A stretch of DNA of 64,000 nt. It comes from Glaesserella australis. GTDB taxonomy: Bacteria > Pseudomonadota > Gammaproteobacteria > Enterobacterales > Pasteurellaceae. The stretch is from assembly GCF_003260095.1 (NCBI RefSeq), contig NZ_PTPX01000014.1, positions 1-64,000 on the forward strand. Direction: 5' to 3'. The position numbers were made by a program, and so were the translations under genes. Of the stretch, positions 1 through 64,000 are shown piece after piece (the stretch's first letter is position 1; every line of letters starts with the position of its first letter). Below the pieces are notes generated by a model. It had not been told where the DNA came from. It made no database searches and was given only the letters and a program-made list of their open reading frames with translations.

Positions 1-13
1 AAAAATAAACATT

Positions 14-78
14 AGCAACAATTTTGTCCACATGGCATAGTTTTTGACGGTTCAGCAACAATTTTGTCTACTATGCCA
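14..78. repeat. Paired direct repeat with nested inverted repeat
   Basis: The 15-mer AGCAACAATTTTGTC occurs at 14-28 and again at 54-68, a 40-bp period. TGGCATAG (33-40) is the reverse complement of CTATGCCA (71-78). No gene is visible in 1-168 apart from these repeats, an uptake signal at 95-103 and the ychF terminator. Regularly spaced repeats of this kind occur at ends of transposons and at regulator sites, but the sequence to the left is not in the window, so the nature of this one is open. Confidence 0.5.
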
Positions 79-94
79 AAATAAATCAAATCAT

Positions 95-103
95 ACCGCT
101 TGT
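95..103 (-). repeat. DNA uptake signal sequence (Apl-type USS)
   Basis: ACCGCTTGT here is the reverse complement of ACAAGCGGT, the uptake signal of the Actinobacillus/Mannheimia branch. Other exact copies I saw in the chromosomal part start at 3417, 3589, 6726, 8930, 11109, 12618, 16362, 16741, 18084, 21603, 24050, 27948, 27996, 29765, 31189, 33590, 35488 and 36726. In the prophage only 46572 and 51934 are exact. Confidence 0.85.
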
Positions 104-134
104 ATATGTGCTTTTTAAAAGATATATAAAAATT

Positions 135-161
135 AAGGGAGTTGTCTTACACAACTCCCTT
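135..161 (-). terminator. ychF terminator
   Basis: AAGGGAGTTGT (135-145) pairs perfectly with ACAACTCCCTT (151-161) around a 5-nt loop. Read on the minus strand it is followed by a T-rich run, as expected for a rho-independent terminator 8 bp after the ychF stop codon. Confidence 0.85.
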
Positions 162-168
162 TTACTCA

Positions 169-1260
169 TTACACATTAAAGCGGAAATGCATCACATCGC
201 CATCTTGAACGATATATTCTTTTCCTTCTAAACGCCATTTACCGGCTTCTTTCGCACCATTTTCACCTTTATATTGGACGAAATCATCGTAAGCAATGAC
301 TTCAGCACGGATAAAACCACGTTCAAAATCAGTATGGATCACGGCAGCAGCTTTCGGAGCGGTTGCACCAATAGACACTGTCCAAGCACGCACTTCTTTT
401 ACACCAGCAGTGAAATAGGTCTGTAAATTCAATAACTTATAACCTGCACGAATCACACGGTTTAAACCCGGCTCTTCAATGCCTAAATCTTGTAAAAACT
501 CAACTTTTTCATCATCGTCTAGTTCTGCGATTTCTGCTTCAATCGCCGCACAAACTGGAACTACCACCGCATTTTCTTTTGCCGCAATTTCACGTACTTG
601 ATCTAAATATGGGTTATTTTCAAAGCCATCTTCATTCACGTTTGCGATATACATTGTTGGTTTTAAGGTTAAGAAGTTGTAACCTTTGATAGCGTGTAGC
701 TCATCTTTGTCTAATTCAACGGAACGAATCATTCCGCCAGCTTCCAATGTCGGTAGAATTTTCTCCATAATGGAAAGCTCGAATTTAGCGTCTTTATCGC
801 CACCTTTAGCACGTTTTTGTAAACGTTGAATCGCACGCTCACAGCTGTCTAAGTCTGCTAAAGCAAGCTCAGTGTTAATCACTTCAATATCATCAAGCGG
901 GTTGATTTTGCCTGCAACGTGCACGATATCATCATTTTCAAAACAACGCACCACGTGACCAATCGCATCGGTTTCACGAATGTTGGCTAAGAATTTATTG
1001 CCTAAGCCTTCGCCTTTGCTCGCTCCTGCTACTAAGCCTGCGATGTCCACAAATTCCATCGTGGTTGGCAATACACGTTCTGGTTTTACAATTTCTGCTA
1101 ACGCATCTAAGCGTGGATCAGGCATTGGTACCACGCCTGTGTTTGGTTCGATAGTACAGAACGGATAGTTTGCCGCTTCGATACCTGCTTTCGTTAATGC
1201 ATTAAAAAGTGTTGATTTACCTACGTTTGGTAAGCCGACAATACCACATTTAAATCCCAT
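169..1260 (-). CDS. ychF: Ribosome-associated GTPase/ATPase YchF (OLA1 family)
   Basis: Obg-family P-loop nucleotidase that binds ribosomes and prefers ATP in characterised members. The protein is 363 aa, the same length as the E. coli homologue. The P-loop GxxxxGKS spans residues 9-16. The usual specificity motif NKxD is replaced by a NVNE-type sequence near residue 200, which fits the relaxed nucleotide choice of this family. A TGS domain forms the C-terminus. The open frame extends further upstream, but the start at 1260 (MGFKCG) is preferred because it matches family length and has AGGA upstream. The extension would run through the repeat at 1287-1376. ychF next to pth is a common bacterial pairing. 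Confidence 0.96.
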
Positions 1261-1286
1261 AATTTTTCCTATAAATAAAATGTTAT

Positions 1287-1376
1287 GTAGGGACACACTG
1301 CGTGTGTCCACTTATCCATTTCTCCGTATTATTTTGAGAAACATATATTTTTCGGACACACGCAGTGTGTCCCTAC
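1287..1376. repeat. REPIN-like element (two inverted GTAG-hairpin repeats)
   Basis: GTAG (1287-1290) is followed by the near-palindrome GGACACACTGCGTGTGTCC (1291-1309). An inverted copy, ending in CTAC, occupies 1354-1376. Together they can form one long hairpin between pth and ychF. The same pair recurs at 14944-15018. A GTAG-type tetranucleotide 5' of a short hairpin is the hallmark of REP sequences mobilised by RAYT (REP-associated tyrosine) transposases; no RAYT gene is in this window. Confidence 0.75.
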
Positions 1377-1395
1377 TGTAATTGTGAATAGATAC

Positions 1396-1980
1396 TTATG
1401 CCTTAAACCCATTCAAGCGATTTGTCGCTTTCACAATGCCTTCTTTAAACAGCAATTCCACACAACGACTGGCTTCATCAACGGCTGCATCAATTAACGG
1501 CTGATCGGTTGGCGATGGTTTGCCGAGTACATAGCCTGCGACTAAATCTTTATGTCCGGGGTGTCCAATACCAATACGCACACGGTAGAAATTATTGCTA
1601 TTGCCAAGTGCTGCGATAATATCTTTTAAGCCGTTATGCCCACCGTGTCCACCGCCTTGCTTGATTTTTGCTACACCAGGAGGTAAATCCAATTCATCGT
1701 GAGCGACTAAAATTTCTTCGGGTTTGATACGGTAAAAATTCGCCAAAGATCCGACCGCTTTCCCACTTAAATTCATAAAGGTGGTTGGTACAAGTAAACG
1801 CACTTCGCCTTGTGCTGTGTTGATCTTGGCGACTTTACCAAAATACTTCGCTTCCTCTTTTAAGGAAACGTTAAACATTCGAGCAAGTTCATTAATCAAC
1901 CACTCGCCTGCATTGTGGCGGGTGTCTTCATATTTTGTGCCGGGGTTAGCCAGCCCAACGATCAATTTAATTTGCGACAT
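1396..1980 (-). CDS. pth: Peptidyl-tRNA hydrolase
   Basis: Cytosolic enzyme that hydrolyses the ester bond of peptidyl-tRNAs dropped from ribosomes, recycling tRNA. The 194-aa length is typical of the bacterial Pth family. Visible active-site residues are N12, catalytic H22 (in the TRHNAG motif), N70 in the FMN motif, D95 in HDELD, and N116 in the GGHNGLKDI segment. The start ATG (M-SQIKL) gives the standard N-terminus. It lies upstream of ychF on the same strand, separated by the REPIN-like element, so co-transcription is possible but would pass through that hairpin. Confidence 0.97.
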
Positions 1981-2017
1981 AGTTTCTGCTTAATAAATAA
2001 AAGGCGGTATTGTAGGC

Positions 2018-2054
2018 AAAAAGGGCTAATTTCACAAGGAATAAGCCCCTTTTT
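2018..2054 (-). terminator. rsmC terminator
   Basis: AAAAAGGGCT (2018-2027) pairs with AGCCCCTTTTT near 2044-2054 with one bulged C. It lies just after the rsmC stop codon and ends in a T-run on the minus strand, between rsmC and pth. Confidence 0.65.
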
Positions 2055-2068
2055 ATGAAAATATCCCG

Positions 2069-3058
2069 TTAAACTGTTGCAGAATAAACCTTAAACTTCG
2101 TCGATTTAGCTAACACTTGATGCTGACCAAAGGCTTTATCCAATAAATCAGGATAAGGCAAGAAAGCATTTGCTACAATACGTAGCTCACCGCCTTTATT
2201 GAGATGCTGTTTAGCCTGTAAAATCAATTCTTCTACCGCTCGGTAAGCTGTATCAACACCATCATGGAATGGCGGATTTGAGACGATCAAGTCAAAACGT
2301 CCATCAATGTGAGAAAAGACATCGCTTGCGACCACTTCGCCTTCAAGCTGATTTTCAGCAAGGGTGCGTTGGCTTGAGGCGATTGCCATAGCGTGAATAT
2401 CGGACATGGTCAGCTTGATTTTCGGGAATTGTTGTTTTAAAAACGCCCCAATTACCCCTGCGCCACAGCCTAGATCTAACACTTTGCCTTTTAGCCGATC
2501 TGCTTTATCAAAGGTTGAAAGCAACAATTTTGAGCCGTTATCTAACTCCGCCGAGCTAAATACTGCAGGTAAAGCGAATATATTTAGCTCGTGCAAGCGG
2601 TAAGATTTCCAAAATTTTTTGCAATCAAATTCAGGCACTTGCGCTAATTTAAAATGATATAAACCACAGCGACGAGCAGAATCAATTTTGGCAATCTCGC
2701 CAAAGGGTTCAAGCAAGGTTTCGACAGAACGAATACCAACACGGTTTTCACCAATAATCAATACTTCTTGCCCAACAGGCGCAGTAGCCAACCATTGTAG
2801 CAGTTGAAATTGACACTCTTGTTTATTCTTTGTCCAATAAAAAACGGCTAAATCCGCAGATTGATGGCATTCCAAGCCAAACTCGACATTGGAATAATGG
2901 CGAGCATAATCAAAATAACTACTAAATACTGAGATAGATTTTGCCGATGGCGCAATCAAATCCGCAAAGCGATCTCGCACATCGCCAAATAACAATACAT
3001 GCTTCTGTTCAAATTTTTCTAAGTGCCTTTCCAACACTTCACTTTCGAGTGATAACAT
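2069..3058 (-). CDS. rsmC: 16S rRNA (guanine1207-N2)-methyltransferase RsmC
   Basis: Methylates G1207 of 16S rRNA in the 30S subunit using S-adenosylmethionine. The 329-aa protein has the family's two-domain plan: a degenerate N-terminal methyltransferase-like half and an active C-terminal half. The C-terminal half carries the SAM-binding motif DLGCGAG (195-201) and the catalytic NPPF motif (261-264). The start at 3058 (MLSLESEV) matches the family. The longer open frame to 3316 would overlap the divergent holD gene and is rejected. About 80 bp separate its start from holD, enough for divergent promoters. Confidence 0.94.
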   Translation of the reverse strand: MLSLESEVLERHLEKFEQKHVLLFGDVRDRFADLIAPSAKSISVFSSYFDYARHYSNVEFGLECHQSADLAVFYWTKNKQECQFQLLQWLATAPVGQEVLIIGENRVGIRSVETLLEPFGEIAKIDSARRCGLYHFKLAQVPEFDCKKFWKSYRLHELNIFALPAVFSSAELDNGSKLLLSTFDKADRLKGKVLDLGCGAGVIGAFLKQQFPKIKLTMSDIHAMAIASSQRTLAENQLEGEVVASDVFSHIDGRFDLIVSNPPFHDGVDTAYRAVEELILQAKQHLNKGGELRIVANAFLPYPDLLDKAFGQHQVLAKSTKFKVYSATV

Positions 3059-3138
3059 AAATTTCCACGCTTTAATGCAAAATAATTTCTGCATTTTACC
3101 GATTTTTGTTACTATTCCCCAACTTTTTATGAGGAAAA

Positions 3139-3561
3139 ATGATGAATCGGCGAGATTTGCTTTTAGCGGAAATGAATATTCCCCAATGGATGCTGACCAA
3201 ACCGCAGGTGCTACAAGGCGATGCTCAAATTCGCTTAGATAGCGATGTAAAATTGGTGGTGATCTGCGAAGAAAACTATCAGCAGACAGGCTTATTTCAA
3301 GATATTCTGCGAGCATTGCAAGTAAATTACCAACAATATCAATGGCTTAGCTTTGAACAAGCAATGCGCCTGCAGTTTGAACATCAACCAATCTTTTGGT
3401 TAATTCAAGAAGAAGCACAAGCGGTACGATTTGCAAAAAAATTTACAAATCAGACCGCTTGGCATTGTTCTTCTTGGCAGTCACTCAGCAATTCAAAGCA
3501 AAAACGTCAATTTTGGCAACAGATGCAACCATTTTGTCAACATTTTGAGGATAATTCGTGA
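3139..3561 (+). CDS. holD: DNA polymerase III psi subunit
   Basis: Psi links the clamp loader to SSB through the chi subunit. The 140-aa protein has the N-terminal family signature (RRDLLLAEMNIPQW) that contacts the clamp loader, followed by a Rossmann-like domain with weak conservation. GAGGAAAA precedes tandem ATG codons (3139 and 3142), so either could be used. The stop TGA overlaps the GTG start of rimI, as in the E. coli holD-rimI pair. An uptake signal at 3417-3425 and a partial inverted copy near 3451 fall inside the coding region. Confidence 0.93.
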   Translation: MMNRRDLLLAEMNIPQWMLTKPQVLQGDAQIRLDSDVKLVVICEENYQQTGLFQDILRALQVNYQQYQWLSFEQAMRLQFEHQPIFWLIQEEAQAVRFAKKFTNQTAWHCSSWQSLSNSKQKRQFWQQMQPFCQHFEDNS

Positions 3562-3995
3562 TTTCCCCTATTTTAGAACCCGATTTCGACCGCTTGTTTG
3601 AGATTGAGCAGCAAGCCCATTTAGTGCCGTGGGCGAAAGGCACTTTATTAAATAGCCAAGGCGAACGTTATTTAAATTTGAAATTATCCGTTGAAAATCA
3701 AATTGTTGCCTTTGCGATTTGTCAGTTTGTATTAGATGAAGCAACGCTGTTTAATATCGCCGTTGATCCTGCTTATCAAGGTAAAGGCTATGGCAAACAG
3801 CTATTACAAGCGTTAGTTGAACAGCTAAAACAAAAACAAATCACGACATTATGGCTTGAAGTGCGGGTATCAAATACGAAAGCACTGCAACTTTATTCCG
3901 CCCTTGGCTTTAACGAAGTCACCATTCGCAAAAACTATTACCCAACGCAAGACGGTGGGCGAGAAGATGCGGTGGTAATGGCATTATATTTATAG
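3558..3995 (+). CDS. rimI: Ribosomal protein bS18 alanine N-acetyltransferase
   Basis: GNAT-family enzyme that acetylates the N-terminal alanine of ribosomal protein S18 using acetyl-CoA. It is 145 aa, close to the usual 148. The acetyl-CoA binding loop QGKGYGK is at 74-80, and the C-terminal segment (LYSALGFNEVTIRKNYY) carries the conserved tyrosines. The start is GTG at 3558, overlapping the holD stop by three bases, so translation is probably coupled. An exact uptake signal lies at 3589-3597 in the N-terminal coding part. Confidence 0.93.
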   Translation: MISPILEPDFDRLFEIEQQAHLVPWAKGTLLNSQGERYLNLKLSVENQIVAFAICQFVLDEATLFNIAVDPAYQGKGYGKQLLQALVEQLKQKQITTLWLEVRVSNTKALQLYSALGFNEVTIRKNYYPTQDGGREDAVVMALYL

Positions 3996-4034
3996 TGAAA
4001 ACACGAATACCGATTTATATCAACAGAGAATAAT

Positions 4035-5360
4035 ATGAACGAATTAACTACTTTTGAAGAACTTGATTTAAGCCCCGAGCTGTTACAGGCCTTGGAAAAG
4101 AAAGGCTACAAACGCCCGACAGCGATTCAACAAGAAGTCATTCCTCCTGCGTTAGAAGGGCGAGATGTGTTAGGCTCCGCCCCAACAGGAACAGGTAAGA
4201 CAGCGGCATTTTTGTTGCCTGCGTTGCAACATTTGCTTGATCATCCACGCCGTAAACCTGGTCCGCCACGTATTTTGGTTCTAACCCCAACCCGTGAGCT
4301 TGCGATGCAAGTGGCTGAGCAAGCAGAAGAACTGGCTCAATTTACCAACTTGAAAATTGCTACAATCACAGGCGGTGTGGCGTATCAAAATCACGGGGAA
4401 GTGTTTAACACCAACCAAGATCTTGTGGTGGCGACTCCAGGACGTTTACAACAATATATCAACGAAGAGAATTTCGATTGTCGCTCTGTTGAAGTGCTGA
4501 TTTTTGATGAAGCGGATCGTATGTTGCAAATGGGCTTTGGGCAAGATGCCGAAAAGATTGCGGCAGAAACCCGTTGGCGTAAATATACTTGGCTCTTTTC
4601 AGCGACTCTTGAAGGCGAATTGTTAGTGGATTTTGCTCAGCGGATTTTAAATGACCCTGTGCAGATCGATGCAGAACCAAGCCGCCGAGAGCGGAAGAAA
4701 ATTCAGCAATGGTATTATCACGCCGACAGCCTTGAGCATAAAACTAAATTGTTGGCTCGTTTAATCAGCGAATTTGAGATTGAGCGAAGCATTGTGTTTG
4801 TCCGTCGCCGAGAAGCGGTACGTGAGTTGAGCGAAACCTTGCGTAAACGTGGTATTCGCTCAACCTACCTTGAAGGTGAAATGGCACAAACACAACGCAA
4901 TCAAGCCATTGCTCGTTTAAAAGATGGCGTGGTGAATGTATTAGTCGCAACGGACGTGGCGGCACGGGGGATTGATATTGATGATGTCGATTTTGTGATT
5001 AACTTTGACTTGCCATACAGTGCCGATACCTATTTACACCGTATCGGGCGTACTGCTCGGGCTGGTAAAAAAGGCTCGGCAGTGTCGTTAGTGGAAGCTC
5101 ACGACTACAAATTGCTCGGCAAAATCAAACGCTATACGGAAGAGCCGTTAAAGCCTCGAATTGTCGAAGGCTTAGAACCTCGCACCAAAGCCCCGAAAGA
5201 TGGAGAAGTGAATACGGTGTCGAAAAAAGAAAAAGCGCGTATTCGTAAGAAGAAGGAAGAGAAAAAAGAGAGCTTGAAGAAGAAGGTCAAGGTTCGCCAT
5301 AAAGATACGAAAAATATCGGGAAAAGACGTAAGCCTACTTCGGAAAAGGCAGAAAGTTAG
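4035..5360 (+). CDS. srmB: DEAD-box RNA helicase SrmB (50S assembly)
   Basis: ATP-dependent RNA helicase acting early in large-subunit ribosome assembly. Visible motifs are the Q-motif region (about 7-32), Walker A APTGTGKT (49-56), DEAD (158-161), SAT (189-191) and the HRIGRTAR motif near 335. The C-terminal tail (about 385-441) is rich in Lys, Arg and Glu and ends in a KNIGKRRKP-type segment also found in enterobacterial SrmB, which separates it from other DEAD-box paralogues. At 441 aa it is close to E. coli SrmB (444). It is transcribed after rimI with a 39-bp gap. Confidence 0.95.
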   Translation: MNELTTFEELDLSPELLQALEKKGYKRPTAIQQEVIPPALEGRDVLGSAPTGTGKTAAFLLPALQHLLDHPRRKPGPPRILVLTPTRELAMQVAEQAEELAQFTNLKIATITGGVAYQNHGEVFNTNQDLVVATPGRLQQYINEENFDCRSVEVLIFDEADRMLQMGFGQDAEKIAAETRWRKYTWLFSATLEGELLVDFAQRILNDPVQIDAEPSRRERKKIQQWYYHADSLEHKTKLLARLISEFEIERSIVFVRRREAVRELSETLRKRGIRSTYLEGEMAQTQRNQAIARLKDGVVNVLVATDVAARGIDIDDVDFVINFDLPYSADTYLHRIGRTARAGKKGSAVSLVEAHDYKLLGKIKRYTEEPLKPRIVEGLEPRTKAPKDGEVNTVSKKEKARIRKKKEEKKESLKKKVKVRHKDTKNIGKRRKPTSEKAES

Positions 5361-5407
5361 AAGTCGTTAAAGTATCTATATCCTTATAACAAAAGACTTT
5401 ATATCAA

Positions 5408-5433
5408 AAAATGGCTACTTAGGTAGCCATTTT
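5408..5433. terminator. Bidirectional terminator, srmB / recQ
   Basis: AAAATGGCTAC (5408-5418) and GTAGCCATTTT (5423-5433) form a perfect 11-bp stem with a TTAG loop between convergent genes. A/T runs flank both sides. The recQ stop codon overlaps the stem's right edge. Confidence 0.85.
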
Positions 5434-7246
5434 ATATTCGAGTAGCAGCATGAGCTTGAATTAAACTTAAAAAGGCTTCACCAAATCTTTCCAGTTTTCT
5501 CTCCCCAACGCCATTAATTGATAGCATTTCATCTTCTGTAGTAGGCATAAATTCTGCCATTTCTTGTAATGTTGCATCATTAAATACCACATAAGGCGGA
5601 ATATTTTCTTTATCAGCAATCTGTTTACGTAAAAAACGCAAGCGAGCAAAGAGATCTTTATCATAACGCTTACTTGTTTGTTGCTTATGTACATAAGCTG
5701 TCGCAGAAAAGCTTAAGCGTGGATTAGCCAGGTTGAGCGGTTTTTCGCCACGTAAGATTGGGCGAGCCTCTTCAGTTAGTTGTAAAGCAGAGTGGTTTAC
5801 AATGTTTTGGCGAATAAAGCCTAAATGAATTAACTGACGAGTAACACTGATCCAATATTCTTGAGACTTCTCTTTACCAATCCCATAAACAGAAAGTGTA
5901 TCATGTTGATATTCTCGGATTTTTTGCTGGTTTAAACCACGAAGTACAGCAATGATATGATGTAATCCAAAGCGTTGCCCTGTACGATAAATGACAGACA
6001 TTACTTTTTGAGCATCAATTAAACCATCATATTTTTTCGGTGGGTCAAGGCAAATATCACAGTTTTGGCACGCCGTTTGTCTTGTTTCGCCAAAATAGTT
6101 AAGTAGTACTAAACGGCGACAAGTTTGAGCTTCTGCAAAAGCGCCTATTGCCTGTAATTTATGCTGCTCAATTTGTCTCTGTTCAGTTTCAGGTTTTTCT
6201 AATAATACTTTATGTAACCAACCATAATCGGCAGGATCGTAAAATAAAACGGCTTCAGCGGGTAAATCATCTCGTCCTGCACGCCCTGTTTCTTGATAGT
6301 AGGATTCAATACTTCTTGGAAGATCAAAATGTACGACAAAGCGGACATTTGATTTGTTGATCCCCATTCCGAAAGCAACAGTGGCGACCACAATTTGAAT
6401 GTTGTCGCATTGAAACGCATTTTGTACAGTTTCACGTTGTTGGACGGTCATACCCGCATGGTAACCCATTACAGAAAATCGACGAGCAGAGAGTTTTTCC
6501 GTCAGTTCTTCTACCTTTTTTCGGCTGTTGCAATAAACAATGCCACTTTTACCCTGTTGGCTACTGATAAATTTAATCAGTTGATCGACAGGTTTAAACT
6601 TCTCTTGTACGGTATAACGAATGTTAGGGCGATCAAAACTCCCTAAGTAAGTATGGGGATTATCCAACTTGAGATGATGAATAATATCAAAACGGGTTGT
6701 AGGATCTGCCGTAGCAGTTAGTGCTACAAGCGGTATGTTTGGGAAAGTTTTTCGCAAACCACCCAGTAAAGTATATTCTGGGCGAAAATCATGTCCCCAT
6801 TGAGATACACAATGAGCTTCATCAACTGCAATTAAGCTAATTTTACATAAGGAAATAAACTGAAAGAAATTTGATGTCATCACCTTTTCAGGTGAAAGAT
6901 AAAGTAATTTAAGCTGTCCAGAGATTGCTTTTTGTTCAACAGATTGTTGCTCTTCAAAGGTTTGCGTAGAGTTAATATAACCTGCTTCAACACCATTCGC
7001 TAAAAGTTGATCAACCTGATCTTTCATTAACGAAATTAATGGAGAAATAACGAGTGTAAGACCTTCCAAACAAAGAGCAGGAACTTGATAACAAAGGGAT
7101 TTACCTCCCCCCGTTGTCATAATTACCAAACAATCTTTGCCCGACAAGATCGCGTCAATAACTTCGGATTGACCTTGTCGGAAAGATTGGTAGCCAAAGA
7201 TGTTGTGTAATACTTCATTGGCTTTGGTAATGAGAGAGACTGACAT
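5432..7246 (-). CDS. recQ: ATP-dependent DNA helicase RecQ
   Basis: 3'-5' helicase of the RecF recombination pathway. The 604-aa protein has all bacterial RecQ parts. The helicase core carries Walker A TTGGGKS (44-50) and DEAH (142-145). An aromatic-rich loop follows (VSQWGHDFRPEY). The RecQ-C-terminal zinc site has four cysteines around residues 380-405. A winged helix and a C-terminal HRDC domain (about 525-604) complete it. The start overlaps the cyaY stop by one base (TAATG on the minus strand), implying translational coupling. Confidence 0.97.
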   Translation of the reverse strand: MSVSLITKANEVLHNIFGYQSFRQGQSEVIDAILSGKDCLVIMTTGGGKSLCYQVPALCLEGLTLVISPLISLMKDQVDQLLANGVEAGYINSTQTFEEQQSVEQKAISGQLKLLYLSPEKVMTSNFFQFISLCKISLIAVDEAHCVSQWGHDFRPEYTLLGGLRKTFPNIPLVALTATADPTTRFDIIHHLKLDNPHTYLGSFDRPNIRYTVQEKFKPVDQLIKFISSQQGKSGIVYCNSRKKVEELTEKLSARRFSVMGYHAGMTVQQRETVQNAFQCDNIQIVVATVAFGMGINKSNVRFVVHFDLPRSIESYYQETGRAGRDDLPAEAVLFYDPADYGWLHKVLLEKPETEQRQIEQHKLQAIGAFAEAQTCRRLVLLNYFGETRQTACQNCDICLDPPKKYDGLIDAQKVMSVIYRTGQRFGLHHIIAVLRGLNQQKIREYQHDTLSVYGIGKEKSQEYWISVTRQLIHLGFIRQNIVNHSALQLTEEARPILRGEKPLNLANPRLSFSATAYVHKQQTSKRYDKDLFARLRFLRKQIADKENIPPYVVFNDATLQEMAEFMPTTEDEMLSINGVGERKLERFGEAFLSLIQAHAATRI

Positions 7247-7554
7247 TAGTTAAAAGAGACAGTTTCACCGTGACGAGCCACAGCCTCTTCTAAATGTGTC
7301 CAGAAAGAACGACCTTCCGCACTGACCCAATCATCATTTCGATAGGCAAAGTGGTAGCCACCAAGTTTACTTGCAAGCCAAAGTTCAAGCATCGCTTCTT
7401 GCTTATTAATGACAATTTGTGAATCATCATCAAAGGTGATCGTAAATACGGCACCTTGGGTTTCACAATCCACATCACATCCTTGCTCTTCTAATTGCTC
7501 TTCAATACGTTCCCATACTTGTTCAATAGCTTGGTGAAATTCAGCTAAATTCAT
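7246..7554 (-). CDS. cyaY: Iron donor / Fe-S cluster assembly regulator CyaY (frataxin)
   Basis: Bacterial frataxin that binds iron and modulates IscS-dependent Fe-S cluster synthesis. It is 102 aa. The acidic helix 1 (with EEQLEEQGCDVD) supplies the usual iron-binding carboxylates, and the central beta-sheet motif with LWLASKLGGYHF is the family signature. It heads a two-gene operon with recQ, overlapping by one base. Confidence 0.95.
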   Translation of the reverse strand: MNLAEFHQAIEQVWERIEEQLEEQGCDVDCETQGAVFTITFDDDSQIVINKQEAMLELWLASKLGGYHFAYRNDDWVSAEGRSFWTHLEEAVARHGETVSFN

Positions 7555-7642
7555 AATAATCTCTTATTCAAATTAAAAGGTGAAGGCGTTATTTTGGATT
7601 CTTCTGAATGTTTTTTCAATCGAAATTTATTTTTGAAAGTGT

Positions 7643-8272
7643 TTACATCCAAGCGTTACTGCGGATCACTCCTACAGCAATTCCTTCTATTTCAATATAA
7701 GATTGGCTAGGATCGACGACAATCGCTTCTAATTCATCATTTTCAGGGTGAAGATAGATTAAATTGCCTTTTTTCTCTAAACGCTTAACGGTTACTTCGT
7801 CATCAACTCGAGCAACAACGACTTGTCCATTACGCACCGATTTTGTTTTATGCACAGCAAGTAAATCACCATCTAAGATGCCAATTTTTTCCATTGAGTT
7901 TCCATTAACTTTGAGTAAATAGTCTGCTGACGGTGTAAACATCGCTCCATTAACAGGATAATGTCTTTCAATATGTTCAATGGCTTCAATTGGTGTACCA
8001 GCAGCGACTTTGCCTATTAATGGTAATCCTTCTGCATCATTTGCTGCTTCATCTTCAACTAAGATACGAATACCACGAGAAGTGCCTGAAAGCATTTCAA
8101 TATAGCCTTTACGAGCAAGGGCTTTTAAATGCTCTTCAGCAGCATTAGGCGATTTAAACCCAATATCTCGAGCAATTTCAACACGAGTTGGTGGCATACC
8201 TGTTGTTTCAATATAATTTTTAACGAAATCTAAGATTTCCTGCTGGCGAGCAGTTAAATGTTGTCTTTTCAT
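7643..8272 (-). CDS. lexA: SOS repressor LexA
   Basis: Represses SOS genes and self-cleaves when RecA is activated. The 209-aa protein has an N-terminal winged helix-turn-helix (1-70), a cleavage site between A91 and G92 in the VAAGTP motif, and the Ser/Lys catalytic pair S126 and K163. The start at 8272 (MKRQHL) is chosen over an upstream in-frame ATG because it matches LexA N-termini and keeps the operator at 8283-8298 outside the coding region. It is divergent from plsB, as in enterobacteria. Confidence 0.97.
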
Positions 8273-8282
8273 AATTTCCCCA

Positions 8283-8298
8283 CTGTCTTTATATACAG
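8283..8298. promoter_or_regulatory. LexA (SOS) box at lexA
   Basis: CTGTCTTTATATACAG fits the LexA consensus CTGT-N8-ACAG exactly, 11 bp before the lexA start. A weaker second box, with one good ACAG half, lies at 8305-8320. Two operators before lexA are typical of autoregulation. Confidence 0.85.
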
Positions 8299-8422
8299 AA
8301 ATTATTGACATTATATACAGTGAAATTTCATTTGCAACAAAATAATTTCAGATTTTTCTAAGAAATTTATGATAAACTGAGCATCGTTTTAATCCGATCA
8401 TAATTATTAAAAGGATATAAAA

Positions 8423-10870
8423 ATGTCTAGTCTATTAAACCTTTATCGTAAAGTGCTTAATTTGCCACTTTCTCTGCTTGTTAAATCTAGATCCATTCCG
8501 ACAAATCCCGTGGATGAATTGGGATTGAATTTGGATCAACCTATTGTTTATGTCTTACCTTACACATCTCAATCGGATCTGCTCATTTTACAAAAAAATT
8601 GTGCGGTATTAGGTCTGCCAGATCCTTTATTAAATAATGAAATTCAAGGTCAATCTTTACCACGTTTCGTATTTTTGGATGAAGGGCGCCGTTTTTTCAA
8701 ATCGAAAGGTGCAAAAACAGAAACAGAATCAGTATTCTACCGTTATCTAGATCTGAATCGTCAGGATGAAAATCTCAATATTCAGGTTATGCCTGTTTCA
8801 GTTTTATGGGGAAGAGCCCCTGGTAAGGAGAAAGGTTTACCTGTATTACGTTTGCTTGGCCCCTTCCAACGTTTAATTACGATGTTATGGTTTGGTCGAG
8901 ATAATTTTATTCGTTTCTCACAAGCGGTCTCTTTACGCTATATGATTGCAAATTATGGATCGGATAACAATTTAGCGCAAAAATTAGCGCGTGTAGCGAA
9001 AATGCACTTTGCTAAACAACGTTATTCAGCAACAGGTCCACAATTACCTGATCGTCAAGCCATGTTCAATAAATTACTTCAATCTCCAGCTATTTTAGCG
9101 GCTATTGAAGACGAAGCGAAAAAGCCAAAGGGATCACCTGAAAAAGCGCGTAAAGAAGCAGAAAAAATTCTAGATGAAATTGCGGCTAATGTTCGTCATG
9201 ATAGTTTGAGAACGGCTGATCGAGTACTTAGTTGGCTTTGGAATAAGCTCTACCAAGGAATTAATGTTCAGTATGCGGAACGTGTACGTAAATTAGCTTT
9301 AGAAGGTCACGAACTGGTTTATGTACCGTGTCATCGTAGCCACATGGACTATTTATTACTTTCCTACATTTTGTATCATCAAGGCTTAGTGCCGCCACAT
9401 ATTGCGGCAGGGATTAATCTTAACTTCTGGCCAGCGGGGCCTATTTTTAGAAGTTGGGGCGCTTTCTTTATCCGTCGTACTTTTAAAGGAAATCGTCTTT
9501 ACTCTACGATTTTCAGAGAATATTTGGCCGAGCTCTTTTATCGTGGCTATTCGGTAGAATATTTTATTGAAGGCGGACGCTCACGTACAGGTCGTTTACT
9601 TGATCCGAAAACAGGTATGATGTCCATGACATTACAGGCTCTCCAACGTGGTTTAACAAGACCAATTAGTATTGTACCTGTGTATATTGGCTATGAGCAT
9701 GTTTTAGAAGTCGACACTTATGAAAAAGAGCTTCGCGGTGCAGAAAAAGAAAAAGAAAATGCAGGGCTTGTACTTCGTGTCATTAAAAAATTACGTAATT
9801 TAGGGCAAGGTTTCGTTAATTTTGGTGAACCGATTCCATTAAATCATTACTTGAATCAACACTTTCCTGAATGGAAAGAACCCGTACAAGAAGATAGCCG
9901 ACCTAAATGGTTAAATAGCGCTGTGGAATCTGTTTCTAAGCAAGTTATGGTGCATATCAATAATGCAGCGGCAGTAAATGCTAAAAACTTAATTGGTTCG
10001 GTATTATTAGCATCACGTCAGCGTTCACTTACCCGTGAGCAACTTATCGAACAAGTTGAAAGTTATATGCAGTTATTTAAGCATGTTCCTTACACAAATG
10101 ATGTGACTTTGCCAACTGATTCCGCAGAGACAATGTTAGATCATGTAATTAAATTACCACGTTCAGGCGTGATTTCTGAAAAAGATAATTTTGGGGAAAT
10201 TATTCGTTTAGAGCGTCAATCAGCTGTTCTGATGACTTATTATCGCAATAACATTCAACACTTGTTTGTATTGCCATCACTCGTTGCAAGTATTGTGTTA
10301 CACCATGAAGCTGTAGCAAAAGATCTGATTATTCAAAGTGTTAATCGTATTTATCCGTTCTTACAAGCGGAGTTATTTATGCACTTTAAAACAGCAGATG
10401 TTCGTGGTCATATTGAAGCAATCTTAGCCGAATTTGTGGCTCAAAATCTGATTAAGAATGAAAGTGATATGTTTGTGATTAATCGCCAACGTATTCGTTC
10501 TTTACAGTTACATGCTTCGGGCGTACGTGAATTATTACAACGCTACTATATTAGCCTGAGTATTTTGATTGAACAGCCAGAAATGAGCCGTAATACCTTA
10601 GAAAAAGAAAGCCGTTCTATTGCACAACGTTTATCTGTTCTACATGGTATTAATGCACCGGAGTTTTTTGATAAAGCGCTTTTCTCAACATTCAGCAATA
10701 CCTTAAAAGATCAAGGCTATTTCGATGAAGAAGGCAATACTGTAGTTGAAAAAGTAAAATCTACGGAAGAATTAATTCGAGGTTTGATTTCTATTGAAGT
10801 TCAGCACACTATCCAAGGAGCTATGGTTAAGTTGGATGAGACTGAAAAAGAAGAGAATACATCAGAATAA
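8423..10870 (+). CDS. plsB: Glycerol-3-phosphate 1-O-acyltransferase PlsB
   Basis: Inner-membrane-associated enzyme that puts the first acyl chain on sn-glycerol 3-phosphate, starting phospholipid synthesis. It is 815 aa, close to the E. coli size (about 807). The acyltransferase motifs are visible: HRSHMD (304-309, the HX4D catalytic block), the GAFFIRRTF block, EGGRSRTG (383-390) and a VPVYIGYE block. A long C-terminal region of the PlsB type follows. It diverges from lexA and ends only 10 bp from the convergent priA stop, with no clear terminator between them. Confidence 0.97.
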
Positions 10871-10880
10871 GAGTTAATAT

Positions 10881-13094
10881 TTATCCAATTTCCTGCGGAT
10901 CAATATCTACGCTAAACCAAACGTCATTGCGGAGATATTGATCCTTTTTTTCATCAAAGCGATCTAACAGCTGTTGGATCGTACTTCTTGTAGAATGTTG
11001 AAGCAGTAGCTGCCAGCGGTAGTGTCCTGCTTTTTTTGCCATTGGAGCATTAAACGGACCTAGCAGTTGGAAGCCTTGCCATTGGTTTTCGTTGATAATT
11101 TGTTGTAAACAAGCGGTTAGATCTTGCAAAAAATTTGCAACTTTGTCGTTGTCTCTGCCTGTGGCTCGGATCAGTACTTGCGATGAAAATGGCGGTAAGC
11201 TCATTATTTTTCGCATTGCTAACGCTTGTTTGGCAAAGGCGAGATAGCCGTCATTTAGTAGCGTAGTGAGCAGTGGGTGGTCGGGGTAATGGGTTTGGAG
11301 TACCACTTCGCCTTGCTTTTCCGCCCGTCCTGCTCGCCCTGAAACTTGCACATAAAGCTGTGCCAAGCGTTCTTCGGCTCGATAGTCGGTGGAAAACAGG
11401 CTACTATCCACATTGACAATCGCCACCAGTGTCACATTCGGGAAGTGATGCCCTTTCGCCAACATCTGTGTGCCGATCAAAATTTGGCTTTTGCCTGCTT
11501 GAATATCAGCGAGATGTTGCTCCAACGAACCTTTGCGGACGGTGCTGTCTCGGTCAATGCGAGTAATACGATATTGTGGAAAATGTTGAGCCAACACCTG
11601 CTCGAGCTGTTCCGTACCGATCCCTGTGGTAATCAGATTGACCGAACCGCAATGCCCACATTGGCGTGGAATGGCTTTTTGCGATGCACAGTGGTGGCAA
11701 CGCAGTACCCGCTGTTTTTGGTGATAGGTAAACGGCTTGTCGCAAGACGGGCAGTCGGCGATCCAACCACATTCGTGGCAGAGTAGCACAGGGGCAAAAC
11801 CACGACGGTTTAGGAACAACATCACTTGGTTGCCCTTTTCCAAATGGCTTTGCATCATCGCCAACAGCTTTTCCGATAAGCCCGAAAAGATTCGCTGTTT
11901 TTTTAGGTCGATCAGCGTCTGTGTGGAAAATTGAGCATTGCCAGCCCTTGCACTCAGTTGCAGTTCGGTAAATTTGCCGTTTTGCACATTTTGCAAACTT
12001 TCAAAACTTGGGGTAGCCGAGCCGAGAATAATCGGGATATTGTTATTTTTCGCCCGAAGCACCGCCAAATCCCGTGCGTGATAACGCCAGCCGTCTTGCT
12101 GTTTGAACGAGCTATCGTGTTCTTCATCAATAATAATTAAGCCAAGCTGATGAAATTGGCTGAATAACGCCGAACGCGTGCCGATCACAATGGCACTTTC
12201 GCCATTTTTCGCCCGTAGCCACGCATTGAGCCGTTGGCTGTCGTTGAGATTGGAGTGCAGAGCATCAATTTCCACATTAAAACGGGCTTGGAAACGCAAA
12301 ATAGTTTGTGGCGTAAGACCGATTTCAGGCACGAGTACCAACACTTGCTTGCCCTGTTTCAGCACTTCTTCAATCACTTGTAGATAGACTTCCGTTTTGC
12401 CCGAGCCTGTTACACCATTGAGCAAAAACGCCCCGAAGCCTTGTTGATAATGCAAACGGCTGACCACAAGGGTTTGCTGTTTGTTTAGGGTTAAGCGGTT
12501 TTGGCTGTTGCAAATCGGCTTGTCACCCAGCTTTTCTTGCCACGATTGAACGGTAAAGGGCTGATAAAACGGCTCTACATAGCCTTTTTCAAGCAAGGCT
12601 TTCCACACCGCAGGGCTACAAGCGGTCGGTTTTTCAAAAAAATTTGCAATTTCAGCCAGTTGGCTCAATAGCTCTTGTTGCTTTTTGGCTTTTTGCACCA
12701 CGCCGTTAGCAAGGGCTTTTCTGCCGTTTTCGCTCACCACAAAATAGTCAGGAGCGGTACGTTCACTGCTTTCCCCTTGTCGTAATTTAGTCGGCAAAGC
12801 GGTTTGTACCACTTCGCCCAAAGGGGCGTGATAGTAACGGCTTGCCCATTGCAACAGTTGCCAAATTTCATCATCGAATAGCGAATGTTCATCTAGCACT
12901 TGCTCTATCGGCTTGAGTTTTTCAGGGGGAATATCCGATGTTGTTGGAAAATCCACTACAATACCTAGCTTGCGTTGCCGCCCAAAAGGCACAACCACCC
13001 TAGCCCCTTTCGCCACATTATTAAATTGGGGCGGAAGCAGGTAATCAAAATAGCGTGCTAGTGGCACGGGCAGAGCAATGCGGATCAGTTTCAT
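10881..13094 (-). CDS. priA: Primosomal protein N' (replication restart helicase PriA)
   Basis: Superfamily 2 helicase that recognises stalled forks and loads the replisome through PriB/DnaT. The 737-aa protein has an N-terminal DNA-binding domain, Walker A GVTGSGKT (227-234), a DEEH box near 325, and a zinc-binding region (about 440-485) with eight cysteines in CxxC pairs. The C-terminal helicase motifs include an ISGRAGR-like segment. Two uptake signals (11109 and 12618) fall inside the gene. It lies 35 bp downstream of the RarD-like pair on the same strand. Confidence 0.97.
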   Translation of the reverse strand: MKLIRIALPVPLARYFDYLLPPQFNNVAKGARVVVPFGRQRKLGIVVDFPTTSDIPPEKLKPIEQVLDEHSLFDDEIWQLLQWASRYYHAPLGEVVQTALPTKLRQGESSERTAPDYFVVSENGRKALANGVVQKAKKQQELLSQLAEIANFFEKPTACSPAVWKALLEKGYVEPFYQPFTVQSWQEKLGDKPICNSQNRLTLNKQQTLVVSRLHYQQGFGAFLLNGVTGSGKTEVYLQVIEEVLKQGKQVLVLVPEIGLTPQTILRFQARFNVEIDALHSNLNDSQRLNAWLRAKNGESAIVIGTRSALFSQFHQLGLIIIDEEHDSSFKQQDGWRYHARDLAVLRAKNNNIPIILGSATPSFESLQNVQNGKFTELQLSARAGNAQFSTQTLIDLKKQRIFSGLSEKLLAMMQSHLEKGNQVMLFLNRRGFAPVLLCHECGWIADCPSCDKPFTYHQKQRVLRCHHCASQKAIPRQCGHCGSVNLITTGIGTEQLEQVLAQHFPQYRITRIDRDSTVRKGSLEQHLADIQAGKSQILIGTQMLAKGHHFPNVTLVAIVNVDSSLFSTDYRAEERLAQLYVQVSGRAGRAEKQGEVVLQTHYPDHPLLTTLLNDGYLAFAKQALAMRKIMSLPPFSSQVLIRATGRDNDKVANFLQDLTACLQQIINENQWQGFQLLGPFNAPMAKKAGHYRWQLLLQHSTRSTIQQLLDRFDEKKDQYLRNDVWFSVDIDPQEIG

Positions 13095-13129
13095 CTTAAC
13101 GGTTAATTAAAATTTTTGGGTTTTGATTG

Positions 13130-14014
13130 TTATTTTTTAATAACTGAATTATCAATATTTTTACTAAAACTATCAATGGACAATAATAAAATGGATACCG
13201 CCAAACACGCCATTAAAATATAAGATTTCGCTTCTAATACTTCGCCGATAGCAAAAGAGATAAATAACATCACTAAAGGTTCTGCATAGCCTAATAAACC
13301 TAACACATTAATGGGTAACGTATTACTTGCTGCAATATATAAGATAAATGCCATTCCATTGACTAAACCTAATAACGCCAAATAAAAATAGAGATATTGG
13401 TTTTGACTTAAGATATAAGGTTGATCAACTTGGCTAATATAATAAATGGCAAAAGGGAGTAGTAATAGCAATTCAACAAAAAAAGTAGCGAGACTATTAA
13501 TATTAAAATAACGGCGTAATGCTATATAAATAGGATAGCCAAAGCCTGCTACAAAGGTTGCCCACGAGATTGTGCCAGTTAAAAGGATATTAATCGTAAC
13601 ACCTAAAGTCGCAAAAATTAATGCCCACCATTTTAATCGGGTAAAATGTTCTTTAAAAATAATTTTACCTAATGCGACAGCGACTATTGGTAATAATAAA
13701 TAGCCAATAGAGACTTGAATAGCTTGCCCGTTATTTGGTGCCCACAAAAAGAGCCAAAGTTGTACGCCAGTGTTTAAAGCGAGCAACAATAAAATAGCTA
13801 TTAAGAATGGCTGTTTTTTTATTTTTAGATAGAGATCTTTAAAGGCTTTTTGTTGATGAAATAAAATAATCGCCAGTAAAATAAATGGCATTAATACCAC
13901 AATACGAAAGCCGAAAATGCTATCGCTATCTAACGGGCGTAATAAAACCGCAAAATAATAGCCTGCCCCAAATAAGATATTCGCCGAGAGTGATAAGAGA
14001 ATGCCTTTTAACAT
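13130..14014 (-). CDS. EamA/RarD-type transporter, second tandem copy
   Basis: Inner-membrane DMT-superfamily protein, 294 aa, with about ten hydrophobic segments in two EamA halves. RarD relatives are predicted permeases of unproven substrate. The start at 14014 (MLKGILLS) is preferred because it aligns with its paralogue and lies one base after the upstream stop. It is clearly paralogous to the preceding gene: both open with a G-I-x-x-S-hydrophobic-LFG-x-x-YY pattern and share an APNNG block and a PINVLGLL block. Tandem duplication is the simplest explanation. Confidence 0.85.
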   Translation of the reverse strand: MLKGILLSLSANILFGAGYYFAVLLRPLDSDSIFGFRIVVLMPFILLAIILFHQQKAFKDLYLKIKKQPFLIAILLLLALNTGVQLWLFLWAPNNGQAIQVSIGYLLLPIVAVALGKIIFKEHFTRLKWWALIFATLGVTINILLTGTISWATFVAGFGYPIYIALRRYFNINSLATFFVELLLLLPFAIYYISQVDQPYILSQNQYLYFYLALLGLVNGMAFILYIAASNTLPINVLGLLGYAEPLVMLFISFAIGEVLEAKSYILMACLAVSILLLSIDSFSKNIDNSVIKK

Positions 14015-14015
14015 T

Positions 14016-14894
14016 TTAGCCACCCCGTTGTTTTCGGATCGCGACAATACCGTCAAAGAGTAATAATAAGATCGAAATAATCAAACAGCCCATTAAAATA
14101 TAGGACGATTGATCTAATACTTCACCGATAATAAATGCAACCACTAACATTGATGCGGGTTCAATATAGCTTAATAATCCTAATACATTAATAGGTACAA
14201 TACTGCTTGCCATAATGTAACTAATTAATGCGGTACCACTAACCACCCCTAATAACATTAACCAAGAGTAAAAATTCGGATTTTGTTCAGTAACAAATTC
14301 CATATCGGTATTTAGCATAAAATAGCTTGCAATAGGCAACATTAAGATAATTTCACACACAAAGCTTGATAAATGAGACATATCAAACTTTTTACGCAAA
14401 CTAAAATAAACGGGGTAGCCAATTAATACCATTAAGGTTGCCCACGAAAGAGAACCTGTAGAGATTAAGGTAAATAAAACACCAATAGAGGCAAAAATAA
14501 TCGACGCTATTTTTAAATAAGATAAGCTTTCTTTAAATAAAAAACGCCCAACGGCAACCATTGCAATTGGCATTAATAAATAACCGATAGAAACGTCAAT
14601 GGCATAACCATTATTTGGAGCATATAAAAATAACCACATTTGCGAGCCTGTTACGGCGGTGGTAATTAATAAGACGAAAATTAAATGAGGTTGCTGTTTT
14701 AAGCGGATTAAATAGGCTTTAAATTCGTCCGTTTTTTTGAAAATAAAGAGAGCTGCAATCACAAAAGGCAAGCTCACCCACATTCTAAAGCCGTAAATTT
14801 CTTCACCAGAAAGCGGTTTTAAATGGGTAGATAAATAATAAAGTACACCGAATAACAGTGATGCGGTGATAGAAAATGTGATGCCTTTTATCAT
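14016..14894 (-). CDS. EamA/RarD-type transporter, first tandem copy
   Basis: 292-aa polytopic inner-membrane protein of the RarD branch of the drug/metabolite transporter superfamily; substrate unknown. The start at 14894 (MIKGITFS) is chosen by alignment with the adjacent paralogue. The longer frame to 14987 would run into the repeat element at 14944. The downstream copy begins one base after this stop codon, so the two are co-translated. Heterodimeric transporters exist in this superfamily, and an adjacent diverged pair would be compatible with that, but this is inference. Confidence 0.85.
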   Translation of the reverse strand: MIKGITFSITASLLFGVLYYLSTHLKPLSGEEIYGFRMWVSLPFVIAALFIFKKTDEFKAYLIRLKQQPHLIFVLLITTAVTGSQMWLFLYAPNNGYAIDVSIGYLLMPIAMVAVGRFLFKESLSYLKIASIIFASIGVLFTLISTGSLSWATLMVLIGYPVYFSLRKKFDMSHLSSFVCEIILMLPIASYFMLNTDMEFVTEQNPNFYSWLMLLGVVSGTALISYIMASSIVPINVLGLLSYIEPASMLVVAFIIGEVLDQSSYILMGCLIISILLLLFDGIVAIRKQRGG

Positions 14895-14943
14895 TTGGGT
14901 TTTGGGTAGAATTTGTTTCCCCTTGAAAATAAAATCATTAATT

Positions 14944-15018
14944 GTAGGGACACACTGCGTGTGTCCGCAAATATAGAAATGAAGCATTGATATGCGGACA
15001 CACGCAGTGTGTCCCTAC
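14944..15018. repeat. REPIN-like element, second copy
   Basis: GTAG (14944-14947) plus GGACACACTGCGTGTGTCC (14948-14966) is followed by its inverted copy at 14996-15018, ending in CTAC. The two 23-bp arms are identical to those at 1287-1376; the central spacers differ. It sits between alaA and the RarD-like pair. Confidence 0.75.
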
Positions 15019-15040
15019 ATTTTATTTTCAAAAGGAAAAA

Positions 15041-16258
15041 TTAGTCCTGACGATACGTTTGCAAAAATTTCGCCAAACGTCCAATGGCCTCTTCCAACTG
15101 GTGAGTATGTGGTAGTGTTACCACACGGAAGTGGTCTGGTTTAGGCCAGTTAAAGCCAGATCCTTGAACAAGCAGCACTCTCTCCTGTTGTAAAAGATCG
15201 TAGATAAATTTCTGATCGTCTTTAATACCGTACATTTCCGTATCAATTTTCGGGAACATATACATAGCCCCCTTCGGTTTGACACAGCTGATACCCGGGA
15301 TCTGCGTTAATAATTCATACGCTTTGTTGCGTTGTTCAAGCAAACGTCCACCCGGTAAAATAAATTCGTTAATGCTTTGATAACCGCCCAACGCTGTTTG
15401 AATGGCGTGTTGCATTGGCGTATTGGCACATAAACGCATTGATGTCAGCATATCCAAGCCTTCAATAAAGCCTTTCGCTTGGTTTTTCGGACCATTTAAC
15501 ACCATCCAACCTTGGCGGAAGCCCGCTACACGATAAGCTTTAGATAACCCATTATAAGTAACAGTGAGTAAGTCAGGGGCGAGCGCTGCCATATGGTGAT
15601 GAACTGCACCATCGTAAACAATCTTCTCATAAATCTCATCAGAGAACACAATCAAGTTATGTTCACGAGCCACTTGTGCAATATCCAATAAAACTTGGCG
15701 ACTATAAACCGCACCTGTTGGGTTATTTGGGTTAATCACCAAAATCGCCTTAGTTCTCGGGGTAATTTTTGATTTAATATCTTCAATATCAGGGAACCAT
15801 TCGTTTTCTTCATCGCATAAATAATGTACCGCTTTACCGCCTGCAAGGGTTGCTGCCGCTGTCCAAAGTGGATAGTCTGGAGCAGGAATTAAAATTTCAT
15901 CGCCATCATTTAATAGTGCTTGCATTGACATGGTAATGAGTTCAGATACACCATTACCGATATAAACATCGCCCACATCAAGCTCTAATAATCCTTTAAG
16001 TTGGTAGTATTGCACAATCGCTTTACGGGCAGAATATAAACCTTTGGAATCACAATAGCCTTGCGCAGTAGGCAAATTACGGATGACATCGACTAAAATT
16101 TCCGCAGGGGCATCAAAACCGAAAGGGGCAGGGTTGCCAATGTTGAGTTTTAAAATTTTATGCCCTTCTTCTTCAAGACGAAGAGCTTCTTTGTGAATTG
16201 GTCCACGAATATCATAACGAACGTGAGCTAATTTATCGGTTTTGGCAAAGCGTTCCAT
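15041..16258 (-). CDS. alaA: Glutamate-pyruvate aminotransferase AlaA
   Basis: PLP-dependent class I aminotransferase making alanine from pyruvate and glutamate. The 405-aa length equals E. coli AlaA. The N-terminus with KLAHVRYDIRGP and the LNIGNPAPFGF block are AlaA signatures. The PLP lysine lies in the NGLSKAYRVAGFR motif, and the PNNPTGAVY block precedes it. AGGAAG precedes the ATG at 16258. It is monocistronic in appearance, divergent from menF. Confidence 0.94.
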   Translation of the reverse strand: MERFAKTDKLAHVRYDIRGPIHKEALRLEEEGHKILKLNIGNPAPFGFDAPAEILVDVIRNLPTAQGYCDSKGLYSARKAIVQYYQLKGLLELDVGDVYIGNGVSELITMSMQALLNDGDEILIPAPDYPLWTAAATLAGGKAVHYLCDEENEWFPDIEDIKSKITPRTKAILVINPNNPTGAVYSRQVLLDIAQVAREHNLIVFSDEIYEKIVYDGAVHHHMAALAPDLLTVTYNGLSKAYRVAGFRQGWMVLNGPKNQAKGFIEGLDMLTSMRLCANTPMQHAIQTALGGYQSINEFILPGGRLLEQRNKAYELLTQIPGISCVKPKGAMYMFPKIDTEMYGIKDDQKFIYDLLQQERVLLVQGSGFNWPKPDHFRVVTLPHTHQLEEAIGRLAKFLQTYRQD

Positions 16259-16392
16259 TGAGTCTTCCTAAATAGTAAATAGTTTGTTAAAAATTGCTCT
16301 ACTCTACTCTGATTTTTTAGGAAAAAAAAGTAGAAATAGGCTAAAATGCAATTCTTTTTTTACAAGCGGTGAGATTTTTAGGATTTTTGGCA

Positions 16393-17667
16393 ATGTCTCT
16401 GTTTAATCCATTACAGCAACAGCTTTTACAACAACTTCAACAAATGCCTTTGCAACAAGGTATCGTGCAGTTGCGAGCAGAGATAGCAGTAGATCTCGCC
16501 AATCATCAGCTTTTGGCGTGGCTCAAGGCGAAAAGCCTGTTTCCCCATTACTATTGGCAAAATCGAGACACGGCTCAAACCCTTGTGGCAGTAGGGGCGG
16601 TGCGAGCTTTTCATCAATTAGATGATGTAGAACAATTCCGCCAACAGAGCGATTTAATGATTGTCGGCGGCACGGAATTTGACGGACAGTGCCATTTCAT
16701 TCTTCCCCGTCTGTTATTGGTAAAAGATGAAACCAAACTCACCGCTTGTTTAATAGTAGATTGCGACCATTTGGCTCAAGAGCAGGCGGAATGTATCGCA
16801 TTGCTGGCTCAATTTGAGCAAGTGAGCGAATTATTACCTATTAAAAATCAATGGGTTAGAACACAATCTGCCTGTGAATTTGAACATTGGCAAGCCAACA
16901 TTGCTTTAGCCATTGAACAAATTCAACAACAGCAGATGAATAAAGTGGTGCTTGCCAATGCCACTACAAAGACCTTTCAACAGCCGATTTCCCCTTATGA
17001 TCTGCTTTTTGCGAGCCAACAGAAAAATCTCGGTTGCTACCATTTCTTGTGGTCGGAAGAGCGTGGGGAAGCCTTTATCGGCTCAAGCCCTGAACGGCTC
17101 TATTTGCGTCAAGGTCGCCACTTTTTCACCGAAGCCTTAGCTGGTACAGTGGCGGTGACCGCTGATCCTGAACAGACGGAGCAAAATGCCTTGTGGTTGC
17201 TCAACGATCAAAAAAATATCTACGAAAATTGGCTGGTGGTGGACGATATTTGTAGCCATCTTGCCGACTGTGCCGCCGATATTCAAGTGGGCGATGCGGA
17301 GATCAAGCGGTTGCATAATGTGCAACATTTACGCCGACAAATCCAAACGGTACTTGCCGAACAGGTGAGTGACGGCGATTGTCTCGCCCGTATTCACCCC
17401 ACCGCCGCCGTTGCAGGATTGCCACGTCCAACGGCGAAGCAATTTATTCAACAGCACGAATGTTTTGAACGGGGTTGGTACGCAGGGGCTTTGGGCTATT
17501 TCACCCCCGAACAAGCGGAGTTTTGCGTAATGTTGCGTTCTGCGTTGATCAAGCAAAATCAGATTACGTTTTATGCAGGGGCAGGGATCGTGGAAAAATC
17601 CGATCCGCAATCGGAATGGCAAGAGATTGAGCGTAAGGCACAGGCAATGGCTGGGCTAATGAATTAG
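16393..17667 (+). CDS. menF: Isochorismate synthase MenF
   Basis: Converts chorismate to isochorismate, the first step of menaquinone synthesis. The 424-aa protein has a variable N-terminal half and a conserved chorismate-binding C-terminal half. Visible blocks are KVVLANATTK, GSSPERLY, EALAGTVA, the HPTAAVAGLPR block and YAGAGIV with the metal-binding glutamates near the end. A GTG at 16369 is possible, but the ATG at 16393 has AGGA nine bases upstream and the GTG lies inside an uptake signal (16362-16370). dsbD starts 9 bp after the stop. Confidence 0.92.
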   Translation: MSLFNPLQQQLLQQLQQMPLQQGIVQLRAEIAVDLANHQLLAWLKAKSLFPHYYWQNRDTAQTLVAVGAVRAFHQLDDVEQFRQQSDLMIVGGTEFDGQCHFILPRLLLVKDETKLTACLIVDCDHLAQEQAECIALLAQFEQVSELLPIKNQWVRTQSACEFEHWQANIALAIEQIQQQQMNKVVLANATTKTFQQPISPYDLLFASQQKNLGCYHFLWSEERGEAFIGSSPERLYLRQGRHFFTEALAGTVAVTADPEQTEQNALWLLNDQKNIYENWLVVDDICSHLADCAADIQVGDAEIKRLHNVQHLRRQIQTVLAEQVSDGDCLARIHPTAAVAGLPRPTAKQFIQQHECFERGWYAGALGYFTPEQAEFCVMLRSALIKQNQITFYAGAGIVEKSDPQSEWQEIERKAQAMAGLMN

Positions 17668-17676
17668 GGAGTGAAG

Positions 17677-19398
17677 ATGATCAAACGCTATTTGTCGATT
17701 TTCTTATTGGGGCTATGTTTCGCTCTGCCCACATTCGCTAGCCTGTTCGGTTCACAACCGAAATTCTTGCCGAGTGAACAAGCCTTTGTGTTCAGCCCAC
17801 AAAAGCAGGCGGAACGGCTGTTGCTAAACTGGCAGATCGCTGACGGCTATTATCTCTATAAAAAGGAGATCCGCATTACCGCCAATAATGCCAAATTGGG
17901 CGAGCCACAATTTCCCACCACAGAACGCTATCAAGATGAATTTTTCGGTGAAGTGGAAATTTACCGCAATCAGTTGCAGATCCCAATTCCGCTAGAACCG
18001 CAAGCACAGGGGCAGATAAGTGTGCGTTATCAAGGTTGCACCAAAGGCTTTTGCTATCCCCCTGAAGACGTTACGTTGGATTTACAAGCGGTGGCTTCGG
18101 CTACAAATGTTGCAAAAAATACAACGGAAAGCACCGCTTCTTCTACTACTCAGCCAAAAGCAGAACAAAATCAGCTTGCTCAAACCTTAGCGGAAAATCG
18201 TTTTTCGATCTTTTGGTTCTTTGTGTTAGGGCTAGGCTTGGCGTTTACCCCTTGCGTGCTGCCGATGTTACCGTTGCTGTCGGCGATAGTCATTGGCTCA
18301 AAGCAACGCCCGAACAGCGTTCGAGCCTTGTTGTTGAGCTTGAGTTATGTGCAAGGAATGGCTCTCACCTACACTTTGCTTGGCTTGCTTGTTTCTGCGA
18401 TTGGTTTGCCGTTTCAAGTGGCATTGCAAAGTCCGCCAGTGTTGATTGGCTTGTCGGCGTTATTTGCAGTGCTGGCTCTCTCGATGTTTGGGCTGTTTAA
18501 TTTGGAGCTTCCGCACAGTTGGCAACAAAAGCTGAACCAACTTAGCCAACAGCAACAGGGCGGTTCGCTGTTCAGCGTGTTTGTAATGGGAATGATCGCA
18601 GGTTTGGTGGCGTCCCCTTGTACATCAGCACCGCTCTCGGGGGCGTTGCTCTATGTGGCACAAAGTGGCGACTTGCTCACAGGGGGCGTGGCTCTCTATC
18701 TGTTGGCGTTGGGAATGGGTATTCCGTTGGTGCTAGTCACCCTGTTTGGCAACCGCATTTTACCGAAATCGGGAGATTGGTTGCTCAAAGTGAAAACCGT
18801 GTTTGGCTTTGTGATGTTAGCTCTGCCGGTGTTTTTGTTGAGCCGAGTGTTGCCAAGTGCCGAGCCGTTGATGTGGTCGGCGTTGGCGATAGCCTTTTTG
18901 ATTTGGCTCAATGAGCAGTGCAACGGCTTGCGTGGTTGGAAAAAACTGTTTCGTCTGATTGTGTTGGCATTGTTGGTGTTGGCAAGTAAGCCTTGGCTAG
19001 ATTTCGCTTGGCAATCATCAGCGGTAACGCAAACGCAGACAAACCATTTCACCCGAATTTCGTCCCTTGCAGAATTGGAGCAACAACTGACCGCTTCTAA
19101 AGGCAAAAAAGTGATGTTGGATCTCTATGCTGACTGGTGCGTTGCCTGTAAAGAGTTTGAAAAATATACCTTTACCGATCCGCAGGTAAAAGCGAAGTTT
19201 GCCGAAATGGTGGTGTTGCAAGTGGATATGACCCAAAACTCGCCAGATAACGATCAATTAATGAAACATTTTCAAATACTTGGCTTGCCGACCATTCTCT
19301 TTTTTGACGAGCAAGGCAAGGAATTGAGCCAATCTCGTGTCACGGGCTTTTTGCCAGCAAGCGATTTTCTACAGTGGTTAAATGGATTGAATCAATGA
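17677..19398 (+). CDS. dsbD: Thiol:disulfide interchange protein DsbD
   Basis: Carries electrons from cytoplasmic thioredoxin to periplasmic DsbC/DsbG and cytochrome c maturation proteins. The 573-aa protein has a signal peptide (MIKRYLSIFLLGLCF), an N-terminal alpha domain with C121 and C126, an eight-helix beta domain with C193 (FTPCVLP) and C315 (SPCTSAP), and a C-terminal thioredoxin-like gamma domain with WCVAC (C488, C491). All six redox cysteines are present. The ATG at 17677 is favoured over the GTG at 17671 because AGGGAG (17666-17671) is then well spaced. The stop overlaps the next start (ATGA). Confidence 0.95.
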   Translation: MIKRYLSIFLLGLCFALPTFASLFGSQPKFLPSEQAFVFSPQKQAERLLLNWQIADGYYLYKKEIRITANNAKLGEPQFPTTERYQDEFFGEVEIYRNQLQIPIPLEPQAQGQISVRYQGCTKGFCYPPEDVTLDLQAVASATNVAKNTTESTASSTTQPKAEQNQLAQTLAENRFSIFWFFVLGLGLAFTPCVLPMLPLLSAIVIGSKQRPNSVRALLLSLSYVQGMALTYTLLGLLVSAIGLPFQVALQSPPVLIGLSALFAVLALSMFGLFNLELPHSWQQKLNQLSQQQQGGSLFSVFVMGMIAGLVASPCTSAPLSGALLYVAQSGDLLTGGVALYLLALGMGIPLVLVTLFGNRILPKSGDWLLKVKTVFGFVMLALPVFLLSRVLPSAEPLMWSALAIAFLIWLNEQCNGLRGWKKLFRLIVLALLVLASKPWLDFAWQSSAVTQTQTNHFTRISSLAELEQQLTASKGKKVMLDLYADWCVACKEFEKYTFTDPQVKAKFAEMVVLQVDMTQNSPDNDQLMKHFQILGLPTILFFDEQGKELSQSRVTGFLPASDFLQWLNGLNQ

Positions 19399-20216
19399 AA
19401 CGGATCTTGATTACAGGTTGTTCGTCAGGGATTGGTTATGCCACCGCCCATTATCTCAAACAGAATGGCTGGAGCGTTGTGGCAAGCTGTCGCAAGGCAG
19501 AAGATGTGCAACGTTTACAATTTGAAGGCTTTGAATGTGTTGAGCTTGATGTCACAAATTCAGCCCAAATTGCTCAAGTGTTTGATTATCTTCAACAAAG
19601 CGGTGGCTTAGATGCGGTATTTTGCAACGCAGGCTACGGGCAACCGGGTACAGTTGAAGATATTCCAAGAGAAGCCTTGCGAGAGATTTTTGAAACTAAC
19701 GTATTTGGGGCTTGGGAAGTGATGAACCACGCCCTTAAAATTTTCCGCCAACAAAATCGTGGGCGAATTTTAATCAATAGCAGTATTTTAGGCTTTGCGG
19801 CAATGCACTTTCGTGGAGCCTACAACAGCACCAAATATGCCCTAGAAGGAATGGCAGACACGCTTCGCCACGAGTTGCACGGCTCAAACATTTACGTCAG
19901 CTTGATTGAACCAGGTCCGATTCAGAGCAAATTTCGCCCTAATTCTGTGGTGAAACTTCATCAATATATTGATATGGAAAATTCCTTTCACCACGCCGCC
20001 TATCAAAAACAGCTTGAACGCTTGAACACCAAAGGCAACGCCAATCCGTTTACCTTACCTGCTATAGAATGTGCCAAAGCCTGTTTGCAAGCCTTAAACG
20101 CCAAACATCCAAAGGCTCGTTATCAAGTGACCTTTCCAACTAAACTTTTTTGGTGGCTAAGACGACTCCTTCCAACAGCATGGTTTGATTATTGCTGTCG
20201 GAAGGGTGGGGGATAA
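19395..20216 (+). CDS. Short-chain dehydrogenase/reductase (classical SDR)
   Basis: 273-aa NAD(P)-dependent oxidoreductase of unknown substrate. The cofactor motif TGCSSGIG is at 7-14, NAG near 79, the catalytic serine at 129/130, and Y143-xxx-K147. The EPGPIQSKF block after the active site resembles the YbbO-like group. The ATG overlaps the dsbD stop by four bases. The longer upstream frame, which lies inside dsbD, is rejected. Translation is probably coupled to dsbD, although a shared function is not evident. Confidence 0.88.
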   Translation: MKRILITGCSSGIGYATAHYLKQNGWSVVASCRKAEDVQRLQFEGFECVELDVTNSAQIAQVFDYLQQSGGLDAVFCNAGYGQPGTVEDIPREALREIFETNVFGAWEVMNHALKIFRQQNRGRILINSSILGFAAMHFRGAYNSTKYALEGMADTLRHELHGSNIYVSLIEPGPIQSKFRPNSVVKLHQYIDMENSFHHAAYQKQLERLNTKGNANPFTLPAIECAKACLQALNAKHPKARYQVTFPTKLFWWLRRLLPTAWFDYCCRKGGG

Positions 20217-21125
20217 TTACGCCAATCCAATAAAAAACGCCAATAAAATAGGGACAACTAAATTGATAATAAAGCCGAAGCTAATTGCCAATGGCACAAT
20301 TTGAATCCCACCTGATTTTTGGATAATGGGTAAGGTTGCATCTAATGCCGTTGCGCCACCGAGTCCGACTGCGGTAGAAGGAAAGTGTCGCATAAAGAAT
20401 GGGATCGCAAATAGACAGAAAATTTCTCGCGAGAGATCGTTAAAGAATGCAATGCTGCCATACATTGGCCCCCAAGCATCATTGACTAACACGCTAGAAA
20501 GAGAATACCAACCAAAGCCAGATGCAAAGGCAAGGGCTTTGATAACAGGTAAATCAAGCACATAGGCGCAAATGATTCCCCCAATCAGACCGCTTGTAAT
20601 AAAGACAATGGAAGTCAAAATGCCTCTTTTATTTAAGAATACATCACGTAGCGGAATACCGCTGTTTCTTAGTTGAATCCCTATACAGAAAATCATCACT
20701 ACCAATACATAAGTACTTGAGTGTAATGGAAAATCAATAATCCCTTTTGTCGTTAAGCCCAAAATGACCCCAATAAAAACCGCCGCACAGAGTTGCGCTG
20801 ATTCTAGTAGCACTTTCCAACGCGATGGCAGTTCTTCTAAATTATGCTCCTGACGTTTAATTGGGTAGAGCTTATCAAAAATCACTAAGCCAATAATGTT
20901 GCATAGGTGCAAAATAGCACTGAGCCCAAAGGCGATAGCGCCAATTTGTGGTAGTTTGGTGGTCAGTTCATCTAGTTGCCCAAGGGAAATGCCCATAATC
21001 AACAAGATAAGATATAAGCAATAAAGGGTAATACGATTGACCCAGCCGAGTATCTTTTGATTGGTTGTTTTAAATAGATACCCTAAAAATAGTGGGACAA
21101 AGGCAATCATGAGTCCGTATAGCAT
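20217..21125 (-). CDS. lysO: L-lysine exporter LysO (YbjE family)
   Basis: Inner-membrane protein with about eight to ten hydrophobic helices, 302 aa, matching the LysO/DUF340 family that exports lysine. Family-type segments include GFGWYSLSS and the FNDLSREIFC block with charged residues inside the membrane. It is convergent with the SDR gene (the stops are adjacent at 20216/20217) and divergent from dinB. In E. coli the homologue is under ArgR control; I saw no clear ARG box here. Confidence 0.85.
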   Translation of the reverse strand: MLYGLMIAFVPLFLGYLFKTTNQKILGWVNRITLYCLYLILLIMGISLGQLDELTTKLPQIGAIAFGLSAILHLCNIIGLVIFDKLYPIKRQEHNLEELPSRWKVLLESAQLCAAVFIGVILGLTTKGIIDFPLHSSTYVLVVMIFCIGIQLRNSGIPLRDVFLNKRGILTSIVFITSGLIGGIICAYVLDLPVIKALAFASGFGWYSLSSVLVNDAWGPMYGSIAFFNDLSREIFCLFAIPFFMRHFPSTAVGLGGATALDATLPIIQKSGGIQIVPLAISFGFIINLVVPILLAFFIGLA

Positions 21126-21181
21126 AGTTTCTCCTTCTAAAATAATTTATAGAATGTAATAGATAATTTAATGAAGATAAA

Positions 21182-21197
21182 CTGTTTTTATTTACAG
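21182..21197. promoter_or_regulatory. LexA (SOS) box at dinB
   Basis: CTGTTTTTATTTACAG is an exact CTGT-N8-ACAG match 70 bp before the dinB start, in the lysO-dinB divergent region. dinB is a classical SOS gene. Confidence 0.8.
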
Positions 21198-21266
21198 TGC
21201 TTTGTTGTATTATTGTGGCTATATAAGCGGTTGGATTTTTCATATTTTTTGCAAATTAGGTGAGCG

Positions 21267-22337
21267 ATGAATTACAACAAAAAAATCATTCATATTGATA
21301 TGGATTGTTTTTATGCTTCTATTGAAATTCGCAACAATCCTGCTTTACAAGGTAAACCTGTTGCTGTCGGTGGAAAAGCAAATCAGCGTGGTGTACTAAC
21401 GACCTGTAATTATGAAGCTCGCAAATTTGGGCTGCATAGCGCTATGGCAACATCTCAAGCGTTAAAACGTTGCCCAAATTTAATTTTGCTGCCTGTTAAT
21501 ATGCCGTTGTATAAGGAAGTCTCTGCGCAAATTCACCAAATTTTTCATCGTTATACCGATATTATTGAGCCATTATCTTTGGACGAAGCTTATCTTGATG
21601 TGACCGCTTGTGAGCAATACTCAGGCTCTGCAACTTGGATTGCACAGGCAATTCGCCATGACATTTGGCAAGAGTTAAAACTGACTGCATCAGCGGGCAT
21701 TGCGCCGTTAAAATTTTTAGCCAAAATCGCTTCCGATCAAAATAAACCGAATGGGCAATTTGTGATTCGACCTGAAGATGTTGCTGATTTTGTCAAAACC
21801 TTGCCATTAAAGAAAATCCCTGGGGTTGGGAAGGTGACACAAGAAAAATTGGCACAATTAGGGTTTCAAACCTGTGGTGATATTCAACAAGCCGAACAAC
21901 GTCTTATTTATCAGCAGTTTGGCAAATTTGGGCAACGGTTGTGGGATTTTAGTCATGGTATCGATCCAAGAGACGTTGAGACTGATCGCCCACGTAAATC
22001 GTTAGCGGTCGAAAATACGTTGCTTGAAGATATTGGCGAATTGTCTGATGCGGAAGAAATAGTGAGAGATCACTATCAAAAATTGTTATTTCGTTTACAA
22101 CGGAATTGGGGAGATAAACCATTAAGTGATTTAAAGAAAATCGGCATTAAACTGAAATTTGATGATTTTACCCAAACAACCTTAGAACGCACCACTGACG
22201 GTATGGCAGAGCATCATTTTATGCAACTTTTAACGCAAATTTGGGAGAGAAGAAAAGGGCGGAAAGTACGTCTTATTGGGTTAAATGTTCATTTCCCTGA
22301 AGAAAAAATTACAAAACAGTTAAATTTATGGGAATAA
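21267..22337 (+). CDS. dinB: DNA polymerase IV (Y-family, translesion)
   Basis: Error-prone polymerase for lesion bypass. It is 356 aa. Catalytic carboxylates are D11, D106 and E107 (SLDEAY motif). The family YEARKFG and KIPGVGKVT (helix-hairpin-helix) blocks are present. The C-terminal QLNLW resembles a beta-clamp binding motif. AGGTGA precedes the ATG. An uptake signal lies inside the gene at 21603-21611. The LexA box upstream supports damage induction. Confidence 0.96.
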   Translation: MNYNKKIIHIDMDCFYASIEIRNNPALQGKPVAVGGKANQRGVLTTCNYEARKFGLHSAMATSQALKRCPNLILLPVNMPLYKEVSAQIHQIFHRYTDIIEPLSLDEAYLDVTACEQYSGSATWIAQAIRHDIWQELKLTASAGIAPLKFLAKIASDQNKPNGQFVIRPEDVADFVKTLPLKKIPGVGKVTQEKLAQLGFQTCGDIQQAEQRLIYQQFGKFGQRLWDFSHGIDPRDVETDRPRKSLAVENTLLEDIGELSDAEEIVRDHYQKLLFRLQRNWGDKPLSDLKKIGIKLKFDDFTQTTLERTTDGMAEHHFMQLLTQIWERRKGRKVRLIGLNVHFPEEKITKQLNLWE

Positions 22338-22384
22338 TTTTTGTCTAACGCTTGATTTTTATCAAATAATCATTATTTTAATCG

Positions 22385-22399
22385 CTCGGCATAGCCGAG
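22385..22399 (+). other. Small hairpin between dinB and htpX
   Basis: CTCGGC (22385-22390) pairs with GCCGAG (22394-22399) around ATA. There is no following T-run, so it is more likely an mRNA structure or weak attenuator than a full terminator. Confidence 0.4.
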
Positions 22400-22438
22400 T
22401 ATAACAATTAACTTAATTAACTTTGGAGAATTATCTAT

Positions 22439-23290
22439 ATGATGCGTATTGCACTTTTCCTTGCGACAAACTTCGCTGTGATGATTGTACTTGGAATTAT
22501 TTTAAGCGTAACAGGCATTGCAGGGAACAGCACTGGCGGGATTTTAATTATGTCTGTGCTTTTCGGTTTTGCAGGTTCATTAATTTCCTTATTTCTTTCA
22601 AAAACCATGGCGCTCAAATCTGTGGGAGCGGAAATTATTACTGAGCCACGTAATAATGCAGAGCGTTGGTTAGTAGAAACCGTTAAACGTCAATCACAAC
22701 AAGCGGGCATTCCAATGCCAGATGTGGCAATTTATCACTCCGCAGATGTCAATGCGTTTGCAACAGGTGCAACAAAAAGTAATTCATTAGTTGCAGTGAG
22801 TACAGGCTTACTAAATACCATGACGCAAGATGAAGCAGAAGCGGTTGTGGCACACGAAGTAGCACATATTGCAAATGGTGATATGGTTACCATGACGTTA
22901 TTACAAGGTGTTTTAAATACCTTTGTGATCTTCTTATCCCGTATGATTGCAACGGCTGTTTCAAGTACCCGTAATGATAATGGTGAAGAGAGCCAAAGTT
23001 CAGGAATTTATTTCTTAGTTTCGATGGTTCTTGAAGTGTTATTCGGCGTATTAGCAACAATGATTGCGATGTGGTTCTCACGTTACCGTGAATTCCGTGC
23101 TGATGCAGGATCCGCGCAGTTAGTGGGCAAAGAAAAAATGATTGCGGCGTTAGAGCGTTTACAACATGTTCATGCACCTGAAGAATTACCAGGTTCATTA
23201 AATGCAATGATGATCAACGGTAAAGCCAAAGAGTTCTTTATGAGCCACCCACCGTTAGAAAAACGTATTGCAGCGTTGAAAAGTTTATAA
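22439..23290 (+). CDS. htpX: Membrane zinc protease HtpX
   Basis: M48-family membrane metalloprotease involved in inner-membrane protein quality control. The 283-aa protein has two N-terminal transmembrane helices, the zinc motif HEVAH (139-143), the downstream EFRADAGSA segment with the third ligand, and a further membrane pair near 160-200. Tandem ATGs at 22439 and 22442 follow GGAGA. In E. coli htpX is under Cpx and heat control; no such site was recognised here. Confidence 0.95.
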
Positions 23291-23313
23291 TTTAAATTCA
23301 ATCTTTTAACAAT

Positions 23314-23345
23314 AAACGGACTCGATATTAGAGTCCGTTTTTTCT
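23314..23345 (+). terminator. htpX terminator
   Basis: AAACGGACTC (23314-23323) pairs with GAGTCCGTTT (23331-23340) around a 7-nt loop and is followed by a T-run. Confidence 0.9.
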
Positions 23346-23377
23346 TCTATTCCCTTATTTTTATCTCAATATTTGAG

Positions 23378-23393
23378 CGTGATCTAGATCACG
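23378..23393. promoter_or_regulatory. CRP-cAMP binding site before pepE operon
   Basis: CGTGATCTAGATCACG is a perfect palindrome whose core matches the CRP consensus (TGTGA-N6-TCACA) except for the outermost bases. It is centred about 106 bp before the pepE start. Carbon-source control of the peptide/dicarboxylate operon is the inference. Confidence 0.75.
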
Positions 23394-23491
23394 AAATCAT
23401 GCTATTCATCGTAAAGATCATAGACCTTTTTGATTTTAGATCCATAATAACTTTTGTACAGTAAACCACACAATATGGAGGAAAATAGACG

Positions 23492-24196
23492 ATGAAAAAA
23501 ATGCTATTAATGAGTGGTTCAAAATATAAAAATACAGACTATTTAGTTCATACAATTCCTTGGCTAAAAGATTTTCTTGCTAACTATCAAGGAAAAAAAG
23601 TTGCTTTTGTACCTTATGCCGGTGTTCGGCAATCTTTTGATGACTATGAAAAGAAAGCCCAAAGTGCGCTTTCTGAACTCAATGTTGAAATTATTTCTGT
23701 ACATCGTGGTATAAAACACGCTGATATTATTGCTCAAGCAGATGTCATTGCTGTGGGCGGTGGTAATACATTTTGTTTATTAAAACAAATGTATGAGCAT
23801 CATTTAATTGAAGCTATTAGAGAAAAAGTGAATGGGGGAACACCTTATTTTGGTTGGAGTGCTGGTGCGAATGTGGCAAGTGCATCTATTATGACAACCA
23901 ATGATATGCCGATTGTTTATCCGCCTTCTTTTACTGCCTTAAATCTTTTTCCTTATCAAATCAATCCACATTTTATCTCAGGTAAGATACAAGGGCATAA
24001 TGGCGAAAGCCGAGAAGAGCGTTTATCTGAATTTTTAATTGCTAATCCGACCGCTTGTGTTTACGCCTTACCTGAAGGAACTGCGTTAAAAATTGAAGGT
24101 AATAAAGCAACGGTACTAGGCGAAAGTGCTATTTTGACCTTTGAAAAAGGAATGAAACAATCTGAATTTATTGCAGGCTCAACATTTATTTATTAG
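23492..24196 (+). CDS. pepE: Peptidase E (alpha-aspartyl dipeptidase)
   Basis: Family S51 cytosolic peptidase that cleaves dipeptides with N-terminal aspartate. It is 234 aa. The nucleophile S123 lies in the GWSAGAN elbow, with an NPHFI block after it carrying the probable histidine and a GGGNTF segment before it. AGGAGG-like bases precede both this ATG and the next gene, which starts 9 bp downstream, so the peptidase and the transporter form an operon. Confidence 0.92.
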
Positions 24197-24205
24197 GAGG
24201 TAAGC

Positions 24206-25498
24206 ATGGGTGAGTTAAAATCAATTGTTGCCATTTTAGGTATTATTGCAACTGTTTATTTATTGATTAAGAAGTATGAAACTCGCACTGTTTTAATTGG
24301 TGTAGGTTTATTGATGTCTATTTTGACATTAAATCTAATGGGTGCTTTAGATGCATTTGCTAAGAGCATGACTTCTGGCGGATTGATTATGGCAATCTGT
24401 TCAAGTATGGGCTTTGCTTATGTGATGAAGTATACGCAATGTGATACGCATTTAGTTCATTTACTGACTAAGCCATTGAGTGGGTTGAAATTTTTCTTAA
24501 TCCCAATTGCGACGATTATTACCTTTTTTATTAATATTGCCATTCCTTCTGCAGCAGGCTGTGCAGCAGCAGTAGGGGCAACATTAATTCCTGTATTAAA
24601 AAGCTCAGGCGTTCGCCCATCAATGGCGGGTGCAGCGATTCTTGCAGGAACGTTTGGATCAATGATGAGCCCAGGATCATCCCATTCAGCCATGATCAGC
24701 GAAATGTCAGGTTTAACTATTACCCAAGTGAATCTTTCTCATGCACCTTATACGATTATTGCGGGCGCAATTGGTGCCGTGGTACTTACGTTATTAGCCA
24801 TTGTATTTAAAGATTATGGGCAAGAACATCGTGATGCTTATATTGCTGAAAATAAAGCATCGGAAAATAGCTTTCAAAAAGTGAATATTTTGTATGCTTT
24901 CGCACCGCTTGTTCCGTTAATTATCTTGGTGATTGGAGGGACGTCATTACAACAAACACCTGGACTAGAGTGGACGAAAATGGGTGTGCCACAAGCGATG
25001 TTAATTGGTGCTATTTACAGTATTTTAGTGACTCGTAAATCGCCAGTAAAAATTACGGAAGAGTTTTTCAATGGTATGGGGAATTCTTATGCTAACGTGC
25101 TTGGCATTATCATTGCAGCAAGTGTTTTTGTTGCAGGGTTAAAATCCACAGGAGCGATTGATTCTGCGATTGAATTTTTGAAACACTCAAATGAATTTGT
25201 TCGTTGGGGGGCAACCATTGGACCATTCCTAATGGGCGTAATTACGGGTTCAGGTGATGCGGCTGCAATAGCCTTTAATACAGCGGTAACACCACACGCT
25301 GTTGAGCTTGGCTATACTCATGTCAATCTTGGTATGGGGGCAGCTATTGCAGGAGCAATTGGACGAACAGCATCACCAATTGCTGGAGTAACAATTGTCT
25401 GTGCGGGATTGGCTATGGTAAATCCTATTGAAATGGTTAAACGGACAGCACCAGGGATGATACTTGCAGTATTATTCCTTGCATTGTTTATGCTTTAA
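24206..25498 (+). CDS. DcuC-family anion (C4-dicarboxylate type) transporter
   Basis: 430-aa polytopic membrane protein with about 11-12 hydrophobic helices. It resembles the DcuC family of C4-dicarboxylate carriers (repeated Gly/Pro/Ser-rich re-entrant segments such as GTFGSMMSPGSSH and GAIGRTASPIAG). AGGAGG lies before the ATG. Flanked by an aspartyl dipeptidase and an M20 amidohydrolase, it could carry aspartate/succinate-like acids or acylated amino acids. Substrate is inference. Confidence 0.8.
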   Translation: MGELKSIVAILGIIATVYLLIKKYETRTVLIGVGLLMSILTLNLMGALDAFAKSMTSGGLIMAICSSMGFAYVMKYTQCDTHLVHLLTKPLSGLKFFLIPIATIITFFINIAIPSAAGCAAAVGATLIPVLKSSGVRPSMAGAAILAGTFGSMMSPGSSHSAMISEMSGLTITQVNLSHAPYTIIAGAIGAVVLTLLAIVFKDYGQEHRDAYIAENKASENSFQKVNILYAFAPLVPLIILVIGGTSLQQTPGLEWTKMGVPQAMLIGAIYSILVTRKSPVKITEEFFNGMGNSYANVLGIIIAASVFVAGLKSTGAIDSAIEFLKHSNEFVRWGATIGPFLMGVITGSGDAAAIAFNTAVTPHAVELGYTHVNLGMGAAIAGAIGRTASPIAGVTIVCAGLAMVNPIEMVKRTAPGMILAVLFLALFML

Positions 25499-25503
25499 CG
25501 GAG

Positions 25504-25529
25504 AAAACCACACATTTGTGTGGTTTTTT
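25504..25529 (+). terminator. Intra-operon terminator or attenuator
   Basis: AAAACCACACA (25504-25514) and TGTGTGGTTTT (25517-25527) form a strong stem followed by T residues, only 20-odd bp before the next start codon. It probably lowers expression of the amidohydrolase relative to the transporter. Confidence 0.7.
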
Positions 25530-25553
25530 CTTTGAAAAACAAGGAGATAAATG

Positions 25554-26819
25554 ATGAGTATTACATTAGAAAGATTGGTAGATTGGCGTAGAGAGTTCCA
25601 CCGTTTCCCTGAAACAGGTTGGTCTGAATTTTGGACAACAAGCCGTATAGCAGATTATTTAGAGGAAATGGGCTTTGAAATTTTGATGGGCAAGCAAATT
25701 ATCCATGAAGACTTTGTGAGAGGGCGTCAAAAAACAGTCGTTGAAAAAGGTTTAGCGAATGCCAAAGCCTATGGTGCAAATCCAAAATGGTTAGAAAAAA
25801 TGGAAGGCTATACAGGTTGTGTGGCGGTATTTGATTCAGGTAAGCCTGGGAATACTGTCGCCTTACGCTTTGACATTGATTGTGTTAATGTGACAGAAAC
25901 CAAAGATCCTAATCATTTGCCTAATAAATTAGGCTTTTGTTCCCTTAATGATGGTTTTATGCACGCTTGTGGGCATGATGCCCATATCACCATTGGGTTG
26001 GGGACAGCCCTTTGGATTGCTCAAAATCGAGATAAACTCACCGGTAAAGTAAAAATTGTTTTCCAACCAGCTGAAGAAGGTGTTCGTGGTGCTGCAGCTA
26101 TTGCTGCAAGCGGTGTGATTGACGATGCAAATTACTTTGCAAGTTCCCATATCAGTTTTTGTGCTAGCTCAGGTACAGTCATTTCAGACTTACAAAATTT
26201 CCTATCTACAACCAAAATTGATATTCGCTACCAAGGCAAGCCAGCTCATGCAGGCGCAGCTCCACATCTAGGCAGAAATGCACTCCTTGCAGCTGCTCAT
26301 GCAGTTACTCAACTTCATGGTATTTCACGTCATGGTGAAGGGATGACAAGGATTAATGTTGGTGTACTTAATGCGGGGGAGGGGCGAAATGTCATTCCTT
26401 CGAAAGCGACAATCCAATTAGAAGTTCGTGGTGAAAATAAAGCGATTAATCAATATATGGTCGATCAAGTGATGCAAATCGCCAAAGGTATTGCGCTGAG
26501 TTTTGATGTTGAATATGAAACTGAAATTGTTGGCGAAGCGGTAGATATGGTAAATGATCAGGAGCTTATCCAATTAATTGAAAAAATTGCTATGCAGCAA
26601 CCGCAAATTCAGCATGTTGAGCCGACTTATGCGTTTAATGCGAGTGAAGATGCGACAATTTTAGGGCGTCGAGTACAAGATAATGGCGGTAAAGCGATCT
26701 ATTTTATTCTTGGTGCAGATAGAACAGCGGGTCATCATGAAGCTGAATTTGATATAGATGAAAATCAACTGCTCACAGGCGTGAATATTTACACATCATT
26801 ATTAGAAAATTTATTATAA
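25554..26819 (+). CDS. M20 amidohydrolase, AbgA-like
   Basis: Zinc-dependent amidohydrolase of the M20D group that includes the p-aminobenzoyl-glutamate hydrolase subunit AbgA. It is 421 aa from the second ATG. The metal-binding segment HACGHDAH is at 137-144, PAEEGVRGA follows near 172, and the dimerisation domain has a GKPAHAGAAPH block. An ATG at 25551 is also possible; AGGAG upstream is better spaced for 25554. Position after a DcuC-like carrier suggests the pair imports and hydrolyses an N-acyl amino acid. Confidence 0.85.
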   Translation: MSITLERLVDWRREFHRFPETGWSEFWTTSRIADYLEEMGFEILMGKQIIHEDFVRGRQKTVVEKGLANAKAYGANPKWLEKMEGYTGCVAVFDSGKPGNTVALRFDIDCVNVTETKDPNHLPNKLGFCSLNDGFMHACGHDAHITIGLGTALWIAQNRDKLTGKVKIVFQPAEEGVRGAAAIAASGVIDDANYFASSHISFCASSGTVISDLQNFLSTTKIDIRYQGKPAHAGAAPHLGRNALLAAAHAVTQLHGISRHGEGMTRINVGVLNAGEGRNVIPSKATIQLEVRGENKAINQYMVDQVMQIAKGIALSFDVEYETEIVGEAVDMVNDQELIQLIEKIAMQQPQIQHVEPTYAFNASEDATILGRRVQDNGGKAIYFILGADRTAGHHEAEFDIDENQLLTGVNIYTSLLENLL

Positions 26820-26831
26820 AACCAAATAAAA

Positions 26832-26865
26832 AAGCAGGATTCATGGTTGAATCCTGCTTCCTTTT
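26832..26865. terminator. Bidirectional terminator
   Basis: AAGCAGGATTCA (26832-26843) pairs with TGAATCCTGCTT (26848-26859) around TGGT, between convergent genes, with T-rich and A-rich flanks. Confidence 0.85.
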
Positions 26866-27937
26866 ATACGTTTTGTGTTGGTTTTACTTCAATCTCTTTT
26901 TCTTCTTCTACATCACCGAGTAACCCTGCGTAGCGAATGGTTCTTGGGCTAGATTCTAGGGCAATTTTTAATGCCATGGTTAAAGGCACAGAGAGTAGCA
27001 TACCGACAGTACCGAGTAGCCATCCCCAAAAGAGTAAGGATAAGAACACAACGAGTGTGGAGAGTCCTAAGGTTCTTCCCATCATTCTTGGTTCAAGGAT
27101 ATTGCCAATCACCATATTAATGGCGATAACGCCTACGGAAACCCCCATACCAATGGAAAAACCATTTAATAAGAAGGCTTGAACAACAATAGGCACTCCT
27201 GCAACAATGGAACCAATATTAGGGATATAGTTGAGTAGGAAACTTAATGTTGCCCATAATACCGCATATTGAACCCCTGTTATTTCAAGCAAAATCCAAA
27301 TACAGATCCCTGTAAGTAAGCTGACAATCGTTTTTACACCTAAGTAGCTAATCACACCTTGTAAAATACGGTTAATTTGATTTTCTTCAGCTTGAATATC
27401 TTTGTTTCCACGTAATGCAACGGCGAGTTTATGTTTAGCGGTTGGCGCTTCAAAAAGCATAAAGACAACAACCAGTAAAAGTACAAAAATATTAGTGACA
27501 ACACCTGAAAAACTCAGTAGCAAACGGCTAACGAAGTTCATGATAATACTTGGGTCGAACTGCTCTAAAATTTGTTCTTTTGAAATGGAAATCGGCAGAT
27601 TCCATTTTTGAGCGAGTTGCACAACTGTCGTAATTCTTTCAGAGAGTAAAATTTTGTATTGTGGAATAGATGCCGTAAATTCTCTGACGGTACTATTAAT
27701 TAAGCCTGCAAGGAAGAAGAAGGCGAGTACAAATAAAATAAAGAGTAAGGTTATTGCAAGCCATAATGGCACTTTGCGATCTGTCATAAATTTAATGACA
27801 GGCGAGCAGATAATGGCAATAAAAAGTGAAAGAAGAAAAGGAATCACAATTTCCACAGAAAGTTTGATTCCAGCAAGAATAACGATAATGGCTGCTGTTG
27901 CCACTAAAATTCGAGTTAAGGAGGAGCTTTGTTCCAT
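26864..27937 (-). CDS. AI-2E family permease, TqsA-like
   Basis: 357-aa inner-membrane protein with about seven to eight hydrophobic helices, closely resembling E. coli TqsA (YdgG), which affects export of the quorum signal AI-2. Shared blocks include FLLNYIPNIGS, GNILEPRMMGR and a LSTLVVFLSLLFWGWLLG-type segment. A charged tail (EEEKEIEVKP) ends the protein. AAGGA lies before the start. It is downstream of cybC across an inverted pair of uptake signals. Confidence 0.85.
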   Translation of the reverse strand: MEQSSSLTRILVATAAIIVILAGIKLSVEIVIPFLLSLFIAIICSPVIKFMTDRKVPLWLAITLLFILFVLAFFFLAGLINSTVREFTASIPQYKILLSERITTVVQLAQKWNLPISISKEQILEQFDPSIIMNFVSRLLLSFSGVVTNIFVLLLVVVFMLFEAPTAKHKLAVALRGNKDIQAEENQINRILQGVISYLGVKTIVSLLTGICIWILLEITGVQYAVLWATLSFLLNYIPNIGSIVAGVPIVVQAFLLNGFSIGMGVSVGVIAINMVIGNILEPRMMGRTLGLSTLVVFLSLLFWGWLLGTVGMLLSVPLTMALKIALESSPRTIRYAGLLGDVEEEKEIEVKPTQNV

Positions 27938-27947
27938 AAAAATCCTT

Positions 27948-28004
27948 ACAAGCGGTCAGATTACTCTCTTGTTTGCAAAAATCGACTGAAATCAGACCGC
28001 TTGT
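27948..28004 (-). terminator. Inverted uptake-signal pair forming a hairpin
   Basis: ACAAGCGGTC (27948-27957) and its inverse at 27995-28004 extend to a stem of about 15 bp with one mismatch. It lies between the cybC stop and the TqsA-like start. Paired uptake signals used as terminator-like hairpins are known in Pasteurellaceae. The stem is not followed by a long T-run. Confidence 0.5.
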
Positions 28005-28011
28005 TAATTAT

Positions 28012-28389
28012 TTAATTTTTGTATTCGCTATGATATTGTTTTTTCAAGCTTTCTAGGCGTTCAACAACCGTTTTAGCTTCTGTTAGATTACCTTGGCTTG
28101 CTAACGTTTTCGCTTGTGCAACGACATCGATCACTTCTTGCATACCTTGTTGATAGCCTTTAAATTTTTCTTGATCACCATCTAAGCTATTTGGCATTGT
28201 TTCTTGCGCTTTTTTAGATACTTCAATAAATTTATCTGCATTGTGCGTAAACTCTTCCACTGTTTGAGCATTCATCAGTAAATTAATTTGGCGTTTCATT
28301 TGGAACATTTCCATTGAGACACCGCTTGCCACCACATTCGCTGTAAAAACTAATAATACGATAGATAATAAATGTTTAATTTTTAACAT
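28012..28389 (-). CDS. cybC: Periplasmic cytochrome b562
   Basis: Soluble periplasmic four-helix-bundle haem protein of unknown partner. The 125-aa precursor starts with a signal peptide (KIKHLLSIVLLVFTANVVAS). Haem ligands can be placed: an N-terminal Met in the MEMFQMKRQIN segment and the C-terminal His in KKQYHSEYK. These correspond to M7 and H102 of E. coli cytochrome b562. Length and helix pattern fit the family. Confidence 0.9.
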   Translation of the reverse strand: MLKIKHLLSIVLLVFTANVVASGVSMEMFQMKRQINLLMNAQTVEEFTHNADKFIEVSKKAQETMPNSLDGDQEKFKGYQQGMQEVIDVVAQAKTLASQGNLTEAKTVVERLESLKKQYHSEYKN

Positions 28390-28406
28390 TGTTCACTCCA
28401 AATAAA

Positions 28407-28433
28407 TAAAAAAACGTGGGAAAATTCCCACGT
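28407..28433 (-). terminator. fabB terminator
   Basis: ACGTGGGAA (28414-28422) pairs with TTCCCACGT (28425-28433). On the minus strand it is followed by seven T residues, downstream of the fabB stop. Confidence 0.85.
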
Positions 28434-28464
28434 CCTTATATCAGATTTCAAAAATTAAGCAAGA

Positions 28465-29682
28465 TTAGCCTTGATATTTTTGGAAGACTAAACAAGCGTT
28501 TGTCCCACCGAAGCCAAAGCTGTTTGACATTACTGTTGTTAAGGCTTTGTCTTGACGCTCGGTTACGATATTTAAGCCTTGAGCTTGCTCATCTAATGTT
28601 TCGATATTAATGCTTGGAGCGATAAAGCCGTTATCTAACATTAATAATGAATAGATTGCTTCATGAGCTCCTGCTGCACCTAATGAGTGACCCGTCATTG
28701 ATTTTGTTGAAGAGATTGCTGGTGTTTTGTCGCCAAAGACGTTTTTGATTGCACCTAACTCTTTCACATCGCCCACTGGCGTTGATGTACCGTGTACGTT
28801 GATGTATTCGATTTCGCCTTTAACCGTTGCCATTGCTTGTTTCATACAACGTTCAGCACCTTCACCGCTTGGCGCAACCATGTCATAACCATCAGATGTC
28901 GCTCCATAGCCAACGATTTCCGCATAAATTTTTGCACCACGAGCTAAAGCGTGTTCAAGTTCTTCTACAACAACAACAGCACCACCACCAGCGATAACGA
29001 AGCCATCACGGTTTGCATCATAAGCACGGCTTGCTTTGGTTGGGGTTTCGTTGTATTTAGTTGAAACCGCACCCATTGCGTCAAATTCGGTTGCACATTC
29101 CCAAGAAAGTTCTTCCGCACCACCTGCAAATACCACATCTTGTTTGCCTAATTGGATTAACTCCATTGCGTGACCGATACAGTGAGCAGAAGTTGCACAA
29201 GCAGAACTGATAGAGTAGTTTACGCCACGAATTTTATAAGGGGTTGCTAAACAAGCAGAAACACTTGAAGCCATTGTTTTGGTTACGGCATAAGGACCCA
29301 CTGCTTTTACTCCACGCGGACTACGAACGGCATCACATGCAACTAGCTGACTATGGGCAGAACCAGTACCTGCTCCGATCACTAAACCTGTGCGATCATT
29401 TGAGACTTGTTCTTCAGTTAAACCAGAATCTTCAATCGCTTCTTTCATCGAAAGATAAGCATACGCCGCCGCATCGCCCATAAAACGATAAACCTTACGA
29501 TCAATGAGTTCTGCAGGATTGAGTTTAATTGTACCAGCTACTTGGCTACGCATACCCACTTCTGCGAACTCAGGCACAAACTCAATCCCTGATTTGCCTT
29601 CTTTTAATGAAGCTAACACTTCTTCTTTGTTATTACCGATACTGGAAATAATGCCGATACCTGTGATGACGACTCTTTTCAT
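28465..29682 (-). CDS. fabB: 3-oxoacyl-ACP synthase I (FabB)
   Basis: Condensing enzyme of fatty acid elongation, needed for unsaturated fatty acids. The 405-aa protein has the catalytic triad of KAS I: C162 in SSACATSAH, a His in [10 protein letters not shown] near 297, and a His in [10 protein letters not shown] near 332. Length and the N-terminal [14 protein letters not shown] segment separate it from FabF. GAGGAAAA precedes the ATG. Confidence 0.96.
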
Positions 29683-29796
29683 TCTTTTTTCCTCTATGAA
29701 TACTAATCACGAAAACTAAGCTATTTTACACTACTTTCGTCATAAGATTGTAAGATAAATATAAACAAGCGGTCAGATCCGAGCTGTTTTATACAA

Positions 29797-29829
29797 AAAT
29801 CCCCTAATTCGCATAAAATTAGGGGATTT
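29797..29829 (-). terminator. purA terminator
   Basis: AAATCCCCTAATT (29797-29809) pairs with AATTAGGGGATTT (29817-29829). It follows the purA stop and carries T residues on the minus strand. An uptake signal lies just beyond (29765-29773). Confidence 0.9.
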
Positions 29830-29847
29830 CTTATGTATATGTGTTAA

Positions 29848-31164
<1,317 letters not shown>

Positions 31165-31251
31165 TTAGGTTTAGTGAATGTAAAAGCGACAAGCGGTTAG
31201 ATTTTGCTAAAATTTTGCAAATTAGGCTGTTGCTTTCTTTTGTGAACATAA

Positions 31252-31275
31252 AAAGACCCGATTTCACGGGTCTTT
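31252..31275 (-). terminator. hflKC terminator
   Basis: AAAGACCCG (31252-31260) pairs with CGGGTCTTT (31267-31275) around 6 nt, just past the hflC stop, with a T-run on the minus strand. Confidence 0.85.
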
Positions 31276-31283
31276 GGATATAG

Positions 31284-32171
31284 CTATTTTGTCGGTGCTT
31301 TCATAAAGCGGAAGAATTCACTGTCCGGTTTAAGTAGCATGATGTTGTTTGAGCCTGCAGCGAAGCTCTCTTCGTAAGCTTTTAAGCTACGTACAAAGCT
31401 ATAAAATTCAGGCTCTTGTTTAAATGCATCTGCATAGATTTTAGCGGCATCCGCATCACCTTGACCTTTCAGCTCTTCAGCGGTTTTATTCGCATTGGCT
31501 AAAATTAAGATGACTTTTCTATCCACATCAGCACGGATAAATTCTGCTTTCTCTTCCCCTTGTGAACGGTGTTCACGAGCCACTGCAGCACGTTCTGCTT
31601 GCATACGTTGATAAATAGATGCAGAGACTTCATTTGGTAAGTTGATCTGTTTTACACGCACATCAACGACTTCAATCCCTAAACGTTCCGCTCCATCTTC
31701 ACCATCATTTAAGGCTTTTTGAGCACCAGCCATTAATTCGCCACGAGATCCTGAAACAATGTCTTTAATGGTGCGAGAACCGATTTCAGAACGTAAACGG
31801 TCATTGACTTTACGTTGTAACAACGCAGATGCTTTTTGAGTATCACCGCCTGTTGAAGTATAAAATTGACCAAAATCGCTGATTTTCCATTTTACATAAG
31901 AATCCACAAGTAAGTCTTTTTTCTCAACAGTAACAAAGCGATCTTCTTGTCCATCAAGGGTTTGAATACGAGCATCTAAGGTTTTTAGCTGATCAATCAC
32001 AGGCACTTTAAAGTGTAAGCCCGGTTCATAGATAATCACTTTGTTATCTGCATCACGATGGACTTTGTTAAAACGTAACATAATGCCACGTTGACCTTCT
32101 TGCACCACAATCACTGATTGAAAGAGAACAAATGCGATGACGGCTAGAACGGGTAACAATAATTTACGCAT
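31284..32171 (-). CDS. hflC: HflC, SPFH-domain modulator of FtsH
   Basis: Inner-membrane protein with a periplasmic SPFH (band 7) domain that forms a large cage with HflK around FtsH hexamers and modulates proteolysis. The 295-aa protein has a single N-terminal membrane helix (about 3-20), the band 7 domain, and a long coiled coil (about 190-250, with AERAAVAREHRSQGEEKAE). It starts 2 bp after the hflK stop. Confidence 0.95.
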   Translation of the reverse strand: MRKLLLPVLAVIAFVLFQSVIVVQEGQRGIMLRFNKVHRDADNKVIIYEPGLHFKVPVIDQLKTLDARIQTLDGQEDRFVTVEKKDLLVDSYVKWKISDFGQFYTSTGGDTQKASALLQRKVNDRLRSEIGSRTIKDIVSGSRGELMAGAQKALNDGEDGAERLGIEVVDVRVKQINLPNEVSASIYQRMQAERAAVAREHRSQGEEKAEFIRADVDRKVILILANANKTAEELKGQGDADAAKIYADAFKQEPEFYSFVRSLKAYEESFAAGSNNIMLLKPDSEFFRFMKAPTK

Positions 32172-32173
32172 TA

Positions 32174-33376
32174 TTAAAATCTCCCTTTACGCACAGGTTC
32201 ACCTTGTTCTACGGTTGGCTGAACAGGTTGTGGCTGTTGAATCACAGGCTGACTCGGCTGAACCACTGGCGTTTGTACCGTTTCATTTGTCGGTTTAGCC
32301 ATTAATTTATCAATCGGCAATACGGTTAAGTTATTACTGTTTGAACTATCAACCATCAACTTCGGTGTATTTTTCATCACCTTTTCCATCGTTTGAATAT
32401 ACAAACGATCACGAGTCACTTCAGGCGCTGCTTTATACTCAGGAAGTAATTTCACAAAACGTTCTACTTCACCGCGAGCATTTAACACGACCTGTTCTTT
32501 ATAAGCGTTTGCTTGCTCTAAAATACGTTGAGCTTGACCACGAGCAATCGGTTCTTGACCTCTTGCATAGGCTTCTGCTTCACGGATTAAACGTTGCTCA
32601 TCTTCTTGAGCTTTAATCGCATCGTCAAATGCTGCTTTCACCTCTTCAGGCGGACGGGCATATTGGAAGTTTACATCGGTAATGACTAAGCCCATATCGT
32701 AGTTTTTGATGATGTCACGCAAGGTGTTCCATGTTCTTTCACGCACAATGGCACGACCTGTGGTTAAAATATCGTCCATGGTCATATGACCAATTACATA
32801 GCGCAAAGCACTGTCTGTCGCTTGTTTTAAGCTGTCGTCAGGCTTAGTCACACTAAAGAGATATTTTGCAGGATCTTCAATACGATATTGCACGGTCATT
32901 TCGACAAGGACCATATTTTCATCTTGTGTAAGCATAGAACCGTTCGTTCTTAGCTCTAAAACTCGCTCAATATTGACAGGGGTTACATTGTCAATAAAGG
33001 TTGGTTTCCAGTTTAAACCCGGCAATACGATCTCGTTTAATTTACCAAAACGAGTGACGACACCACGTTCTGCCTCTTGGACAGTATAAAAACCAGAAGC
33101 CGCCCAAACGACCGTACCTAAGCCAAGAATCACGGGTAAAACTTTCCCAGCAGAAACAGATGGACGGTTATTTTGGTTTGAGCCATTCCCTTTATTTCCA
33201 CCGCCCATTTTTTTCAATAGGCTATTAAATACTTCTTCTAAATCAGGCGGTTGCTGCTGATTTGATTGTTTATTCGGCTCTTGCTGTTGCCCTGAGCCTT
33301 GTTGTTCTTGCTCAGGCTTTTTTTGCCCTGGTTTACCCCAAGGATCTTGCTGATTGCCTGATTCGTTCCACGACAT
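32174..33376 (-). CDS. hflK: HflK, SPFH-domain modulator of FtsH
   Basis: Partner of HflC. The 400-aa protein starts MSWNESG at 33376, with GGAGA upstream; the longer open frame to 33442 is rejected. It has a Gln/Pro/Gly-rich cytoplasmic N-terminus (about 1-75), one membrane helix near 80-100, an SPFH domain, a coiled coil with AEAYARGQEPIARGQ, and a Pro/Gln-rich C-terminal tail. Operon with hflC (2-bp gap). Confidence 0.95.
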   Translation of the reverse strand: MSWNESGNQQDPWGKPGQKKPEQEQQGSGQQQEPNKQSNQQQPPDLEEVFNSLLKKMGGGNKGNGSNQNNRPSVSAGKVLPVILGLGTVVWAASGFYTVQEAERGVVTRFGKLNEIVLPGLNWKPTFIDNVTPVNIERVLELRTNGSMLTQDENMVLVEMTVQYRIEDPAKYLFSVTKPDDSLKQATDSALRYVIGHMTMDDILTTGRAIVRERTWNTLRDIIKNYDMGLVITDVNFQYARPPEEVKAAFDDAIKAQEDEQRLIREAEAYARGQEPIARGQAQRILEQANAYKEQVVLNARGEVERFVKLLPEYKAAPEVTRDRLYIQTMEKVMKNTPKLMVDSSNSNNLTVLPIDKLMAKPTNETVQTPVVQPSQPVIQQPQPVQPTVEQGEPVRKGRF

Positions 33377-33601
33377 AACGTTCTCCAAAGTCAATTTTTC
33401 TTCGCAAATGTTAATAAAATGCAAGCGTTTGATTGTACCCATTTACAAAACTTTTGGCTAGGTTGAATATGTAAATTATTTCATATCTTGTTTAACTAAT
33501 TTATAAATAAAATGAATCAGCAATGTGAGAGAACGATAGGCTTATTTCAAGGGAGAAAAGCTAAACTTGCAAAAGTTTACAAAAATCGCACCGCTTGTGG
33601 T

Positions 33602-33617
33602 GCGCAAACGTTTGCGT
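33602..33617 (+). promoter_or_regulatory. PurR operator overlapping the permease -35
   Basis: GCGCAAACGTTTGCGT matches the PurR consensus ACGCAAACGTTTGCGT at 15 of 16 bases. A TATAAT (33634-33639) lies 17 bp after the hexamer at 33611-33616, so the operator would cover the -35 region and repress transcription of the downstream nucleobase permease. The rest of 33377-33601 holds an uptake signal (33590-33598) inside a small GCACC/GGTGC hairpin. Confidence 0.8.
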
Positions 33618-33686
33618 AAGTGTTAAAAATCCGTATAATGCACGCCAATTCTACCCTTTCCTTTAACTCACTTATATTTATTTTAT

Positions 33687-34994
33687 ATGCAAAACATCAT
33701 CTATCCTGTTGATTCTAAACCGCCTTTTGGCTTGACTCTTTTACTTGCTACACAGCATTTATTAGCTGCTTTAGGGGGCATTATTGCTGTACCTCTCGTA
33801 TTAGGTGCCGTGCTTAAATTACCAACGGAAGACACCATTGTCTTAGTGAATGCAGCACTACTCATTTCAGGCGTTGTAACCATTGTTCAATGTCAAGGAG
33901 TTGGGCCTATCGGCTTACGTTTACCAAGCGTGATGGGAACGAGCTTTACCTTTGTCGCAGCAGCAATTGCAATTGGCTTTGAACATGGCGTGGCTGGAAT
34001 TTTAGGTTCTTCCCTTGTTGGCTCTTTAGTGATGATTATTGGTAGTTTCTTTATGCCTTATGTGCGTAAATTATTCCCACCGATCGTAACGGGCGTAGTT
34101 GTGATGATGATTGGCTTAAGCCTTGTTCCTGTGGCAGTGGATTGGTTTGCGGGCGGTCAGCGTGGTGATGCGCATTATGCTGACCCTGCTAATCTTGCCA
34201 TGGCAACCTTTGTATTAATCGTTGTGGTGGGCTTAGTACAATGGGGTAAAGGCATTTTCTCTGCGGCGGCGATTGTCATCGGGATTATGGTTGGTTATGT
34301 CGTTGCACTAGCTTTAGGTTGGATCAACTTTGATAGCGTTAAAAATGCGGATATTGTTGCTGTTCCACAACCACTTCATTTCGGTTTATCTTTCCCATTG
34401 GCCGGTATTATTGGCATGAGCATTGCCTATCTTGTGACCATTGTGGAATCAAGTGGTAACTTCCTTGCATTAGGTAACGCAACTCAAACGGAAATTACCG
34501 GTAAACATTTGCGTGGCGGCGTATTATGCGATGGTTTAGGCTCTGCGTTAGCGGCGATTATGTCAACAACACCGTTCTCATCTTTCTCACAAAATATCGG
34601 TGTGATTTCTTTAACAGGCGTGGCGAGTCGTTATGTTGTGACCATTATGGGCGTATTACTTGTGCTTGCGGGTATTTTCCCTGTCTTTGGTGCGTTAATT
34701 GTTTCTATTCCAATGCCAGTATTAGGCGGTGCAGGCTTGATGATGTTTGCGATGATTATTGCTGCAGGTATTCAAATGCTTGATAAAGTAGAACGTAGCA
34801 AACGCAACGGCTTAATTATTGCGATTTCTATTGGCTGTGGTTTAGCCGTGACAACTCGCCCAGAGCTACTTGATAAATTACCAAGTTTCGTAAAAGAAAT
34901 CTTTGGCTCTGGTATTACTGTCGGTTCATTATTAGCACTTATTTTGAATTTAGTGCTTCCACAAGATAAAGAAGAGCATAAATCTGAACATTAA
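33687..34994 (+). CDS. NCS2-family nucleobase permease (xanthine/uracil type)
   Basis: 435-aa proton-symport type permease with about 14 hydrophobic segments. The QGVGPIGLRLPSVMGTSFTF region is the NCS2 signature of the purine (xanthine/urate) subgroup, and VESSGNFLALG carries the family's conserved Glu. Together with the PurR box this favours a purine substrate over uracil. No strong ribosome-binding site is seen before the ATG at 33687. Confidence 0.88.
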   Translation: MQNIIYPVDSKPPFGLTLLLATQHLLAALGGIIAVPLVLGAVLKLPTEDTIVLVNAALLISGVVTIVQCQGVGPIGLRLPSVMGTSFTFVAAAIAIGFEHGVAGILGSSLVGSLVMIIGSFFMPYVRKLFPPIVTGVVVMMIGLSLVPVAVDWFAGGQRGDAHYADPANLAMATFVLIVVVGLVQWGKGIFSAAAIVIGIMVGYVVALALGWINFDSVKNADIVAVPQPLHFGLSFPLAGIIGMSIAYLVTIVESSGNFLALGNATQTEITGKHLRGGVLCDGLGSALAAIMSTTPFSSFSQNIGVISLTGVASRYVVTIMGVLLVLAGIFPVFGALIVSIPMPVLGGAGLMMFAMIIAAGIQMLDKVERSKRNGLIIAISIGCGLAVTTRPELLDKLPSFVKEIFGSGITVGSLLALILNLVLPQDKEEHKSEH

Positions 34995-35059
34995 TTGATG
35001 TAATCGGCAAAATCTTGCTTGAAATTTTGTTGATTTATCCCTATCTTGTGCAACATCTT

Positions 35060-35090
35060 AACGTCTCAGCGAATCTGAGACGTTTCTCTT
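35060..35090 (+). terminator. Permease terminator
   Basis: AACGTCTCAG (35060-35069) pairs with CTGAGACGTT (35075-35084), loop CGAAT, followed by TCTCTTTT. Confidence 0.85.
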
Positions 35091-35112
35091 TTCATTTAAT
35101 AAGGAAACCATT

Positions 35113-35427
35113 ATGACAACTGTAATTCATACTACTGACGCAACCTTTGAGCAAGACGTATTAAAATCTGATGTGCCTGTCTTATTAGACTTTTGGGCAC
35201 CTTGGTGTGGTCCATGCCGTGCGATTGGTCCGGTTTTAGATGATTTAGCGGCACAATTAGGTGATAAAGCACGTATCGTAAAAATGAACGTGGATGAAAA
35301 CCAACAAGTACCAGCAGAGTTTGGTGTACGTAGCATCCCATATTTACTTATTTTCAAAAATGGTGAAGTGGTTGCTCAACAAGTTGGTGCACAAAACTTA
35401 CCAGCATTTTTAGAAAAACTTGCTTAA
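35113..35427 (+). CDS. trxA: Thioredoxin 1
   Basis: Cytosolic dithiol reductant for ribonucleotide reductase, DsbD and others. It is 104 aa (E. coli 109). The active site WCGPC has C32 and C35, the buried acid lies in VLLDFWA, and the cis-proline is in [15 protein letters not shown] precedes the ATG. It stands alone between two terminators. Confidence 0.95.
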
Positions 35428-35443
35428 TCCAGGAACATAAAAC

Positions 35444-35482
35444 AAAAAGTGAATTGAACAGCAATGTCAATTCACTTTTTTG
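35444..35482 (+). terminator. trxA terminator
   Basis: AAAAAGTGAATTGA (35444-35457) pairs with TCAATTCACTTTTT (35467-35480), ending in T residues. It is also usable from the nadK side. Confidence 0.85.
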
Positions 35483-35529
35483 TTTATACAAGCGGTATGA
35501 TCTGTTAGAAATTTTACCAATAATATCGC

Positions 35530-36411
35530 TTAAAAGAGTTTACTTAGCCAACCCAATTTAGAGCCTAACACATTAAAATAGTTATAGTCTTTCAAATGTA
35601 ATAGTTTTAGGGTATCAGGGCTTTTTTGAACAATAATGCGTTCTTCTGAGCTAAAAGGAAGTAAACGCTGACTATCGCAACTCACCACTAAATTTGGTTG
35701 ATTATATTGCGCAAATCGCATCGAAATATGACTGTCTCCATCTACAACGAGAGGACGTGATGACAGACTATGTGGATTCATTGGTACTAATGCAATCGCA
35801 TTAAGATTTGGCGTTAGAATTGGACCGCCTGCAGAAAGAGAATAAGCCGTAGAACCTGTTGGTGTTGCAATAATTAATCCATCAGAGCGTTGTGAAAAGG
35901 CGAATTTCCCATCAATACTGACTTCAAAATCAATGGTTCGAGCTATTTGGCTAGAGTGCACTACCACTTCATTAAGTGCATTATTGGTTTCAATGATTTT
36001 TCCATTTTGTTCAATTTTAACGTCTAATAAAAAACGATCTTCAATAAAAAATTCACCACGTTCTAAGCAACTGTGAAGCTGTTCAAAGGCAGTTTGTGGC
36101 GCAATATCTGTCAAAAAACCAAGATTTCCACGATTGATACCAATTAGCGGAACATGGTATTTGGCAAGTTGACGAGCCATGCCCAACATATTGCCATCTC
36201 CCCCAATGACAATAACTAAATCGGCCCACTCCCCAATATCAGAAATCGTGACTGCATTAGGAAGATTGAGTTGTTTTGCGATATTACTTTCAACAAGAAC
36301 GTTATATTGTCTGTCTTTTAGCCAATTATAGACAGCTAAATGGGTTTCTAAAGCAATATCATGGCGAGGTTTGCCAACGATCGCAATGGTTTGAAATTTT
36401 CGTTGAATCAT
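35530..36411 (-). CDS. nadK: NAD kinase
   Basis: Phosphorylates NAD to NADP. It is 293 aa, close to the usual 292. The GGDGN motif is at 70-74, [10 protein letters not shown] follows, and a [16 protein letters not shown] block completes the active site. It is convergent with trxA. Its start is about 130 bp from the terminator of the truncated transporter. Confidence 0.96.
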
Positions 36412-36509
36412 ATAAATTTTGTATAACAGCTAGGGAGTGCATATGGTAGTACGCAATAGTGATTTTGTCATCTTTCCAAAACGTTATTTAAAGAGAAATT
36501 TTTTAAAGA

Positions 36510-36535
36510 AAAGGTAGCTTTTAAAAGCTACCTTT
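36510..36535 (-). terminator. Terminator of the interrupted transporter gene
   Basis: AAAGGTAGCTTTT (36510-36522) and AAAAGCTACCTTT (36523-36535) form an uninterrupted palindrome after the stop at 36545. The minus-strand side is T-rich. Confidence 0.8.
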
Positions 36536-36544
36536 GTGTTGAGA

Positions 36545-36858
36545 TTAGTAGAGTAGTTCAATGATTAACCATACCCAAGCAATACTTAAGGCAGGTCCGA
36601 GTAATCCAATGACGGTACCACCCAAACGAAATTCTGATTGTTGAATCAATCCTGTACTAAATGCAATCGCATTTGGCGGAGTAGATACAGGTAGAAATAA
36701 GGCACAAGATGCACTTAAACCGATTACAAGCGGTAAGATGATTGGGTTTGCATCGCTACCAAATACCGTTAAAAGTGATAATGCAACAGGAATTAAAATC
36801 GTCGTTGCTGCTGTGTTGCTCATAAAATTAGAGAGCAACACAGTAACAAAGCCAAATA
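36545..36858 (-). pseudogene. DASS/SLC13-type carboxylate transporter, C-terminal fragment
   Basis: About 100 codons of a sodium/anion (dicarboxylate) symporter of the DASS family. The second family signature is intact: SNFMSNTAATTILIP and PVSTPPNAIAF (SNT and S-T-P-P-N blocks), then two hydrophobic helices. Coding similarity runs back to about 36858, where it meets the left end of the Mu-like prophage. An in-frame TAA occurs shortly beyond. The 5' part of the gene should lie past the prophage's right end, outside the window. An uptake signal (36726-36734) falls inside it. Confidence 0.8.
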
Positions 36859-37066
36859 TGTGGGGTAGTGATCTATTTTACATAGATAAAGATAAAAAAA
36901 TTTGGCGCTAAAAAATGCGGAGAGGCTAATAAAATCAAGGCTCTCCGCATTTTTGTTATGGGAAACTATGCAAAAAACAAAATGAGCAAAAATAGTGAAA
37001 AAATGAAAAAAATTGCACTATTTTTTGCATAGTAATGATCGGTTTTAAACTAGTTTTAAAAACATT
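36859..37066. mobile_element. Left end region of Mu-like prophage
   Basis: The transporter frame is lost at about 36858, and a TG dinucleotide (the usual terminal bases of Mu-like elements) is at 36859-36860. The exact base is uncertain: TG also occurs at 36861 and 36869. Inside are inverted repeats ACTATGCAAAAAA (36965-36977) / TTTTTTGCATAGT (37021-37033) and AAAAATAGTG (36988-36997) / CACTATTTTT (37016-37025), possible transposase end-binding sites. The element itself continues beyond 64000. Confidence 0.65.
36911..36954 (-). terminator. Terminator of the repressor operon
   Basis: AAAAATGCGGAGAG (36911-36924) pairs perfectly with CTCTCCGCATTTTT (36941-36954) around a 16-nt loop. It lies about 110 bp past the last minus-strand phage gene and has T residues on that strand. 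Confidence 0.8.
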
Positions 37067-37309
37067 TTAAAAATTTTGGTTTTGGTTTTTTTGCTCAAGC
37101 GAATGAATCAAGTCGTGTACTCGCTGTTTATCGTCATCTGTTAAGCCTTGGTTAGCATTAATCGAACATCCCGTAGTTGCCGTGGCGTAGTCTCCGCTTT
37201 GCACCACAACGTTTCCGCCGTAATTGATTATCTGCACTTTGTCGCTGTCATCATTGCAAGTGCTGTCTGCATGCTCTTCAAATAGTTTTAAAATACTTTT
37301 CTTGTCCAT
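37067..37309 (-). CDS. Small phage protein downstream of repressor
   Basis: 80-aa acidic protein not recognised. A central segment (IINYGGNVVVQSGDYATATTG) looks like short beta strands, and the C-terminus (DDDKQRVHDLIHSLEQK) is probably helical. It follows the repressor gene by 8 bp with GAGGTTGAT upstream, so it is likely expressed in the lysogen. A role in immunity or host modification is possible but unsupported. Confidence 0.6.
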   Translation of the reverse strand: MDKKSILKLFEEHADSTCNDDSDKVQIINYGGNVVVQSGDYATATTGCSINANQGLTDDDKQRVHDLIHSLEQKNQNQNF

Positions 37310-37317
37310 ATCAACCT

Positions 37318-37794
37318 CTAAGCTACCAGTTTGAGTACGCCTACCATTTTTTCTTTTTCACTAACGGGCTTGGTAAGCAGTTCATAAATGCCAAATATCA
37401 TATTTGCACGCCCTGTTGCATCCATTGTCTTGTTTGTCATTGCTAGAATCTCTTCTAGCGTTTCTATCGCTTCCTTGAATTTTTCTATATCCACAATCAT
37501 TTCGCCTTCTAGCGGCTTTCTCGTTGCCTTATAAGGTGCTGATGGCTCTGTAATAGCGTTGCTTGCAGATTCCTCGCCTGTGGCAAGCCATAGCAGGCTT
37601 ACGCCACAAGCTTTGGAAACCCTTACTAAATTTGTTCTTGATGGATCCGCTTCACCGCTTATCCATCTATTTAATGATGTAACAGCTACGCCAACGGTTC
37701 TAGCAAACTCGCTGTTGTTATTGTTGAAATTTTCTCTTAATAACTTTTGCATCCTTGTTGCAAAAGCATGGTCATTAATTTTTTCTTTGCTCAT
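37318..37794 (-). CDS. Phage repressor, HTH (XRE-type)
   Basis: 158-aa DNA-binding protein. The N-terminal helix-turn-helix (about 20-70: NSEFARTVGVAVTSLNRWISGEADPS) is followed by a WLATGEE segment common to lambdoid-type repressors. The C-terminal half is helical and lacks the Ser/Lys self-cleavage peptidase, so direct RecA-triggered cleavage is not expected. It is transcribed away from the early operon, in the position of the Mu c gene. The four 11-mer repeats upstream are its likely operators. Confidence 0.85.
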   Translation of the reverse strand: MSKEKINDHAFATRMQKLLRENFNNNNSEFARTVGVAVTSLNRWISGEADPSRTNLVRVSKACGVSLLWLATGEESASNAITEPSAPYKATRKPLEGEMIVDIEKFKEAIETLEEILAMTNKTMDATGRANMIFGIYELLTKPVSEKEKMVGVLKLVA

Positions 37795-37810
37795 ATTTAG
37801 TCCTTTATTG

Positions 37811-37967
37811 CGTAAAACTTAATTTGATGTAAGTTTTACGCTAGTGATACATTTTCTTTTACGGTAAAAGAAAGATTTAACTCATTGTTTTTATTGGTTT
37901 ATTTGTGTAAACAATAAATTTTTATGAAAAATTTAAGTTTTACGTTTGATTTGCTTTAAGTTTTACG
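37811..37967. promoter_or_regulatory. Repressor operator array
   Basis: Four exact copies of TAAGTTTTACG: one inverted at 37811-37821, then direct copies at 37830-37840, 37934-37944 and 37957-37967. A related palindrome CTTTTACGGTAAAAG is at 37856-37870. The first pair sits next to the repressor start, the last pair before the Ner-like gene. The region 37795-38008 holds no gene and should contain both divergent promoters. Confidence 0.75.
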
Positions 37968-38008
37968 CTTTAATACGCTCACTTGATACAGCATTGGAGG
38001 TATAGCAA

Positions 38009-38272
38009 GTGAGCGTATTAGATAGCTTAAAAAAATCCGCCTTCGACTGGGAACGAGCGGACATAGTTTATGTTTTGAAAAAAAATGGTTGGACTTTGCG
38101 ATCTCTAGCGAAAGCAAACAACGTGAGTTATAGCACATTGCGGTCAGCTTTAGATAAGTCTTACCCCAAAATGGAAGGCGTAATCGCACGAGCTATTGGG
38201 GTTGAGCCACAAGTGATTTGGGCAGAACGTTACGCAAAGCGTGATTTTAAACCAGTAGTTAATCAATCATAA
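38009..38272 (+). CDS. Ner-like DNA-binding protein
   Basis: 87-aa protein of the Ner/Nlp winged-helix family, which in Mu represses the early and c promoters after the switch to lytic growth. The family core is visible: a W-E-R-A-D-I-V-Y-V-L-K start, the RSLAKANNVSYSTL recognition region and a PQVIWAERY end. The start is GTG at 38009, with GGAGG eight bases upstream. First gene of the rightward early operon. Confidence 0.9.
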   Translation: MSVLDSLKKSAFDWERADIVYVLKKNGWTLRSLAKANNVSYSTLRSALDKSYPKMEGVIARAIGVEPQVIWAERYAKRDFKPVVNQS

Positions 38273-38304
38273 GCGATCTGATTAGCGTAAGCAAAGGATA
38301 AATT

Positions 38305-40275
38305 ATGAGTGATTTAACTTTAAAAACGCATTATTCGGCGACTGAGTTAGTTAATCTTAAACTTAAAAGTTTGCCAAGTGCAGTAAAAAATGTGATTGAA
38401 AAAGCTAAGCGTGAAAGCTGGCAATCACAAAAACGAACAGGCAGAGGCGGTGGATATGAATATGCCCTTAGCTCAATGCCGGAAGAAGTTCAAAAAGAGC
38501 TACGCACCAAATTGTTAAAACTGCTACCGACTGAAACGACAAAAGGTGAGTTAAGCATAAAACGACAAGAGCTCAATCTTGAAAAAGTTACAGACAACCA
38601 ATTAAGTACATCTGATGGCAGAGCCAAAGTGGTTAGATGGTACTTAATGCAGGAACAAGTGCAGGGATTACCAAGAACAATAATGCTAGATAGTGTTATT
38701 GAGGCAATCAAAGCAAGAGAAATTCCTGATGAAATTGCTAAAGCCATTATCAATGGTAACGGCAAAAGTGGTGGAAAACTCAAGTTATCAAAACGCACTT
38801 TATATAGTTGGGTTCTAGCTTACGAAGCGGGTGAAACCTCTGCCGAAAAGTTGAAGCAGTTAATACCGCTAAAAAAAGAAAAAAGTGCCGTACCAGAGCG
38901 TTGCCCTTGGTTACAAGCCTTTTTAAGTTTTTACCAAACTTTCTCTAATGTTGCGATCACACAGGCTTACGCCCAGTTTGTTATGCAGTATGAGGGGGAA
39001 GATTTACCGAGCCTTCATCAAGTTCGGTATGCGCTTAAACAATTACCAAGTTATGTAACGCAACAAGGTAGAAAAACAGGTGCAGAAATGCGTGCCTTAC
39101 AGCCATTTATCAGACGTGATGATCAGATTATGGGCTTGAACGAATGTTGGGTAGGCGATGGACACAGTTTTAAAGCGTACGTGAAGAATTTACAGGGTAT
39201 GCCTTATGTGCCAGAAGTTACAGCGATTATTGATGTCCGTACACACCGAACCGTGGGCTGGTCAATCGCAGGCAGTGAGTCAGTAATGGCAGTCGGGGAC
39301 GCATTTCGACACGGTGTAAAGAATGTGGGGTTGCCAAATATTTATTACTCGGATAACGGCGGTGGTCAAGCAAACAAGGTGTTAGACACCGAAGTAACAG
39401 GGATTTTTGACCGCTTGGGCGTGCATCACGAAACCGGTGAAGCAGGTAATCCACAAGGTCGTGGGATTATTGAAAGACTGTGGCAAAGCACGTTAATTCC
39501 ATTAGCCAAAAGTTATGAAAGCTATGGCGGTAAAGATGGAGACGGCGCAACGAAACATCTTAACTATCGCAAGATTCGCAGTGCAATGAAAGCGAAAGCA
39601 AAAGATAAATTGCTAACGACGGAACAGAAGCGTTACCTCGGCAAAATCCCTGATTTTGCAGATTTTGTGGCAGATGTAACCGCTTGCTTTGAGGATTACA
39701 ACAACCGACCACACCGCAGTTTGCCAAAAAATCCTGAAACGGGATTGCGTTTTAGCCCGAATGAGTTTTGGGAGTATTTAGCAAGACAAACGAACTGGCA
39801 AGCGAATTTAATTACGGAAGAAGAAAGCAAATTACTATTCCGACCTGAAGTTGAAAGAACCGTGGCGAGAGGGGAAATTAACTTCGATAACAAAATCTAC
39901 TTCCACCTCGATCTTGCTGATTTTGACGGTAAGAAAGTACGAGTTTGTTATGACATTCACGACCCACAAACGGTACTAGTAAAACAGATGAGTGGCGAGA
40001 TTATTTGCCAAGCCGTGTTAGACGGAAACAAAGTGGCGTACTTCCCTGAGTCAGTACGAGAAAGTGCAGCTCGTAAATCACTTGAAGCGAAAGTGAGACG
40101 TAAACAAGACGCTATCGACATTCTTAAAGCACAAGACAAACAAGTGTACACCATTGAACACGCACCTGATTTCAGTTTTATCACAACAGATAAAGCGAAA
40201 AATGCAAAAGCCGTTACTTATGCTTTTACGCAAGCAGAAAAAGACGAGCAAGATAAACAAAGAGCCTTTGGCTAG
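38305..40275 (+). CDS. MuA-type DDE transposase
   Basis: Catalyses strand transfer of the phage genome during integration and replicative transposition. It is 656 aa (Mu A is 663). An N-terminal Mu-type DNA-binding domain precedes the RNase H-fold core. The catalytic triad can be placed at D285 (VGDGHSF), D350 (YSDNGGG) and E390 (GIIERLW), a spacing close to that of Mu D269/D336/E392. The C-terminal part should bind MuB and ClpX. It lies 32 bp after the ner-like gene. Confidence 0.95.
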   Translation: MSDLTLKTHYSATELVNLKLKSLPSAVKNVIEKAKRESWQSQKRTGRGGGYEYALSSMPEEVQKELRTKLLKLLPTETTKGELSIKRQELNLEKVTDNQLSTSDGRAKVVRWYLMQEQVQGLPRTIMLDSVIEAIKAREIPDEIAKAIINGNGKSGGKLKLSKRTLYSWVLAYEAGETSAEKLKQLIPLKKEKSAVPERCPWLQAFLSFYQTFSNVAITQAYAQFVMQYEGEDLPSLHQVRYALKQLPSYVTQQGRKTGAEMRALQPFIRRDDQIMGLNECWVGDGHSFKAYVKNLQGMPYVPEVTAIIDVRTHRTVGWSIAGSESVMAVGDAFRHGVKNVGLPNIYYSDNGGGQANKVLDTEVTGIFDRLGVHHETGEAGNPQGRGIIERLWQSTLIPLAKSYESYGGKDGDGATKHLNYRKIRSAMKAKAKDKLLTTEQKRYLGKIPDFADFVADVTACFEDYNNRPHRSLPKNPETGLRFSPNEFWEYLARQTNWQANLITEEESKLLFRPEVERTVARGEINFDNKIYFHLDLADFDGKKVRVCYDIHDPQTVLVKQMSGEIICQAVLDGNKVAYFPESVRESAARKSLEAKVRRKQDAIDILKAQDKQVYTIEHAPDFSFITTDKAKNAKAVTYAFTQAEKDEQDKQRAFG

Positions 40276-40333
40276 GAGTATTTTATGAAAGTAAAACGTT
40301 GCGAGATTTATATTATTGATAGCTGTTCAGCAA

Positions 40334-40633
40334 TTACGAACGGTTCTCTTGCTTCTCTTTTGCAAGTTTGCGAATCCGCTCAATGTCAGCAAAGTCAGAA
40401 TCGTGAGCAAAGAGATCAAACAACTCAATCAGTAGAACGCGCTCTGCGACCGTACATTCGCCGAGATTGCTCATCGTTGAATGGCGAGCTCTCTTCAAAG
40501 CATCTTGAAACTGCACTTTTGAAATTTGCCCCGTTGATATGGAAAGAAGCGATAGCTCTAGCAGCAGATACGTCATTGCTCGATGTTGAGCTTCCAGTAG
40601 ATTGACACGCTCTTCAAGGCTAAGTTTAAACAT
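40334..40633 (-). CDS. Antisense-strand small protein between transposase and MuB genes
   Basis: 99-aa protein, not recognised. It is strongly helical with Leu/Glu/Arg-rich stretches (SLEERVNLLEAQHRAM near the start). AAGGAG is six bases before the ATG, which supports a real gene. An overlapping plus-strand frame (40285-40605) also has AGGAG upstream, but its product is low in recognisable structure beyond the first 15 residues; I regard it as less likely. If real, this gene opposes early transcription and could be expressed in the lysogen. Confidence 0.6.
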   Translation of the reverse strand: MFKLSLEERVNLLEAQHRAMTYLLLELSLLSISTGQISKVQFQDALKRARHSTMSNLGECTVAERVLLIELFDLFAHDSDFADIERIRKLAKEKQENRS

Positions 40634-40690
40634 AATTTACTCCTTATTTAAACCGTATTTAATGAATACCGCATTATAACGAGGTTAAAA

Positions 40691-41572
40691 ATGAAAAACC
40701 AAGAATTAAAAATTTTTATGGAAAACCGTGGCTTACAACAAAAGCAAACGGCACAAATGTTAGACATCTCTATCGCTACCCTCAGCCTTTATCTAAAAGG
40801 CACTTATGCCGGTAACGTGCAACAGATTGACGAAAAAGTAGAAGCCTTAATCGCTCGTCATAAAGAAAAAGTAACGGAAGCAAAATACAGCACGGATTTT
40901 GTTAAAACCCTCACGGCTCGCCGTGGAATGGATGTAATCAAATACGCACACGTTGAAGGAGAATTAAACGTGATTTTCGGCGGGGCTGGTTTAGGCAAAA
41001 CGCAAATGTTGAAACAGTATGCGAAAGAAAACAGCGGTGCGGTGTTGATTGAAGTTGATCCAAGTTGTGTGCCAAAAACATTACTAAAACGTATCGCAAA
41101 AGCCATCGGCACAACCGACACAGGCACAAATGACACGTTACTTGAAGCGATTACTGCAAAGCTAAAAGGCTCGGAACGTGTGTTACTCGTCGATGAAGCC
41201 GAGTTGTTATCTACTCGCTCCCTCGAATTTATCCGCCGCATCCACGATTTGACAGGTGTAGGCGTAGTGTTGGCAGGTATGCCGAGATTACTTATCAATC
41301 TTAAAGGTAAAAACAACGAACTGGCACAGTTATATAGCCGAGTAAGTTTTGCATTAGACCTCGGCAACCAGTTACTAGAAAGCGATTTAGCGTTATTAGC
41401 TGAAAGAGCTTTAGGAACAAGTGAATATAACGACACGCTACTAAAAGCGGCAAAAGGCAACGCAAGACGATTAAGTAAGTTGATGCGAGGTGTTGTGAGA
41501 ACGGCAGAAATTAATGGTGCTGAAATCAATGCTGAGATGATTAAGCAATATGCAGGAATGTTAATCAATTAA
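40691..41572 (+). CDS. MuB-type AAA+ transposition activator
   Basis: ATP-dependent DNA-binding protein that selects target DNA and stimulates MuA. It is 293 aa. An N-terminal helix-turn-helix (about 10-40) precedes the AAA+ domain with Walker A GGAGLGKT (97-104) and Walker B LLVDEAE (D168, E169). A C-terminal helical domain ends it. Size and place after muA match Mu B (312 aa). Confidence 0.94.
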   Translation: MKNQELKIFMENRGLQQKQTAQMLDISIATLSLYLKGTYAGNVQQIDEKVEALIARHKEKVTEAKYSTDFVKTLTARRGMDVIKYAHVEGELNVIFGGAGLGKTQMLKQYAKENSGAVLIEVDPSCVPKTLLKRIAKAIGTTDTGTNDTLLEAITAKLKGSERVLLVDEAELLSTRSLEFIRRIHDLTGVGVVLAGMPRLLINLKGKNNELAQLYSRVSFALDLGNQLLESDLALLAERALGTSEYNDTLLKAAKGNARRLSKLMRGVVRTAEINGAEINAEMIKQYAGMLIN

Positions 41573-41587
41573 TTTGGAGATGACAAT

Positions 41588-41833
41588 ATGACTTGTTTTA
41601 AACATTGGACAAATAGAGTAACTGATGGCACAGGTGATTTATTTTGGCTTGGTCGTTTATTAATCAGTAAAAATGAACGAGATAATACTTTTTCTATTTC
41701 GGTTTTTGATAGTGATGGTGAGTTTTTAATGGATGAATCCTTTAAAACACGTGCTGATTGGAAGCGAGTATATCGTTCGGCAAGAAACATTATAAAGGAT
41801 GAATGTATAGATTGCCGTAGTTTTGTGAACTAA
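41588..41833 (+). CDS. Small early phage protein
   Basis: 81 aa, not recognised. The central part (LFWLGRLLISKNERDNTFSI and VFDSDGEFLMDES) reads as beta strands. GGAGA precedes the ATG, 16 bp after muB. Cysteines sit near both ends. Confidence 0.65.
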   Translation: MTCFKHWTNRVTDGTGDLFWLGRLLISKNERDNTFSISVFDSDGEFLMDESFKTRADWKRVYRSARNIIKDECIDCRSFVN

Positions 41834-41843
41834 GGAGCTAAAA

Positions 41844-42041
41844 ATGGCAGTAAAGCAAATTTATGCAGCTTATGCCGGCGAAAGATACATTATGGACGGC
41901 ACGGCAATAGAGGTTGCTTTGGGAATGAAAATCTCAGTAGAAACCGTTAGAAAACTCGCCACACCGAGTTATGCAGAGCGTACCGGAAAAGGTTTAAGCA
42001 TTGTAAAACTCGGTCGTGAAGAAGTTGGAGATAGAAAATGA
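41844..42041 (+). CDS. Small early phage protein
   Basis: 65 aa, not recognised. A short segment (SVETVRKLATPSYAERTGKG) could be a helix-turn-helix. AAGGAGC precedes the ATG. Its stop overlaps the next start (ATGA), so translation is coupled. Confidence 0.65.
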   Translation: MAVKQIYAAYAGERYIMDGTAIEVALGMKISVETVRKLATPSYAERTGKGLSIVKLGREEVGDRK

Positions 42042-42382
42042 GTAAGGAATACAGCGAAGTAGCCGGCAGAGAAATGAACAAGGAAACCAAAGCAGTCTAT
42101 GAAGCGGCGGTAAAACTTGAATTAGCAATGTTGGAATGTGAAGAGATGGATTTGGAAGTAACCGGTGTGGAATGGGGAGGAGGTTATCAACCACGAATTA
42201 TTTTAAGAGAAAACTATAAAACAAAACGCTTTGTAAAAAGCGGTGCAGCACAAGTATTCGGTATGAAAACAAGAGCCGGTGTGCGTTACGACTTTTACCA
42301 AATGCAAGTGCGAGGCGTGAAGTGTATTTGGGAAGGCGAACGCAATTACCCGAATAAAGTTAAACATAAATACAAACATTAG
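42038..42382 (+). CDS. Early phage protein, basic C-terminus
   Basis: 114 aa, not recognised. It has a helical acidic N-terminal half (KAVYEAAVKLELAMLECEEMD) and a basic end (YPNKVKHKYKH) suggesting nucleic acid contact. It overlaps the preceding gene by four bases. Confidence 0.65.
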   Translation: MSKEYSEVAGREMNKETKAVYEAAVKLELAMLECEEMDLEVTGVEWGGGYQPRIILRENYKTKRFVKSGAAQVFGMKTRAGVRYDFYQMQVRGVKCIWEGERNYPNKVKHKYKH

Positions 42383-42391
42383 GAGTTAAAA

Positions 42392-42679
42392 ATGACAGAA
42401 ATGGATAGACGTGAAAGCGTATTAGTAGGTAGTTATGCAGTCGTCCCACCTCTTCTCTGGGACGAAATTGAAGACGGCAAAGAATATGCCGTTATTGATA
42501 CTACAGATGCAGGTGACTGGTGCGTAAAAATGCAAACAATCGACAAATCAAACCGCTATTACTTTGTTTTAGCACAGTCTGCACGAGTGTTTGATAACAC
42601 AGTCGATGCTGGGGAGTTTATTGAAGCGTTGGAATATTTAGGAGGAAAAAATGCGAAAAATGGCAGCAATATTGATTAG
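42392..42679 (+). CDS. Early phage protein, unknown
   Basis: 95 aa, not recognised. The predicted fold is mostly beta (EYAVIDTTDAGDWCVKMQTID, YYFVLAQSARVF). AGGAG precedes the ATG. The 3' end overlaps the lipoprotein gene by 29 bases in another frame. Confidence 0.6.
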   Translation: MTEMDRRESVLVGSYAVVPPLLWDEIEDGKEYAVIDTTDAGDWCVKMQTIDKSNRYYFVLAQSARVFDNTVDAGEFIEALEYLGGKNAKNGSNID

Positions 42680-42875
42680 TTTGATGTGTTTAGCTGGTTG
42701 TGAAAAATCTGGGCAATTAGAAAACGGTCTAAAGTTTTATAACTACAACCAAATTAGAGAGGTTTGTATTGATGGCGTTATCTACCTAATTTATGACAGC
42801 GATAGAGAAGGTGGGATTACCCCGAAAATTAACGCTGAACATTACCCTTACACTTGCCCGAAATTAAAACAATAG
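42651..42875 (+). CDS. Small phage lipoprotein
   Basis: 74 aa. The N-terminus (MRKMAAILISLMCLAGC) is a lipoprotein signal peptide with lipobox LAGC, predicting lipidation at C17. AGGAGG lies just before the ATG inside the previous gene. The mature part holds two more cysteines that could form a disulfide. Small lipoproteins in phages commonly block receptors or DNA entry (superinfection exclusion); that role is only a suggestion here. Confidence 0.7.
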   Translation: MRKMAAILISLMCLAGCEKSGQLENGLKFYNYNQIREVCIDGVIYLIYDSDREGGITPKINAEHYPYTCPKLKQ

Positions 42876-42884
42876 GAGTTAGAA

Positions 42885-43502
42885 ATGAGCAAAGTAGAAA
42901 TCGGTGGCGAGCTTTATTGGAAAGACGCAAACGGTAATTTAAAGCCAGATAGCTTAGTAAAAGAAGTCGATAAAGTGCGTGATGAATTAGTGCGCGGTTT
43001 TGCACAAAAAGCGATTGAGCAAAGCACGGCATTAGCAAAATTTAAGTGCTCAGTATTTGATGATATTGGTGCGTTTATCAGCCTCTCAGCTGAGAAATAC
43101 GGTGTAAAAATCGGCGGAGCGAAAGGCAACGTAAGCCTATTTACTTATGACGGCGAGTACAAAATGCAGTTAGCTGTACAAGACCATATCCGCTTTGATG
43201 AACGTATCCACGCGGCTAAAGCCTTGATTGATGAATGTTTGCACGACTGGTCGGAAGGTGCAAAACCGGAACTAAAAGCATTAATTGAAAATGCGTTTGA
43301 AGTGGATAAAGAAGGCAACTTATCAACCGCTAAGATTTTATCGCTCCGCCGTGTAGAAATTGATGATGAGCGTTGGAATCAAGCAATGACTGCGATTTCA
43401 GATAGTGTGCAAGTTGTCGGCAGTAAAGATTATGTGCGTTTTTATAAGCGAAACCAAGACGGCAAATATGTGCCGATTGCATTAGATGTAGCGGCAGCTT
43501 AA
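42885..43502 (+). CDS. DUF3164 family phage protein
   Basis: 205-aa protein of the DUF3164 family typical of Mu-like phages; function unknown. Characteristic segments are the start (YWKDANGNLKPDSLVKEVDK), the KGNVSLFTYDGEYK block and a helical C-terminal half ending with a RFYKR motif. AGGAG precedes the ATG. It sits in the early operon, so replication or host take-over is plausible. Confidence 0.8.
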   Translation: MSKVEIGGELYWKDANGNLKPDSLVKEVDKVRDELVRGFAQKAIEQSTALAKFKCSVFDDIGAFISLSAEKYGVKIGGAKGNVSLFTYDGEYKMQLAVQDHIRFDERIHAAKALIDECLHDWSEGAKPELKALIENAFEVDKEGNLSTAKILSLRRVEIDDERWNQAMTAISDSVQVVGSKDYVRFYKRNQDGKYVPIALDVAAA

Positions 43503-43572
43503 AGCATATTTAAAGCCTCTTTAAACCAAATTTAAGGGGGCTTGATAATGTGTTTTAAACAGGAGAAACAAA

Positions 43573-43784
43573 ATGACAATCACAGAAAATCAAGACCTTC
43601 GTCAGGAGATGGCGAACTGTATTGAGCTTTTGAAGAAGCGATTAAATACGTACGAGAAGGCGATTTTAAAGGCGCTGGTGTGCTTTGGGATAATGGCAGA
43701 AAGTTAGCGTTTGAACTCAAATCGAAGATTACAACGCAAGAATCGAAACAGCGATTTGATGAAATTCAGCAGGTGATTAATTAG
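43573..43784 (+). pseudogene. Small early gene with an apparent frameshift
   Basis: AGGAGA precedes ATG 43573, giving a 44-codon frame stopping at 43707. The frame shifted by -1 from about position 43630 reads on for about 50 codons to 43784 with coding character (FEEAIKYVREGDFKGAG, then a WDNG and SKQRFDEIQQVIN end) but has no start of its own. A single intact product of about 69 aa would result from a -1 shift near GAGCTTTTG. Either a mutation or a true recoding event is possible. Confidence 0.55.
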
Positions 43785-43794
43785 GGGGATAAAA

Positions 43795-44184
43795 ATGACT
43801 ATTTCAACAGAGCAATGGAAAGAAATTAAGGAGGCACTAGATGGCATCGTGGGCAGAGTTAAATTCCGATACAAAGAACATCAACTTACCGTAGATGTTG
43901 TACAAGTTAAGCGAGCTTTGGAATTGTGTGTGTATGTTGATGGCAAAATTGATGGGGCTTGGTTAAGTGAAACGCACGAACTACGCCCTTATTTAGAAGA
44001 GGTTTGGTATCGTAAAGAACGCTCTCTTTTTAGTGCTAAACAAAAAAAAGAATACAGAGGCTTAGTGAGTAAAAAGCAACTAAACCAAAAAGCAGTAGCT
44101 TTTGTTCCTACATTTCCGTCCCCAACGGCTCTTATTTGCCAATATAAGAAACTCAAAGGGTTAGAGTTAGTAAAGATAATTTGA
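43795..44184 (+). CDS. Early phage protein, unknown
   Basis: 129 aa, not recognised. The N-terminal half alternates helix and strand (WKEIKEALDGIVGRVKFRYKE); the C-terminal half is Lys-rich. GGGGGA lies before the ATG. The neighbours are all small early genes on the same strand. Confidence 0.65.
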   Translation: MTISTEQWKEIKEALDGIVGRVKFRYKEHQLTVDVVQVKRALELCVYVDGKIDGAWLSETHELRPYLEEVWYRKERSLFSAKQKKEYRGLVSKKQLNQKAVAFVPTFPSPTALICQYKKLKGLELVKII

Positions 44185-44210
44185 TGAAACAGTTAAGTTA
44201 GGAGTAAGTA

Positions 44211-44762
44211 ATGGAATTTAAATTTTACAAAGGTGATTTAACGCAAGAGCCGTTAAAAACAATTCACAAGAGTTGGCTTGATAGTCGTAAAAAAAGAAAT
44301 GAGAAGCTAAAGGTCATTTTTGACACAATACCTTTTTATGATGCTTGGTTTGGGTCAGAAACAAGTATTTGGGGAATTGTTTGCAATGATGATAACCATG
44401 CTTTAAAAGAAGTTAAAGAAACTAAGGGTTATAAAGTGGAGGTTATTAATGGTAAAACAGTTATTAAACCCGATAAAAGATATAAATCTGGCAAAGAATT
44501 AGACAAGAAATTAACGGCTTGTTGGCATATTTTACAAGAAAGCCCCGACTTCTCTAGATATAGCTTAAAAGAATTAGGGTTATACACAATAGTGCATAAG
44601 ATTGACAGAGCCTATTTTTCTGTTTCGGGAATCTGTAACGAATTTTACCTTACAAAAATCCCAGTTAGAAATGCTGAATGTGATGGAGATGAATTCCCCG
44701 AAATCCCACCGTTTCTAACTGAAATCAAAGAAAGTGAATTTTTAGCATTACAGGGGAAATAA
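44211..44762 (+). CDS. Early phage protein, unknown
   Basis: 183 aa, not recognised. It has mixed charged residues and several aromatic residues (FYDAWFGSETSIWGIVCNDD). AGGAG precedes the ATG. Similar-looking proteins occur in Pasteurellaceae prophages as far as I recall, but I cannot name a family with confidence. Confidence 0.65.
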   Translation: MEFKFYKGDLTQEPLKTIHKSWLDSRKKRNEKLKVIFDTIPFYDAWFGSETSIWGIVCNDDNHALKEVKETKGYKVEVINGKTVIKPDKRYKSGKELDKKLTACWHILQESPDFSRYSLKELGLYTIVHKIDRAYFSVSGICNEFYLTKIPVRNAECDGDEFPEIPPFLTEIKESEFLALQGK

Positions 44763-44763
44763 T

Positions 44764-44967
44764 ATGAATAAATGTCCTAAATGTGGTGGTGTTGTAACCG
44801 AACGTAAAAGTCGAAGTAAAGGTGCGAAAGATCGTTACCGTTGCCATGGTGTAAAAGTTCGAAAAGTAGAACATAACGAACATTGTGTGATTGTTTCTGA
44901 ATGGTTTGATAATCCTTGTGGATTATTTGGTATTAAAGATATAGAGGTAAAAGATGAAACTCTGTAA
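44764..44967 (+). CDS. Zinc-ribbon-like small phage protein
   Basis: 67 aa. It starts MNKCPKCGG, a CxxC knuckle, with further cysteines at about 28, 42 and 52 that could complete a zinc site. The middle is very basic. It begins 1 bp after the preceding stop and overlaps the following gene by 14 bases. Nucleic acid binding is likely but unproven. Confidence 0.65.
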   Translation: MNKCPKCGGVVTERKSRSKGAKDRYRCHGVKVRKVEHNEHCVIVSEWFDNPCGLFGIKDIEVKDETL

Positions 44968-45520
44968 ATGCCCCATTTGCCACAGCGATATTCATTTTGA
45001 GGGTTTAATCGAAGATGAATCTGGTCGTGAGTTATTAAATACGGTCATCAATATGGGGAGCGGTTGCGGTGCAGCGGTTGTGCCGTATTTAGGGCTTTTT
45101 AAACCTGAGAAATCCAGCTTATCCAACAGCCGAGCATTAAAACTGTTGAAAAGTTTATTAGAGATTTATCAGCCGTCTAATGTACTAGAGCTAGCTTTGT
45201 TAGATACGGTTGAGCAAGTACGCCGAAACCGGCGAGAATCCGGCAGAATTGAACCGCTTGCTAATCATAACTATCTGAAAAAAGTATATGAAAGCGTGAA
45301 AGTACAATTTGCCGTAGTGCGAAGTGATAAAGATTTCAAACAGCATAAGCACGAAAGCCCCGAACAGCAACAACGCAATGAGGAGGATAAGTTAAGAGGT
45401 GCGATTCAGTACGTTGAGAGAATGAACGCCTTAGGGCAATTAGACAACATCAAAAACACCGAAAGCTATCGTTTATGGAAAAAATGGAAAAAGGAACAGT
45501 GCAATGCAAGCACAGACTAG
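44954..45520 (+). CDS. Phage protein with N-terminal CPIC motif
   Basis: 188 aa. The N-terminus carries C-x-CPICH, possibly half of a zinc site. A helical region with a Q/E-rich linker (SPEQQQRNEEDK) follows. It overlaps both neighbours, which points to tight translational coupling, and it ends in gemA. Not recognised beyond that. Confidence 0.65.
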   Translation: MKLCKCPICHSDIHFEGLIEDESGRELLNTVINMGSGCGAAVVPYLGLFKPEKSSLSNSRALKLLKSLLEIYQPSNVLELALLDTVEQVRRNRRESGRIEPLANHNYLKKVYESVKVQFAVVRSDKDFKQHKHESPEQQQRNEEDKLRGAIQYVERMNALGQLDNIKNTESYRLWKKWKKEQCNASTD

Positions 45521-45935
45521 AAAACAAATGATTCAGAAAATACATATCGGCAAAGCTGAATTAAAAATGGATCGTGAATGCTACACTCGTTTTTTACTCG
45601 AAACTGTTGATAAACACAGTTGCAGCGCAATGACTGACGGCGAATTAATGCAAGTTCTACAAGCAATGAAAGCCAAGGGGTTTAAAGTAAAAAGCAAGCA
45701 ACACGGCAAAAAGCCTGATGTCGGCAACGCACCGGTCAATCAAATTCGCAAACGTTATATGGATAAAATTGAAGCCTTCTTAACCGAAATGCAAAAGCCG
45801 TGGAATTATGCCCACGCTATTTGCAAAAAATCCTTCGGAATCAACCGCTTGCAATGGTGCACAGAGGAACAGCTACGGAAAATTGTGCAGATGTTAGCGG
45901 TCAGTGCCAAACGGCACGGACGGAGAGTAAAATAA
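45504..45935 (+). CDS. GemA-like regulatory protein (DUF1018)
   Basis: 143 aa, matching the GemA (Mu gp16) family. In Mu GemA alters host gene expression and DNA supercoiling. The family signature is the N-terminal helix (KQMIQKIHIGKAELKMDRECY) and the C-terminal W-C-T-E-x-Q-L-R-K segment. It is the last gene of the early operon before a terminator and overlaps the previous gene by 17 bases. Confidence 0.85.
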   Translation: MQAQTRKQMIQKIHIGKAELKMDRECYTRFLLETVDKHSCSAMTDGELMQVLQAMKAKGFKVKSKQHGKKPDVGNAPVNQIRKRYMDKIEAFLTEMQKPWNYAHAICKKSFGINRLQWCTEEQLRKIVQMLAVSAKRHGRRVK

Positions 45936-45940
45936 TGATG

Positions 45941-45973
45941 AAAGCCTACTTGCAAAAGTGGGCTTTGTTTTTG
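45941..45973 (+). terminator. Early operon terminator
   Basis: AAAGCCTAC (45941-45949) pairs with GTGGGCTTT (45958-45966, one G-T pair), followed by GTTTTT. It closes the early operon after gemA. Confidence 0.75.
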
Positions 45974-46023
45974 GAATTTTATAGCTTATGATATAAAAAT
46001 TATCACTACCTGAGGTAAATAAC

Positions 46024-46206
46024 ATGAAAAATTATAAAGTAATATATAGACATCGCTTAGATTCAGCTAATGGTTGGACCAAGGAAGAACGCAAAGTAAA
46101 AGCAAATTCTAAAGCGGAAGCAGCAGAAAAAGCTATCGAACAGTTGAGAAAGTCATTAGGACAACCAAATCGTATCGTTGAAATCCTTAGTGTGGAGGAA
46201 ATTTAA
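46024..46206 (+). CDS. Small basic phage cargo protein
   Basis: 60 aa, not recognised. It looks like a single beta-alpha-beta unit (YKVIYRHRLDS, KAEAAEKAIEQLRKSL, RIVEILSVEE). GAGG precedes the ATG. With the next gene it forms a two-gene unit isolated between two terminators (45941 and 46560). Confidence 0.6.
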   Translation: MKNYKVIYRHRLDSANGWTKEERKVKANSKAEAAEKAIEQLRKSLGQPNRIVEILSVEEI

Positions 46207-46207
46207 A

Positions 46208-46555
46208 GTGAAAAAGTTACTATTGCTGTCAATTATATCTTGTGTATTATCTATGCCTGCTTTCAGTATGACTGAAAAAGCTCAAAAAGAAGTTGCCGAT
46301 ATGATTGCTACTGGTGATTATCAAAAAATGCGAAATGTTGCTTATGGTATGGAGCAAGGAATGTTTGGGCACGATGAAAATCCTATCACAGCTTGTGCGT
46401 TACGTCGTGTGATTATTTTAGCTCACCAAGATAAAGTCGATGATAGTGATTATGCAAATGAAGCTATTGGATGTAAAAAAATCAAGCCGACAGAGAATCA
46501 ACAGGCTTGGGAAATAGCACTAACAGTTCTAAAAAGTACATTATCTAAAAAATAA
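46208..46555 (+). CDS. Small secreted phage cargo protein
   Basis: 115 aa with a clear signal peptide (MKKLLLLSIISCVLSMPAFS). The start is GTG at 46208, chosen because GGAGG lies nine bases upstream and it gives the signal peptide. The upstream ATG at 46178 would spoil it. The mature protein has two cysteines (TACALRR and IGCKK) likely to form a disulfide in the periplasm. Function unknown; candidates are superinfection exclusion or host envelope modification. Confidence 0.7.
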   Translation: MKKLLLLSIISCVLSMPAFSMTEKAQKEVADMIATGDYQKMRNVAYGMEQGMFGHDENPITACALRRVIILAHQDKVDDSDYANEAIGCKKIKPTENQQAWEIALTVLKSTLSKK

Positions 46556-46559
46556 TGTT

Positions 46560-46588
46560 AAAGACCGCCTAACAAGCGGTCTTTTTTT
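46560..46588 (+). terminator. Terminator built on an uptake signal
   Basis: AAAGACCGC (46560-46568) pairs with GCGGTCTTT (46576-46584), then a T-run. The loop and right arm contain a complete uptake signal ACAAGCGGT (46572-46580), one of only two exact copies in the prophage. Confidence 0.8.
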
Positions 46589-46670
46589 ATCAAAATTTTG
46601 CAAAAAAGTTTTATAAACATTCACAGATTTAAAAATCGTCTGCGAGAATAAGTTTTCTTTTGGAGGTTTT

Positions 46671-47096
46671 ATGAGTGAATTTGAACGTGTAGAAGCCTAT
46701 CTCCCCGATGTGGTAAAAGAGATGGTTGAGCTGATTGGCATTGCTAAAACAGAACAAGTGATTAAACATTTTGGTGGCGTTGAGTTTTACTTTTCGGTAG
46801 GAAAAACGTATTATCCACGCCTAGTCAAAGTAATCGGCGAAGAATCAGCATTAAAGGTTCGCCAGTATTTTAATCGTGAACGGTTATATATTCCTCGTTG
46901 CGACACGGCATTACGAGTGTTACGCAATGAACGCTTTAAAGCTGAGTTTGCTACATTGAAAAAAGAGCAGAATTTAAGTAGCAATCTTGCAATGGTTGAA
47001 CTTTGTCCGAAATATGGATTTTCTGAACGCTATGCGTGGAAAATTTTGCAAATGAACGCAGGTGGGTTGAAGCCAGCTCAAGCGTCTTTATTCTAA
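46671..47096 (+). CDS. Mor/C-family transcription activator
   Basis: 141 aa. Members activate Mu middle (Mor) or late (C) promoters by binding DNA as dimers. The dimerisation region contains IKHFGGVEFYF, and a C-terminal helix-turn-helix lies at about 100-135 (NLAMVELCPKYGFSERYAWKIL). TGGAGG precedes the ATG. Only one such protein is visible, whereas Mu has two, so it may act on the lysis and head promoters directly. Confidence 0.88.
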   Translation: MSEFERVEAYLPDVVKEMVELIGIAKTEQVIKHFGGVEFYFSVGKTYYPRLVKVIGEESALKVRQYFNRERLYIPRCDTALRVLRNERFKAEFATLKKEQNLSSNLAMVELCPKYGFSERYAWKILQMNAGGLKPAQASLF

Positions 47097-47099
47097 CGT

Positions 47100-47182
47100 C
47101 ACACTGAACTTTATCACTCCATTAAACACATTTTAAAACACCAAAATAACCTCTAGTTTTTAATTTAACTAGAGGTTTTTTT
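47100..47182 (+). promoter_or_regulatory. Probable late promoter/leader of the lysozyme gene (Plys-like)
   Basis: CACACTGAAC (47100-47109) starts the region, and AACTAGAGG lies before the ATG. Both blocks recur before the protease/scaffold gene at 55819-55896 with similar spacing. AACCTCTAGTT (47148-47158) pairs with AACTAGAGGTT (47167-47177), followed by T residues, so the leader can also fold into a terminator-like hairpin covering the ribosome-binding site. Confidence 0.5.
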
Positions 47183-47692
47183 ATGTCTAAAACACTTACC
47201 TTTCAAGAAATTTTTGACCGCATCATCGGACACGAAGGCGGTTATGTAAACCACCCTAAAGACCCCGGTGGCGAGACCAAATGGGGGATTACTAAACGCA
47301 CTGCATTAGCGAATGGCTATGATGGTGCAATGAAAGAACTCACCCGAAATGGGGCTTATCTTATCTATAAAAAAGCATTCTGGGAGCGTTACCAGTGCGA
47401 ACGCTTGCCTTCTGATGTGGCTTATCAATTCTTCGATGCTGTTGTTAATCACGGCTCAGGCAATGCCAGCCGTATGTTACAGCGTGCTGTTGGTGTGGCT
47501 GATGATGGTGTAATTGGTGAGATTACGCTTTCGGCAGTGGCAAAACTTAACAGCAACGACGTGTTGATGCGTTTTAATGCTGAACGCCTGAAGTTTTACA
47601 CAAAACTCTCGACATTCGACACCTTTGGTAAAGGCTGGGTGAATCGAATTGCAGGAAACTTATCGTATGGCGCAGAAGATAACGGGGTGTAA
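47183..47692 (+). CDS. Endolysin, glycoside hydrolase 108 type
   Basis: 169-aa muramidase that degrades peptidoglycan at lysis. The catalytic glutamate E18 lies in the HEGGYVNHPKDPGGETKWGI family motif. A peptidoglycan-binding domain makes up the C-terminal part (AVGVADDGVIGEITLSAV). There is no signal peptide, so export needs a holin or other membrane protein. First gene of the late lysis cluster. Confidence 0.9.
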   Translation: MSKTLTFQEIFDRIIGHEGGYVNHPKDPGGETKWGITKRTALANGYDGAMKELTRNGAYLIYKKAFWERYQCERLPSDVAYQFFDAVVNHGSGNASRMLQRAVGVADDGVIGEITLSAVAKLNSNDVLMRFNAERLKFYTKLSTFDTFGKGWVNRIAGNLSYGAEDNGV

Positions 47693-47694
47693 CG

Positions 47695-47940
47695 ATGATT
47701 AAAGAATTACTTTCAACAGACGGCAAACTATCGACAACAAGCACGGTGCAACTGATGGGCGCACTCACGGTATTTGCGATTTTAATTTATGCGGCAATGA
47801 CGCACCAACCTTACACAGAAAACCTGCTTAATTCGGTGTTGATGTATATCTTCGGCTCGACTACGGCAAAAGGTGTAGTAACAACAGTACAAAATTTAGT
47901 GAGTAAAGCGAATGTTGAGAAAATTAAAGAAGAAGATTAA
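47695..47940 (+). CDS. Small membrane protein, holin candidate (DUF2644-like)
   Basis: 81 aa. A helix near 20-38 (VQLMGALTVFAILIYAAMT) and a second hydrophobic stretch near 45-62 suggest a two-helix membrane protein. The start resembles the DUF2644 proteins found beside lysozymes in Haemophilus Mu-like prophages. It begins 2 bp after the lysozyme stop. Holin function is inferred from place and topology. Confidence 0.7.
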   Translation: MIKELLSTDGKLSTTSTVQLMGALTVFAILIYAAMTHQPYTENLLNSVLMYIFGSTTAKGVVTTVQNLVSKANVEKIKEED

Positions 47941-48073
47941 TCAACGCTGGTGTGCGTGGCATTTCAAGCGCAAAGACTCATATCGTGCAGAGCTACGTAA
48001 CTTATTAAAAACAGCCGTAAAACAGGGAAATATTTGCCCTGTTGGTCGTGCAAAGCGAGGTCGTTATGCTTGA
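47912..48073 (+). CDS. Very small basic overlapping protein
   Basis: 53 aa (MLRKLKKKINQRWCAW at the start, RAKRGRYA at the end), about one-third Lys/Arg. The frame overlaps the holin candidate by 29 bases and the next gene by 8. It fills an otherwise empty 125-bp gap in a tightly packed operon, so it is probably real. Not recognised; no membrane segment. Confidence 0.5.
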   Translation: MLRKLKKKINQRWCAWHFKRKDSYRAELRNLLKTAVKQGNICPVGRAKRGRYA

Positions 48074-48323
48074 TGAAAAACTGTTTCAAATGTTGATTTC
48101 TTTTGTGGTTGCTCCGTTGCTTGGCTTTGCTATTAAAGTGGTGTTTGACCGCATTAGCAGAAATGAACAGGCAGTCAAAGAATTAAAAGCAGAAATGGAA
48201 AGTAAGTATCAATCCAAAGAGCTTGCGCAAGAAGTGAATCGTGGCATTAAAGAAAAATTAGATGATGTTTTAGATTCGCTTAAAGAGATTAACCAAAAAT
48301 TAGATAAAAAGGCAGATAAGTAA
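48066..48323 (+). CDS. Small membrane/coiled-coil protein
   Basis: 85 aa from the ATG at 48066, with GAGG upstream. An N-terminal membrane helix (about 6-26, LISFVVAPLLGFAIKVVF) precedes a long coiled coil (NEQAVKELKAEMESKY to the end). It resembles DUF2730-type proteins of Mu-like phages. A spanin-like or lysis-accessory role is possible. The stop overlaps the next start by one base. Confidence 0.7.
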   Translation: MLDEKLFQMLISFVVAPLLGFAIKVVFDRISRNEQAVKELKAEMESKYQSKELAQEVNRGIKEKLDDVLDSLKEINQKLDKKADK

Positions 48324-48577
48324 TGAGCCGTAGAAAACAGAAACAAACAAATTCGGAAAAATTAGACCTTATCTTAGGTGGATTAAACGAGCTAAATGAC
48401 AAGGTAGATAAGCAAAACGAAGAAATTGAGCGTTTGCACCGTGAAATCCAAGCAACGAATCGCTTGGTTAATGAAATCGCACAGAAAAATCGTAAACAAG
48501 CCATTATTGCTGGTGGTGTGGGCGGTGGTTTAGTTGCGGTCGGTTTTGAATTGCTACGAATGAAATTCGGAATGTAG
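48323..48577 (+). CDS. Small coiled-coil protein with C-terminal membrane helix
   Basis: 84 aa. A coiled coil (about 10-58) precedes a Gly-rich hydrophobic helix (AIIAGGVGGGLVAVGFELL), the reverse topology of its upstream neighbour. The two genes overlap by one base, so their products may work as a pair across the inner membrane. Function not known. Confidence 0.7.
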   Translation: MSRRKQKQTNSEKLDLILGGLNELNDKVDKQNEEIERLHREIQATNRLVNEIAQKNRKQAIIAGGVGGGLVAVGFELLRMKFGM

Positions 48578-48586
48578 GACGGTGCA

Positions 48587-49087
48587 ATGGCTCACGATGT
48601 AGGAGTGCAAAATGCGGTTCGCCGTGCGTACGTGTTTGACCGTTTATCACTTGAAATGGCAGCCGAAAAAGCTGGCGTATCATTCGGTACGGCACGGCGT
48701 TGGAAAGCACAAGCGGAAAAGAATGGCGATAGCTGGGAGAAAGCTCGTGATGTGCAGGCAATGGCAAGCGGTGGCATTGAGAATATTGCCCAAGGTTTGC
48801 TCACTGGCTTTTTAATCAAGTACCGCACGTTAATGACAGAGCTTGAAGAAAACACGGATATGACCACAGCGGCAAAAGTTGAAGCGTTATCAGCACTTGC
48901 AGATTCTTTTGCAAAAATGACCGCTTCTAGCAAAAAACTCTTGCCTGAAACAAGTGCAATAGCAACGGCGATGCGGTCGATTGAGTTGATGGCAAATATC
49001 GTTAAAACCAAGAAGCCTCATTTACTCCCAGACTTTTTAGAAATGTTGGACGAACTCGAAGTGCAATTTAAAAAGGAGTTTAAGTAA
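48587..49087 (+). CDS. DUF1804 family protein, small-terminase position
   Basis: 166 aa. An N-terminal helix-turn-helix (VRRAYVFDRLSLEMAAEKAGVSFGTARRWK) is followed by a helical oligomerisation region. DUF1804 proteins precede the large terminase in Haemophilus-type Mu-like phages and take the place of Mu gp27. The stop overlaps the next small gene by one base. Confidence 0.85.
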   Translation: MAHDVGVQNAVRRAYVFDRLSLEMAAEKAGVSFGTARRWKAQAEKNGDSWEKARDVQAMASGGIENIAQGLLTGFLIKYRTLMTELEENTDMTTAAKVEALSALADSFAKMTASSKKLLPETSAIATAMRSIELMANIVKTKKPHLLPDFLEMLDELEVQFKKEFK

Positions 49088-49233
49088 TGCCTAAAGAAAA
49101 ACAGGCTGTCGTGCATAAGCATTACTATTTTCGCTGGATTGTACAGCTTGCCTGCATTATTGGTGCAGTTAAATTAATGCTAACCGGTAAAGATGGTTGG
49201 GGTTGGCTATTATTCATTGCTACTGCGGTGTAA
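49087..49233 (+). CDS. 48-residue membrane protein
   Basis: MPKEKQ start, then two hydrophobic stretches (IVQLACIIGAVKLML and WGWLLFIATAV) separated by a short polar turn. It overlaps the small-terminase stop by one base and ends 7 bp before the large-terminase start. It is too short for most gene finders but is well placed. Function unknown. Confidence 0.6.
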   Translation: MPKEKQAVVHKHYYFRWIVQLACIIGAVKLMLTGKDGWGWLLFIATAV

Positions 49234-49240
49234 CTAACGT

Positions 49241-50902
49241 ATGAAAGTCAAAGATTTTGAAAAAGAGTTAGAAGCTCTACGTCATCAGCTGCAACGTAAT
49301 ATCGAAGCCAGCTTTGAGGGTTGGGACGATACACCAAAAGCGATTAGCGAACGCCGTCAGAAAGTTTTAGACCCTGTAAATGGCTTTGAATATTTTGTGC
49401 AAGCCTATTTCCCGCATTATGTTCGCTCAGAGCATAAGTCGCAGTTACACCATTACTTATTTGAGAACTTACCGTTTTCGGTAAGTGATCTAAGTAAATC
49501 GGTGCGTCAAGCGATTGCAGCACCTCGTGGTGAGGCAAAATCAACGATTTGTACGCAATTATTCCCGCTGTGGTGTATGGTTTGCGACCTGAAACGCTAC
49601 ATCATTATTGCAATGGACACCCGTGAGCAGGCTTACGGAATGTTAGAGGCAATTAAAGTAGAAATTGAATCAAATCCTCGTTTAGCGGTTGATTTTCCTG
49701 AGTTGGGTGCAGGTAAGGTATGGCGTGCGGGAGCGATTATTACCAGTAAAAATCAGAAGGTTGAAGCCGTTGGTGCAGGGCAAAAATTGCGTGGTCGCCG
49801 ACACGGTGCTTACCGCCCTGATTTGGTTGTCCTTGATGATATTGAGAATGACGAAATGGTACAAACACCTGAACAGCGTACTAAATTGCATAACTGGGTG
49901 TTAAATGCGGTACTGAAATTAGGTGCGGCTGGCGAGAAGTTCGATGTGATTTATGTTGGTACAATTCTGCATTACGATAGCGTACTTAATCGAATTTTAA
50001 GCACAAAAGGCTGGAAGAAAGCGCATTTTAAAGCGATTTTACGCTTTCCCGATAATATGGCGTTGTGGGACGAATGGGAAAACATCTATCTTTCTGAAGA
50101 TGGCGATGACGACACAATGTCTGACTTGTTCTATCAACAGCATAAAGCCGAGATGGACAAAGGTGCTGTGGTGTCGTGGTTGGCACGTCCTATTCTCTAT
50201 TTGATGAAAATCCGTGCTAGCGATGGGCATAGTTCTTTTGACTCCGAATATCAAAACGACCCTGTAAGCGGTGACGATGCGATTTTTGCCAACAGCTTGC
50301 AATACTGGACAGAGTTGCCTGATGACTTGATTTATTTTGGGGCGTTAGACCCATCTATGGGTAAAGCAGGGGCAAGCAGAGACCCTAGTGCGATTTTGGT
50401 TGGGGGGTATCACCGTGCAAGCGGTAAGTTATATGTGGTAGAAGCACAAATTAAAAAGCGTTTACCGGATTTGATTATTGAAGATGTTATTCGCTTACAT
50501 ACGCAATATAACTGTCATCGCTGGTTTGTGGAGACGGTGCAGTTCCAAGAGTTCTTAAAAACGGAATTAGTAAAGCGTTCTGCGGCACGTGGTAAACCAG
50601 TGCCGGCAACGGCAACCAAGCCGAACAGCGACAAGATGTTACGGATTGAGAGCTTGCAACCGCATATTGCCAACGGTTTGATTTTATTGCACCGCTCGCA
50701 ATCCACCCTTGAGAGCCAGCTTAGACATTTTCCAAAAGCCGACCACGATGATGGTCCTGATGCCTTAGAGATGTTGTGGCGCAATGCGGTAAGTTCATCT
50801 GCGCCAGTGGAGTGGATTTCAGTTAAAGACGGGTTTGACGGTGGTAGTTTTGATGATGACGATGGTTTTAATTTTGGCTCTGGGAGCCGTTGGAGACATT
50901 AA
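49241..50902 (+). CDS. Phage terminase large subunit (Mu gp28-like)
   Basis: 553-aa packaging motor. The ATPase has a Walker A variant APRGEAKST (94-102) and Walker B LVVLDDIE (D199, D200). The nuclease domain starts with ALDPSMGK near 355 and ends with the DDGPDALEM block. A Gly/Asp-rich tail follows. In Mu the motor packages by headful, cutting in host DNA outside the prophage. No good ribosome-binding site precedes the ATG, so coupling to the upstream small gene is likely. Confidence 0.93.
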   Translation: MKVKDFEKELEALRHQLQRNIEASFEGWDDTPKAISERRQKVLDPVNGFEYFVQAYFPHYVRSEHKSQLHHYLFENLPFSVSDLSKSVRQAIAAPRGEAKSTICTQLFPLWCMVCDLKRYIIIAMDTREQAYGMLEAIKVEIESNPRLAVDFPELGAGKVWRAGAIITSKNQKVEAVGAGQKLRGRRHGAYRPDLVVLDDIENDEMVQTPEQRTKLHNWVLNAVLKLGAAGEKFDVIYVGTILHYDSVLNRILSTKGWKKAHFKAILRFPDNMALWDEWENIYLSEDGDDDTMSDLFYQQHKAEMDKGAVVSWLARPILYLMKIRASDGHSSFDSEYQNDPVSGDDAIFANSLQYWTELPDDLIYFGALDPSMGKAGASRDPSAILVGGYHRASGKLYVVEAQIKKRLPDLIIEDVIRLHTQYNCHRWFVETVQFQEFLKTELVKRSAARGKPVPATATKPNSDKMLRIESLQPHIANGLILLHRSQSTLESQLRHFPKADHDDGPDALEMLWRNAVSSSAPVEWISVKDGFDGGSFDDDDGFNFGSGSRWRH

Positions 50903-50905
50903 AAT

Positions 50906-50923
50906 GCCCCACTAAAGTGGGGC
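50906..50923 (-). terminator. Terminator of the minus-strand immunity module
   Basis: GCCCCAC (50906-50912) pairs with GTGGGGC (50917-50923). On the minus strand it is followed by ATTTTAAT. It lies 7 bp past the stop of the last minus-strand gene, and it may also affect late transcription from the left. Confidence 0.7.
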
Positions 50924-50929
50924 GTGAGA

Positions 50930-51136
50930 TTACTTGCTTAAAGTGGTTTTGGCGCATTGCAGGCGGTATTGCAAACCGTCCCCGACTAATCGTAACAAAT
51001 TAGACAGGTGGTAATTGGAGATTTGATCGCTTGTATTATCCACAATCTCTAATAAATGGCTCACGCTATACAAGGCTCCGCTTGCACAATCGAAGCTATC
51101 TAGCGTGTCTTGAACTTGAATAGGTGTGATATTCAT
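50930..51136 (-). CDS. Small protein downstream of antirepressor
   Basis: 68 aa, not recognised. It is helical and fairly acidic (IQVQDTLDSFDCASGALYSVSHLLEIVDN). AAGGGGG precedes the ATG, 9 bp after the ant stop, so the two are one operon. It could be a cofactor of the antirepressor or an unrelated cargo gene. Confidence 0.65.
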   Translation of the reverse strand: MNITPIQVQDTLDSFDCASGALYSVSHLLEIVDNTSDQISNYHLSNLLRLVGDGLQYRLQCAKTTLSK

Positions 51137-51145
51137 ATTGCCCCC

Positions 51146-51787
51146 TTATGCATTTAAGCCAAGTGAAAGTTGATTGTGTTGATTTTGCAAAAGGCGGTGT
51201 GTATTAGGCGAATTGGTTGCTCTGCGCTCTATTAAGCCTAATTCAAACATTTTCGCTAAACGTGTGCCAAGTGCTTTTTTGCCTAAATTAAGCAACTTAC
51301 TAATTTCAGGGTTGCTCAAGCCCATTCCACGATAACGCAAGATTTCTTTTGCTTCAGGATAAGCAATAAAGAAGGCTTGATGAGCTCGCTCAATCAGCAT
51401 TGTCGTTTGGTCTGGGTTATTGAGTAAAAATGGCGGAATTTGTGCCAGTAATTTGGCGTTTTGTTCCGCAAGGGCTTTGGCATTTTTCTCTTGCTCAATG
51501 AAATAACGGCGAGCTTGGCGACCGAGTTCGGAGCGTTCGAGCATACAGAGCTCTTTCGCCATATCAAGAGTTAGATGATATTCAATGCTAGGTCTACCAA
51601 AGAAACCTGTACTTTTCCCCGAAACTGGGGAAAAGTCTAAACCTTCTTGGAAACCGTAATTTGCAATACGATCTTTAATCCAAGTAGAGAAATCTTTGCC
51701 GACTTGTAAGCGAGTATGTAGCTCACGAGCATTAACAAGAAGTGTGGTTTGGTTGGCGATAACGCCGTTGAAGGTAGTGATTGGCAT
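51146..51787 (-). CDS. AntA/AntB-type antirepressor
   Basis: 213 aa. The N-terminal AntA/AntB domain (about 15-95) shows VNARELHTRLQVGKDF, a WIKDRI and the YHLTLDMAKELCMLE signature. The C-terminal half has a helix-turn-helix-like segment (GLSNPEISKLLNLGKKALGTRL). Such proteins neutralise phage repressors and trigger lytic growth in P1-type immunity systems. It is transcribed against the late operon. The leader carries a C4-like RNA, and the bases abutting the ATG are complementary to a loop of that RNA. Confidence 0.88.
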   Translation of the reverse strand: MPITTFNGVIANQTTLLVNARELHTRLQVGKDFSTWIKDRIANYGFQEGLDFSPVSGKSTGFFGRPSIEYHLTLDMAKELCMLERSELGRQARRYFIEQEKNAKALAEQNAKLLAQIPPFLLNNPDQTTMLIERAHQAFFIAYPEAKEILRYRGMGLSNPEISKLLNLGKKALGTRLAKMFELGLIERRATNSPNTHRLLQNQHNQLSLGLNA

Positions 51788-51830
51788 TTTGACATTCCTT
51801 TTGATGGAAATCCCTAAATAACATTTAGGG

Positions 51831-51910
51831 TGGTCGAGAGCTCAAAACTCGTGTCAAATCGAGCGGAATTATTCCCCTTTCGGGTGTTGTATTCTTCGCA
51901 CTCTCGACCA
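51831..51910 (-). ncRNA. C4-like antisense RNA controlling the antirepressor
   Basis: On the minus strand an outer stem TGGTCGAGAG/CTCTCGACCA (51901-51910 with 51831-51840) encloses two hairpins: CCC-GAAA-GGG (51875-51884) and CTCG-N8-CGAG (51848-51863). The 8-nt loop shows TTTGACA (51852-51858), complementary to TGTCAAA directly before the ant ATG (51788-51794). A further hairpin CCCTAAAT/ATTTAGGG (51812-51830) separates it from ant. This fold and arrangement match the C4 RNA of phages P1/P7, which is cut from the ant transcript and blocks ant translation. Confidence 0.72.
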
Positions 51911-52127
51911 TTGATAAAAATTGTTACTTTTTGACCGCTTGTAAATTGCGGATACAAAAAAATCACACTGACGGGGTGAATTAACCGTTTGACATAAGGC
52001 TTTTGAGACCTTGAATAAAAGAGTAACTCTACTTTAAAAGTTAGTCAATAACCTATGCAAAAAAAAGTGTAAATTTTTAAACTTTCCTTGTTTTTGGTGA
52101 ATAAGGAAGTGTGATAAGGAAAAGAAA
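51911..52127. promoter_or_regulatory. Promoter region of the C4/ant module and leader of the portal gene
   Basis: No gene seen. An exact uptake signal is at 51934-51942. On the minus strand, a TTGACT hexamer near 52050 lies 17 bp before a weak TACTCT, a candidate promoter for C4/ant. TAACT and AGTTA flank it as an inverted repeat and could be an operator. On the plus strand AAGGAAAAG near 52117 serves the portal gene. Confidence 0.35.
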
Positions 52128-53792
52128 ATGAGCTGGTTAAATAAAATCACACAAGCAGTGCGAGAAGCATTTGGGCGAACAAATCAAGATGAGCCGTTGC
52201 AAACAGATGAAGCGCAAGTTATGGGTATGGGGCGGATTTTAGATGATCATCCTTCTCGTAAATTAACGCCTCGAAAGTTACAAGCAATTTTTGACGAGGC
52301 TGAAAATGGCAATATCCAAGAGCAAGCGCAGTTGTTTATGGATATAGAGGAGCAAGATGGGGCGATTAGTTCTACCCTTTCCACTCGTAAACGAGCTACG
52401 TTAAAACTAGATTGGTCAATTAAAGCGCCTGAAAATGCAAGCAAAACCGAAGAAGAAATGACACAATCGGTCGAAGCAATGTTTGCGCAAGTGGGTTATT
52501 TAGATGATCTTATTGTGGACTTGATGGACGCTTGTTTGCAAGGTTTTTCGGCAAACGAAATCCAGTGGCAAATGCGTGATGGTAAATGGTTTCCGGTGAA
52601 ATTTATCCACCGCCCTGCCTCGTGGTTTAAGTTGGATAATTACGACAACCCTTTGTTGATTTCGCCTCAAAACCCAATGGGCGAACCGCTTATTCAGCAT
52701 AAATGGATTGTTCACTCACATAAAAACCGCTCTTCGGCATTGGCTCGTAATGGTTTGGGGCGTACGTTGGCGTGGATTTATATGTTCAACTACTACGCCA
52801 TTACCGACTTTGCAGAGTTTTTAGAGCTTTACGGCTTCCCTATTCGCATTGGTAAATATGGTGCTGGTGCGACCAAAGAAGAAAAACGCTCGCTTTTACG
52901 TGCTTTATCTGATATTGGACATAACGCCGCAGGGATTATGCCCGATACAATGGAAATCGAACTGCACAATGCGGCTTCGCAGTCTATTTCGAGCAATAAC
53001 CCGTATTTGCAGATGACGGATTGGGCAGAGAAAATGTCTGCCAAAATGATTCTTGGGCAAACGCTCACGAGCGGTGCAGACGGTAAAACCTCCACCAATG
53101 CTCTTGGTAAAGTGCATAATGAGGTGCGTGAGGATTTATTAGCTTCAGACGCTAAACAACTTGAACAGACCATTAACCAGCAGTTAATTATGCCATTCTT
53201 GCTGATTAACTTTCCGAACATCGACCCAAGCCGTGTGCCTGTGTTCTCGTTTGATTTGCAAGAATATGAGGACATTAAGACCTTTGCCGAAGCGTTGCCG
53301 AACCTTGTGAATCACGGTATGCGAATTTCGGTAGCCTGGGCGCACGAGAAAACAGGTATTCCAATGGCGGGCGAAGATGAAGAGATTTTAAAACCGCTTC
53401 AAAGTGGTTTTAAAACAGTCGAAAATCCTGAAGATTTTGCAAAAAATCAAGGAAAAAAGACCGCTTTAAGTGAGGGTTGGAATGCTTGCCCCTGTGGCTG
53501 TGGTGGCAAACTGCACGCCCTTTCAGCAGAGAACAAAACAGGTATTGCCGAACAAGATGAATTGGATAATGCTCTTTCAATGGCTTTTGGAGATGTAGAT
53601 TTTAATAAACAACTTGACCCAATTACTCGTGCATTAACGGCTAAGTTGATGGCGTGCAATTCGTATGAAGAAGCGTTTGCCGCACTCTCGGCAAGTTATC
53701 CAACATTAAGCAGTGAAGATCACGAGCGTTATTTAGCGAATGCACTCTTTTTGGCAGATTTGTTAGGAGCAAGCAATGCCGAACGCACCTAA
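52128..53792 (+). CDS. Portal protein (DUF935, Mu gp29-like)
   Basis: 554 aa. Forms the dodecameric portal ring at the head vertex through which DNA passes. DUF935 segments are visible (GRILDDHPSRKLTP, the QGFSANEIQWQM block, FIHRPASWF and RNGLGRTLAWIYMFNYYA). Near the C-terminus a CPCGCGGK cluster adds three cysteines, possibly metal-binding. It overlaps the next gene by 17 bases. Confidence 0.93.
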   Translation: MSWLNKITQAVREAFGRTNQDEPLQTDEAQVMGMGRILDDHPSRKLTPRKLQAIFDEAENGNIQEQAQLFMDIEEQDGAISSTLSTRKRATLKLDWSIKAPENASKTEEEMTQSVEAMFAQVGYLDDLIVDLMDACLQGFSANEIQWQMRDGKWFPVKFIHRPASWFKLDNYDNPLLISPQNPMGEPLIQHKWIVHSHKNRSSALARNGLGRTLAWIYMFNYYAITDFAEFLELYGFPIRIGKYGAGATKEEKRSLLRALSDIGHNAAGIMPDTMEIELHNAASQSISSNNPYLQMTDWAEKMSAKMILGQTLTSGADGKTSTNALGKVHNEVREDLLASDAKQLEQTINQQLIMPFLLINFPNIDPSRVPVFSFDLQEYEDIKTFAEALPNLVNHGMRISVAWAHEKTGIPMAGEDEEILKPLQSGFKTVENPEDFAKNQGKKTALSEGWNACPCGCGGKLHALSAENKTGIAEQDELDNALSMAFGDVDFNKQLDPITRALTAKLMACNSYEEAFAALSASYPTLSSEDHERYLANALFLADLLGASNAERT

Positions 53793-55104
53793 ATTTGTGA
53801 TTGGTTTTGAGCCTACGCAGGCGATTGAATACCTGAAACAGCGTCGCCTTCTGGTAGGTAAAATCAAGAAAAAGAAAATCTATGACTCTGCATTAGCTCG
53901 TGCGGTTACGATTTCTAAAATGACTAATCTTGATATAACACAAGATATTTATGCCTCCCTTGAGCGAGCACTCAAGGAGGGCAAATCGTTAGCAAATTGG
54001 AAAAAAGAGCTAGTCGGCGAACTGGAGCGAAAAGGCTGGATTGCAGGACACGATAAACGTATTAGCAAAGGCATTGACGGCAAACTCATTGCTAACCCTC
54101 AAGATGGCGAGTATTTCGGCACACCTCGCCGTTTGAATACCATTTATCGGGTAAACACTCAGCAAGCCTATTCTGCTGCACGTTATCAACGCTATATGGA
54201 TAATGTGGATAACCGCCCTTATTGGCAATATTCCGCAGTCGGCGACCAGCGCACACGCCCCGCTCATTTGGCATTAAATGGGCGAGTTTATCGCTATGAC
54301 GATCCGTTTTGGAGCACATTTTATCCGCCGAATGGTTTTAACTGCCGATGTACGGTCATCGCATTAGGCGAGCGTGATTTGACTCGTAAAGGGCTAGAAG
54401 TTGGCTCAAGCGAGGGGAAACTGGTCAAAGCCAAACGTCCTAAAGACAAACAGAGCAATCAAGAAACTACGACAGGTTTTGTCTTGCCTGATGGTCGTAT
54501 TTTGGCAACAGACAAAGGCTTTGATTACAACGTGGGGCGTTTGACCTACAAGCCGAATTTAGACCTGTATGCTGAATCACTTGCTCATCAATTTGCGAAA
54601 TCGGAGATGAGTGGAGCGGAGTTTAAGTTAGGTTACGAGCGATTTGAAAAAGCCTATTTTGCTGAAAAAGCAAAACTAGGGTTTGAAAAAATGCAGAAAA
54701 TTGATGATAAGCAAGAATTGATTTTGGTGCAAAATCTCACATCTGTGAATTTTCATTTTGCTGCTGGGCGTTTATCAGATGCAGACACAGCATTATTGAA
54801 TACTGAAGTCTCGACAGTCTGGTTATCAGACCAAACATTGGTAAAGCAGTTTAATAGTCGTTTGGGGGATCCTAATTTTGATTTTGAAAGTTATCAGAAT
54901 GTGCCTGATACAATATTTTCGGCTGATAATATCTACAAGACAAATGATGGACGAGTGATTCTTATTAAGAAAATCAATGGACAGATTTTTGAGGTTGTCT
55001 TTAAGTATTTGTCAAATACAAAAGAAAATTTTTTGCTGTCAGCACGATGGGCAAATGAGAAAAACTTACGTTCGGAAATAAAAAGGTATGAGATTGTGCG
55101 GTAG
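53776..55104 (+). CDS. MuF head morphogenesis protein with PBECR-like nuclease tail
   Basis: 442 aa. The MuF/gp30 minor head domain covers roughly 1-210, ending in the characteristic FNCRC motif (C190, C192) after a Q-R-T-R-P-A-H block. The extra C-terminal part (about 320-442) contains TVWLSD (347-352), a PDTIFSADNIYKTNDGRVILIKK segment, and an FLLSARWANEK end. This layout resembles the PBECR (phage Barnase-EndoU-ColicinE5-RelE-like) nuclease domains fused to MuF proteins, probably injected with the DNA. Assignment of the nuclease fold is by pattern only. Confidence 0.85.
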   Translation: MPNAPKFVIGFEPTQAIEYLKQRRLLVGKIKKKKIYDSALARAVTISKMTNLDITQDIYASLERALKEGKSLANWKKELVGELERKGWIAGHDKRISKGIDGKLIANPQDGEYFGTPRRLNTIYRVNTQQAYSAARYQRYMDNVDNRPYWQYSAVGDQRTRPAHLALNGRVYRYDDPFWSTFYPPNGFNCRCTVIALGERDLTRKGLEVGSSEGKLVKAKRPKDKQSNQETTTGFVLPDGRILATDKGFDYNVGRLTYKPNLDLYAESLAHQFAKSEMSGAEFKLGYERFEKAYFAEKAKLGFEKMQKIDDKQELILVQNLTSVNFHFAAGRLSDADTALLNTEVSTVWLSDQTLVKQFNSRLGDPNFDFESYQNVPDTIFSADNIYKTNDGRVILIKKINGQIFEVVFKYLSNTKENFLLSARWANEKNLRSEIKRYEIVR

Positions 55105-55240
55105 GACTCCCAGTCCCTACATTCAGAGTCCCCGTTCTATTTCAACCGCTCGCCCCGTGGATGGAAGGTTCACCACTTTCATATCACAATCCTAAGGCTT
55201 GAATATATTGTTTTAAAATTAATGTGTCAATAGGTATTGA

Positions 55241-55657
55241 ATGATTGAAATTGAAATCAACAACGCCGAGCAGGTGCGAGATGTCTTGCAGAAAATTGCA
55301 AAAGCAACGCAACGCCGAACTGATTTGATGCGTAATATCGCTGGCACTATGGAGTCGGCGGTATTGCAAAACTTTGATGTAGGGGGACGCCCCGCTTGGC
55401 TTGGCATAAAACATCGTAAAGGTAAGCTACTTGTGGATACTGAAAATTTGATGAACAGCATCGAAAGTGCTTATGATAACGATAATGCCATTGTAGGGAC
55501 AAATGTAGAATATGCGGCTATTCATCAATTCGGCGGTCAGGCTGGGCGAGGTCAAAAAGTTAAGATTGAAGCTCGTCCATTTTTGCAACTGACCGATGAT
55601 GACGAGGTGGATATTTTGGAAGACGCACAAGACTATTTCGCTAGGCTAATCAAATGA
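55241..55657 (+). CDS. Virion morphogenesis protein (Mu gpG-like, tail completion)
   Basis: 138 aa of the phage_tail_S/virion morphogenesis family. Segments AVLQNFDVGGRPAW, the LLVDTENLMNSI and YAAIHQFGGQAG blocks are typical. The 136 bp before it hold no convincing gene. In Mu the gpG protein is a minor virion component needed for tail or head completion. Confidence 0.88.
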   Translation: MIEIEINNAEQVRDVLQKIAKATQRRTDLMRNIAGTMESAVLQNFDVGGRPAWLGIKHRKGKLLVDTENLMNSIESAYDNDNAIVGTNVEYAAIHQFGGQAGRGQKVKIEARPFLQLTDDDEVDILEDAQDYFARLIK

Positions 55658-55665
55658 CTTAAAAT

Positions 55666-55698
55666 AACGCTCTAAAATGCTCTCTAGGGCGTTTTATT
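55666..55698 (+). terminator. Terminator after gpG-like gene
   Basis: AACGCTCTA (55666-55674) pairs with TAGGGCGTT (55685-55693, one G-T pair), followed by TTATTTT. It ends the first late transcription block. The remaining bases to 55896 hold the promoter region of the next block. Confidence 0.7.
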
Positions 55699-55818
55699 TT
55701 ATGTTGGTATAGATTTTAATTCATATTTTTTAAAATCGTTAAAACGGCTTTTAAAGCGTTTTAAAATGGGTTTGTCCTTTCTTTTATCTTTCCTCTCTTT
55801 TTTTATCTTTATTATTTC

Positions 55819-55896
55819 CACACTGAACCCAATCACCACACTTCATTTTTTCTATTCCACTATTCTGTAATCCTCAATATTAACTAGAGGAATTTT
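55819..55896 (+). promoter_or_regulatory. Probable late promoter of the protease/scaffold gene (PI-like)
   Basis: CACACTGAAC (55819-55828) and TTAACTAGAGG (55880-55890) repeat the arrangement upstream of the lysozyme gene (47100-47182). In Mu, C-dependent promoters stand exactly before lys and gene I, so these shared blocks are likely activator and core promoter or leader elements. Confidence 0.5.
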
Positions 55897-56940
55897 ATGA
55901 CACTCACCCCGATTGCACTGAGCTTTGAACTTACTGAAGGCGTGAACGGTCGTGTTCAACTTACGCCTTATGGACGCTTCTTTGCTTCAGATGGTCGAGA
56001 GGATACGGGAGGTTGGTATGTAGATGACTCCAACGGCTATTTTTTGGCTGATGAACTAAATAACCGCAAGGTAGAAGCAATGTTTGACTATGAGCATAAA
56101 ACGCTCAGAGCCAAAGAATTTGCTGAACCAAACCCTGCGGCAGGTTGGTTTAAGAACACCGAATATATTTCAGGCAAGGGCTTATTTGTCGATGTTCAAT
56201 GGACAGACAAAGCTCGTGAGCAAATTAAGTCTGGCGAATATCGTTACCTATCTCCGCTATTTGTGGCAGATGCTCAAGGCAAAGTCGTCAAGATTGTGAA
56301 CGCAGCCTTAACCAATACGCCAGCGTGCCACGAAATTGCCGAAGTCTATGCATTATCAGCAGACTTTATCCAACTACAAAAAGAAGGAAACTCTCCAATG
56401 TTAAAACTTTTACAACAGCTTTTTGATGCGCCAAACGCTACGGAAGCTGAAATCACAGAAAAACTCAATGCGTTGTCGGCAGCTAAGACAGAATCACAAG
56501 TAGCATTAAGTGCCGTATATGACGAATTAAAAACACAGAAAACGCAAGTAGTGGCATTAAATGCACAGGTTAAGAACCCTGACCCGACAAAGTATGTTGC
56601 CTTATCGCAAATGCAAGCGGTGCAAGCTGAGTTAAATAAAGAACGTGCGGAACGTAATGCAGAAAAGGCAGAAGCGTTAATCACAACAGCACTTTCACAA
56701 GGCAAGTTATTGCCGGCTCAAAAAGAGTGGGCTGAAAACTTAGCTAAAGCAGACTTAAATGCGTTAAGCGCATATTTAAATGCTACGCCAGCAAATCCAG
56801 CTTTAGGTGGTAATCAATCTCAAGAACAGCCTAAAGGCGGTGTGGTAGCTCTCTCGGCGGAAGAAAAAGAAGCCGCTCGTATTATGGGTAAATCTGAAGC
56901 GGATTACATCAAAATCAAACAGAAACAAGAAGGTAAATAA
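55897..56940 (+). CDS. Phage protease and scaffold (Mu gpI/gpZ-like)
   Basis: 347 aa. The N-terminal protease domain (about 1-165) has the Mu I-type blocks (GRFFASDGREDTGGW, AMFDYEHKTL with the likely catalytic His, and YRYLSPLFV). The C-terminal part is a coiled-coil, Ala/Gln/Glu-rich scaffold. Residue 168 is a Met (56398) preceded by AGAAGGAAA, so a separate scaffold (gpZ-like) is probably made by internal initiation, as in Mu. Confidence 0.9.
   Translation: MTLTPIALSFELTEGVNGRVQLTPYGRFFASDGREDTGGWYVDDSNGYFLADELNNRKVEAMFDYEHKTLRAKEFAEPNPAAGWFKNTEYISGKGLFVDVQWTDKAREQIKSGEYRYLSPLFVADAQGKVVKIVNAALTNTPACHEIAEVYALSADFIQLQKEGNSPMLKLLQQLFDAPNATEAEITEKLNALSAAKTESQVALSAVYDELKTQKTQVVALNAQVKNPDPTKYVALSQMQAVQAELNKERAERNAEKAEALITTALSQGKLLPAQKEWAENLAKADLNALSAYLNATPANPALGGNQSQEQPKGGVVALSAEEKEAARIMGKSEADYIKIKQKQEGK
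56398..56940 (+). CDS. Internal-start scaffold protein (Mu gpZ-like)
   Basis: In-frame ATG inside the protease gene with AGAAGGAAA about eight bases upstream. It gives a 180-aa product made only of the scaffold part (MLKLLQQLFDAPNATEAEI at the start, long helical region, KIKQKQEGK end). Supported by the ribosome-binding site and by Mu precedent. Confidence 0.6.
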   Translation: MLKLLQQLFDAPNATEAEITEKLNALSAAKTESQVALSAVYDELKTQKTQVVALNAQVKNPDPTKYVALSQMQAVQAELNKERAERNAEKAEALITTALSQGKLLPAQKEWAENLAKADLNALSAYLNATPANPALGGNQSQEQPKGGVVALSAEEKEAARIMGKSEADYIKIKQKQEGK

Positions 56941-56942
56941 TA

Positions 56943-57866
56943 ATGGCTATTGTTACAAATGCGTTAGTTCAAGCGTTATTCACAGGTTGGAAAGGCGACT
57001 TCCAAAAAGGCTTAGAGGGTGCGCCATCGCAATATACCAAGATTGCGACAGTCGTGAGTTCCGCAACGAAATCGAATACTTACGGTTGGTTAGGCAAGAT
57101 GCCAAAACTGACAGAGTGGATTGGTAAGCGTGCAGTAAGCAAAATCAAAGAGCACGGCTATTCAATTACTAACAAAAAATGGGCAGATGGTGTTGAAGTT
57201 GATCGTGATGATATTGAAGACGATAACGTAGGAATTTATTCGCCACTCTTCGAGGAATTGGGGCGCTCGGCGATTGAACAGAAAGATGAAATTACATTTG
57301 GTGCATTAACAAATGGCTTTAGTTCATTATGTTATGACGGTCAAAACTTCTTCGATAAGTCGCACCCTGTGGCAGAAAATGTAGATGGTTCTGGCTCGGT
57401 TAAACAGGTAAGTAATATTACCGAAGATGATACGGCAAGCACTGCAACTCCTTGGTTCTTACTTGATACCTCTCGTGCGATTAAGCCGATTATCTTCCAA
57501 GAACGTCGTAAACCAAACGTGCGTGCTAAAACAAACTTAAATGAAGGTCGTGCTTACGATGAAGATGTGTTCGAATTTGGTGCAGACTCTCGTAACAATG
57601 TGGGTTATTCATTCTGGCAATTAGCACACGCCGGTAAATGTAAATTAACGGCTGAAAATTTATGGAAGGCAATTACCGCAATGCGTAGCGTAACTGGCGA
57701 CGGCAATAAGAAATTATCAATTCGACCTACCGTGCTAGTAGTGCCTCCTGCATTGGAAAAAGAAGCAACTCGTTTACTTGAGCGTGAGCTTACAGCGGAA
57801 AATGGTGTAACGGTTGATAATGAATTTAAAGGCAAGTTAGAGCTTATCGTTGCTGATTATTTATAA
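56943..57866 (+). CDS. Major head protein (Mu gpT-like)
   Basis: 307 aa; forms the icosahedral shell. Mu gpT-type segments include the start (VTNALVQALFTGWKGDFQKGLE), WADGVEVDRDDIEDDNVGIYSP and DSRNNVGYSFWQLAHAG. It starts 2 bp after the scaffold stop. A GC-rich hairpin (57875-57894) follows the stop and has no T-run, so it probably stabilises this abundant mRNA. Confidence 0.94.
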   Translation: MAIVTNALVQALFTGWKGDFQKGLEGAPSQYTKIATVVSSATKSNTYGWLGKMPKLTEWIGKRAVSKIKEHGYSITNKKWADGVEVDRDDIEDDNVGIYSPLFEELGRSAIEQKDEITFGALTNGFSSLCYDGQNFFDKSHPVAENVDGSGSVKQVSNITEDDTASTATPWFLLDTSRAIKPIIFQERRKPNVRAKTNLNEGRAYDEDVFEFGADSRNNVGYSFWQLAHAGKCKLTAENLWKAITAMRSVTGDGNKKLSIRPTVLVVPPALEKEATRLLERELTAENGVTVDNEFKGKLELIVADYL

Positions 57867-57874
57867 CATTGATA

Positions 57875-57894
57875 AGCGGGGTGTAAGCCCCGCT
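57875..57894 (+). other. Hairpin after the major head gene
   Basis: AGCGGGG (57875-57881) pairs with CCCCGCT (57888-57894). No T-run follows; the next ribosome-binding site starts immediately. It may protect the head-protein mRNA end or tune downstream translation. Confidence 0.45.
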
Positions 57895-57905
57895 AAGGAA
57901 TAGAA

Positions 57906-58340
57906 ATGGCAAAAAAAGATAAACCTGAAGAAGATAAGGTTGAGGAGCAGAAAAATGACGCAACTCTTGAAGAAGATCATCATTTGGCTGATTCGCCTGC
58001 TGACGTTTCGGAAGTAGATGTAAATGAAACACCTGAAGAAACAGAGCAGGAAGATTTAGCGAAAGATGAAGTTTCTGATATTCCAGACCATATTGCCGTT
58101 GAAGATGGTGCTGTCGTCTCTAAAGGTGCAGTTTATAAACTCTCGCCCAAACACCCAACAGGCTCTTACTGGCGCAATGGAATCCATTTTACTGCAGGTG
58201 TAGAAGTTACCGTTGATGATAGCGAGTGGGGCGTTGAGCAAGTTGAAGAAATGGTTAATGACCCTTGGCTTGAATGTGTGCAGATTATTCCGATGACAAA
58301 AGAGGAATATGCAAAGTTGAAAAAGAAAGGCGGTAAGTAA
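57906..58340 (+). CDS. HI1506-like phage structural-region protein (Mu gp35 position)
   Basis: 144 aa. The N-terminal half is highly acidic and disordered (runs of Glu/Asp). The C-terminal half is a small domain (SYWRNGIHFTAGVEVTVDDSEW, PWLECVQI) like the FluMu HI1506 family. Its place between major head protein and gp36 matches Mu gp35. The stop overlaps the next start by one base. Confidence 0.75.
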   Translation: MAKKDKPEEDKVEEQKNDATLEEDHHLADSPADVSEVDVNETPEETEQEDLAKDEVSDIPDHIAVEDGAVVSKGAVYKLSPKHPTGSYWRNGIHFTAGVEVTVDDSEWGVEQVEEMVNDPWLECVQIIPMTKEEYAKLKKKGGK

Positions 58341-58795
58341 TGAGCTACGCATCAGTTGAGGACTTTGTGTTACGAGTCGGCGAAGGGCAAGCGATTGACT
58401 TAACCGACCGTGAACGTGAAGACCGAATTAATGAAGCCGTGCTAAATGTTGCGCTGGAAGATAGCAGTTCGGAAATTGATGCGTATTTATCAAGTCGTTA
58501 CACGTTACCGTTGGCAAAAGTGCCTGCGAACCTCGTGCGTCTATGTTGCGATATTGCTCGTTATCGCTTGTGTAGTATGACCGATGTAACCATTAGCGAT
58601 GATGTGCGTGAACGTTATGAGAAAGCGATTGATGAGTTGAAGTTGTTAGCAAAAGGGACTATTTCGCTTGGCATTGAGCAACAGCTAGATGCTGATCCAA
58701 CAGGCGATATGGTTGTAATGTTTAACAATGGCAATACACGGGTGTTTAGTCGAGATGATTACCAAAATCGAAAAGGCTTTGATAGCTCGCCTTAG
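58340..58795 (+). CDS. Head-tail connector type protein (DUF1320, Mu gp36-like)
   Basis: 151 aa of the DUF1320 family: YASVEDFVLRVGEGQ start, a SEIDAYLSSRYTLPLAKVP block and LCCDIARYRL, the fold of head-tail adaptor proteins. The 3' end overlaps the gp37-like gene by about 40 bases in another frame. Confidence 0.88.
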   Translation: MSYASVEDFVLRVGEGQAIDLTDREREDRINEAVLNVALEDSSSEIDAYLSSRYTLPLAKVPANLVRLCCDIARYRLCSMTDVTISDDVRERYEKAIDELKLLAKGTISLGIEQQLDADPTGDMVVMFNNGNTRVFSRDDYQNRKGFDSSP

Positions 58796-59399
58796 CCGAG
58801 GGCTCGGCAAACTGGTTTCAAGCGTGGAAAGCTACTCGGGTCAGTTAAATGACCCTAATCTGGCTATCCGTCGTTTGCCGATTGCCTTGACCTCGTATGG
58901 TGGGTCGAAAATTGCTAGTGCCAGTGTTGGAATGTCAAACGGCAAGCGTTTTAAGAATGCCGATACCTTTGTGGTGTTAGTCATCGCGCAATCCTATCGC
59001 AATGATGCCACAGGCAGACACGGAAGCGAACGTGTGGTGGGCGCAAATCAGTTAATAGAAGCGGTGAAATACCTCTTGATTAACCAAACACTCGGCAACT
59101 TGGTTGAGCCGATTAAACCGCTTCGAGTACGAACGCTTTGGAACAATCTTGAAGCGAAGAATGAGAAGCTCTCTGCTTATGCGGTGGAGTTTGAAATCAG
59201 TTACAACCAAGCTCCCTCGCTTGAGGATGGACGGTTCCCAGAGGGCTCAGATGACCCGACAAATGTTGAGTACATTTTTAAGCATTACCGTGGCGAGCTT
59301 AGTGAGCCTGAGCCTGTATTAAATACGATAGCGGGCGAAATTTACGACCCGACAAATAACGCCAAAGTAGGTTTTGAGGTAAATTTAAATGAAAGTTAA
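58755..59399 (+). CDS. Tail terminator type protein (DUF1834, Mu gp37-like)
   Basis: 214 aa from ATG 58755 (MITKIEKALIARL), preferred over an upstream start at 58728 because it matches family N-termini. DUF1834 blocks: LPIALTSYGGSK, FVVLVIAQSYRN and the C-terminal YAVEFEISYNQ. The C-terminal part is longer than I would expect of Mu gp37, with an extra 40 residues or so. Confidence 0.82.
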   Translation: MITKIEKALIARLSRGLGKLVSSVESYSGQLNDPNLAIRRLPIALTSYGGSKIASASVGMSNGKRFKNADTFVVLVIAQSYRNDATGRHGSERVVGANQLIEAVKYLLINQTLGNLVEPIKPLRVRTLWNNLEAKNEKLSAYAVEFEISYNQAPSLEDGRFPEGSDDPTNVEYIFKHYRGELSEPEPVLNTIAGEIYDPTNNAKVGFEVNLNES

Positions 59400-59589
59400 A
59401 GCAGTTGCAGGTGTGCGTGTGCCAATGGAGGACGCACCACATAAATATATTACTGATGCAGAAACCGTAGAAGTAGAAAACACGCTTTATTATCGCCGTC
59501 GTATTGCGGATGGCGACTTAATCAAGATAGATGAGCAAGCGGTCAAAAAAACGCAAAAATCTGCAAATGAAACCAGTGAGGTCAAATAA
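59389..59589 (+). CDS. DUF2635 family protein (Mu gp38-like)
   Basis: 66 aa. The N-terminal half (VKAVAGVRVPMEDAPHKYITD) and the YYRRRIADGDLI segment are the DUF2635 signature. It overlaps both neighbours (11 bases before, 1 base after), a sign of coupled translation. Function unknown; always found before the sheath gene. Confidence 0.82.
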   Translation: MKVKAVAGVRVPMEDAPHKYITDAETVEVENTLYYRRRIADGDLIKIDEQAVKKTQKSANETSEVK

Positions 59590-61010
59590 TGGCAGAAACA
59601 AATATTGAATTTAATCAAATTTTAGGCAGTGAACGTATTCCAGGGGTCTATACGGAATATGATGCAACAGGTGCAGTTAATGCTTTGCCTGTCAATGCTC
59701 AAGAGGTCTTAATTATTGCACCTGCTACTGCCAAAATGACAGGTAATTATAGCCAACCTATGAAGGTTTATTCAGATGTGGAAGCAGCCAACGCATTTGG
59801 TGCTGGCTCTTGGGCACATCTAATGGTACGCCAAGCGTTAAAGAATAATAGCAATATGAACTTGACCGTAGTGGGACTTGCTGATCATTCTGCAGGCGTA
59901 GCGGCACAAGGCAGTATTACATTAGCAGGTACGGCTTCCACCGCTGGTGTCATTACTCTCATCATTGCAGGCGTTAAATATGCCATTTCTGCTGCTAAAA
60001 ATGAGACAGCAACGGCTTTAGCAAGCCGCTTGAATGCTTATATTAATGCACAATCAGATAGTCCTGTTACAGCAAGTGTAAACGGTGCAGGAATTACCTT
60101 AAATGCTAAACATAAAGGCGAGCTAGGTAATGAGATTACACTCAACTACATCAATACAGCAACAGGTGTAACGATTACGCTTGAAGCAATGCAAAACGGT
60201 CAGCAAAACCCTGATATTACCGATGCTCTTACAAGCGTAGCAGGAACGCATTACAACATTATCATTAGCCCTTTTAGTGATGCAGATAATGCCAATGCAC
60301 TTAAAGAACATTTAGAAGCTGTTTCATCTCCAACCGCTAAAAAGCCTGCGATTGGTGTGATGGGCTGGCGTGGTACGCTTTCTACAGGTACAACGCTAAC
60401 GAGCAAACTTAATTCTGAACGCTTGACGGTTGCTTGGTATAAAGGTTCTATTGAATCTAATGCGATTATTGCTGCTGGCTATGGTGCAGTAATTGCTAGT
60501 GAGGAAGATCCAGCTCGTCCACTCAATACGTTACAAGTCAAAGGTTTGAGTTTGGTAGATGACGCACAAAAGCCAATGCGTGAGGAGTTTAAGCAAGCAT
60601 TATTTAACGGCTTAACGCCATTGAATATTGTTAATAGTGAGGTGCAGATTATGCGTGCTATTACCACTTATACAAAAGCGGTAACAGGCGTAGATGACCC
60701 AAGCTATTTAGATTTAACGACTATCCGCTCATTAGACTACGGGCGTAAAGCATTAGAACAACGTTTGGCATTACGTTTCCCTCGTTCAAAATTGGTAGGT
60801 AAAGGCACACCAAATAAGGTGCGTTCTGAGGTGTTAGATGTGATGTATAAGCTGGAAGATGCCGAAATTTGGGAAAATATTGATGCTAATAAATCAGCAC
60901 TCATTGTTGTGAAAGATAGCAAAGATGCAAACCGTATTAACCTTAAAATTCCTGCGGATGTTGTTAATGGCTTACACGTGATTGCTGCTCAAATTTCACT
61001 TATTTTATAG
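59589..61010 (+). CDS. Tail sheath protein (Mu gpL-like)
   Basis: 473 aa; contractile sheath of a myovirus tail. The Mu L-type start (FNQILGSERIPGVYTEYDA) and the C-terminal sheath domain (RPLNTLQVKGL, the ITTYTKAVTGVDDPSYLDL region and AAQISLIL end) are visible. A Thr/Ala-rich insertion (about 105-190) probably forms a surface domain. Confidence 0.94.
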   Translation: MAETNIEFNQILGSERIPGVYTEYDATGAVNALPVNAQEVLIIAPATAKMTGNYSQPMKVYSDVEAANAFGAGSWAHLMVRQALKNNSNMNLTVVGLADHSAGVAAQGSITLAGTASTAGVITLIIAGVKYAISAAKNETATALASRLNAYINAQSDSPVTASVNGAGITLNAKHKGELGNEITLNYINTATGVTITLEAMQNGQQNPDITDALTSVAGTHYNIIISPFSDADNANALKEHLEAVSSPTAKKPAIGVMGWRGTLSTGTTLTSKLNSERLTVAWYKGSIESNAIIAAGYGAVIASEEDPARPLNTLQVKGLSLVDDAQKPMREEFKQALFNGLTPLNIVNSEVQIMRAITTYTKAVTGVDDPSYLDLTTIRSLDYGRKALEQRLALRFPRSKLVGKGTPNKVRSEVLDVMYKLEDAEIWENIDANKSALIVVKDSKDANRINLKIPADVVNGLHVIAAQISLIL

Positions 61011-61018
61011 GAGGCTAA

Positions 61019-61402
61019 ATGTCAGAGTATGTTGGTGCTATTGTGCTTGAGGTTGATAGCTTAGAGATCGAGGTAACCAAATGCGACCCTAAAGTAAATA
61101 CAGGGCGAAAAGGCGTGAAAACATTTAATAGTTCTGGTCGAATGAAAGGGTTCATTCAGGGTATTGCCGAATACACACTCTCTATTACAGCCGTTAAACC
61201 TAAAACAGAAGATGGCACAATTATTGATGTTGATTGGGAAAACCTTACAAACGCCAAGATTACGATTTATCCATTGGGCGATGAAAGTAATCGCACTACA
61301 TATCAAGGTTGTTTTTCAACTGAAGTAGGCGAAAGCTATACGGTAGATAACGAAGCCGTAATAGATATTCAACTCGGTGCATTAAGAAAGGTGATTGAGT
61401 AA
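61019..61402 (+). CDS. Tail tube protein (Mu gpM-like)
   Basis: 127 aa. Beta-rich tube subunit with the family block GRMKGFIQGIAEYTLSITAVKP. AGGAGG-like bases precede the ATG, 9 bp after the sheath stop. The stop overlaps the next start by one base. Confidence 0.9.
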   Translation: MSEYVGAIVLEVDSLEIEVTKCDPKVNTGRKGVKTFNSSGRMKGFIQGIAEYTLSITAVKPKTEDGTIIDVDWENLTNAKITIYPLGDESNRTTYQGCFSTEVGESYTVDNEAVIDIQLGALRKVIE

Positions 61403-61782
61403 TGGAATTAACCAAAAGTGGCTTATTGCTTCTCGGCTTGCCATATAACGGCAAGCTCTATTTCGAAGCGAAAGTCCACGCAATGACGATTGGCGATGAA
61501 TGTGAGGCTCTGGAAGCTATTGAAAATAGTAAGAAAGAAGCGTCATCAATAGATTCTAAAGTCGTGCAAAATATGCTGGTTGATTTGGCATATTTGAGTG
61601 CTCAGATTGAGATTGTTGGTATTCCTAAATCAGCGCTAACACCTCGCTTTTTGCTTGAAAACTTATCCACAGATGATTACGCCATTTTGTTCAGCTTAAT
61701 TGATGATGTCAGAAAAAAGCGTATCGACGCTGGGGAAAGCCCAGAAACAGCGGACGACAAAGCAAGCACGAAACCAGCGTAA
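61402..61782 (+). CDS. Tail assembly chaperone, short form (Mu gp41-type)
   Basis: 126 aa, the zero-frame product. The N-terminal part (LTKSGLLLLGLPYNGKLYFEAKVHAMTIGDECEALEAIE) and the helical middle are typical of tail assembly chaperones that coat the tape measure. It contains the shift site at 61713-61719. Confidence 0.85.
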   Translation: MELTKSGLLLLGLPYNGKLYFEAKVHAMTIGDECEALEAIENSKKEASSIDSKVVQNMLVDLAYLSAQIEIVGIPKSALTPRFLLENLSTDDYAILFSLIDDVRKKRIDAGESPETADDKASTKPA

Positions 61783-61997
61783 ATGAAGCCTACACCCATT
61801 ATCGCCGAGCGGTAATGGTGTTGTCTAAGTTTGGTTTTAGTGCAAAAGATGTATGGGCAATGACAACGGTGGAAATTAGTGCTTGGGTTGAAACTTACCA
61901 AGAAAGTCTAGGTATTAAGCCAAAAGAGGACAACACCGTCGTGTCTAAACGGATACCGCTTGCCGAAATCAAGAAGCAATATCAAAAGGGGCTTTAA
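61402..61997 (+). CDS. Tail assembly chaperone, -1 frameshift form
   Basis: The heptamer A-AAA-AAG (61713-61719) is in frame as X-XXY-YYZ and equals the dnaX-type slippery site. Shifting -1 joins codons 1-106 to a frame that stays open to 61997, giving about 198 aa. The added part has strong coding character (YTHYRRAVMVLSKFGFSAK, VWAMTTVEISAWVETY) but no credible start of its own with a ribosome-binding site. A small AGCGT/ACGCT hairpin overlaps the site. This matches the conserved tail-gene frameshift of dsDNA phages. Confidence 0.82.
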
Positions 61998-62010
61998 TGC
62001 CTCTTTTTTT
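61986..62010 (+). terminator. Weak terminator before the tape measure gene
   Basis: AAGGGGC (61986-61992) pairs with GCCTCTT (61999-62005, one G-T pair) around TTTAAT, followed by T residues. It overlaps the chaperone stop codon. Confidence 0.5.
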
Positions 62011-62043
62011 ATATTTTAAATAAAGTTTAAAGGACTTTTAAAA

Positions 62044-64000
62044 ATGGCAGATTTTGATTTAAAGCTACAAATTAAAGCTGAAGATAAAGCCAGTCAGCAA
62101 ATTGAAGCCGTTGCTAAAAAAGTAAAAAGAGCAAATGACGAGATTAAAAGCTCGACAAAACAAAGCGAATTCGCCCAACAAGAAGCGAAGCAAAGAACAG
62201 CGCAGGTGGCACAACAACACGCTACAAAAGCAGAAATGTTGGCAAAGCGTGTAGCGAGTGCACAACGCACGCTCGGTGTACGAGCTGAGCGTGATTTACA
62301 AGCCGAGCTTAGACGCACACGTCAAGCCTATGACATTTTGGCTAAAAGTGGTGTTGCTTCTGCTCGTGATCTTGCTAGAGCCAAAGAGCAGGTTATTAAA
62401 AAAGAGCGAGAGCTACGAGCGGAAATGGGTAAAACCCCAATGGGGCAACGATTAGCAGGCATTGGACAAAACGCAATGGGGCTGGTTGCAGGCGCAACTG
62501 CTGGTGCAATGGTAATGACAAACCCTGTGCGAAAATCTATGGGGTATGACCGAGATTTAGCAATGGTGGCAAATACAGCTTTTTCAGATCGTGATGCGGC
62601 TGGACGTATTGAGGGGAAAAAAGAACTCAATAAGGCGGTTCAAAATGCGGTTACCACAGGCGGTGGTACAAAAGAAGATGCACTAGCATCACTTAATGCA
62701 CTTCTAGCCTCTGGGATGAAAGCAAATACAGCGATGAATCTTTTGCCAACATTACAAAAAGCAAGCACCGCAACAGGGGCAAGTGCGGAAGAATTAGCGG
62801 CGATTACCGTATCTGCTTTACAGAATGGTATTGCGGAAGCGGATATTGGCAAAGCGTTAGATATGGCAGTTGCTGCTGGACAAGCTGGACAGTTTGAATT
62901 GCGTGATATGGCGAAATGGTTGCCACAACAGATGGCAAAAGCGAATGCAATGGGGCTAACTGGGCTTGAGGGCTTTCAGACTTTATTAGTTGCCAATCAA
63001 CAAGCACGAGTAACAGCAGGTACAAATGATGAAGCCGGTAATAATCTATCTAATCTCTTAGGCAAAATAACAGCAAAAGAGACCGCAGAACGTTTTTCAA
63101 AGATTGAATATAAAGATAAAAACGGGAAATTAAGGGAAATTAACTATCTCAAATCAATGGAAGCATATAAATCTCAAGGGAAAAATTCACTTGAGGCGTT
63201 TATGTCTATTATGGATCAGGTTGTAAGTGGTAATGATGGTTACAAGGCATTACAAGAAAAGTTAAAAACCGCAAAGAAAGAAGATCAACAAAAAATCTTA
63301 ACTGAAATGGCAAAACTCTTTGAGGGTTCGGCAATCGCTGAAATTGTTTCTGATCAACAAGCCCTGATGGCATTGCTTGGTATTCGTAATAACGTGCAGT
63401 TGGGAAAAGAGGTAAACAGCCAAGTGCAAAATAGTCAAGGTGCGATTAATACCTCTTATGCCGTGATTGCTGATACTAATGCACATAAAGTCGAAGCGGT
63501 TAAATCTGCAGCGGAATTTGCACAAATGGAAAGCCTTAAAGGGTTTAATGATTTACTCGGCGATGCCAGCGTGAAACTGACAGAATATGCCAATAAATAT
63601 CCTGAATTAACGACAGCAGTTGCAGGTGCAGCAACAGGTGTTGCTGCAATCGGAGCTGCGGCACTTGCAGCAGCAGGCTCAATTACTCTGCTTGGGAAAA
63701 ATAAAAGTGTTGGCGGTGGTATAAGTGATATTTTGGATACGGCAACAAGCGGGAAAGGTGCGGGGAAATACTTAAAATGGGGTTCTCGCATTGCGGGTGT
63801 TGCTGGTGTTGCAACAATGTTGCACGGAGACCAAGCCCCAATGTCAGAAGAACGTAAAGCACAGTTAGCTGATTCTACATATCAAGCAGAACAGCTTTAC
63901 AAGCATAAAAAAGAAGTGCTTGGTAGCCGTTTTCACTCATTTTTCCGAAGTGATGAAACGCTGTCACAATACCGTAAAGATGTAGCGGCTTATGAAGCCA
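62044..64000 (+). CDS. Tail tape measure protein (partial)
   Basis: The first 652 residues; the gene continues past the window. The N-terminus is coiled coil (about 1-130, ADFDLKLQIKAEDKASQQIEAVAKK at the start cut into charged heptads), then a PhageMin_Tail-type core with an AVQNAVTTGGGTKEDALA region and hydrophobic Ala-rich stretches (about 520-550). It sets tail length and may be ejected. AAAGGA lies nine bases before the ATG. Confidence 0.9.
   Translation, partial: MADFDLKLQIKAEDKASQQIEAVAKKVKRANDEIKSSTKQSEFAQQEAKQRTAQVAQQHATKAEMLAKRVASAQRTLGVRAERDLQAELRRTRQAYDILAKSGVASARDLARAKEQVIKKERELRAEMGKTPMGQRLAGIGQNAMGLVAGATAGAMVMTNPVRKSMGYDRDLAMVANTAFSDRDAAGRIEGKKELNKAVQNAVTTGGGTKEDALASLNALLASGMKANTAMNLLPTLQKASTATGASAEELAAITVSALQNGIAEADIGKALDMAVAAGQAGQFELRDMAKWLPQQMAKANAMGLTGLEGFQTLLVANQQARVTAGTNDEAGNNLSNLLGKITAKETAERFSKIEYKDKNGKLREINYLKSMEAYKSQGKNSLEAFMSIMDQVVSGNDGYKALQEKLKTAKKEDQQKILTEMAKLFEGSAIAEIVSDQQALMALLGIRNNVQLGKEVNSQVQNSQGAINTSYAVIADTNAHKVEAVKSAAEFAQMESLKGFNDLLGDASVKLTEYANKYPELTTAVAGAATGVAAIGAAALAAAGSITLLGKNKSVGGGISDILDTATSGKGAGKYLKWGSRIAGVAGVATMLHGDQAPMSEERKAQLADSTYQAEQLYKHKKEVLGSRFHSFFRSDETLSQYRKDVAAYEA

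Follow-up and report, generated by a model that had tools for sequence, protein, structure and literature searches.

The C4 antisense RNA of phages P1 and P7 (RF01695) folds into a three-way junction exposing two antisense elements, the loop and the J3/1 strand, and the sites complementary to them occur twice, (i) in the leader (a1b1), followed in phage P1 by CGG and a terminator-like hairpin, and (ii) before the next gene (a2b2), icd in phage P1, with the antirepressor gene downstream. The phage P1 record annotates, in order, a1, b1 (putative), C4, a2, b2, and icd, and C4 is reported to be cut out by RNase P (PMC5320573). The same source describes the Group 1 sRNAs of Acinetobacter baumannii as C4-like, abundant, and apparently processed RNAs with a variable a' region, which fit the C4 motif by the authors' account (PMC5320573). 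The CI RNA of satellite phage P4 is described as a processed antisense RNA that pairs with sites of its own transcript up- and downstream (seqA and seqC) and acts by premature transcription termination, whereas the IsrK/STnc1160 pair of Salmonella Gifsy-1 comprises a terminated leader, a processed complementary RNA, and a downstream antirepressor gene, the action reported for IsrK being activation (PMC4825925).

The sRNA-Xcc1 family (RF02221) has been placed in a different context. That its members are real small RNAs is supported by reports from two organisms, the RNA measuring 88 nt by end mapping and about 100 nt by Northern blot in Xanthomonas (PMC2996969) and 89 nt in E. coli O157, where 40293 transcriptome reads, 290 footprint reads, and an RCV of 0.02 are given (PMC5331693). 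The coordinate printed in the latter paper, which mapped to NC_002655, holds no sRNA-Xcc1 in the assembly examined here, and that copy serves as evidence of expression alone. The publications consulted treat the family as trans-acting or virulence-linked (PMC8780938; Chen 2011), its namesake RNA having been tied to plant disease, and the titles, abstract openings, and passages searched, a partial coverage of the literature, contain no tie between sRNA-Xcc1 and either C4 or antirepressors.

The DNA analysed here, hereafter the window, is a stretch of 64,000 nucleotides from Glaesserella australis. We propose that its segment 50906-52048 is very probably a self-contained antirepressor switch under a two-site antisense RNA of the sRNA-Xcc1 family, working like C4 of phage P1; this would be C4-type control by a separate RNA family. 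The features of the module, in the direction of its putative transcription, are the following:

50906-52048, minus strand: whole module, comprising leader, sRNA, ant, small gene, and closing hairpin
52043-52048, minus strand: candidate -35 box TTGACT, read directly, with a 17-nt spacer to the -10 box
52020-52025, minus strand: candidate -10 box TACTCT, matching 3 of 6 consensus bases and ending 12 nt before the leader site
52001-52007, minus strand: leader target CTCAAAA for J3/1 (a1-like), complementary to TTTTGAG at 51841-51847
51988-51994, minus strand: leader target TGTCAAA for the P3 loop (b1-like), complementary to TTTGACA and followed by CGG at 51985-51987
51956-51979, minus strand: weak terminator-like hairpin (TCAC/GTGA, -2.1 kcal/mol), then seven T
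51831-51910, minus strand: sRNA-Xcc1-type three-way-junction RNA (predicted fold; Rfam match 51824-51909)
51852-51858, minus strand: antisense element 1, P3 loop TTTGACA, read directly
51841-51847, minus strand: antisense element 2, J3/1 strand TTTTGAG, read directly
51799-51804, minus strand: ant leader target TCAAAA for J3/1 (a2-like), overlapping the SD AAGGA; duplex -3.7 kcal/mol
51788-51794, minus strand: ant leader target TGTCAAA for the P3 loop (b2-like), abutting the ATG; duplex -6.9 kcal/mol
51146-51787, minus strand: ant, AntA-type antirepressor of 213 aa (PF08346 and phrog_5817; ATG 51785-51787)
50930-51136, minus strand: small partner gene, 68 aa (phrog_15345, E 3e-27, a match from which no function is drawn)
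50906-50923, minus strand: intrinsic-terminator-like hairpin ending the module, 3 nt past the terminase stop codon

The initial annotation had named an AntA/AntB antirepressor gene and a small partner gene, placed backwards in the late operon of a Mu-like prophage at a position where phage Mu has none; the two genes and their reversed insertion in the late operon are borne out. In profile searches the ant product matches PF08346 (E 1.4e-27), identifying it as AntA, and the anti-repressor family phrog_5817 (E 3.1e-67); a sequence search of the PDB for a solved structure returned no match at E 0.01. The partner gene corresponds to the 68-aa ORF matching phrog_15345. The neighbouring terminase, Mu-type portal, and gpF-like genes occupy the opposite strand, the terminase (49241-50902) and the portal gene (52128-53792) flanking the module on the plus strand. 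Within the module, ant lies directly downstream of the sRNA on the same strand, presumably as part of one transcript, in keeping with the antirepressor position in C4 systems.

A portal search over 80 genomes yielded 18 loci besides that of the window, five of which were set aside as distant portal matches with no terminase match in the stretch examined. The other 13 are Mu-like prophages with homologous terminase and portal genes (L309-L320, each from a different genome, 12 in all, and L324, which is another Mu-like prophage in the genome of the window), and the module is missing from all of them: no match to ant or to the small gene occurs in any of the 13 compared, and the aligned end of the terminase is separated from the aligned start of the portal by 3 to 138 bases. 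The junction is occupied, in contrast, in three viral contigs, L327, L328, and L329, which carry the sRNA-ant-small-gene module reversed at the same place. L327, identical to the window in these genes, is probably the prophage of the window itself or one very close to it; L328 and L329 are diverged phages (terminase 71-72% and portal 51-58% identical to the window), in both of which the small gene adjoins ant and is 88-90% identical to that of the window. The comparison confirms the module as a reversed insertion between terminase and portal. A related pair of ant (49%) and small gene (74%) occurs at another locus, L021. In Vibrio phage H20, an sRNA-Xcc1-like match is followed by KilA-N and anti-repressor genes, reversed among tail-region genes.

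The RNA encoded ahead of ant is predicted to form a three-way junction, its outer stem pairing TGGTCGAGAG (51901-51910) with CTCTCGACCA (51831-51840), as read back on the minus strand. The predicted fold of the 82-nt segment 51830-51911 reaches -31.4 kcal/mol, with a z of -5.26 and 0 of 200 shuffles as stable, so that the junction described in the initial annotation stands with its stem coordinates, and the loop motif TTTGACA was read back exactly at 51852-51858. The family assignment had to be changed. The C4 model RF01695, against which a check had been suggested, gives no match in 51700-52000 even at E up to 10, whereas RF02221 sRNA-Xcc1 matches 51824-51909 with 73.6 bits (cut-off 53) and E 1.6e-11 over the full model (1-87); Rfam C4 is thereby ruled out as the name of this RNA. 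What survives of the proposed P1-like C4 RNA is not membership of the C4 family but its function: a C4-like antisense role over the antirepressor gene is strongly supported, both by the covariation that family members show and by the corresponding layout of P1. Rfam assigns C4 to clan CL00128 and sRNA-Xcc1 to none. The isrK model RF01394 matches neither the window at gathering score nor 51700-52000 at E up to 10. One C4 is present elsewhere in the same genome (G000:C21:16092-16180).

Directly before the ant ATG lies TGTCAAA, the complement of the P3 loop, in agreement with the initial annotation. Beyond that annotation, the window discloses (i) a further complementary pair, formed by TTTTGA of J3/1 and the TCAAAA that overlaps the SD, only 6 bp long (-3.7 kcal/mol), and (ii) a duplication of both target sites in the leader, ahead of the seven-T run, in the order CTCAAAA-gcctta-TGTCAAA-CGG, weak hairpin, and T7. 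Folding of the leader as a whole is no more stable than that of shuffled sequences (z 0.29). The candidate promoter is a weak one that the promoter scan of the window did not pick up, the -10 box being weak by itself because it matches only half of the consensus bases. With the joint score defined below, the RBS sites of the module score 13 and the leader sites 14. A lone 7-nt match means little, and the significance of the pairing in the window rests on a test across the family.

Loci for this test comprised RF02221 matches in relatives and in the phylum (58 of the 398 genomes sampled there have one, which exceeds the family cut-off in 40) and matches to an exact core pattern in genomes and viral contigs, a collection that, among the matches listed, under-samples diverged members. 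Among the matches listed, 284 core matches gave 273 parsed loci, 244 unique loci, and 165 clusters, the 11 unparsed ones having no room at the locus end or no P1 or P3 stem found. The score is the best ordered pair of exact complements, each 4 nt or longer, that links the RNA tail (P3 loop followed by J3/1) to the 110 nt downstream, and the controls were the DNA of other loci (swapped, related loci still included) and shuffled DNA. The background is raised by the related loci among the swapped pairs and by a TTCGAA-like sequence common to many J3/1 segments. The P1-stem/P3 parser is crude: L412 was mis-parsed, and the RBS pair returned for L408 differs from the pair seen by eye.

Among the matches listed, 94 of the 165 clusters (57%) score at least 13 downstream, against 2.2% of swapped and 1.9% of shuffled controls, and 35% score at least 14, against 0.5% and 0.5%, percentages that include five clusters unlike sRNA-Xcc1 by eye (L160, L163, L169, L175, and L242). 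A score of 11 is reached by 19% of swapped pairs. A cruder score, the longest single match, separates the groups more poorly (observed mean 7.17 versus 5.59 swapped). Among the matches listed, 132 clusters score at least 11, and in 122 of them the site is followed by an ORF that starts with ATG and spans 30 codons or more; the end of the loop site precedes this ATG by 7-12 nt in 86 and by 0-6 nt in 16, overlaps it in 3, and is farther away in 17, the window belonging to the type in which the loop site abuts the start codon. Covariation strongly supports a pairing of the loop and J3/1 with the SD/start region.

The leader was analysed over 230 nt upstream in the 128 loci with full upstream sequence and a downstream score of at least 11. 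Among the matches listed, 105 of these (82%) score at least 13, compared with 6.6% of swapped and 4.9% of shuffled controls; a score of 12 is reached by 18% of swapped sRNA-Xcc1 pairs. Where the leader score is at least 12 (118 loci), the order is J-site, gap, and loop-site, CGG comes next in 99, a run of at least 4 T occurs within 75 nt past the leader site in 106, mostly 24-33 nt away, and promoter-like pairs (at least 9 of 12 matches) precede the leader site in 54%, compared with 4% of shuffled sequences, and in most cases 11-16 nt separate their -10 end from the site. An unconditioned test covered, among the matches listed, 156 clusters, namely 23 Xanthomonad-type (defined by RNA sequence, not taxonomy) and 133 others, leaving out the five unlike clusters and four with short upstream sequence. 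With the threshold for both copies set at 13, 76 of the 133 non-Xanthomonad-type clusters reach it versus 18 of 1984 swapped pairs; with the threshold at 12, the numbers are 106 and 59; over all 156 clusters, 125 reach 13 in the leader and 91 at the RBS, all among the matches listed. The pairing of the RNA with the leader copy is supported.

The genes that follow the RNA were identified from 154 references for the 165 clusters; with repeats removed, 113 ORFs had an RBS score of at least 12, all scanned, and 41 fell below 12, of which 27 were scanned and 14 omitted (false cores, tandem first copies, short ORFs, and others). The 113 include, in overlapping Pfam counts, Bro-N (28), P22_AR_C (13), Rha (13), KilA-N (11), P22_AR_N (9), AntA (9), and ORF6N (4), and their largest PHROG group is phrog_245, named anti-repressor Ant, with 41 members. 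Among the 27 low-scoring ORFs, 18 belong to the XAC0095 family and one is SymE. The 23 Xanthomonad-type clusters keep the leader copy (mean 14.6 versus 11.1 swapped) and have no RBS copy (mean 10.04 versus 10.08 swapped), both among the matches listed, so translational control is not universal in the sRNA-Xcc1 family. Since the leader copy is kept, the RBS copy is absent, and the next ORFs are mostly of the XAC0095 family, the RNA seems, in the clade from which the family took its name, to regulate a cassette gene by way of the leader, in a sample outside which the X. campestris 8004 locus falls. A search for trans targets of these 23 RNAs in the RBS regions of other loci returned nothing above the shuffled maxima except L091, whose match to L237 scores 16 (shuffled maxima 12-13).

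Among relatives, the loop, the RBS site, and the leader site all change together. In L329, with an Ant 84% identical, the loop reads TTTATTGTG and CACAATA stands both in the leader and at the start codon; the loop site shared by leader and RBS is TGTCAAA in the window, TACCATA in L331 (Ant 53%), and CGAAACA in L330 (Ant 54%), and the RNA loop follows. In a set of 80 viral loci encoding Ant relatives, 17 have an RNA recognised by the parser, 14 of them distinct; a score of 13 or more is reached by 12 of the 14 at the RBS and likewise by 12 of the 14 in the leader, compared with 7.7% and 14.3% of swapped pairs. The exceptions are L334, a tandem locus without either copy, L343 (RBS 11), and L337 (leader 12). 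The RNA is carried by Escherichia phages PhiR5_2 and Rac-SA53, Mannheimia phage 1152AP2, Pasteurella phage Pmp1, and Aggregatibacter phage S1249, with leader scores of 13-15 and RBS scores of 12-15, the RBS pair returned for S1249 not lying at the ATG. PhiR5_2, whose host is K-12 MG1655, contains two tandem modules of different specificity.

The mechanism we propose starts from the weak candidate promoter, which would give rise to a single transcript comprising the leader sites, the terminator-like hairpin, the sRNA, the second sites, ant, and the small gene. The sRNA would be excised from this transcript, accumulate in the lysogen, and act in trans on later transcripts, where (i) its loop and J3/1 strand would bind the SD/start region and block ant translation, and (ii) its binding to the leader copy may promote termination at the hairpin, a step modelled on P4 CI as described in PMC4825925. 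Once the sRNA is titrated or overwhelmed, Ant would be made and would inactivate a repressor, candidates being the repressor at 37318-37794 and that of the second Mu-like prophage (G000:C3). The prophage may possess two layers of immunity.

Part of this scheme could be read otherwise, with the leader copy as a decoy: the terminated leader RNA, IsrK-like, would inactivate the antisense RNA, and short leaders would turn ant on. We regard this as doubtful. In its favour stands Gifsy-1, where the short IsrK RNA activates the downstream antirepressor in trans, IsrK and processed STnc1160 share complementary sequences, and the authors liken IsrK to P4 SeqA (PMC4825925). The leader sites also score no worse than the RBS sites (125 versus 91 of the 156 clusters at 13 or more, among the matches listed); however, the fixed distance from leader site to T-run and the P4 CI precedent fit attenuation equally well, the Xanthomonad-type cassettes have no RBS site, so that a decoy would protect nothing in cis, and constitutive STnc1160 is reported to have strengthened, not weakened, the IsrK growth arrest (PMC4825925). 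That the structure acts only in cis, as a riboregulated 5' UTR of the ant mRNA with no separate antisense RNA, is improbable: the sRNA and its targets lie in line on one strand, which makes intramolecular pairing possible, but family members were detected as separate RNAs of 88-89 nt (PMC2996969, PMC5331693), and the closed three-way junction with exposed elements resembles C4, excised as a separate RNA (PMC5320573).

There is still less to commend the view that sRNA-Xcc1 is a trans-acting virulence sRNA with an incidental position before ant, which we consider highly improbable. Control of sRNA-Xcc1 by HrpG/HrpX (Chen 2011) and the 15 copies in Aeromonas salmonicida, proposed to be virulence-linked (PMC8780938), speak for it; on the other hand, complements of the variable loop and J3/1 score 13 or more in the leader for 125 and at the next gene for 91 of the 156 clusters (among the matches listed), antirepressor-type genes are the most frequent of the annotated genes that follow an RBS site, and trans matches of Xanthomonad-type RNAs beat the shuffled maxima in the single case of L091. 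Chance, or a conserved SD/start-codon sequence, has next to no probability as the source of the complementarity. Single 7-nt matches near an SD are common and a score of 11 is frequent among swapped pairs, yet the swapped controls keep the SD sequence and just 2.2% reach 13, upstream of the RNA, in the leader, there is one more site complementary to this loop, and the three elements co-change among relatives; swapped and shuffled controls, downstream and in the leader, rule such an artefact out.

The antisense switch preferred here gives the RF02221 family, treated in the publications consulted as a virulence or trans-acting sRNA, a testable function and joins it to the classic C4 system, and the natural loop-swap pairs, together with isolated phages such as PhiR5_2, allow mechanism and superinfection specificity to be measured directly. 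More tentatively, with somewhat less than even prospects, sRNA-Xcc1 and C4 could be two branches of one re-targetable two-site antisense class, in which the loop is a swappable immunity tag that changes with both target copies while the antirepressor stays, so that each module would constitute a portable immunity class; a resident RNA would silence the antirepressors of incoming or co-resident phages bearing the same tag, and Xanthomonad-type copies, their RBS site lost, would now serve to attenuate accessory genes.

Among the known systems, sRNA-Xcc1 of Xanthomonas shares the covariance model with the window, and Xanthomonad-type members share the leader target copy, a feature of the family found here and outside its published definition; they differ in having no RBS copy, the low-score members standing mostly before XAC0095-family genes whereas the window guards an antirepressor. 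Compared with P4 CI, which likewise has sites on both sides of a processed RNA, the window displays an additional RBS/start-codon site. The IsrK/STnc1160 organization is also similar, but its reported action is activation and the window has no isrK match; an isrK model match is found upstream of a C4 in L038. The A. baumannii Group 1 sRNAs are set beside sRNA-Xcc1 by description only. The closest counterpart is C4. With the same metric, phage P1 scores 15 downstream and 14 upstream, its leader presenting the same CGG-hairpin-T arrangement by eye, and all 10 Rfam C4 loci used as a control have both copies (14-19 downstream and 12-17 upstream, two reaching only 12 in the leader), swapped C4 pairs reaching 13 in 2.2% (downstream) and 6.7% (upstream). 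The window combines the predicted three-way-junction fold with RBS sites scoring 13 (the J3/1 part being 6 nt) and a leader copy scoring 14. In P2, sRNA-Xcc1 departs from C4: the C4 hairpin is replaced by a CCC/GGG hairpin flanked by the conserved AAUACAA...GGGGAAU. In contrast with phage P1, the loop site of the window lies right against the start codon, and ant comes next, without an icd gene in between. Our conclusion is that sRNA-Xcc1 and C4 are sister kinds of RNA, sRNA-Xcc1 being a two-site antisense RNA which in the window would silence ant.

The small phrog_15345 gene that follows ant (window 50930-51136, minus strand) shares 88-90% identity with its counterparts in L328 and L329, two diverged viral contigs with the same module at the same junction, for which the ant identities are 84-85%; against L021, a related ant and small-gene pair at another locus, the small gene retains 74% and ant 49%. 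Because the phrog_15345 gene is conserved between these modules at least as well as ant, it may belong to the ant switch, as judged from sequence conservation. At its C terminus (residues 329-430), the Mu gpF-like protein of the same prophage (window 53776-55104, plus strand) includes a nuclease-like domain of the PBECR3 type (E 2.7e-7), possibly a toxin-type fusion to a head protein.

The window's genome comprises a second Mu-like prophage (L324, G000:C3:48208-49806, minus strand; portal 58%, terminase 88%), the terminase/portal junction of which lacks the ant module. Elsewhere in this genome, an Rfam C4 match of 62.2 bits is located at G000:C21:16092-16180 (minus strand), and therefore both kinds of RNA, a true C4 and sRNA-Xcc1, occur in one host. 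The copy number of sRNA-Xcc1 is very high in two single genomes of the window's family, with C4 also multi-copy: (i) G023, 28 sRNA-Xcc1 matches, many equal in score, and 33 C4; and (ii) G015, 10 and 6, respectively.

Among named phages, Escherichia phage PhiR5_2 (L411; recorded host, E. coli K-12 MG1655) carries two sRNA-Xcc1-antirepressor modules in tandem, the loops of which differ in specificity; the RNAs lie at 284-364 and 820-899. Aggregatibacter phage S1249 (L408) carries an sRNA-Xcc1-like RNA at 2613-2690 (reverse-strand coordinates; leader copy score, 14), with an annotated Ant downstream and anti-termination protein Q adjoining.

In Xylella fastidiosa, sXF1-5 are sRNA-Xcc1 copies clustered in an island, reported from vesicles and with predicted plant targets (PMC12189769). 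The family result obtained here suggests that, for sXF1-5, phage-type cis targets deserve the first look.
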